Source of the DNA: Deltaproteobacteria bacterium RIFCSPLOWO2_02_FULL_50_16
GTDB taxonomy: Bacteria > UBA10199 > 2-02-FULL-50-16
Direction: 5' to 3'
DNA: 36,592 nt
Assembly: GCA_001798715.1 (NCBI GenBank)
Contig: MGSF01000002.1
Location: forward strand, 1-36,592
This document shows positions 1 through 36,592 of this stretch, in pieces. Both the position numbers and the translations under genes were made by a program. How positions within the stretch are numbered: the first letter of the stretch is position 1; each line of letters starts with the position of its first letter. The notes beneath the pieces are model-generated. The model was not told the origin of the DNA. It ran no database searches and saw nothing but the letters and a program-made list of their open reading frames with translations.

Positions 1-139
1 CCAGGCTTGGGACGGCTAGAAAAATCAATGGCATAGAGGCAGTAAGGTGATTGATTTTTCTAAAGCCGCTCAAGAAAAGTTATTCCCCATTACTCCATTT
101 ATTGTTCAATATGGCTTTGCACTTAATTGACGACACGCC

Positions 140-1489
140 CTAATCAGCGGCAATAGTTTGAATGGCATAGGCCACCGTTTTGGACATGCTGATCCCCCCC
201 CAATAATTCCCCGCCAGCCGTACTGAAGGGTAGGAGGCCAGGGAATCCTTGATGGATTTTAGAATTTTCTCATAACCCAGTGTATATTGAGGGATGGCCT
301 TGGCATGGCGCCGCATTTGGATGATGTGGGGAGGATTTTTTAGTTGAAGAATATCTTTGATTTCATCACAGACAATTTTTTGGATGACAGCCTCATCCGC
401 CATGGCCCCATCGCGGTAATGAGCCCCGCCGACGTAAACGGTGAGATAATGAAAATCCTTGTCATGAAAGAGTGAGGGGAAGGTGCTGGAATTCCATAGG
501 GCCCCCAAAATTTTCCTCTTTTCAAGGGAGGGAAGAAGGATCCCAAAACCATCGAAGGAAAATGACTCTTGACGGGACACCTTCAGATGTACCGTGACAA
601 CCGGGGCATAATCAATCTTTTCTAAAAGGCGCGATGCCTCGGGAAGGGATCTTTGAAGGATCTTGGCGGTCACATAGGCCGGGGTTGTGAGAAAGAGCCT
701 TTTGGTTTCATAGGCGGCCCTGTCCGTGATGACTTGGAGGGTGTCCCCACCAGGAATGATGTCTACGACCTTCTCCGAGAAGTGGATCTTGTCTGCCCCA
801 ATCTTTTCTAGGGCCCTGTGAAAAATAGACTCCAATCCATCTTTTAGTTGGTAAGATTGGGGAGAGGCCTTGGCCGTCTTTCTTTGGGCCATGAGATAGC
901 GGATAAGAGAGGTACTTTGCACCTCGGCCTCGGCCATGGTGGGAAAGGCCGATTTGAGGGATAAATTTTTGGCATCACCCGCAAAGATCCCGGAGACAAA
1001 GGGATCCGCAAAATAGTCGGCTATTTCATGGCCAAAATGACGGGCAAAAAAATCCCACACCGATTCGTCTTCTTTTTTCCCTTGAGGCACATAAAAAATC
1101 TCTGAGAGAAAGCGCAGACGCCCCTTGAATGAGAGGGCCTTTGTCGTCAACATTTCTGGGGGTTTGAGGGGGAGGCGCGTCATAACCCCGTTTTTAAGAA
1201 TATAGCGATTTTGGGCAGCAGGACTGGGTTTGAGTATCTCCGAATGCAGGTCGAGGACCTTGAGGAGATCTAAAATATCAGGGGGTTGATCGATAAAGGA
1301 ACTTGGTCCAAATTCAAAACAGGCCTCAGGGGTGAGCTGCGTCTCGACCTTGCCCCCCAATCGTGCGGTAGCCTCAAGGAGGCAAAAAGAATAAGATTTT
1401 TTCAAGAGGGAGACCGCTATCGTCATACCGGCAAGCCCGCCGCCCACGATCAGATGATCCAGCACGTCTTTATTTTTTAGAAGATTCAT
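140..1489 (-). CDS. hemY: Protoporphyrinogen oxidase, FAD-dependent (HemY/PPOX family)
   Basis: N-terminal dinucleotide-binding motif LIVGGGLAGMTIAVSLLKK...LEATARLGGKVET and C-terminal LAGNYWGGISMSKTVAYAIQTI typical of PPOX. ORF extends to 1531, but the ATG at 1489 (MNLLKNKDVLDHLIVGGG) preceded by GGAGAAG is the likelier start. Confidence 0.85.
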   Translation of the reverse strand: MNLLKNKDVLDHLIVGGGLAGMTIAVSLLKKSYSFCLLEATARLGGKVETQLTPEACFEFGPSSFIDQPPDILDLLKVLDLHSEILKPSPAAQNRYILKNGVMTRLPLKPPEMLTTKALSFKGRLRFLSEIFYVPQGKKEDESVWDFFARHFGHEIADYFADPFVSGIFAGDAKNLSLKSAFPTMAEAEVQSTSLIRYLMAQRKTAKASPQSYQLKDGLESIFHRALEKIGADKIHFSEKVVDIIPGGDTLQVITDRAAYETKRLFLTTPAYVTAKILQRSLPEASRLLEKIDYAPVVTVHLKVSRQESFSFDGFGILLPSLEKRKILGALWNSSTFPSLFHDKDFHYLTVYVGGAHYRDGAMADEAVIQKIVCDEIKDILQLKNPPHIIQMRRHAKAIPQYTLGYEKILKSIKDSLASYPSVRLAGNYWGGISMSKTVAYAIQTIAAD

Positions 1490-1549
1490 GCAATCTTCTC
1501 CATCTTCCCTACACCGGGATCTTGGTGTCAAATGTTTTCGTGGGGGGCT

Positions 1550-1903
1550 TTAGGATTTGGATTCTTCGATCAAATCGTGCACCAGGGTCTTGGGGAAAAA
1601 GAGGACCTCCACATCGGTTTTGGCCGTACACGTAGAACAATAGGGGGTTTCTTTAATAAGATGACACAGGCCAATGGTTTGACCCTTGGGGGTTGTCTCG
1701 TGGGGAAAGGTAACATTTCCCCGAGTGACTAAATAAAAACCATAGGGCATATGCCCCTCATAAAAAAGAACTTGTCCCTTCTTATATTGAAGCGTTTCTC
1801 CTTGGGGGACTAATTTGGAGATATGATCCCTTACTTGCTGACAGGTTGATATCTCCTCAGAACTATGTTGACAACAACAGTTGAGATGACTACACTTGAC
1901 CAT
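1550..1903 (-). CDS. Stand-alone Crp/Fnr-type cyclic-nucleotide-binding domain protein, Cys-rich N-terminus, no HTH
   Basis: 117 aa; KGQVLFYEGHMPYGFYLVTRGNVTF matches the cNMP-binding beta-roll signature; N-terminus MVKCSHLNCCCQHSSEEISTC; ORF ends before any HTH. Confidence 0.7.
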   Translation of the reverse strand: MVKCSHLNCCCQHSSEEISTCQQVRDHISKLVPQGETLQYKKGQVLFYEGHMPYGFYLVTRGNVTFPHETTPKGQTIGLCHLIKETPYCSTCTAKTDVEVLFFPKTLVHDLIEESKS

Positions 1904-1969
1904 TTTAAATAATCTACATGTTTGTTTTTTAAGGGAAATGAGGCGGATCAGCCTCTTGTCTGATTCTTA

Positions 1970-2215
1970 TCATAAAATTATCTGATGGACTTCACGGCTA
2001 TCATCGGATAAGTAGCTTCTTTGGCTTTTTAAGATAAAACCTCGAGCGGTCTTCCCTAAGAAATCACATGAAGTGATGAGATGGGCTGCCGCCTGTGGGT
2101 CAAATTGGAAACGATTTGGCCTCCCGACCCCGTCTTGGCAAGAGATCTCAGGATCCCCTTGCCGGATAGGGTGAATTGGAAAGAGGATGATGAACCTCCC
2201 CCTTCTCACCGACAC
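1970..2215 (-). CDS. Possible small hypothetical protein (uncertain)
   Basis: 81-aa ORF from a GTG start, partly antisense to the moaA start; the C-terminal part (FDPQAAAHLITSCDFLGKTARGFILKSQRSYLSDDSREVHQIIL) looks protein-like, but I recognise no family or good ribosome-binding site. Confidence 0.25.
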   Translation of the reverse strand: MSVRRGRFIILFPIHPIRQGDPEISCQDGVGRPNRFQFDPQAAAHLITSCDFLGKTARGFILKSQRSYLSDDSREVHQIIL

Positions 2216-3185
2216 CTTTGGGCGTACGCTCAGTTATCTTCGCATCTCAGTGACAGATCGCTGTAATTTTCGCTGTGTTTACTGCCTTCCGCCGGAGGGG
2301 ATCCCCCTCCTTCCTGGAAAAGACATCCTCTCCTTTGAGGAAATATTAAGGATTTCCAGTCTCTATTTAAAAATGGGGGGAGAGAGGATTCGTCTGACGG
2401 GGGGAGAGCCGCTTCTTCGGAGGAATATTGTCGATCTTGTGTCCGGGTTGTCCCGATTACCGGGGCTCAAAGATTTTTCCTTGACGACCAATGGATATTA
2501 TCTCGAAGATTTTGCAGGATCCCTGAAGGAGGCGGGATTGCAGCGTGTTAATATTAGTCTCGATAGCCTTTATCCCGACCGTCTGGCTCAACTCACCTCT
2601 TGTCGTGAATTCAAGAAAATCTGGCGAGGTATTGAAAAGGCCCTTGATATGGGTTTGCGGACTAAAATCAATGTCGTGGCCCTCAATGGTTTAAAGAAAG
2701 AGGAAATTATCGCCTTTGGTTGGATGGCCAAAAAATATCCCTTGGAGGTTCGGTTTATTGAATTTATGCCGCTGTGCGGGACGGGTTGGCATCCCGAATG
2801 GGTCCTTCCCCTTTATCGAGTAAAGGAGGTTGTTGAGAGGCATTTTTCGCTCAAGTCCCTTCCGCGCCGTCGTGAGGTGGCCGAATCCTATGAGATTCAA
2901 GATGGAAGGGGCAGGATTGGATTTATCGCCTCGATGACCGAACCCTTCTGTCACGATTGCTCTCGCCTGCGATTGACGTCGGACGGTAAACTCCGCCCCT
3001 GCCTTTTTTCTAATATCGAAGTGGATTTGAAAACTCAGATGCGCCGGGGGGCCACGGATGAGACATTAAAAGGATTGCTCTCCCGCGCCGTTTTTTTGAA
3101 ACCCATGGGTCATGGCATTGGAGATGTGCATCATTCCTCAGTAGATCCCCAGGCCTTGCCGAGCATCCGTTTTGTAGGAGGTTAA
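2187..3185 (+). CDS. moaA: GTP 3',8-cyclase MoaA (radical SAM)
   Basis: CNFRCVYCLP (CX3CX2C) radical SAM cluster, C-terminal FCHDCSRLRLTSDGKLRPC cluster and terminal GG. Confidence 0.95.
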   Translation: MMNLPLLTDTFGRTLSYLRISVTDRCNFRCVYCLPPEGIPLLPGKDILSFEEILRISSLYLKMGGERIRLTGGEPLLRRNIVDLVSGLSRLPGLKDFSLTTNGYYLEDFAGSLKEAGLQRVNISLDSLYPDRLAQLTSCREFKKIWRGIEKALDMGLRTKINVVALNGLKKEEIIAFGWMAKKYPLEVRFIEFMPLCGTGWHPEWVLPLYRVKEVVERHFSLKSLPRRREVAESYEIQDGRGRIGFIASMTEPFCHDCSRLRLTSDGKLRPCLFSNIEVDLKTQMRRGATDETLKGLLSRAVFLKPMGHGIGDVHHSSVDPQALPSIRFVGG

Positions 3186-3187
3186 AG

Positions 3188-4093
3188 ATGATTTCCACAG
3201 AAAATAAAATCATGACACTGAGAAGGGCCAAGGCCCAAGCCGTTCTGAGGGCCACGCCCCAGCTGATCGACATCCTCAAATCACGAAAGGGACCCAAGGG
3301 GGATGCCTTGGAGGTGGCCAAGACGGCAGGAATCCTCGGGGCCAAGAGGACATGGGAGATCATTCCCTATTGCCATCCCTTGCCCTTGGATCAGGTGACG
3401 ATTGATTATGAGATCCATGAAGACCGTGTTGTCATTATAGCCCAGGCGACGGCCGTTTGGAAAACGGGGATAGAAATGGAGGCCCTGGTGGCGGCCCAAA
3501 TCGCGGCCACCACTTTATTTGATATGCTCAAGCCCGTTGATAATAATATGGAGATAGGCGAGATCAAGATCTTGGAAAAAACGGGGGGAAAGTCTAGTTT
3601 TAAAGAAGAGCTTCCAAGGGATTTTAAGGTCGCTGTGATTGTGACCTCGGATGGGACCTTTCAGGGGATTCGCAGGGACAAATCGGGTCAGATCATCAGG
3701 GAAAAATTGGCGGGTTTTGGAATTGTTGATTGTGAATATCTGGTCCTGCCGGATGAGAAGGAAAAAATCAGACAGGCCCTGTTGGGCTTCTACGAGAAGA
3801 GATTTCATTTAGTCATCACGACAGGAGGGACGGGTCTGGGGCCAAGGGATGTCACTGTGGAGGCGACACAAGAGGTGATTGATCGGGTGGTTCCCGGGAT
3901 TATGGAGGCGGCGCGCTCTTTTGGACAACAGAGGACTCCGTATTCGATGCTTTCCCGGGGTCTGGCAGGTCTCAAGGGGCAAATGCTCATCGTCAACCTG
4001 CCGGGGTCTTCCAGGGGGGCCCAGGAATCCCTGGAGGCCATCTTTCCGGGGCTCTTGCATAGCTACAAAATGATGGCCGGTGGAGGTCATTAG
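3188..4093 (+). CDS. moaCB: Bifunctional MoaC-MoaB fusion: cyclic pyranopterin monophosphate synthase + molybdopterin adenylyltransferase-like domain
   Basis: N-terminal MoaC motifs (KGDALEVAKTAGILGAKRTWEIIPYCHPLPL, EMEALVAAQIAATTLFDMLK); C-terminal MoaB/MogA motifs (VVITTGGTGLGPRD-like VITTGGTGLGPRDVTVEAT, NLPGSSRGAQESL). Confidence 0.93.
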   Translation: MISTENKIMTLRRAKAQAVLRATPQLIDILKSRKGPKGDALEVAKTAGILGAKRTWEIIPYCHPLPLDQVTIDYEIHEDRVVIIAQATAVWKTGIEMEALVAAQIAATTLFDMLKPVDNNMEIGEIKILEKTGGKSSFKEELPRDFKVAVIVTSDGTFQGIRRDKSGQIIREKLAGFGIVDCEYLVLPDEKEKIRQALLGFYEKRFHLVITTGGTGLGPRDVTVEATQEVIDRVVPGIMEAARSFGQQRTPYSMLSRGLAGLKGQMLIVNLPGSSRGAQESLEAIFPGLLHSYKMMAGGGH

Positions 4094-4851
4094 TGGATGC
4101 GACCTTGTGGTCATTGACGCCCTTGTTTTTTTTGACCGCCCTCGTCTATTCCATGGCTGGTTTTGGCGGGGGATCGACTTATTTGGCCCTCTTGGCCCTT
4201 TTTGGCCTGCCTCATACGGTGATTCCGAAGATAGCCCTGATTTGTAATCTTGTTGTGGTGACGGGCAGTCTTTATTATTTCTCTAAGACAAGGCAATTGT
4301 CATTAAAACACGTCCTGCCTTTTGCCCTCACCTCCATCCCTTTTGCCTATGTGGGAGGATGGATACCCTTAAGTGAGGGGGTGTTTTTACTTATTTTGGG
4401 ATTTTCTTTGGGAATCGCCGGACTACGATTGCTGTTTTTGCAGAAAACTTTCCAGAGAAGTCATGAAATGGGCTGGAAATCTATTTGGGGAATAGGACTC
4501 TTCGTGGGGGCCCTCTTGGGATTTGTCTCGGGGCTCGTGGGGATTGGAGGCGGTATTTTTCTGTCGCCCCTCCTCTTTTTTTTGGGTTGGGGCAATGCCC
4601 GGCAGATCGCAGCCTCGTCTAGTTTTTTCATTTTTGTCAATTCCTTGGCGGGCCTTTGGGGTCACTGGGCCAAAGAAGGGCTTCTGATAGGGATTGAGGA
4701 TTTCATCCCTTTGATTCTGGCCGTTTTCCTGGGAGGGCAGATCGGGTGTCGTCTTAGTATGGATTGGATTTCGCTTAAAGGACTGCAAAAGGTGACGGCG
4801 GTGATTATACTCTTTGTCTCAATGAGGATCTTTTGGATGGCATTAATATGA
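4093..4851 (+). CDS. TSUP (TauE/SafE) family membrane transporter
   Basis: Hydrophobic, paired repeats GFGGGSTYLALLALFGLPH and GLVGIGGGIFLSPLLFFLGWGNARQIAASS. GTG start overlaps the moaCB TAG stop. Confidence 0.85.
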   Translation: MDATLWSLTPLFFLTALVYSMAGFGGGSTYLALLALFGLPHTVIPKIALICNLVVVTGSLYYFSKTRQLSLKHVLPFALTSIPFAYVGGWIPLSEGVFLLILGFSLGIAGLRLLFLQKTFQRSHEMGWKSIWGIGLFVGALLGFVSGLVGIGGGIFLSPLLFFLGWGNARQIAASSSFFIFVNSLAGLWGHWAKEGLLIGIEDFIPLILAVFLGGQIGCRLSMDWISLKGLQKVTAVIILFVSMRIFWMALI

Positions 4852-6074
4852 TTTCGGTACAAGAGGCCAAGGACATCTTGAGTCGGGAAATGAGGGTGGG
4901 GCCCAAGGACCCTGTCCCCTTGAGACAATCCTATGATCGTGTCTTGGCGGAAGATCTCTATGCCCCCTGGGATTCCCCCCCCTTTGCGTCATCTGCTATG
5001 GATGGATATGCCCTTCGTATTGAAGATGTTCACAATGTTTCCGAAGGGCGACCTGTTTTTTTAAAAGTTATTGACGTGCTTCCTGCCGGTGTCCAACCCT
5101 CAAAAAAAATAGGGGAGGGAGAGACGATCAGGATCATGACGGGGGCCATGATTCCCGAAGGGGCCACGGCCGTTGTGGCTCAAGAGGATGTGTCACAAGC
5201 CGAGGAGAATAAAATCAAGATTATCAGAAAAATTCTTGTCCAGTGCCATATTCGTCAACAGGGTGAAGAGCTAAAAAAGGGGGATTGTGCCTTGAGACGG
5301 GGGACCCACCTCAATGCCGGGACCTTGGGCTTTCTGGCCTCCTTGGGATTTCAAGAGATCCCCGTTTTTGCCTCACCCCGGGTTTCCGTTTTACCGACGG
5401 GGAGTGAGCTGATAACGGACCCCAAGGACTGGGCCCCCGGAAAGATCTTTGAGAGTAATTCATCCGCCCTGGAAGCGGCCCTCAAAGAGATCTTGATCGA
5501 GCCCAAGATCTATTCCCCTATTCCCGATGATGCCGATATTTTATTATCCCATCTAAAAACGGCCTTGACCGAGAGTCATTGCGTCATCCTCACGGGGGGT
5601 GTTTCAGTAGGGGTCTTTGATCTGGTCAAGGATCTGCTTTTAAAACTCGATGTCCAGTTGTTGTTTTGGAAGGTTTCTCAAAAACCCGGCAAGCCTCTTT
5701 ATTTTGGCCGTCGCGGCAATACATTTGTCTTTGGCCTACCGGGGAATCCGGCCGCCAGCCTGATTTGCTTTTATGAATACGTACGGCCTCTTCTATTAAG
5801 GTGGTTGGGTTACCAGGATGTCTTTTTGACGGAGGCCCGGGCGCGATTGACACAGCCCCTTTATAAAAAGGCAGGGCGGACCCACTTTATACGGGCCTTG
5901 GCGGTTCAGCGTGGGGATGATTTGTGGGTGGATCCGGTCGGGGGGCAGGATTCTCACCTGATGCAATCCTTTGCGGAGGCCAATTGTCTTATTGTGGTTC
6001 CTTCAGAAACAACGGAGTTGCATAGGGAAGAAAGGGTAATGATCCATTGGCTTCCCGCAAGGGGGATGATGTGA
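4848..6074 (+). CDS. moeA: Molybdopterin molybdenumtransferase MoeA
   Basis: PPFASSAMDGYALR, VLPTGSELI, LTGGVSVGVFD, VFGLPGNPAASLICFYEYVRP. ORF extends to 4833; the ATG at 4848 overlaps the upstream TGA. Confidence 0.93.
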   Translation: MISVQEAKDILSREMRVGPKDPVPLRQSYDRVLAEDLYAPWDSPPFASSAMDGYALRIEDVHNVSEGRPVFLKVIDVLPAGVQPSKKIGEGETIRIMTGAMIPEGATAVVAQEDVSQAEENKIKIIRKILVQCHIRQQGEELKKGDCALRRGTHLNAGTLGFLASLGFQEIPVFASPRVSVLPTGSELITDPKDWAPGKIFESNSSALEAALKEILIEPKIYSPIPDDADILLSHLKTALTESHCVILTGGVSVGVFDLVKDLLLKLDVQLLFWKVSQKPGKPLYFGRRGNTFVFGLPGNPAASLICFYEYVRPLLLRWLGYQDVFLTEARARLTQPLYKKAGRTHFIRALAVQRGDDLWVDPVGGQDSHLMQSFAEANCLIVVPSETTELHREERVMIHWLPARGMM

Positions 6075-6316
6075 ACATCTCTGTATTGCTTTTTGCGGGT
6101 CTTCGGGAACGCTTTCGTCGCTCAAAAATGGATATCGAGGTCCCCCCCGGCGCGACGGTAGCCGAAGTCTTTGGTTTTATTGCCCATGATCCGGAAGAGG
6201 CCAAGCAACTTTTGCGCTGCACCTTGTGCGCCGTCAATCAAAATCATGTTTCCAAGGATGTGGTTTTATCTGAAGGGGATGAGTTGGCCTTGATTCCTCC
6301 AGTTGCGGGGGGCTAA
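6071..6316 (+). CDS. moaD: Molybdopterin synthase sulfur carrier subunit MoaD
   Basis: Ubiquitin-like small protein ending LIPPVAGG; GTG start at 6071 overlaps the moeA stop (GTGA). Confidence 0.88.
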   Translation: MNISVLLFAGLRERFRRSKMDIEVPPGATVAEVFGFIAHDPEEAKQLLRCTLCAVNQNHVSKDVVLSEGDELALIPPVAGG

Positions 6317-6326
6317 AGAGTTTTTC

Positions 6327-6761
6327 ATGATGATTCACATTGCCATAACGCAAGAAGCCATCGATCTCAACCGTGAAATCTCTTCCTCATTTCATGGTTC
6401 CTGCTGTGGAGCCTATGCCTGGTTTGCGGGGGTCGTCCGAGAGGAAAATGAGGGGCAATCGGTTGTGGGGATCGACTATGAATGTTACGAGGCCATGGCC
6501 AAAAAGGAGTTGGACAAGATCTTTTCGGAGGCCCAGAAGGAATGGGGGATTCACGAAGGGCGCCTTATTCATCGGGTGGGTTATCTTAAAAAAGGGGAGG
6601 TGAGTTTATTTGTCGGCGTGACCTCACCCCACCGCAGGGAGGCCTTTTCTGCCCTACAGTATGTCATTGATGAACTCAAAAAACGTGTGCCCCTCTGGAA
6701 AAAGGAATATTACGAAGCCGGCCATCAGGAATGGATCTCTTGTCATCATGGTCATGGATAA
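6327..6761 (+). CDS. moaE: Molybdopterin synthase catalytic subunit MoaE
   Basis: GAYAWFAGVVRE, DYECYEAMAKKEL, VTSPHRREAFSALQYVIDELKKRVPLWKKE motifs. Confidence 0.92.
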   Translation: MMIHIAITQEAIDLNREISSSFHGSCCGAYAWFAGVVREENEGQSVVGIDYECYEAMAKKELDKIFSEAQKEWGIHEGRLIHRVGYLKKGEVSLFVGVTSPHRREAFSALQYVIDELKKRVPLWKKEYYEAGHQEWISCHHGHG

Positions 6762-7344
6762 AATCGCTGTTATTCTTGCCGGGGGAAAGAGCCAACGTTT
6801 TGGGGGAGACAAGGTTTTTGTCCCTTTTCGTGGAAAACCGATTATCAACGTTCTCATAGAAATTTTGTCCTCGGCCCATTTCGAGGTTGTCCTTTCGGGG
6901 TCCAAAGAGGGACTGTCGTCGTTGTCCCTCCCGGTGATTGAAGACCAAGATCCTTTTTTGGGACCTTTGGTTGCCCTTCAGGGGATTCTTTCCCACCTTG
7001 ACGACTCCAAAATACTTTTGACGGCGTGTGACATGCCTTTTCTGAAAAAAGAGATTATAACGCTCTTGTGGGATCGGGGACGGGATCAGGATGTCGCGAT
7101 CTTGACGGATCGAGACAGGCCCTGCCCCCTCCCCGGTGTTTATTCAAGGAAAATACTGCCGACCCTGCGACAATTGATAAAATCCGGACGGCGAGATTTA
7201 AAGTCCCTCTTAGACTCTAAGGCCACGGTGTCCCTCCTTCCCGAAGGGGATTGGAGAACGCTAGACTCCGAGGGGCAGTCCCTTTGGAATATCAATACCG
7301 TTGAAGATCTTCACAGGATAGAAAATCGCCTTCAGCGTCTTTGA
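6754..7344 (+). CDS. mobA: Molybdenum cofactor guanylyltransferase MobA
   Basis: VILAGGKSQRFGGDKVFVPFRGKPI nucleotidyltransferase motif, TACDMPFL, WNINTVEDL. ATG at 6754 overlaps the moaE end. Confidence 0.88.
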   Translation: MDKIAVILAGGKSQRFGGDKVFVPFRGKPIINVLIEILSSAHFEVVLSGSKEGLSSLSLPVIEDQDPFLGPLVALQGILSHLDDSKILLTACDMPFLKKEIITLLWDRGRDQDVAILTDRDRPCPLPGVYSRKILPTLRQLIKSGRRDLKSLLDSKATVSLLPEGDWRTLDSEGQSLWNINTVEDLHRIENRLQRL

Positions 7345-8021
7345 GGCCCCACGGGGGGATTGGGTCGTGGGGCGGGGGGACGTCCCCTTTTTAGAGGGGG
7401 TTTGGGTTTGTCAAAACCATAGTGGGTGACGGGCAGATTGCCATTTGAGTCCGTGACCTCGATCATGTAGCCCGTCTGATCTTCCCATCGTCTTAAGGCC
7501 CTTTCAATCAGGGGTTGGTTCATCGACCAGAGCATTTGATGTTCGCCCTCAAGGGTCTGGGAACTAAATAAGGTATAACCGATCGAAAAGGTCTGAAAAC
7601 CCGTCTCATCGGGCCCCCCCCAAATGATATAGCTCGTGGGTTCTTGAATGCGTATATGAACGGGATTGTCGGGATCATGGGCGGTGCGTAAGAAACCGAT
7701 GACGCCCAGATTGAGGCGAAACGTCCAGAGGGGTTCCTTGACCTTTTTCAAGATCAACATCAATTCATCTAGAAAGGTTTGTTGCTCCAGATTCTTTTTC
7801 TCAAAACGTTTGGAGGCGTTATAGGTGATGATTTCCAGATTGTCGGGGACCACGACCCCAAAAAAGGCCCTCAGGAAATTAAAGACCTGTTCAAAAAACC
7901 AGACATTATTTTCCTGGGAGGTCATGTGGGAGAAGTCCATGTGGGAATGAAATCCCCAGGAACCCACAATGGCCCCCTTGTCCGTGCATTCCGAAAAATA
8001 GTCGTCAAGACCCGTGAGCAT
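7332..8021 (-). CDS. Hypothetical protein with Pro/Arg-rich C-terminal tail
   Basis: 229-aa ORF, no recognised family; tail PKPPLKRGRPPAPRPNPPVGPQRR; 3' end overlaps mobA end. Confidence 0.55.
   Translation of the reverse strand: MLTGLDDYFSECTDKGAIVGSWGFHSHMDFSHMTSQENNVWFFEQVFNFLRAFFGVVVPDNLEIITYNASKRFEKKNLEQQTFLDELMLILKKVKEPLWTFRLNLGVIGFLRTAHDPDNPVHIRIQEPTSYIIWGGPDETGFQTFSIGYTLFSSQTLEGEHQMLWSMNQPLIERALRRWEDQTGYMIEVTDSNGNLPVTHYGFDKPKPPLKRGRPPAPRPNPPVGPQRR
7346..7373. terminator. Possible hairpin/terminator between convergent genes (inside the 3' end of the - strand ORF)
   Basis: GCCCCACG (7346-7353) and CGTGGGGC (7366-7373), perfect 8-bp stem just after the mobA stop; no clear T tract. Confidence 0.4.
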
Positions 8022-8109
8022 ATATTAAGGGACATATTAGACGATTTTGGGCCTCTTGTAAAACTTGTAAAATAAGTATAAAAGGAAGGGACTCATCAGG
8101 AGGTCCTCC

Positions 8110-8559
8110 ATGCGCGCCTATAATCTCAAAAAGATTGCGGCCCTGGCCAACAAGGATGTGTGCCATCAAAATTTTGGACTTCAGAGATTGCGAGGCAATA
8201 AGAAAAGATGTGTCGGTCAGATCGTTTTAAAACCCTGGCATGTCAATTTGGCCCACACCATTCACGGAGGGATCTTGTACAGTGCGATCGATACCGTGAT
8301 GGGGCTGGCGGCCGTGGCCCATCTTGCAGGTTCAGAGACGATTTTGGCCATGGATGTCAAAATTAATTATATCCGCCCCGCCTTTCTAAAAATGAAACGC
8401 CTTCAATGCTCGGCCCAATTGGTCAGCCGAACGGGCCGCTTTGCTGTTGTTGAAGGGGTTGTTTCTTCTCCAAAAAAGGAAATCTTGGCCAAGGCCATGG
8501 GGACCTATGCTATCTTACGTAGATCCCCTACGGAAAAGGCCTCGTGGCAGTGTTACTGA
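8110..8559 (+). CDS. PaaI-type hotdog-fold thioesterase
   Basis: AHTIHGGILYSAIDTVMGLAAVAHL...MDVKINYIRPA hotdog signature; AGGAGG upstream. Confidence 0.8.
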   Translation: MRAYNLKKIAALANKDVCHQNFGLQRLRGNKKRCVGQIVLKPWHVNLAHTIHGGILYSAIDTVMGLAAVAHLAGSETILAMDVKINYIRPAFLKMKRLQCSAQLVSRTGRFAVVEGVVSSPKKEILAKAMGTYAILRRSPTEKASWQCY

Positions 8560-9312
8560 GTGTTTCACTTTTTTCTGGGCCAATTCAGACATGGATTGAA
8601 TGACTTCTTGGTGAATTCGATGGATCTGCTGTCCTTTTGTCTCCCCTTTTTTTCTTTTAATGGGGATGGGGGCCCCAATGATGTGGGTCAGCCTCTTCGG
8701 GAGGGGAAAGAGGCCCAGACCGAAAAAGAAGGGGAGGCTAAATCGCGTGAGCTCCAGGAATTTAATCCGGGCCTTCAAAAGAAAATAGATATTATAGTAG
8801 ACGGAGTTGATCCCCTGGCAATAGGTGGGGATGATTGGGGCCCTTGTCTTGACGGCAATACGCACAAAGCCCTGCCGCCGTTCCCAGGGGATTCGCCGGA
8901 GCCCTTTTTTGGCAATGAGGGCCTCATAAATCCCCCCTGGAGACAGCATCACAATATTTTTTTCCCTTAGTAATTTTAGGGCATTTTCCTCATTGGCATC
9001 GACAGCGCCCCCCTTCAAAAAAAGCTGATTGATAAAAGGGATATCAAATAAAAAACTGGCCCCTAGGCCACGGGAATAAATTTTGAGCTTTGAGACGAGA
9101 TACATGTGAAAGAGATAGGCGTGATAGGGGATGATGCCGTGGTTCATGACGATGATGGCCGGCCCTCTTTTTGGGATATGTTCCAGGCCCCAAACCCGAA
9201 AGCGAAAATACCTTCTTAAGGGGCCCAGAAAGCGACGGACCCTGTCGACAAATTCGGGATCAAAGCGCTCAGTGGGATGGCGTTTTTTCTTTTTGGCTTG
9301 CCGTAATTTCAT
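8515..9312 (-). CDS. Lysophospholipid acyltransferase (PlsC-like) family protein
   Basis: GPAIIVMNHGIIPYHAYLFHMYL...FINQLFLKGGAVDANEENALKLLREKNIVMLSPGGIYEA; PlsC-like block order, variant HX4D motif. Confidence 0.7.
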   Translation of the reverse strand: MKLRQAKKKKRHPTERFDPEFVDRVRRFLGPLRRYFRFRVWGLEHIPKRGPAIIVMNHGIIPYHAYLFHMYLVSKLKIYSRGLGASFLFDIPFINQLFLKGGAVDANEENALKLLREKNIVMLSPGGIYEALIAKKGLRRIPWERRQGFVRIAVKTRAPIIPTYCQGINSVYYNIYFLLKARIKFLELTRFSLPFFFGLGLFPLPKRLTHIIGAPIPIKRKKGETKGQQIHRIHQEVIQSMSELAQKKVKHSVTLPRGLFRRGST

Positions 9313-9373
9313 GGACCATGGATACTATCGAGATCATAGGAAGAGAGTCAAACCAAGATTAAGGAGGCTCACT

Positions 9374-9829
9374 ATGGCAGGCTCCAAACACCCTCAAGAA
9401 TCCCGAGTGGAAATGACCCAACTCGTCCTTCCTGCGCATACCAATGCCATCGGGACGATCTTTGGGGGTCAAATTATGGCCTGGATCGATACCGCCGCCG
9501 CCATATGCTCCTTTCGGCACTCTCGAAAGATGTGTGTGACGGCCTCGATGGATGCCTTAAACTTCATCTCCCCTGTTAAGCAGGGTGATATCGTGATCTT
9601 ACAGGCCAATGTCAATTATACCGGTCGATCGTCCATGGAGATCGGCGTCAAGGTGACCTCGGAGAATTCCATCACGGGAGAAAAGAAGAAGACAGCCAGG
9701 GCCTATCTGACCTTTGTCGCCTTGGACGACAAAGGCAAACCTGTTGAAATTGCTCAGATTTTACCACAGAATGAACAAGAAAAGACCTGGTATCAAGAGG
9801 GGAAGGAGCGGCGGCTTAAACGGCCATAA
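9374..9829 (+). CDS. Acyl-CoA thioesterase, YciA/BACH hotdog family
   Basis: MTQLVLPAHTNAIGTIFGGQIMAWIDTAAAICSFRHSRKMCVTASMDALNFISPVKQGD; AAGGAGG before the ATG at 9374. Confidence 0.88.
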   Translation: MAGSKHPQESRVEMTQLVLPAHTNAIGTIFGGQIMAWIDTAAAICSFRHSRKMCVTASMDALNFISPVKQGDIVILQANVNYTGRSSMEIGVKVTSENSITGEKKKTARAYLTFVALDDKGKPVEIAQILPQNEQEKTWYQEGKERRLKRP

Positions 9830-9834
9830 AAAAA

Positions 9835-9868
9835 GGCCCTTACCCCGGACTTCTCCGGGATAAGGGCC
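9835..9868. terminator. Rho-independent, probably bidirectional terminator
   Basis: GGCCCTTAcCCCGGActtcTCCGGGaTAAGGGCC hairpin, A tract before and T-rich stretch after. Confidence 0.85.
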
Positions 9869-9884
9869 CCATTTTTATTCTCAT

Positions 9885-10478
9885 TTACTCCTGGCAGGTG
9901 GCTACTTCTTCGGATGTCGCAAGGGCGTTGCCGTTTTCATCCACGCACTCGGTGGAGAAATCAGGGCCGTCGCCAACATTTAAGTGACAGAGATAAAGGG
10001 TGCCATCGATATAGAAGGATCCATCCACGATCTCTTCTTCGTTCTCGATGCAGTAGATCCCATGACTGCCGGCCTGAAAGGTGATGCCGCAGACCTGGAC
10101 ATCTTGAGGCATTGCCCAAGTAATACAAGAGGTTGCCTCTTGGCTGGAGTCGCAGGTAAAGTCGGCCTCGACCACCTTGCTGCTCCCGTAGGTGGCGGCG
10201 GGGACATTGGGATCGAAGGTGATCCCCTCGGGGCCACCCTCGTCGGCACAGATATCATAGGCCGCTTGTCCCTCCCCCTCAACCTCGGCGGCGAGGATCA
10301 GGGCCTGATTGCTACTGGAATTCGAAAAGATCGAACCCACAGCCGCCCCGATCACGGCACTTTCGGGGGCCTCTGATGTGGTTGTATCACTGACATCCCC
10401 TGAGGAATTTGAGCCGCAACCGACATAGGTAAGGGCTGCCAACAGGGCGACACAGTAGGTGAGTATCTGCTTCTTCAT
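9885..10478 (-). CDS. Predicted lipoprotein, Cys-containing, unknown function
   Basis: Signal peptide with lipobox MKKQILTYCVALLAALTYVGC; acidic, Cys-containing mature part; AGGAGGT before the start. Confidence 0.7.
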   Translation of the reverse strand: MKKQILTYCVALLAALTYVGCGSNSSGDVSDTTTSEAPESAVIGAAVGSIFSNSSSNQALILAAEVEGEGQAAYDICADEGGPEGITFDPNVPAATYGSSKVVEADFTCDSSQEATSCITWAMPQDVQVCGITFQAGSHGIYCIENEEEIVDGSFYIDGTLYLCHLNVGDGPDFSTECVDENGNALATSEEVATCQE

Positions 10479-10711
10479 AGAACCTCCTTTGGTCTATATG
10501 AGTGATTGTTTGTCATGAGGCCTGAGTATTGCAGTTGGCATGCCAAGGGGTTAAAAAATATTGGACAATGATATCAATATGTTATACGCACTCCCTAGGA
10601 GGACGCTAAAAAGTGTATAATTATTATGTACAAAATTTATACTCATCAAAAAAGATGTATAATTATTGCCTGTCTTGAGCACCCCTTAATAAGGGGGAGG
10701 GCAAAGGGTGG

Positions 10712-11884
10712 TTATTGGAAGGTGGGGGTTAGAGGAAAATCCTCGGGGAGGTCATAATCGGCCTCAGTGGCGGCGGGGAGAAAATTGGTCCCCGGTGTCA
10801 CCAGACCGGCCTCGGTGCAGTAGGTGGTATCGACCTCTTCACCCGTGGAGATACGGGCACAGATATCGTTGAAATCAGACAAGAAAAGCTCGCTGGCCGT
10901 CTCGAAGGTCCCGGACCCAATCCAGAAGTCATCTCCCTCCTTAAATTGGCCAAAGTATTGAGAGGATTCTCCATCGGGGTAATGGGTTGCCTCCTTGATG
11001 GTCTTAATCCCCGTGGCATTAGGGCCTACTTGGGTGATAAGGAGGTGCCCGTCGAGGATGACGCTTCCTCCAAGGTCATCAGATTGCCCCCCCCTTTCTT
11101 CCTCCGTCCCTTGCGAACCCGATTCATCGAGGACTGAGACATCACCGCTCCCAAAGATCTCGGAGGATTTGTTTTCTGGATCTATGTGATCGTAGATCAC
11201 CCCTACGAGGAGGTCCTCGCCGCCAATCGCCCCCCCTTGGGAATTGTCGCGAATGGCAAACTTAAAACGCCCCGCCCCAGGGTTATCCTTGGAGGGATAG
11301 GTGGTAAAGACGCCAGCCATGAGGCGGACAAAATCACTGGAAAAGGGGGAGGGGTCTGTTGAGGGTTGATTGGTATTCCAGAGGCGAAAACAGATGGGGG
11401 CGGACCCTGTGTGGCCGGAACAACCTTCATTTTGCCCATCCCCATCGTAGTCAAAATCCGCAAAATCAAATCTGAAATAACTGACTATCTCCACGGCATC
11501 ATTCGAGTCAAGCCGACTTTCAGTGGTTTCATAAGTTGTGACGGTTGTCCCTATGGGGATGGAGAGGGCATCCAATTCAGCAAGAATATTGTCAATGACC
11601 TGGATCTCGGCATCGGTTACATTGGCCCCATTGGAGATCTCGTTGGAAAACTCACCGCCGGATTCCACTAAGGACAGGATCGAGAGGGCTGAGGGGGTAG
11701 AAGGGTCTAATTGAAGGGTCGAGACGTCGATGCCAATGGAGGAAGGGAAGACGAGGGCCGAGGGGATCTCCGCTGGGGGGGCCGGGGGCGTAACCCCATT
11801 ATCGCAGGCCTGGAGGCAAAATAGCCCCAAAATGAATAAAAAACCCCTAAAATAACGCTTATGACCCTTTATTTTCGATACCAT
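10712..11884 (-). CDS. Predicted lipoprotein, acidic, unknown function
   Basis: MVSKIKGHKRYFRGFLFILGLFCLQAC lipobox; acidic loop FDYDGDGQNEGC. ORF extends to 11911; AAGGAG lies before the ATG at 11884. Confidence 0.65.
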   Translation of the reverse strand: MVSKIKGHKRYFRGFLFILGLFCLQACDNGVTPPAPPAEIPSALVFPSSIGIDVSTLQLDPSTPSALSILSLVESGGEFSNEISNGANVTDAEIQVIDNILAELDALSIPIGTTVTTYETTESRLDSNDAVEIVSYFRFDFADFDYDGDGQNEGCSGHTGSAPICFRLWNTNQPSTDPSPFSSDFVRLMAGVFTTYPSKDNPGAGRFKFAIRDNSQGGAIGGEDLLVGVIYDHIDPENKSSEIFGSGDVSVLDESGSQGTEEERGGQSDDLGGSVILDGHLLITQVGPNATGIKTIKEATHYPDGESSQYFGQFKEGDDFWIGSGTFETASELFLSDFNDICARISTGEEVDTTYCTEAGLVTPGTNFLPAATEADYDLPEDFPLTPTFQ

Positions 11885-12079
11885 AGGCTCCTTTAAGGCG
11901 CACTCTCCCAAAATACTACGATATCAAGAACCATGCCAATCTAAAAGTATTGGTAAGTTGCGAATATAATTAAATTTTGAAAATGGCTTTGGCCCACGGC
12001 CGTTTTGATGTATATTATTTTTACATAATAATCCGAACATCTGAATAATAATTGATCATACTAAGGAGTTCAAACTTGT

Positions 12080-15000
12080 ATGGGGGATGCCTTTGTCACC
12101 AATGTGGGCTCCTTTGAGCTCATTCGAGAGCTGGGCTCTGGCGAATGGGGGGATGTGTGGCTGGCCCGAGATCTGAGACAGGGTCAAGAGGTCGCCTTAA
12201 AAATCCTCAAGTTGTCAGAGTCGACGAACCTCGATCAATTTAAGAGTGAATTTCGCCTCTTGGCCGAACTCCGCCATCCCAATCTTGCCCGTGTCTATGA
12301 TCTTGGTCGTGAGTCTACAAAGGGGAGGCCTTTTTTTACCTCTGAATACTGTCGGGGACAGGACCTCTTTAAGGCGACGGAGTCCAAACCGATGCCCTAT
12401 ATTGAAGAGATCTTTGTCCAGATCCTCATGGCCCTGGACTACATCCATCATGAGGGCGTGATCCATTTTGACATCAAGCCCACCAATATCCTGGTGGGGG
12501 AGGACCATGGAAGCCCCAGGGTCAAGCTGGTCGATTTTGGTCTGGCGGCCAAATGGACAAGTCTTCCCCAGAGACAGTGGGGGACGTTGGCCACCATGGC
12601 CCCGGAGATCTTGACTCAGGGTCATTTTATTGATCACCGCGCCGATCTTTATTCGCTGGGTATGGTCATGCTCTACACCCTGACGCGTCGATGGCCCTTT
12701 GATGTGACGAAACCTCAAAAGGTCCTCCATTGGCATTTGAAGGAATCGCTCTTGGACACATTTTGGGAAGGGGGGGAGGAAGCCCCTCTTTATTTTAGAG
12801 AAGTGGTCGGTAAATTACTCAATAAAAATCCAGCCGAGCGTTTTTCACAGGCCAAGACGGTTTTAAATTTTCTTAATTTGGCGACGGATAGAAAATACGC
12901 CAGTTATGAAAATCAACTCCATCTAAAAATTCCGGCGGATGGGCCTTTGGTCGAGCGCGAAGAAATTTTGGCCCAGATCAAAAAATATTCTGACCAGATA
13001 TTGAGTGCCTCGGAAGAAAAACCGATTTCTCAGATATTGACTATTTTCGGGGAAAAAGGAATCGGCAAGACGCGGCTTCTGGAGGAGATGAGCTATTATC
13101 TACAACTTCAGGACATTTCACTTTATAAGATTCAATGTCACTGGAGATCGAGGATATGGGAGGAACTGAAACAGATTGGGAAAAAAGAGGGTGAGCTGGA
13201 TCTGTCCCATCTTCATTTTGAATCGACTCTTGGAGAAGAAGAGTCCTCAGACGTTGCACAATGGCCCCTGCGACAATTGGTCCATGATCTTATTGTGACG
13301 GCAAGACACAAACCTTTCTGCCTGATGATTGATGATTTTCACAAGGCCGATGAGGAAACCATTCAGCTTCTTCAAAGATTGCAGGAAAGAATTGATTTTG
13401 AAAGGAAGGAGGGAAAACAGATTCCCCTCCTGGTTTTGTTGACGTCTGAAAAAGAGGTGCTTCATTCTCTCAAGCCCCCTAGACTTTCTCGAAAGGGAAT
13501 TCTTCAATATGTCAGACTGGTATTGGGAGAGGTGACCTTGATGGACGGAATCACGGATCTTCTCTATACCTATTCGGGGGGACTGCCCTTATTGGTGATG
13601 GAGGGTTTAAGATATTTAGTCCCTTATTTGCAAACCAATTCTCTGCCGGATCAATTGCCTGCCCCCCAGAAAGGGCTCCTTTATAAAAATACGCTCGAAA
13701 AATTGGGTGAAGAGGAAAGATCCATTCTAGCCCTGTTGAGCCTTTTGTCCCGTTCCATTAAGGAGACGGATTTGGCGATCCTTGCCGGTTGTGACGCGTC
13801 GACGCTCCATGACTCCACCCAGAGATTGGTTCGGTTGGGGCTTGTCAACAAGAGCCTTTCGCCTCCTGCCTACCAGGTTTCCAGCGGGGCCTTGATGCTG
13901 GATGTCTTGGCTTCCATGAAGGAGACGGAAAAAAGGACGCTCCATGGCAAGATCGCTGAAGGTTTGGAAAAGATAGCCTACGTGTCATTTGAGGAAAAGG
14001 CGCATCATTGGGAGGGGGCAGGAAGGTCAAAAGAGGCGCTTCAATATTATCAACAGGCAGGGGCTCATCTTAAATCAAAAGGACAGATTTCATCAGCAGC
14101 CCACTGTCTCATTCAGGCCCTTCCCTTGTGTCAAAAGGGAAGTCAGGACTGGGAAAATCTGATTTTGGAGATTACGCGTTTGTTGATTTACTCGAGTCGT
14201 TATGAGGAGGCGGAGGATTATTTGAATTTGCTTGCCAATCATCCTCCTTCTGTCAATCAGCAGGAAGTCGCCGGTTGGCTTGATTTCAAAAGACGTCGTT
14301 TTACCGAGGCCCAACACCATTATGAAAGGGCATTAAAATTGCTTCATGGGGAACACAAGGTGAAGCAGATTTTATTGAAAAATGCACTGGCCAATATCGC
14401 CCTCCAGATGGGGGATTTGTCACAGTCAGTTCAGATTTTTGAAGAATCCCTTCATTTGGAGAAAAAAATACCGGAAACGGCATTGCTGCAAATAACGAAT
14501 AATCAGCTGGGATTGGTCCTGGCCATGACGGGTGAGATGGACAAGGCCATTGGCTTTTTTCAAGAAAGACTAAAACTTTTTGAGGAGAAGAAACTCTATG
14601 CCCAAGCGGTTCCGATTTATAATGCCATGGGGTTCGTCTATCTTAAGGCCAGTCGTTATCAACAGGCCATCCAATTCCTGCAGAAGGCCTTAGCCTTGTC
14701 TGAAAAGATGGGCGTGTTTCATGTCATCTTTTCTGTCATGGGCAATCTCATTACGGCCTTTGTGAAAGAAGGTCGTTTTGCCGATTGTTTTCCAGTGCTG
14801 GAAAAAATGCTGCGTTATCAGGAGCGATTGGGGACTCCTAGGGACATTTCATACAATCTTCTTCGCCAAGGAGGCATTTATTTGACCCTCGGCGTTGAAG
14901 AGGCCGCGCGAAAAAACTTTGAACGAGGGCTTTGTCTGGCGAGGGATCTCAAGGATGAACATCTCACGGGGTGGTTTCTGCTCATGCAAGGTTATTTGGA

Positions 15001-17158
15001 GATGGAAATGGGGGATTATGGCGCTTCGCGAAAATATTTTGAGGAATGCATGAAAATTGTCAATGACAGGGAAGTGCCGGAAATCATGGCATGGATCCGC
15101 TATGCTGAGGCCCATATCCAATGTGAAGACAACAAATTTGACGAGGCCTCTAAAAGTTTGTCACTTATTCCACAGGGTCTGTCAGACGAGGAATTTTCGA
15201 TCCGCCTTGAATTGCTGAAACTCAAAATCAATGTCCATCTTCATGAACCCAGTGAGGAGTATGAAAAGCAATTTGAAGAAATGGAACGCCTGTGTCTGAG
15301 AAAGAATTTTAAAGAACTTTTGTGGCAGGTTTATGACGCATGGGGCGAATATGAAAAAATATGTGTTCGTCCTGAAAAATCGAAACTGTTCTTTAATAAA
15401 GGCATTGATGTCATTGAATCGGTTGCACTTTCTCTTCCGGAGGAGTATCGGGACCGCTACAAACGGCAAAAATTCAGGCAAAAATTATACAAACAAATTC
15501 ACATTACCGAAAAACCAAAGATAGTCTTTACTTATGGAACAATTCAAAGAAATGTCAGCTCAAAAAAGGAAGGATCTATGATGGAAGAAAAAACATATTC
15601 CATTTTACTGGATGTCAATAAAAAAATGGTGACGGAGCACGATCCGAAAAAACTCTTGGAATTTATCATGGATGTGGCCATAGAACTGTCTGGGGCCGAA
15701 GAGGGCCTCCTCTTGCTGCTCAATGAGCAAAATCAATTTGAGGCCCGTATTGCCAGAAATATCAACAAAGAGGATTTGGAGGCGGTTCGTTTTTCCAATA
15801 CCATTGCCCAAGAGGTGATTCAGACGGGGCAGCCCATTTTCTCACTCAACATCGCTGAAGACAGAAAACTGAGCGCCTTTAAAAGCGTTACCCTTAAGGG
15901 GCTCAAGACAGTGGCCTGTGTTCCCTTGCGATTTCAAAATAGGAGTTTAGGAGTTATTTATTTGGATACACAACAGAGTTCCAGCCTGGTGCATGATATT
16001 TTGCCGTTATTGGAGGCCTTTGCCGATCAGGCCGCTTTATCACTCCAAAATGCCATAGCCTTCCAAAGGACAAAGGAAGATAACATTCAATTGGAAGACG
16101 ACCTGACGCGAACGAGGGAAATTTTGGAAAAGAAGGAACTGCAACTCCACGAACTGGAGGCCTTGGCGTCGTCGAAAACGCGGGCGACCACTTATCCCTA
16201 TGAGCAGATTATCGGCCGTTCCAGAAAGATGGAAGAGGTCTTGAAGACAATGGACAAGATCACCAATGCCCATGTGCCTGTTTTTATTTATGGGGAGACG
16301 GGGACGGGAAAGGAACTCATTGCCAGGGCCCTCCATCAAAACAGCCTGAGGAAAAAACATGAATTTGTGGCCATTAATTGTTCCGCCTTTACGGAGACGG
16401 TACTCGAGAGCGAATTGTTTGGTTATCAAAAAGGGGCCTTTACGGGGGCCGATCGCGATCGAGGCGGTCTTTTTGAAAAGGCCCATCAGGGGACGCTGTT
16501 TTTGGATGAGGTGGCGGATATGAGCGTGACGATGCAGGCCAAGGTTTTGAGGGCCGTTCAGGAACAGGAAATATTGAGGATAGGGGGAAGGACGCCTATC
16601 AAGATCAATGTTCGGATCGTTTCGGCCTCGAATAAGGATATTAAGGAAGAGGTCAAGCAGTCTCGATTTCGGGAGGATTTGTATTTTCGCATCACAGGGA
16701 TGACTCTAAGACTGCCGCCTCTGAGGGAACGCAAGGAAGACATTCCCCTCTTGGTGAGACATTTTCTTGAAAAGATAAAAAACGAAAACAATCTGTCAAA
16801 AAATGTCCGCATCACCCGTGAGGCCATGAGCCGGGTTATGGACTATCACTGGCCTGGAAATATCCGCGAATTGGAACAGTGTTTGACCAACGCCTGTTTT
16901 CTTGCTGAGGGAGGGGCCATCGCGCCGGAACACCTCTTCCTTCAAGAAGAGCTCTATCCGAGACAAAATGTCGATGAAGTGATTCGCGGCGATCATATTT
17001 TCTGGAATCCGGAAAAGACCATGGACGATTATGAGCGGGATATTATTGTCAAGACACTGGAACATTGTAGGGGCAATAAGAGCGAGGCGGCCAGGCGGTT
17101 GGGAGTCTCACGACTCACCCTTCATAACAAGGTAAAGAGTTACGGGTCAGGCCATTAA
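12080..17158 (+). CDS. Multidomain regulator: Ser/Thr protein kinase - AAA-type ATPase - TPR - GAF - sigma54-interacting AAA+ - Fis-type HTH
   Basis: Kinase: ELGSGEWGDVWLARD, EVALKILK, HFDIKPTNILV, DFGLAAKW, MAPEIL. ATPase: GEKGIGKTRLLEE and FCLMIDDFHKAD. TPR-like repeats in the middle. GAF around LLDVNKKMVTEHDPKKLLEFIMDVAIELSGAEEGLLLL. Sigma54 AAA+: GETGTGKELIARALH, GAFTGADR, FLDEVADM, RFREDLYFRI. C-terminal HTH: NKSEAARRLGVSRLTLHNKV. Confidence 0.95.
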   Translation: MGDAFVTNVGSFELIRELGSGEWGDVWLARDLRQGQEVALKILKLSESTNLDQFKSEFRLLAELRHPNLARVYDLGRESTKGRPFFTSEYCRGQDLFKATESKPMPYIEEIFVQILMALDYIHHEGVIHFDIKPTNILVGEDHGSPRVKLVDFGLAAKWTSLPQRQWGTLATMAPEILTQGHFIDHRADLYSLGMVMLYTLTRRWPFDVTKPQKVLHWHLKESLLDTFWEGGEEAPLYFREVVGKLLNKNPAERFSQAKTVLNFLNLATDRKYASYENQLHLKIPADGPLVEREEILAQIKKYSDQILSASEEKPISQILTIFGEKGIGKTRLLEEMSYYLQLQDISLYKIQCHWRSRIWEELKQIGKKEGELDLSHLHFESTLGEEESSDVAQWPLRQLVHDLIVTARHKPFCLMIDDFHKADEETIQLLQRLQERIDFERKEGKQIPLLVLLTSEKEVLHSLKPPRLSRKGILQYVRLVLGEVTLMDGITDLLYTYSGGLPLLVMEGLRYLVPYLQTNSLPDQLPAPQKGLLYKNTLEKLGEEERSILALLSLLSRSIKETDLAILAGCDASTLHDSTQRLVRLGLVNKSLSPPAYQVSSGALMLDVLASMKETEKRTLHGKIAEGLEKIAYVSFEEKAHHWEGAGRSKEALQYYQQAGAHLKSKGQISSAAHCLIQALPLCQKGSQDWENLILEITRLLIYSSRYEEAEDYLNLLANHPPSVNQQEVAGWLDFKRRRFTEAQHHYERALKLLHGEHKVKQILLKNALANIALQMGDLSQSVQIFEESLHLEKKIPETALLQITNNQLGLVLAMTGEMDKAIGFFQERLKLFEEKKLYAQAVPIYNAMGFVYLKASRYQQAIQFLQKALALSEKMGVFHVIFSVMGNLITAFVKEGRFADCFPVLEKMLRYQERLGTPRDISYNLLRQGGIYLTLGVEEAARKNFERGLCLARDLKDEHLTGWFLLMQGYLEMEMGDYGASRKYFEECMKIVNDREVPEIMAWIRYAEAHIQCEDNKFDEASKSLSLIPQGLSDEEFSIRLELLKLKINVHLHEPSEEYEKQFEEMERLCLRKNFKELLWQVYDAWGEYEKICVRPEKSKLFFNKGIDVIESVALSLPEEYRDRYKRQKFRQKLYKQIHITEKPKIVFTYGTIQRNVSSKKEGSMMEEKTYSILLDVNKKMVTEHDPKKLLEFIMDVAIELSGAEEGLLLLLNEQNQFEARIARNINKEDLEAVRFSNTIAQEVIQTGQPIFSLNIAEDRKLSAFKSVTLKGLKTVACVPLRFQNRSLGVIYLDTQQSSSLVHDILPLLEAFADQAALSLQNAIAFQRTKEDNIQLEDDLTRTREILEKKELQLHELEALASSKTRATTYPYEQIIGRSRKMEEVLKTMDKITNAHVPVFIYGETGTGKELIARALHQNSLRKKHEFVAINCSAFTETVLESELFGYQKGAFTGADRDRGGLFEKAHQGTLFLDEVADMSVTMQAKVLRAVQEQEILRIGGRTPIKINVRIVSASNKDIKEEVKQSRFREDLYFRITGMTLRLPPLRERKEDIPLLVRHFLEKIKNENNLSKNVRITREAMSRVMDYHWPGNIRELEQCLTNACFLAEGGAIAPEHLFLQEELYPRQNVDEVIRGDHIFWNPEKTMDDYERDIIVKTLEHCRGNKSEAARRLGVSRLTLHNKVKSYGSGH

Positions 17159-17159
17159 T

Positions 17160-17244
17160 CACTATACAATACCCCTGGCCAGTATTAAGCAGACTTGGAC
17201 TTCACGTGGTTTTCTGTGTATAGTGGCTTTTGGCCTGCTTAATA
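17160..17244. repeat. Interleaved inverted repeats (pseudoknot-like order A-B-A'-B')
   Basis: CACTATACA 17160-17168 / TGTATAGTG 17217-17225 and TATTAAGCAG 17183-17192 / CTGCTTAATA 17235-17244, all perfect complements. Confidence 0.7.
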
Positions 17245-17265
17245 TGAAGCTCGATAATGAAGCTG

Positions 17266-17286
17266 GTGAAAAATAATTTTTTTCAC
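17266..17286. repeat. AT-rich hairpin in convergent intergenic region
   Basis: GTGAAAAA-TAATT-TTTTTCAC, perfect 8-bp stem. Confidence 0.6.
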
Positions 17287-17300
17287 TAGTCCCTTTCGAG

Positions 17301-18089
17301 TTAGTTTTTATTCCAGCGGGGGGATCGTTTTTCTAAAAAAGCCGTCAGCCCCTCTTGGGCCTCGGGGGTGACCTGTAGATCGGCCAGGGTTTGGGCGGCA
17401 TATATATGTTTTTCTGCGAAATTCTTTTCCCTTAATTCGTGGATAAACTTTTTGGCGATTCGCAGGGCCTGGGGTGAGCTACTGATAAGGTCTTTGATTA
17501 ATTTTTCGGTGGCCTGTTCCAGGGCCTCCCCCCCTTTTTCGATTCGGTGAATGAGACCTATCCTTAGTGCCTTTTGGCTGTCAAAGCGTTCGGCGCTCAA
17601 GACCAGGGCCCGTGTCTGTGACTCTCCGATCTTGACCATCACAAAAGGGGCAATACAGGCGGGGATGAGGCCTATGCGGACCTCGCTAAAACTAAAGAGG
17701 GTTTCTTCGAGGGCCAGGACATAATCACAGACGCTCAAGAGACCCAGTCCTCCGCCAAAGACGGCACCATGGGCCACCGCCATGACGGGCTTGGGCAACT
17801 CATTTATTTTTTCCAAGAGGATGGAAAACTGACGGGCCCACTCAAAATTTTGTTGATGGGTGTTTTTGAGGCTTTTCTGCATCATTGTGATGTCACCCCC
17901 GGCACAGAAGACCTTACCATTTCCTTTGAGGAGGACAGCACGAATGGAGTCCTCTAGAGCAACAGTGGTGAAGGCATGGTGAAGTTCCGTGACCAACGGG
18001 GTATTGAGGGCGTTATTGACGTCAGGGCGATTGAGCGCGATGGTTAGGACACCATCCTTTTTTTCAACAGAAATGGTTTGATAGTTCAT
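17301..18089 (-). CDS. Enoyl-CoA hydratase/isomerase family protein
   Basis: GNGKVFCAGGDITMM, AHGAVFGGGLGLLSVCDYVLALEETLFSFSEVRIGLIP crotonase signature. Confidence 0.9.
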   Translation of the reverse strand: MNYQTISVEKKDGVLTIALNRPDVNNALNTPLVTELHHAFTTVALEDSIRAVLLKGNGKVFCAGGDITMMQKSLKNTHQQNFEWARQFSILLEKINELPKPVMAVAHGAVFGGGLGLLSVCDYVLALEETLFSFSEVRIGLIPACIAPFVMVKIGESQTRALVLSAERFDSQKALRIGLIHRIEKGGEALEQATEKLIKDLISSSPQALRIAKKFIHELREKNFAEKHIYAAQTLADLQVTPEAQEGLTAFLEKRSPRWNKN

Positions 18090-18112
18090 ACAACAATAAC
18101 TTTCACTCGTTT

Positions 18113-18158
18113 GCCCTGCAAAAATAATTTCTGCATGCGGAAATTATTTTTGCAGGGC
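18113..18158. repeat. Perfect 19-bp inverted repeat in intergenic gap
   Basis: GCCCTGCAAAAATAATTTC (18113-18131) / GAAATTATTTTTGCAGGGC (18140-18158), 8-nt spacer TGCATGCG. Confidence 0.9.
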
Positions 18159-18159
18159 C

Positions 18160-18684
18160 CTATAATTCCCAATAAAGATCAAGACATGTATTCGAGGCCT
18201 CGTTTCCTGTTCGAAATCCGGCCTTGACCTTGTCGCCGATCTTGATGGGACGATTGCGATTGACGAGATAACCCTTGACGATTGTGCACACCCCCTTCAT
18301 CAGGACATCGATCTGATAATAAGGCGCCTGGATCTCAAGTCCAGAGCCTCCGCGTTCCACAAAGGTATAGGTAAAAATTTCTCCCACGGGATTCTTGATC
18401 TCTTCCCAGATCATGGGTTTATGACAATCGGGACAATCGGCACGCGGAGGAAGCCAGAGTTCCCCCTTTCCCTTGCTAATGGGACAGTTATCATTGACGC
18501 ATTTTGTGGCGAGGAGTTTTCCCTGGGTCAGGCCTTTAAAGTAGGGGGTGAGCATCCCGTAGGTATGATGATGTGTCCCTACTTCACCAAATCGAGGGAG
18601 ATCAATAACCCAGGCCCCCCCCTTTTCTTTATATTTTGTCTTATCGCCAATAAATTGAACACGATCAGTAGTTGCACCACTCAT
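18160..18684 (-). CDS. Zn-ribbon/OB-fold (DUF35-type) acyl-CoA-associated protein
   Basis: CVNDNCPISKGKGELWLPPRADCPDCHKPMIWEEIKNPVGEIFTYTFVERGG; adjacent to a thiolase-like gene, as is usual for this family. Confidence 0.82.
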   Translation of the reverse strand: MSGATTDRVQFIGDKTKYKEKGGAWVIDLPRFGEVGTHHHTYGMLTPYFKGLTQGKLLATKCVNDNCPISKGKGELWLPPRADCPDCHKPMIWEEIKNPVGEIFTYTFVERGGSGLEIQAPYYQIDVLMKGVCTIVKGYLVNRNRPIKIGDKVKAGFRTGNEASNTCLDLYWEL

Positions 18685-18695
18685 GATTTTCCTCC

Positions 18696-20099
18696 TTACC
18701 AAGCCTTTTCGAGGACACCGACAGTCACATGACTGCCCACGCCCGCATGAGAAATATAACAGCCTTTTTTAGGTTTTCCCTGAATCTGAAGGCTCTCCCA
18801 GTCCTTTGGTTTTTTCTTGCCAAAACGTTCCCACATCTTGGGATCACCATGGAATTTGTCGTATTTGCCCTGAAGTTGCCACATCACCTCACTCGCTGAG
18901 AAGATCCCCGTGGCCCCGACGGCATGCATGGTGCCCAGAAGACCGCCTGAGAGATTTGCAGGGCACTTTCCCTGCCTTCCCGTCTTGGGGTTTTTCAGAT
19001 AACAGTCGCCGGATCTCACATATTCTTGTTCCTCGCCATAGAGAGTCAGTCCGACATCCCCATAAGTCTGAAGATCTGAAATCGTAAAGGCATCATGGGT
19101 TTCAATGAGATCAAGATCTTCGATGGGATTGTTGATACCTGCCATGCGATAACAGAGATAAGCTGCAAATCTCGTGGCTCCAAAGCTCTCAAATCCGGGC
19201 CAACGACCTTTTTGCTTCTCCATATCTTTGTAGAGTTTTTCATAATCACTCGACTTTTCATGAGGGAGCAGGGGGATCTCCATAGGACGGCGATCTCCCG
19301 TTCGGAGCGTGTGGGAACCCCCGGCAGTGTAAAGGAGGACGGGCTTGTCGGTCAGCTTGTAAGCCAGCTCTTCGGTACACAAGAGCATGGAGGCGGACCC
19401 CACGGACATCGCACAACACTCGAGAAAACGCAGGGGATCACAGACGATGTCTCCTGCCAGAACTTCTGCGACCGTGTGTTTTCCCGGCTGTTGAGAAAAG
19501 GGAGAATGGTAGGCGTAACCGCGATTTTTAACGGCAATCTCGGCACGAACTTTTTCATCGACACCATACATCTCCTGAAAGCGCCGGGCCATAGAGGCAT
19601 AGTAACTGGCGTAAATTCGAGCGAGGCGCGTCTCAAAATCCTTGCAGGCGGCAGTGGCGATATAATAATTTCCTGTCCACGTCACCACTTCGTCCATGCG
19701 TTCCCATCCCAGGACGAGTGTACAATCTGAGAGACCGCTGGCAATGGTTGTGGCCCCGGCCAAGAGGGCAGTTCCCCCAGTGGCCCCACCCGTTTTGACT
19801 CCCATATTATAAAGAAGATCCAGTCCCAAATAATCATGGACCTTGGCCTCACAGAGGAGTTGATCTTGAAAATGATCGGCAAATTCTCCATAAACGGCAA
19901 AGTTGATGAGATTTTTGATCTCCAAGGGATCCATCTTGAGGTCGTTTTCCTCAAGCATCATACGGAAGGCCATCATTGTAAGCTCTTCGAGCTTTTTTTC
20001 CGGATAAGACTTTCGAAAATCCGTCATCCCACAAGCGACGGCATAAACCGGCCGGGACCATTTGGGGATTCTGAGATTTCCTTTTCCAAACTTGATCAT
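18696..20099 (-). CDS. Thiolase-fold protein (SCP2/Ltp2-like), apparently lacking the nucleophilic Cys
   Basis: VKTGGATGGTALLAGATTIASGLSDCTLVLGWERMDEV aligns with thiolase VNRACASGLQAI...GGMESM; NLSGGLLGTMHAVGATG aligns with NVNGGAIALGHPLGASG; AAAGGAG before the ATG at 20099. Confidence 0.8.
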   Translation of the reverse strand: MIKFGKGNLRIPKWSRPVYAVACGMTDFRKSYPEKKLEELTMMAFRMMLEENDLKMDPLEIKNLINFAVYGEFADHFQDQLLCEAKVHDYLGLDLLYNMGVKTGGATGGTALLAGATTIASGLSDCTLVLGWERMDEVVTWTGNYYIATAACKDFETRLARIYASYYASMARRFQEMYGVDEKVRAEIAVKNRGYAYHSPFSQQPGKHTVAEVLAGDIVCDPLRFLECCAMSVGSASMLLCTEELAYKLTDKPVLLYTAGGSHTLRTGDRRPMEIPLLPHEKSSDYEKLYKDMEKQKGRWPGFESFGATRFAAYLCYRMAGINNPIEDLDLIETHDAFTISDLQTYGDVGLTLYGEEQEYVRSGDCYLKNPKTGRQGKCPANLSGGLLGTMHAVGATGIFSASEVMWQLQGKYDKFHGDPKMWERFGKKKPKDWESLQIQGKPKKGCYISHAGVGSHVTVGVLEKAW

Positions 20100-20207
20100 G
20101 ACCAACTCCTTTGATTGGGACTATTAACGAGAAATTGCACAAAAAGCTATCACCAGAAGAGAGGATCCGTCAAGGATCTCATTTGAAGGCCATATTCTTT
20201 TTAGTGG

Positions 20208-23200
20208 CTAATTTGTCAGTCTTGAAGCGAGACCGGAGATTTGCATGAATCGAGAGGTCAGGCGCTCAATCATCTCACTCTGGACCCTGGTTGTCACCTC
20301 TTGTTCATCCACCTTTTCCGGCTTGATGGCCAAATCTCGCAGCATGATCCAAAAATCACGCCGTTCTTCACAGGATTGAATAATAGGCTGTGAGACAAGG
20401 ACGCGGTTTAGTTTATTGGTGTTTTCATCGATGACCCAGACAAAGGGGAATCTTCCCTTGCGTTTCTCTTCACTCATGTCAAGGAACTCGGCCACGGGGA
20501 CCATTGTGTCATTCCACGTTTCACGGGGGGCTATTTTAAAGTGTTTACGAAAGCGCCCTTCGGTCACGGCAAAATCGGCAAAGGTGATGGGAAGCTCCAT
20601 GGAGGCCTCTTTTCCCTCATCATCAATGTATTTTAACGTCGTTTTTGACCAGACCTGATCAATGTCCGGATTACCTTCCAGGTCGCAACATTCACTCAAG
20701 GTCTTGCCCTTGTCAGGATTGTAGCTTAAGTGGGGATAGGCCCGCGATTCCAGGGCCAGCCGGGCCTGAATGGCGGAAACAGTATCCCCCACACCATGTT
20801 CCGGAGGACATGTTGTATAAATATTGAAGAGGGCGGGACGCTTGGCATTCAGTCCCTGAATAAACCCCTCAACCAGGTGAGAAATCCGTGCCATGCTACT
20901 TTGTAGGATGTAGGGAACTCGATGGGCCATTCCAATGAGCGAGATTTCCTTGCGCACTTCCTCTTTTCCTTTGTGGGCCTTTCCGTAATCGGCCATGTCA
21001 GAGATCTGACCGACAAAACCCGAGGTGCAGGCCTGTCCTCCCGTGTTGGAATAAACTTGTGTATCCACGATCATGACCTTGATGGGCCTTCCCGTCATAA
21101 TCATGCGGGAGAGGTTTTGAAAACCGATATCATACATGGAGCCATCGCCGCCCATGGCCACTACCGGAGGAGAGAGAAGAAATTCTTCGTCGGTAAAATC
21201 ATTCCAATTGTAGTAGGTAAAAAACTCGTCATGGACTTTGGGATCGTAGGCATTGTCCAGCTCGAGTTCGGCAATGCGAATCGCCTTAAATCCATCGGCC
21301 ATCTTACGCATGTGTCCCTCAAAGACCCCCATGGCCATCGAGGCGGCATCCTGAAAGAGATGATTGGCCCAAGGAAAGGGATAGGGATTTAAGGGATAAG
21401 TGGAGGCCCATACGGTGGTGCATCCCGTGTTATTAATCATGCCCAAAGAAGCCCTGCCGCGGCCACTGATGCCTTGGGTGTATTGCCACTTAAGATTCTT
21501 CAGCGTGTCGAGCGTTTTCTGAACCCGCGCGATCCTTATTGGATCAGGTCCGCGGCCATTTCCTTGAAGTTTTTCCTTGATGAGGAATTCTAAACGGTCG
21601 CTAAGAGAGGTGATCTTTTCCAGGTGTTTGGGGATTCGAGATTGCATCAAGGCAGTAATGGTGGCGGTGAATAGGTGGATGACGGTCTTTTCGGCACATC
21701 CTATACAGGCCCCGTCGCCGCCGGACATGGAAAGGTAAACATCCTTGTCCAAAAGGATGGTTTCCAGAGACCCGATGGCTTCATCCAGATTTTCGACCTT
21801 AATGTGTTTTTGTTGTGTATTGGGGAGATCCAGCCAGTAATTCCAGTTGCGGCGAAGAAAGTCGGCGGATTCTGTGGTTTCCGGTGTGGTCAATAAGGCG
21901 TGATCATTGCATTCTACGACACATTCCATACAGCCTTTACAGGCCTGTGGATTGACGGTAATCGAAAGGAGACCTCCATGGCCGGGCGCCTCCTTTTCCT
22001 TGACTCTGAAAAAGGGTTTGGTGATTGTAAATTCAAAACCACTCATCTCATTTTTAAAAAGATTAAATCCCTTTTCAAGCTCCTTCATTTCACTGTCGTC
22101 AAAATGACTTTCCGTGATTGTTTCAGCGATAGCCTGATCCATAAGATTTCGGACAGAAGCTTCATCATTGGCTTCGCAAATTTTGGCATGGAGTTTTTTG
22201 ACTAGTGTATCGGCCGTCTTTTTTAAGAGTCTTGTCGGCTGATCGGCCTTTTCCAGACGCCTGATGGTGGTCTCCACAATCTCCGAGACATCGTTGACGA
22301 GTCCTGGGATGGCGGAGTCTGGACAAACGGTCCAGCAATTGCCGCAACCCGTGCATTTTTCGGCCACCCATTTTGGGTATTCGTAACGAATGGACGTCAT
22401 GTCGCGAAATGTCGCCGTTGACGCGGGAATAAGGCTTAAGGCAATAAAGGGATCGGCCAGACTGTCGTTGGAGTAACCTCCAGAGTAAAAATTGCCTGTT
22501 TGTTCCCAAAATCGACGGATATCTGTAGTCGGGGTTTTAGAGACGGGGAGTCTCTCGGTCATGATGGGTAACAAGGGTTTTTCGTACCGGTTTTCCCTGC
22601 TGGTTTCTTTAGTTTTTGACTTTTTGAGGGTCTTGTATTTGACTTCTTGAATTTCTTTAAACCCCCGTTTAACCACGCGCAGGTTGTCTTCAACCACACG
22701 CCTTCCCTTTTTGCCAAACTTGTCGTTCAGTTGGTTTTCAATGGCCTTAAACAAGTTTTCTTCACTGAGTTGGGTGGCTTTCATGATGGGAGAGGCTGCA
22801 AAAAAGCAGCCCTGGAAGGCGATCCCCTGCATCCTAAACTGGAGCTCTGGATTTTGCGCCTCTTCTTTGGCGATTTTCAGGGCATCGATGAAGTAAAAAT
22901 GGATTTCATTGTCTTCGATGATTGTTTGAAAATAGGGAGGAATGGAATCCCAAACCTTTTCAGGGGAGACCAGTTCACTCTGGAGGACAAAGATCCCACC
23001 CTTTTTGAGACCTGATAAGGGGTTGGAATGACCAAAGACCTTGGGATCGGGGGACATGACCACATCGACGTAATGATATTCGGAATTGAGACGGATGGGC
23101 TCTTTGGCGGCGGATAAATAAAAGGTTGTGGGTTGACCTTTCTTCTCAGAACCGTACTTGGGATTGGCCTTGATGTAATATCCGAAAAGATCAAAAAGGG

Positions 23201-24728
23201 TCAGGGCCATATTTTTACCGGTCGTAATGGCTCCCCATCCACCGATCGAATGAAGACGTACAGTAATGCTGTCCTTGGGCATGAGATTGGGATTTTCGCT
23301 CCCTCGTAAGGCCAGGTTTTTGATATCAGGATAAAGTTTTTGAATATTTTTTTGATAGGATTCCTGCTCCGGTGTAATGGCTTGATGCCGGACAAAGTCA
23401 ATTGAAAGATAAAACATCTTTCTTTTTTCGCCGGTCTCCAACATGTTTTCGACAGCGGCAATTAATCCTTCGGGCTGGAGATCACGACTCCCCATTCCAA
23501 AGGAAGAGGAATACAGGGGAGGGGCGTCTTTAAGGGTTTTGTAAACGGCATAATCGGGGTAGGGGAGTTGGGGTACATGGGCGGCGCCATTTTCAAGACA
23601 CTTGCTGATAGCAGCACGCGTCTCTCGCATCAAGGGCAGGTCTTCAGCTAAAGGCTGGTCCAACCGCTCGAGGATGGTGACCCCTTTGCGTCCTTTAAGG
23701 ATTTTTCCTATGAGATCTCCGGGGAAGGGACGATACACGGTCATATCCACGACACCGATTTTTAAGTGACGTGTTTTACGAAGATAGTCGGCCACCACCT
23801 CGGCACTGGAAATAACGCTTCCCTGACCCATTAAAATGTAGTCGGCATCATCAGTTTTGTAAGTATTGATGCGATGGTAACGCCGTCCCGTGAGCTCATA
23901 AAACTCGTCCATGACCTGTTCAACGATCTTTTCAATATGGTCAAAGAAGAAGGGGCGTTGGGTGGCCACACTTTGCATGTAGGAATCTTGATTTTGGACG
24001 GGGCCCGACATCACGGGATTATCCACGGTCCACAATTCCGGGATACGACGCCTCGTATTTCCGTAGATGAGGCGTTGTGCCGGAGTAGGGGTGTCGATGA
24101 TATCATCGGGATGACCCAAAAATTCTTCAATCAGCTCTCGTTCGGGAATAAGAACGGACTCCATGAGGTGGGTGGTGAGAAAGCCGTCCTGACCGATGGC
24201 ACCAGGGGTCAGGGAAAGTTCGGCGATCTTGTGAGCGATAAGATTGAGGTCCGCAGCACCCTGGACATCCTTGGCAAAGAGCTGGAAAAAACCGGTATCA
24301 TCGATTGCGTGATAATCATCATGGCCGGCATGGACGTTGAGACTGGTTTTGGTCATGGCGCGGCATCCAATATTAAGGATATAGGTGAGGCGTTTTCCGA
24401 CGGCGGCATAGAGGGACTCGTGCATATAGGCGATTCCCTGACCCGAAGAAAAGTTGGTGGCCCGGAGCCCCGTCATGGCCATCCCTGCCGTAACGGCGGC
24501 GGCGGCGTGTTCGCCTTCTGGTTCGATAAAAATAAGGGGTTTATTGGAGGTGTTGAGATAACCTTGTGCCGTTTCACTGGCCCAGAGTTCCCCCATGGGG
24601 GTTGAGGGGGTGATGGGATAGGCCCCGGCGGCATCGCTCGCATTTCTTTCACACAGGATGACGGCGGTGTTGCCGTCGGTTACATCCTTAATACCAGGGT
24701 ATTTCACCTTCTTGTTTTTCTGATTCAT
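20208..24728 (-). CDS. Pyruvate:ferredoxin (flavodoxin) oxidoreductase-like enzyme, enlarged single-chain form
   Basis: GNTAVILCERNASDAAGAYPITPSTPMGE (PFOR domain I), SIGGWGAITTGKNMA (gamma domain), CTGCGNCWTVCP and CKGCMECVVEC ferredoxin clusters, GACIGCAEKT...NNTGCTTVW and GGDGSMYDIGFQNLSR...YSNTGGQ TPP-binding region. Confidence 0.88.
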   Translation of the reverse strand: MNQKNKKVKYPGIKDVTDGNTAVILCERNASDAAGAYPITPSTPMGELWASETAQGYLNTSNKPLIFIEPEGEHAAAAVTAGMAMTGLRATNFSSGQGIAYMHESLYAAVGKRLTYILNIGCRAMTKTSLNVHAGHDDYHAIDDTGFFQLFAKDVQGAADLNLIAHKIAELSLTPGAIGQDGFLTTHLMESVLIPERELIEEFLGHPDDIIDTPTPAQRLIYGNTRRRIPELWTVDNPVMSGPVQNQDSYMQSVATQRPFFFDHIEKIVEQVMDEFYELTGRRYHRINTYKTDDADYILMGQGSVISSAEVVADYLRKTRHLKIGVVDMTVYRPFPGDLIGKILKGRKGVTILERLDQPLAEDLPLMRETRAAISKCLENGAAHVPQLPYPDYAVYKTLKDAPPLYSSSFGMGSRDLQPEGLIAAVENMLETGEKRKMFYLSIDFVRHQAITPEQESYQKNIQKLYPDIKNLALRGSENPNLMPKDSITVRLHSIGGWGAITTGKNMALTLFDLFGYYIKANPKYGSEKKGQPTTFYLSAAKEPIRLNSEYHYVDVVMSPDPKVFGHSNPLSGLKKGGIFVLQSELVSPEKVWDSIPPYFQTIIEDNEIHFYFIDALKIAKEEAQNPELQFRMQGIAFQGCFFAASPIMKATQLSEENLFKAIENQLNDKFGKKGRRVVEDNLRVVKRGFKEIQEVKYKTLKKSKTKETSRENRYEKPLLPIMTERLPVSKTPTTDIRRFWEQTGNFYSGGYSNDSLADPFIALSLIPASTATFRDMTSIRYEYPKWVAEKCTGCGNCWTVCPDSAIPGLVNDVSEIVETTIRRLEKADQPTRLLKKTADTLVKKLHAKICEANDEASVRNLMDQAIAETITESHFDDSEMKELEKGFNLFKNEMSGFEFTITKPFFRVKEKEAPGHGGLLSITVNPQACKGCMECVVECNDHALLTTPETTESADFLRRNWNYWLDLPNTQQKHIKVENLDEAIGSLETILLDKDVYLSMSGGDGACIGCAEKTVIHLFTATITALMQSRIPKHLEKITSLSDRLEFLIKEKLQGNGRGPDPIRIARVQKTLDTLKNLKWQYTQGISGRGRASLGMINNTGCTTVWASTYPLNPYPFPWANHLFQDAASMAMGVFEGHMRKMADGFKAIRIAELELDNAYDPKVHDEFFTYYNWNDFTDEEFLLSPPVVAMGGDGSMYDIGFQNLSRMIMTGRPIKVMIVDTQVYSNTGGQACTSGFVGQISDMADYGKAHKGKEEVRKEISLIGMAHRVPYILQSSMARISHLVEGFIQGLNAKRPALFNIYTTCPPEHGVGDTVSAIQARLALESRAYPHLSYNPDKGKTLSECCDLEGNPDIDQVWSKTTLKYIDDEGKEASMELPITFADFAVTEGRFRKHFKIAPRETWNDTMVPVAEFLDMSEEKRKGRFPFVWVIDENTNKLNRVLVSQPIIQSCEERRDFWIMLRDLAIKPEKVDEQEVTTRVQSEMIERLTSRFMQISGLASRLTN

Positions 24729-24888
24729 AAGTCATTCCTTATAGTTATACTCTCCCTCTTCTCTACGATTTATCCCTCATTGAGATCAAGTAAATATTTC
24801 ACCTCACCATAAAGAGGCTAGCATAAGAAAATAAAAATAGAAGTAAATTAATCATATATTTATTACAAATGATTATTTTCAATAAATA

Positions 24889-24974
24889 TCAATAGGTTAA
24901 AAGGATGGTGGCCACTTCCCCTTATTAAAGGCCTCATGGGGATCGAGGAGGTGTTTGAATGGGTATCTCGTCTC
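24889..24974 (-). pseudogene. Possible remnant C-terminal tail of an FAD-linked oxidase (GlcD-like)
   Basis: In frame just after the epimerase stop the - strand reads ETRYPFKHLLDPHEAFNKGKWPPSFLTY*, resembling the DPxxxFNPGK tail of FAD-linked oxidases. Confidence 0.3.
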
Positions 24975-25379
24975 TCATGATTTTTCCGACAATTCAATCA
25001 AAACACCCCCCATGGATTTGGGGTGAATAAAGGCGATCTTTCTGCCGTGGGCCCCTAGTTGAGGAGTGGCATCGATGAGTTTGACACCCTCTCGCTTGAG
25101 CTTTTCCAGGTAATTTTCAATGTCGTTAACCTCTAAACAGATGTGATGGATACCGGCCCCTTTTTTTTCAATGAACTTCGCTATGGGACTGTCGGGGGTC
25201 GTGGGGCTAATGAGCTCCAAAAGGGTTGAACCTATTGAAAAAAAAGCCGTTTTGACGTTTTGATCTGCAACGATCTCGACATGTTCGGGATCCTTGCCCA
25301 AGAGTCTTTGATAGAGGGCGATGGCTGTTTCCAGATCTTGGACGGCAATCCCAATATGGTGGATGTATTTAAAGGGCAT
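24975..25379 (-). CDS. mce: Methylmalonyl-CoA epimerase (glyoxalase/VOC superfamily)
   Basis: IHHIGIAVQDLETAIALYQRLLG...GAGIHHICLEVNDIENYLEKLKREGVKLID...GAHGRKIAFIHPKSMGGVLIEL. ORF extends to 25439; the ATG at 25379 fits best. Confidence 0.88.
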   Translation of the reverse strand: MPFKYIHHIGIAVQDLETAIALYQRLLGKDPEHVEIVADQNVKTAFFSIGSTLLELISPTTPDSPIAKFIEKKGAGIHHICLEVNDIENYLEKLKREGVKLIDATPQLGAHGRKIAFIHPKSMGGVLIELSEKS

Positions 25380-25392
25380 GATTTCCTTGAAT

Positions 25393-25818
25393 TTAAGAAG
25401 TGTATATGTAGTCTTTAAGTTGCTTGTTTTCGAAATCAACCTCTTCCATTTTTCGACGCAATATATCCCGCATGGTGATCATCCCGATGACCTGATTCTT
25501 GTCTAAAATGGGCATCCGGCGGCATTTTGTCTCATTCATCTTTTGGTAACAGGCCTCGATGGTTTCCTGGATGTCAATAGTGCAGACATTGGGGGTCATG
25601 ACTTTGGCGATTTTTGTTTTTTTAGGATCGAGATCTTTGGCGATCACGGCATTGAGCAAGTCTCGTTCAGTGAAGATGCCGACAAGTTTATTATTATCCA
25701 GGACCAGGACACTTCCGACCTTGGCTTTTAACATGATGTAAGCCGCCTCTGTGACGGTCTTTTCGGGAGAAACAGAGATGACCTCTTTTTTGGGAAAGGA
25801 ATTTGAAAGAAAAGCCAT
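25393..25818 (-). CDS. CBS-domain pair protein
   Basis: VSPEKTVTEAAYIMLKAKVGSVLVLDNNKLVGIFTERDLL and CTIDIQETIEACYQKMNETKCRRMPILDKNQVIGMITMRDIL; GGAGGT before the ATG at 25818. Confidence 0.9.
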   Translation of the reverse strand: MAFLSNSFPKKEVISVSPEKTVTEAAYIMLKAKVGSVLVLDNNKLVGIFTERDLLNAVIAKDLDPKKTKIAKVMTPNVCTIDIQETIEACYQKMNETKCRRMPILDKNQVIGMITMRDILRRKMEEVDFENKQLKDYIYTS

Positions 25819-25857
25819 AGTTACCTCCATTTTTTGGCAAATAATATACCCCTGGGG

Positions 25858-25874
25858 TTTTCAATGTATAGTGG
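25858..25874 (+). promoter_or_regulatory. Repeated intergenic motif TTTTCAATGTATAGTGG, copy 1
   Basis: Exact 17-nt match to the reverse complement of 31983-31999. Confidence 0.55.
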
Positions 25875-25899
25875 GAAATGGCCGCCTTAGTATAGCAGT

Positions 25900-27342
25900 T
25901 TATGGTAAATGAGTCGACCCCATCAGATAACGATCGACAGATTTTGCCGTTTCCCGCCCATCGGCAATACACCAAACTACGAGGGAGGCCCCCCGGGAGA
26001 CATCCCCCGCACTAAAAACACCGGGCATGGAAGTCATGCGGTTCTCGTTGATGTTGACATTTCCTCGTGGATCATAGCCCACTTTGAGATCCTCTAAAAG
26101 ACCTTGGTGAACGGGAGAGACAAAGCCCATGGCAATCAGCACAAGATCGGCCTCGATTTCAAACTCAGATCCGCTCAAGGATTTCATTGTAGGGGGTTTT
26201 CCGGGTTCTTGAGATTTTTCCCATTTTACCTCAACACCGTGAAGCTTTTTCACGGCGCCGTTCTCCCCGGTCAGTCGAGTTGTGCTGATACACCAGCGCC
26301 GCTCACACCCTTCCTTGTGGGAGGTGGAGGTTCGGAGTTCACCCGACCAAAGGGGCCAGGGGGTTGATGGGGGGCGCTCGTCAGGGGGTTTTGGAAGGAT
26401 TTCGAACTGATAAATCTTTTTGGCCCCTTGGCGATGGGCTGTCCCCACGCAATCAGAGCCGGTGTCCCCTCCGCCGATGACAACAACTGTTTTGTTCTTG
26501 GCCAGGATCTCCTCATCAAATACAACGTTTTTTTCTGCGAAACGCCGGTTCTGTTGGGTGAGGTATTCCATGGCAAAGTGGACACCTTTTAGTGTGCGGC
26601 CAGGGATGTCGAGATCTCGCGGATGCCCCGCTCCAATAGCCAAAATTGTGGCATCAAAATCCTTGAGGAGATAATTTCCGATGATATCAACCCCGACATG
26701 AATATTGGGTTTGAAGATCACACCCTCTTCGCGCATTTGTTCAATGCGGAAATCAAGGAGACGCTTCTCTAATTTAAAATCAGGAATCCCATAACGGAGC
26801 AGTCCTCCAAAACGATCCGATTTTTCGTAGATGACTACATGATGTCCCGCCCGTCTCAATTGTTGGGCGGCAGCGAGGCCGGCCGGTCCAGAGCCGATGA
26901 CAGCCACGCGTTTTCCTGTTCGATGTGTGGGAGGTTGTGGTTTGACCCATCCTTCTTTTAAGGCGTGATCGATGATTTCTTTTTCGATTTGTTTGATGGC
27001 GATGGGTTGATCAATGAGCCCGAGGACACAGGCATTTTCGCAGGGAGCGGGGCAGACGCGGCCGGTAAATTCCGGAAAGTTGTTTGTTGAGTGGAGATTT
27101 TGAATCGCCTCTGCCCAGCGACTGTGGTAGACAAACTCATTCCACTCGGGAATGATATTGCCTAAAGGGCATCCTGACTGACAGAAAGGAACCCCGCAAT
27201 CCATACACCGGGCCCCTTGTTCCATCAATTTCTCTTCGGGCAATGGTTTGGTAAATTCCTGATAGTGTTGAACACGTTGACCTACCGGCTCTTCTTCGGG
27301 AATCGCTCTCTTATATTCTAAAAAGCCCGTTAATTTTCCCAT
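25900..27342 (-). CDS. gltD: Glutamate synthase small subunit GltD
   Basis: RCMDCGVPFCQSGCPLGN, GRVCPAPCENACVLG, VAVIGSGPAGLAAAQQLRRAGHHV, VVVIGGGDTGSDCVGTAHRQGA, GVFSAGDVSRGASLVVWCIADGRE. Confidence 0.96.
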   Translation of the reverse strand: MGKLTGFLEYKRAIPEEEPVGQRVQHYQEFTKPLPEEKLMEQGARCMDCGVPFCQSGCPLGNIIPEWNEFVYHSRWAEAIQNLHSTNNFPEFTGRVCPAPCENACVLGLIDQPIAIKQIEKEIIDHALKEGWVKPQPPTHRTGKRVAVIGSGPAGLAAAQQLRRAGHHVVIYEKSDRFGGLLRYGIPDFKLEKRLLDFRIEQMREEGVIFKPNIHVGVDIIGNYLLKDFDATILAIGAGHPRDLDIPGRTLKGVHFAMEYLTQQNRRFAEKNVVFDEEILAKNKTVVVIGGGDTGSDCVGTAHRQGAKKIYQFEILPKPPDERPPSTPWPLWSGELRTSTSHKEGCERRWCISTTRLTGENGAVKKLHGVEVKWEKSQEPGKPPTMKSLSGSEFEIEADLVLIAMGFVSPVHQGLLEDLKVGYDPRGNVNINENRMTSMPGVFSAGDVSRGASLVVWCIADGRETAKSVDRYLMGSTHLP

Positions 27343-27360
27343 AATAATATCTCAGGTTGA

Positions 27361-30300
27361 TTAGGTAAGGTTGTCGAGCTGTTTTTTAACGTCTCCCTTG
27401 ACGTTGCTGGCCCATTGCATCTGTTCCAGGGCCCTTTTGTAGTCCCGAGGCATAACCTTGACAAACCGGGGCAGAAAATCATTCCAACGATCCAGAAATT
27501 TTTCAGCCAAATGAGAATCCGTGAAACGATAATGATTGCGAATCATGGTAAATAGGGTCTCAATATCATCTTTTGATTCGATGATTTCGAGCTCGATCAG
27601 TTCGGTATTACAATGCCAATTCAGGTCATCTTCAGGATCATAGACATAAGCAATTCCGCCACTCATTCCTGCAGCAAAGTTTCTCCCCGTTTCGCCCAGG
27701 ACCACCACGATGCCTCCCGTCATATATTCGCAGCCATGATCGCCCACACCTTCAATGACGGCCTTGGCCCCAGAGTTACGCACGGCAAAGCGCTCGCCCG
27801 CAATCCCACGAATATAAACTTCGCCATCGGTGGCCCCATAGAGGGCGACGTTTCCAATGATGATATTTTTTTCGGCCTTAAATGAAGAGGCCTTGGGGGG
27901 ATAAACGACGATGCGTCCCCCCGAAAGACCCTTTCCAATATAATCATTGGCATCACCTTCAAGGGTAAAGTCAATTCCCTGAGTGAGAAAGGCGCCAAAA
28001 CTGGGACCGGCAGAACCCTTGAATTTGATCTGGATGGTATGATCCGGGAGTCCCTCGGATCCGTATTTTTGTGTAATTTTGCCACTCAACATGGCCCCAA
28101 CTGTCAAATTTGTATTTTCAATTATCTTTTCAAAGGCCACAGGGGTTTTATTGTGAATAGAATTTTGACATCTCTCAACAAGATCCTCGTCCATGATATT
28201 ATTCATTTCATGATCTTGCTTCTGGGTACAATAAAGAGTGTCACTTTCTCTGGGTTGGACTTGGTGCAAAAGAGTGGAGAGATTAATTTTTTTAATCTTC
28301 CAATGATCAATGTTTTTTCTTACTTGCAGAAGATTTGTGTGGCCAATCAGATCATTAAACTTTTGCACCCCCAGTTGAGCCATGATTTCACGGGCCTCTT
28401 CTGCGACAAAGAAGAAATAGCGGATGATGTATTCAGGGGTCCCTTTAAAATTTTTTCTTAAAACCGGATCTTGAGTCGCAATCCCAACAGGGCAGGTATT
28501 GAGGTGGCATTTTCGCATCATGATGCATCCGCTGGCAATCAGGGGTGCCGTGGCAAAACCAAATTCTTCAGCACCCAGGAGGGCGCCGACAATCACATCG
28601 CGTCCTGTTTTTATCTGCCCATCGGCCTGAAGAACCGTACGACCCCGAAATCCATTGGCGACCAAGGTTTGCTGGGTTTCGGCAATCCCCATCTCCCACG
28701 GGATGCCGGTATGTTTGATGGAGGTTAAGGGTGAGGCGCCCGTGCCTCCGTCATGACCAGAGATCAGGATGTGATCGGCATGGGCCTTGCAAACGCCCGC
28801 AGCAATAGTTCCCACCCCCACCGTCGCGACCAGTTTGACGGAGATCCGAGCCTCTGGATTGATATTTTTGAGATCAAAAATGAGTTGTTTGAGGTCCTCG
28901 ATCGAATAAATATCATGATGGGGAGGAGGGGAGATCAGCCCCACCCCCGGTGTTGATAAGCGGACACGGGCGATGGCCTTATCCACTTTATGTCCAGGGA
29001 GCTGTCCCCCTTCACCGGGTTTGGCCCCTTGGGCAATTTTGATCTGAAGTTCGGTGGCATTGATCAAGTATTCGGCATTGACGCCAAAACGGGCCGAGGC
29101 CACTTGTTTAATGGCACTACGGGCGGAGTCTCCATTGGGGAGAGGTTGATATCTTTGAGGGTCTTCACCGCCTTCGCCGCTATTGCTCTTGCCGCCGATA
29201 CGATTCATGGCAATAGCAAGATTGGTGTGGGCTTCAAGACTTATGGATCCGTAGGACATCGCTCCCGTGACAAACCTTTTGACGATTGCACTTGCGGGTT
29301 CCACCTCATCAATGGGGATTGATTTCTTGGGATCTATTTTGAATTCCAAAAGGCCTCTTAATGTGGCCGTATTTTTATTTTGCTCATTCACAAGGGCCGC
29401 AAATTTTTTATAAGTCGAAGGATCGTCTTTGTTGACGGCGTGCTGTAATGCAGCAATCGTTTGAGGGTTCCACTGATGAAACTCCCCTTGAACGCGAAAA
29501 TGATAGTCTCCTCCAGGACGGAGGACAGAGGGACCCATCTGCGTTTTGGGGTAGGCCTGTTCGTGAAAGAGGAGGGCCTCTTTGGCGATCTCTTCAATGC
29601 CAAGCCCCCCAATGCGGGAGGTTGTCCCGGTAAAATATTTTGAAATAACGGCATTATTCAAGCCCACGGCCTCAAAAATCTGGGATCCTTTATAGCTTTG
29701 AAGGGTGGAAATCCCCATTTTTGAAAGGATTTTGTATAAGGCCTTTTTGATGGCCTTTTTAAATTGATGGATGGCTTCGGTGACATCAGCGATCTCCTTT
29801 AATTTGTGTTGTTCGAAGAGATCTTCGATGGATTCAAAAAGGAGATAAGGGTTGATGGCACAGGCCCCGTAACCCACAAGAAGGGCAAAATGGTGCATTT
29901 CACGGGGGCTCCCACTTTCTAGGATGAGGGCCACCTTGGTGCGTGTCCCCGCACGAATAAGGTGATGATGAAGTCCTGAAATGGCCAAGAGGGCAGGGAT
30001 GGGGACATTTTTTTCATCCACGCCACGGTCACTGAGGATGAGGAGTGCATGTCCCTTTTTTATGGCTTGATCGGCCTGCTTAAAAATGTCTTCCATGACG
30101 GGGGCTAGTCCATTTTCTCCTTCCTTGGCCGGGAAGAGAATAGGGATTGTTGTGGCCTTGAATTCGGGAAGTGGATTATGACGCAGTTGTTCGAGCTCGT
30201 TATTTGTCAGGATGGGGTGATCGATTTGGATACGATGAGCTTGTTCGGGGGTTTCTTCCAGGAGATTTCCCTCAGAACCTAGATAACTGATGAGAGACAT

Positions 30301-31941
30301 GACCATCTCTTCGCGGATGGCATCGACGGGGGGGTTGGTGACTTGAGCGAAGAGCTGTTTGAAGTAATTGTATAAAAGTCTCGGTTGATTCGAAAGAACG
30401 GCCAAAGGGGTGTCATTTCCCATCGAACCCAGAGGTTCCTGGGCATTATTGATGGTGGGAAGAATGAGAAATTCGAAATCCTCTTGTGTAAAACCAAAGG
30501 CCTTGTGCCGGTTGAGTAAGGTGGAAAAATCAGAGGATTGTCCCTTGACAGGGACCTTGGGCATTTTCTTCAAGGGGATAATGTTTTTATCGGCCCATTC
30601 TTTATAGGGTTTTTGTGTTGAGAGTTTTTTGTTATTCTCAAGATCGCTGATAATGCGCCCTTCCTCTATGTTAATAAGAAACATCTTTCCGGGTTGGAGG
30701 CGCCCTTTGTATTTGATGGATTCGGGAGGAACGGGGAGAGAACCTACTTCGGAAGACAGGATCACCAAATCATCATCCGTGACATAATACCGGGAAGGCC
30801 TCAGTCCATTGCGATCAAGAATGGCCCCGACAATATGACCATTTGTAAAGGCGACGGAGGCAGGTCCATCCCAGGGCTCCATGAGGGTGGAATGATATTG
30901 GTAAAAACCCCTCCTGACAGGGTCCATACGATCCTGAGTCGTCCAGGCCTCGGGGATCAACATTTTAATGACATGGGGCAGGCTGCGCCCGCTTAAGGTC
31001 AATAATTCGACCACATTATCAAGGGTGGCCGAATCACTATTGCCAGGGACGACAATGGGAGAGATTTTTTTTATGTCATCAAAGAGGGGAGAGGTACACA
31101 TCGCCGAGCGTGTATGCATCCAATTGACATTTCCCCTTAGGGTATTGATTTCCCCATTGTGGCTGATGTAGCGGAAGGGATGGGCCAAGTCCCAGCGAGG
31201 AAGGACATTGGTGCTAAAACGTGCATGGACCAGTGCCAAGGCCGATTGAAAATCGGGGTCTTGGAGATCGAGATAGTATTTGGGGACTTGTTCGGACAAG
31301 AGCATTCCTTTATAAACCAGGGTTTGCGATGAAAGACTTGAGAAGTAAAAATACGAGGCCTCTTCCATTTCTGAATCACGAATGATATTTTCACATCGTT
31401 TGCGGATCACATAGAGTTTGCGTTCAATATCCGCTTCATTTTTTTCCTGGGTCTGGATAAAGACTTGGCGGATGACGGGCTCGACAATTTTGGCTGAGGG
31501 GCCGATCATGCTATTGTCGGTGGGGACATCCCGCCAACCCAGTAATGTGGCCTTTTCTTCAGCAACCACCTTCTCAACAGTTTTGAGACACAGAGCCCTC
31601 TCTTTCTTATCGCGGGGGAGGAAAAGCATTCCGATGCCATAATGTCCTTGCGGAGGCAGGGGGATCTTTAGTTTTTTGCATGCCTTGGCAAAGAACTGGT
31701 GCGGGGGTTGGATCAGGATACCGGCGCCATCTCCTGTGTTGGGTTCGCTCCCCTTGGCCCCTCGATGTTCGAGATTTTTGAGCATGGTGAGGGCATTGAA
31801 GATGATCTCGTGTGAGGGCCTTCCCTTGAGATGAACGATGAAACCCACACCGCACGCATCATGTTCAAAACGAGGGTCGTAGAGGCCATGTCTTGCGGCC
31901 TGTTCAAAGGCGTGTTGAGGTGGATATCCTTGGTTTTTCAC
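27361..31941 (-). CDS. gltB: Glutamate synthase large subunit GltB
   Basis: DACGVGFIV N-terminal nucleophile context, HNGEINTLRGN, GEGGEDPQRY, GEGGQLPGHKV, CHLNTCPVGIATQDP 3Fe-4S motif. ORF is open to 31986; a GTG at 31941 is the proposed start. Confidence 0.96.
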   Translation of the reverse strand: MKNQGYPPQHAFEQAARHGLYDPRFEHDACGVGFIVHLKGRPSHEIIFNALTMLKNLEHRGAKGSEPNTGDGAGILIQPPHQFFAKACKKLKIPLPPQGHYGIGMLFLPRDKKERALCLKTVEKVVAEEKATLLGWRDVPTDNSMIGPSAKIVEPVIRQVFIQTQEKNEADIERKLYVIRKRCENIIRDSEMEEASYFYFSSLSSQTLVYKGMLLSEQVPKYYLDLQDPDFQSALALVHARFSTNVLPRWDLAHPFRYISHNGEINTLRGNVNWMHTRSAMCTSPLFDDIKKISPIVVPGNSDSATLDNVVELLTLSGRSLPHVIKMLIPEAWTTQDRMDPVRRGFYQYHSTLMEPWDGPASVAFTNGHIVGAILDRNGLRPSRYYVTDDDLVILSSEVGSLPVPPESIKYKGRLQPGKMFLINIEEGRIISDLENNKKLSTQKPYKEWADKNIIPLKKMPKVPVKGQSSDFSTLLNRHKAFGFTQEDFEFLILPTINNAQEPLGSMGNDTPLAVLSNQPRLLYNYFKQLFAQVTNPPVDAIREEMVMSLISYLGSEGNLLEETPEQAHRIQIDHPILTNNELEQLRHNPLPEFKATTIPILFPAKEGENGLAPVMEDIFKQADQAIKKGHALLILSDRGVDEKNVPIPALLAISGLHHHLIRAGTRTKVALILESGSPREMHHFALLVGYGACAINPYLLFESIEDLFEQHKLKEIADVTEAIHQFKKAIKKALYKILSKMGISTLQSYKGSQIFEAVGLNNAVISKYFTGTTSRIGGLGIEEIAKEALLFHEQAYPKTQMGPSVLRPGGDYHFRVQGEFHQWNPQTIAALQHAVNKDDPSTYKKFAALVNEQNKNTATLRGLLEFKIDPKKSIPIDEVEPASAIVKRFVTGAMSYGSISLEAHTNLAIAMNRIGGKSNSGEGGEDPQRYQPLPNGDSARSAIKQVASARFGVNAEYLINATELQIKIAQGAKPGEGGQLPGHKVDKAIARVRLSTPGVGLISPPPHHDIYSIEDLKQLIFDLKNINPEARISVKLVATVGVGTIAAGVCKAHADHILISGHDGGTGASPLTSIKHTGIPWEMGIAETQQTLVANGFRGRTVLQADGQIKTGRDVIVGALLGAEEFGFATAPLIASGCIMMRKCHLNTCPVGIATQDPVLRKNFKGTPEYIIRYFFFVAEEAREIMAQLGVQKFNDLIGHTNLLQVRKNIDHWKIKKINLSTLLHQVQPRESDTLYCTQKQDHEMNNIMDEDLVERCQNSIHNKTPVAFEKIIENTNLTVGAMLSGKITQKYGSEGLPDHTIQIKFKGSAGPSFGAFLTQGIDFTLEGDANDYIGKGLSGGRIVVYPPKASSFKAEKNIIIGNVALYGATDGEVYIRGIAGERFAVRNSGAKAVIEGVGDHGCEYMTGGIVVVLGETGRNFAAGMSGGIAYVYDPEDDLNWHCNTELIELEIIESKDDIETLFTMIRNHYRFTDSHLAEKFLDRWNDFLPRFVKVMPRDYKRALEQMQWASNVKGDVKKQLDNLT

Positions 31942-31982
31942 GGCTTTTCCAAAACATACGCATTTACTAAGGAGTTCATATT

Positions 31983-31999
31983 CCACTATACATTGAAAA
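31983..31999 (-). promoter_or_regulatory. Repeated intergenic motif TTTTCAATGTATAGTGG, copy 2 (gltB leader)
   Basis: + strand CCACTATACATTGAAAA; exact 17-nt match to copy 1. Confidence 0.55.
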
Positions 32000-32142
32000 A
32001 GAAAAATGTCTCATATTCTCCTTAGTACTGTCAGGTCTTATGAATAGAAATTAATGAACTGACTTGTAAATTTAAAAAGAGACTCATCATATCAGAGATG
32101 ATTGCCGCGTCAAGTTTTAGAGTCTTTGGTCAAGGGGGCATG

Positions 32143-32180
32143 AAAAAAATCGCCCCCCTCCCTATAATGGGAGGAGGGCG
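32143..32180 (-). terminator. Rho-independent terminator of gdhA
   Basis: On - strand: CGCCCTCCTCCC-ATTATA-GGGAGGGGGGCG followed by ATTTTTTT, downstream of the gdhA stop. Confidence 0.85.
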
Positions 32181-32226
32181 AAAGTCCACTGGATGATGAC
32201 CCGCGACTTGCCGCAGGGGGATTTGT

Positions 32227-33618
<1,392 letters not shown>

Positions 33619-33799
33619 TTAAAGATCTTCCCCTTTGCAAGGGACAAAAATCCATACTGAAAAATAAGGGGATTGTAAACATGTTTTTATGGAAGGGCTG
33701 AAAGGGAAGGATGAGGCAGGTCGGGGGATGGGGAAAAAAGGGGAGAGGCAAGGGGTTGACAAGAGGACCGATTCGTTGTGAAAGTAGGGTGGGGGTTTT

Positions 33800-36388
33800 G
33801 TGAGGACATTGAATTCAGAGAGTACGGGTATTCAGGGGTTGGATGACATTCTTCAGACCCTTAAAAAGGGTGATAATGTCGTTTGGCAGGTGGATAATGT
33901 TAAGAGTTACCAGCACTTTGTCACCCCCTATGTGGAACAGGCCATCAAGGATAAAAAAAGGATTGTTTATATCCGATTTGCAAAACACCCCCCTTTGATC
34001 CCGGAGGGGAAAAAAGGGGTTTGTGTGTGTCCGCTGGAGGCCTCTTCCGGATTTGAGACCTTTTCCACCCAAATTCACGACATCGTCACTCGAGAAGGGG
34101 AAGGCGTCTTTTATGTCTTTGACTGTCTCTCCGATCTCTTATCGGCCTGGGCCACGGACCTGATGATCGGCAATTTTTTCATGGTCACTTGTCCTTATCT
34201 CTTCAAGTTGGATACCATCGCCTACTTTGCGATTCTCCGCGACAATCACTCCTTTAAGACCGTCGCGCGCATTCGTGAAACGACGCAGCTTTTGCTGGAT
34301 GTCTATCATTTTGAAAAAAGTTATTGTCTCCAACCACTCAAGGTATGGCGGCGCTATTCCCCCACCATGTTTTTGCCCCATGTTCAGAATAATGATCAAT
34401 TTGTCCCTCTCACCAACAGCGTTGATGCAACCCGGCTATTTTCCTACATGTCGGTCAAGGGGGCGGAGAGTGCCGAAAGATACCTGGATTACTGGGACCA
34501 TCTCTTTTTGGAGGCCCGGGAACTTGTTGAAAAATCCCCCTCTGAAGAGGAAAAGGGCAAGATGTTTTCAAAACTCTGTCAAATTATGATCGGCCGAGAG
34601 TCTCGAATATTGGCACTTGTTGAGAAAAATTTTTGTTTAGAAGATTTGTTGGCAATCAAGGCCAGGATGATTGGGACAGGATTTATTGGGGGGAAGGCCG
34701 TTGGCATGTTGTTGGCCCGCAATATCCTTTCTCATGACAAGTCATTTGATTGGAAAGGCTATCTGGAGCCCCATGATTCCTATTTTATCGGGTCCGATGT
34801 TTTTTATACCTATGTTGTGGAAAACGGATGGTGGGATTTGTGGCTCGAACAAAAGGCGGAGGAGGGTTATTCGGAAAAGGCGGCGGATTTGAAAGAAAAG
34901 ATGCTTCGTGGGGATTTTCCGGATGTGATTCGAGATCAATTTCATCAGATGGTCGAGTATTATGGACAGTATCCCATCATTGTTCGCTCGTCTTCCTTGT
35001 TGGAGGATGGTTTTGGAAATGCCTTTGCCGGAAAATATGAAAGTTTTTTCTGTGTCAACAAGGGATCTCCCGAGGAACGCTATCGAAAGTTTGAAGAAAC
35101 GGCAAAAAAGGTCTTTGCAAGCATGATGGAGGAAGAGGCCTTGAGCTATCGCCTGCAGCGGGGTTTAAGCCGGCAAGATGAGCAGATGGCCCTGTTGGTC
35201 CAGAAGGTGTCGGGTTCCTATTACAAGCATTACTTTTTTCCGTTCCTTGCGGGTGTGGGTGTGTCTTACAACAGTTTTGTTTGGCACAAGGATATGGATC
35301 CGAAGGCCGGGATGCTCCGGTTGGTGCTCGGCCTGGGGACAAGGGCCGTCGATCGGGTGGCGGGGGATTATGTGACCATCGTGGCCTTGGATCAACCGAC
35401 GCTTCGACCCTATGCGGGGCTGGAAGATATGAAGAGATTTACCCAACACGAGGTGGATCTCTTGGACAAGGATGTCAATGCGATTCAAAAAGGGATCCGG
35501 CTTGCCAAACTTTTGGAGGAGGAAGTGGATCTTGATTTAGATCTTGTGGGCCAAAGGGATCTGGAGGCGGAGAAACGGACAAAAGAGCTGGGAAAAGAGG
35601 GACAATATTGGGTTTTGACTTTTGATAAGTTTTTGTCCAAGACGGATTTTCCGAAAAACATGCAAAAGATTCTTAAACTACTGGAGGATCAATATCACTA
35701 TCCCGTGGATGTCGAGTTTACTGTGAATTTTACGAGTGAAGGGACTCCCCAGGTCAATCTGCTTCAGTGCCGACCTCTTCAGGCCAAGGGGGAAGGGGGG
35801 CCTGTTGTGATTCCAGATAAAATTCCACGTGAAAAAATCATTTTTGAGTCGGAAGGCCATTTTATGGGAGGCAATGTGTCACAGTCCCTCCAAAGGATCA
35901 TTTACATAGATCTCAAGGGATATGGCGCCCTGCCTTTGTCTCAAAAATACGAGGTGGCCCGTCTCATCGGGAGACTCAACAAAAAGATTGGGGAGAAAAA
36001 AGGCATTGCCACGCTCCTCGCGGGTCCTGGAAGATGGGGGACGCGGGATCCTTCTCTAGGAGTCGCCGTTAAGTTTGCGGAGATTAACAATATATCAGTT
36101 TTGGTGGAGTTGGCAGATCTCGAGGCGGGATTTATGCCCGAACTTTCCTTTGGTTCCCACTTCTTTCTTGATTTGGTGGAGGCCCAGATCTTTTATTTGG
36201 CCTTTTTTCAGGGGGGCCCCAAGACCTACTTTAATAAGGAATGGTTTCAAGGACTCCCCAACATGTTGGGAGAGATGCTCCCGGAGGATGGGACCTATCA
36301 GGGCGTGGTCAAGGTGTGTGATCTGCAAAATCAGGAATTAAAATTGTTGTCCGATGTGGCCTTGCAGAGGGTTGTGTGTCTGCAATGA
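33800..36388 (+). CDS. PEP synthase/PPDK N-terminal (ATP-grasp) domain protein with N-terminal degenerate KaiC-like domain
   Basis: STGIQGLDDILQTLKKGDNVVWQVD (KaiC-like start without a P-loop); IGGKAVGMLLARNIL, YPIIVRSSSLLEDGFGNAFAGKYESFFC, RLVLGLGTRAVDRVAGDY (PPDK_N). No swivelling phosphohistidine or TIM-barrel PEP domain seen. GTG start. Confidence 0.85.
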   Translation: MRTLNSESTGIQGLDDILQTLKKGDNVVWQVDNVKSYQHFVTPYVEQAIKDKKRIVYIRFAKHPPLIPEGKKGVCVCPLEASSGFETFSTQIHDIVTREGEGVFYVFDCLSDLLSAWATDLMIGNFFMVTCPYLFKLDTIAYFAILRDNHSFKTVARIRETTQLLLDVYHFEKSYCLQPLKVWRRYSPTMFLPHVQNNDQFVPLTNSVDATRLFSYMSVKGAESAERYLDYWDHLFLEARELVEKSPSEEEKGKMFSKLCQIMIGRESRILALVEKNFCLEDLLAIKARMIGTGFIGGKAVGMLLARNILSHDKSFDWKGYLEPHDSYFIGSDVFYTYVVENGWWDLWLEQKAEEGYSEKAADLKEKMLRGDFPDVIRDQFHQMVEYYGQYPIIVRSSSLLEDGFGNAFAGKYESFFCVNKGSPEERYRKFEETAKKVFASMMEEEALSYRLQRGLSRQDEQMALLVQKVSGSYYKHYFFPFLAGVGVSYNSFVWHKDMDPKAGMLRLVLGLGTRAVDRVAGDYVTIVALDQPTLRPYAGLEDMKRFTQHEVDLLDKDVNAIQKGIRLAKLLEEEVDLDLDLVGQRDLEAEKRTKELGKEGQYWVLTFDKFLSKTDFPKNMQKILKLLEDQYHYPVDVEFTVNFTSEGTPQVNLLQCRPLQAKGEGGPVVIPDKIPREKIIFESEGHFMGGNVSQSLQRIIYIDLKGYGALPLSQKYEVARLIGRLNKKIGEKKGIATLLAGPGRWGTRDPSLGVAVKFAEINNISVLVELADLEAGFMPELSFGSHFFLDLVEAQIFYLAFFQGGPKTYFNKEWFQGLPNMLGEMLPEDGTYQGVVKVCDLQNQELKLLSDVALQRVVCLQ

Positions 36389-36560
36389 TGGTTTGAATCT
36401 TCTTGGTTGGTAGCGGCCTTGACCAGAGGTGTCAAATATCCGCCTTTTTCCTTATCATTCTGATAAAGGATGATAAACTCCATAATACATTGAAAACATT
36501 CACGTTTTTGTGAATATTAGAGATGTCCTTGATGAGGGCCATCGATCAAAGACCCCCCCT

Positions 36561-36571
36561 CTTTTGAGGGG
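36561..36571. other. Possible short hairpin near window end
   Basis: CCCCTC-TTTT-GAGGGG at about 36556-36571; 6-bp stem only. Confidence 0.3.
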
Positions 36572-36592
36572 AATTTATAACCTCTTGAAATT

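Follow-up and report, generated by a model that had tools for sequence, protein, structure and literature searches.

What is the function of a protein that carries the ATP-grasp domain of PEP synthase and PPDK, and lacks the other domains of these enzymes? The question is raised by one gene in a 36,592-nucleotide stretch of contig MGSF01000002.1 from Deltaproteobacteria bacterium RIFCSPLOWO2_02_FULL_50_16, referred to here as the window. The product is currently named 'PEP/pyruvate-binding domain-containing protein' in the database. The gene forms a single open frame from a GTG start codon at 33800 to a stop codon at 36386–36388. The contig ends 204 bp past it (window 36388–36592), and its neighbourhood is visible upstream only. 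The features of the locus are as follows.

25900–27342, reverse strand: glutamate synthase small subunit, gltD-type; named from sequence, falls in one cluster with the GltD-type neighbours seen at other loci
27361–31986, reverse strand: glutamate synthase large subunit, gltB-type; named from sequence, falls in one cluster with the GltB-type neighbours seen at other loci
32227–33591, reverse strand: gdhA, glutamate dehydrogenase (GDH), 454 aa, divergent neighbour; ELFV_dehydrog E = 3.3e-92
33592–33799, no strand: divergent intergenic region of 208 bp shared by gdhA and the family gene; no Rfam match
33800–36388, forward strand: family gene, CDS of 862 aa in a single open frame, comprising pseudo-KaiC domain, PPDK_N ATP-grasp domain and C-terminal domain (CTD)
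33800–34660, forward strand: N-terminal pseudo-KaiC domain (about residues 1–205) and helical linker (about 206–287); AlphaFold pLDDT 94, Foldseek KaiC and FlaH, linker taken from the secondary structure of the model
33869–33934, forward strand: site where a P-loop would lie, GDNVVWQVDNVKSYQHFVTPYV, residues 24–45, with GDNVVWQVD kept in the class; Walker A in 0/89 members
34121–34123, forward strand: Asp108 at the Walker B position (FYVFDCLS), invariant by conservation among members
34685–35779, forward strand: PPDK_N ATP-grasp domain, residues 296–660; PF01326 E = 1.3e-48; K299, R396, E402, D403, E639 and Q656 invariant in 184 proteins
35783–36385, forward strand: CTD, residues 662–862; no Pfam family and a predicted fold with no PDB match (Pfam, AlphaFold, Foldseek)
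36158–36160, forward strand: His787 in the motif S-x-G-[ST]-H-F-F, the only invariant histidine of the ATP-grasp and CTD core (183/183 proteins with a residue there)

With Pfam searched to E = 1, PPDK_N (PF01326, residues 296–670) was the sole family found in the protein. The PEP-utilizers domain (PF00391) and the PEP barrel gave no match even at this threshold; the model of the CTD matched no swivelling-domain fold, and the protein ends after this 200-aa domain. PEP synthase and PPDK, which combine PF01326 with PF00391 and a PEP-binding barrel, resemble the family in having an ATP-grasp domain with K, R, E and Q residues. They possess a swivelling phosphohistidine domain and a PEP/pyruvate barrel, however, whereas the family protein has neither and carries an unrelated CTD instead. 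By domain content it is therefore not a PEP synthase or PPDK. The preliminary description had recognized a KaiC-like part followed by PPDK_N, and the absence of the mobile His domain and barrel, all of which was borne out; its suggestion that the ATP-grasp protein acts on another acceptor or is regulatory also stands. It missed the further conserved domain past PPDK_N (residues ~662–862), although this part carries the only invariant histidine of the core. The family is thus a conserved pseudo-KaiC domain joined to an intact PEP-synthase-type ATP-grasp domain and an undescribed CTD, and it is widespread and unstudied.

The N-terminal domain opens with STGIQGLDDIL, and WQVDNVKSYQHF occupies the place of the P-loop. 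From sequence comparison alone, its relationship to KaiC is weak. The Pfam KaiC model matched only 1 of 75 members (E = 0.0045), a profile search of the N-terminus against PDB sequences returned only chance-level matches (E about 1), and hhalign placed the domain in register with RadA over TGxxxLD..GD..VVW, yet weakly (P = 0.004). Structure prediction was more informative. The AlphaFold model, built on a 75-sequence alignment, retrieved KaiC (7s65, E = 1.2e-11) as the top Foldseek match in the PDB and FlaH (4yds, E = 7.5e-11) as the second, followed by many KaiC entries. A RecA-like fold of the KaiC type is accordingly predicted by the model, as had been proposed from the opening motif.

The domain shares with the KaiC, RadA and FlaH ATPases this predicted fold (Foldseek E = 1e-11), a Walker-B-type aspartate and the start motif TGxxxLD..GD. 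The aspartate, D108, was placed by motif and order rather than by superposition. In contrast, a Walker A motif was absent from all 89 full-length relatives, which come from many phyla and represent the part of the family closest to the window protein. Lacking Walker A, the protein is not an active KaiC ATPase. GDNVVWQVD, Asp108 and many other N-terminal positions are conserved in the same 89 members, so that loss of the P-loop is an old family trait and not local decay. In a FastTree tree of the ATP-grasp domain and CTD, all 96 pseudo-KaiC members fell on one side of a branch with support of 99. The pseudo-KaiC class is monophyletic, and the P-loop-less form is its ancient, conserved state. 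The P-loop is indeed gone, as first described, but the word 'degenerate' is misleading for a form conserved in this way. Inactivated archaeal KaiC domains ('iKaiC') are known (PMC5847659); from these and the active ATPases the class is set apart by the lack of Walker A in all 89 members and by its fusion to an ATP-grasp domain, seen in bacteria and in some archaea as well.

The P-loop-less KaiC domain of the family was also seen in a 424-aa regulator of another genome (L055:6899–8170), joined there to HTH_3 and Cupin_2 domains. It matches the window protein with E about 1e-27 and the Pfam KaiC model over its whole length with E = 1.3e-7. Its presence in a one-component transcription factor is what would be expected of a sensor module, and this fusion indicates that a dead KaiC domain can serve regulation without ATPase activity.

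The nearest solved structures to the ATP-grasp part are PEP synthases. K299, R396, E402, D403, G513, E639 and Q656 were found to be invariant in 184 family proteins. Of these, K299, R396, E639 and Q656 correspond to the Lys, Arg, Glu and Gln of the PPDK-type ATP-grasp domain, whose roles in ATP binding and catalysis are established for PPDK, and their invariance argues for an ATP site in working order. It bears on the possibility that the protein is an inert pseudo-enzyme, which would bind ATP or ADP as an energy signal and regulate GDH or transcription by binding alone. Nucleotide binding could by itself be a signal, and the HTH-cupin fusion provides a dead KaiC domain in just such a setting. 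The invariant residues, however, include those needed for catalysis in PPDK-type ATP-grasp domains and not just for binding, and we consider this explanation rather unlikely.

No Pfam family was detected in the CTD of any of 86 members, all matches being at chance level. AlphaFold predicted its fold with confidence (pLDDT 93.2, pTM 0.90), and Foldseek found no relative of the model in the PDB (best E = 0.47, TM under 0.3). A search of the viral library gave no match. The CTD is therefore not a recognizable phosphohistidine domain, and a cryptic swivelling His domain was ruled out by the Foldseek and Pfam results. A profile search against PDB sequences gave the VAMP7 longin domain at E = 0.08, which is chance level. 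R745, G754 and E770 do not vary among 184 sequences, nor do S783, G785 and H787 among the 183 with a residue at the site; the window protein has the ATP-grasp domain followed by the CTD with R745, E770, S783, G785 and H787, which defines the family. In the protein the CTD takes the position of the swivelling His domain, and it may supply a phospho-acceptor in cis. H787 is proposed as the candidate phospho-acceptor or catalytic residue, although a role in binding or in structure would explain its invariance equally well.

A phosphohistidine domain might instead be supplied in trans. In this explanation the protein would be half of a PEP-synthase-type enzyme, completed by PtsI or PPDK. It agrees with the ATP-grasp residues, which the protein shares with the PEP synthase family, and the genome encodes PF00391 proteins of PtsI length (617 aa) and PPDK length (903 aa). 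The search for a separate His-domain partner, proposed earlier, was run with PF00391 across the rest of the genome (92% complete) and found only these two. Both are sized as complete enzymes, so there is no orphan His-domain partner among them. In addition, the CTD sits at the His-domain position and in every case belongs to a large frame that includes the rest of the core. No PEP-linked gene family recurred among neighbours of the pseudo-KaiC loci, whereas nitrogen genes did. Such a half-enzyme is very improbable.

For the core, a scan of GTDB genomes yielded at least 582 relatives, the best 80 of which belong to Bacillota, Desulfobacterota-type bacteria, Planctomycetota, Omnitrophota, Elusimicrobia, Gammaproteobacteria, Actinomycetes, Spirochaetes and a few archaeal bins. 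Among 385 genomes sampled around that of the window, the CTD was present in 78, always in large frames, and the pseudo-KaiC domain in 17. The core occurs alone (~585 aa), with ~200 aa in front, with receiver-like or DUF5752 N-termini (~1000 aa), or with the pseudo-KaiC domain. No relatives were found on viral contigs; plasmid matches comprised three Bacteroidales records, which were distant core matches.

In the window, gdhA starts divergently from the family gene, as the preliminary description had stated; it is 208 bp away, and beyond it lie the gltB-type and then the gltD-type gene. No riboswitch or other Rfam element was found in the intergenic region, and a promoter scan was near chance (7 found, 4.0 ± 2.3 expected) and was set aside. 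The neighbour had been treated as incidental; adjacency to GDH instead proved to be the strongest functional clue. In neighbour clustering of the pseudo-KaiC loci, GDH ranked first, with 27 loci. With general signalling and ABC-transporter families set aside, and with Pfam checks on neighbours, the next recurrent families were GltB, GltD, an ammonium transporter with GlnK-type P-II, glutamine synthetase, NrpR, glutamine amidotransferases and a RelA/SpoT-domain protein.

Loci of up to ~8 kb on each side of the family gene, for the pseudo-KaiC members and nearly all other CTD genes, were then compared with 40 arbitrary contig positions, some short, from genomes carrying the family. GDH was called with an HMM built from neighbours of the family at a threshold of 80 bits. 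It was present in 29/96 pseudo-KaiC loci (Fisher p = 2e-4) and, for the remaining N-terminal classes, in 41/73 (p = 2e-9), or 70/169 for all classes together, against 1/40 control stretches; the loci are mutually related, and these p-values overstate independence. No GDH lay near the gene in 67 of the 96 pseudo-KaiC loci. GDH was within 500 bp in 22/96 pseudo-KaiC loci, 11/25 loci of the core alone, 7/14 with a short N-terminus and 23/53 with a long one; the Marinobacter homologue begins 3–11 bp after gdhA. It was found in 0/7 loci of PPDK_N proteins of PPDK or PEP-synthase size without the CTD, the PPDK-length gene of the window genome included.

Two GDH subfamilies are involved. GdhA-like enzymes mostly accompany pseudo-KaiC and long-N-terminus proteins, and standalone cores are paired solely with the second subfamily. 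On the core tree GDH adjacency changed at least 41 times, and the association is thus not one frozen operon. At the genome level, an ELFV dehydrogenase was encoded in 74/75 genomes with a clear CTD match compared with 226/310 without (p = 4e-8), and the single exception is 79% complete. The genomic link to GDH is well supported, and functional coupling of the family to GDH or ammonium assimilation is highly probable. Gene neighbourhood cannot separate action on GDH from action in the same pathway.

Further neighbours were seen at individual loci. In three (L060, L061 and L063), a gene for an NrpR-like nitrogen repressor is convergent with the family gene and shares ~7–36 bases with its end; Pfam NRD1_2 was confirmed for that of L060. 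A RelA/SpoT-domain protein, confirmed by Pfam in L105, is encoded near the family gene in L099, L105, L121, L126 and L127, in three of them 13–16 bp away, and is a possible link to ppGpp.

The gene order GDH, standalone core (~585 aa), long ATP-grasp and CTD protein (~1060–1100 aa) was observed in L237, L242, L243, L245 and L260, so that two paralogous copies adjoin one GDH. L216 holds four family copies in one cluster beside more than one GDH; the first after the standalone copy looks split (6930–7217 with 7166–10054), by a frameshift or an assembly error. Two long members, L216:7166–10054 and L217:4898–8131, carry NTP_transf_2 of the Pol-beta type after the CTD. GlnD and GlnE, two enzymes of nitrogen control, belong to this superfamily. 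The likeness to these nucleotidyltransferases is limited to role and to this domain at the end of the two long relatives, and the window protein lacks it.

These arrangements bear on whether the core is a metabolic enzyme, one that converts a GDH substrate or product (2-oxoglutarate, glutamate or ammonium) in an ATP-dependent step, with N-termini that merely regulate it. The ATP-grasp domain and CTD both have catalytic-looking invariant residues, the core co-localizes with GDH, GltBD, GlnA and ammonium transport, and standalone ~585-aa cores adjoin GDH. Nevertheless, no such step is known in GDH or ammonium pathways, several copies can share a cluster beside more than one GDH, and fusions to receiver-like and nucleotidyltransferase domains are typical of signalling. 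A metabolic role of this kind seems unlikely. The same signalling-type companions, receiver-like N-termini and the C-terminal NTP_transf_2 of two long members, support a regulator.

Our preferred, still tentative, reading is that the protein uses ATP under the control of a sensor to regulate GDH and ammonium assimilation, or serves as a dedicated modifying enzyme there, probably by phosphotransfer through H787. The pseudo-KaiC domain would sense a ligand or partner without burning ATP. The ATP-grasp domain would bind ATP in the way its counterparts in PEP synthase and PPDK do, and use it, and the (pyro)phosphoryl group would most likely be passed to His787 of the CTD, standing in for the swivelling His domain. 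From there the group would be passed on, to GDH or to a small molecule that reflects nitrogen status, or in response to either, with the output falling on GDH or its pathway. The lack of recognizable likeness between the CTD and phosphohistidine domains counts against phosphotransfer. The wider proposal, which we regard as doubtful, is of an ATP-grasp signalling class in many bacterial phyla, in which a new-fold domain accepts a phosphoryl group on an invariant histidine and controls GDH covalently or allosterically under exchangeable sensors (pseudo-KaiC, receiver).

Receiver–PPDK fusions are a published response-regulator architecture (PMC5847659, PMC4395418), and aspartate-less receivers with PPDK outputs have been described (PMC4395418). 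Family members with receiver-like N-termini have the same ATP-grasp domain and CTD and adjoin GDH, and the published proteins probably share this core. They differ from the window protein, whose N-terminus is pseudo-KaiC, and the available parts of both papers mention neither a CTD nor GDH for them. While REC–PPDK architectures are already known, the pseudo-KaiC/PPDK_N class, the CTD and the GDH link were found described nowhere in the open-access literature searched.

Glutamate dehydrogenase is one of the main routes by which ammonium enters metabolism. To our knowledge, bacterial GDH has no widespread dedicated protein regulator comparable to GlnD, GlnE and P-II for glutamine synthetase. The family, found in 78/385 sampled genomes and recurrently beside GDH, is a concrete candidate. 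If this is true, PPDK-type ATP-grasp domains can work with another, previously undescribed, kind of domain, and a dead KaiC domain would act as a bacterial sensor module. The recurrence of the gene beside GDH points to a so far unknown form of ATP-dependent control over nitrogen assimilation.
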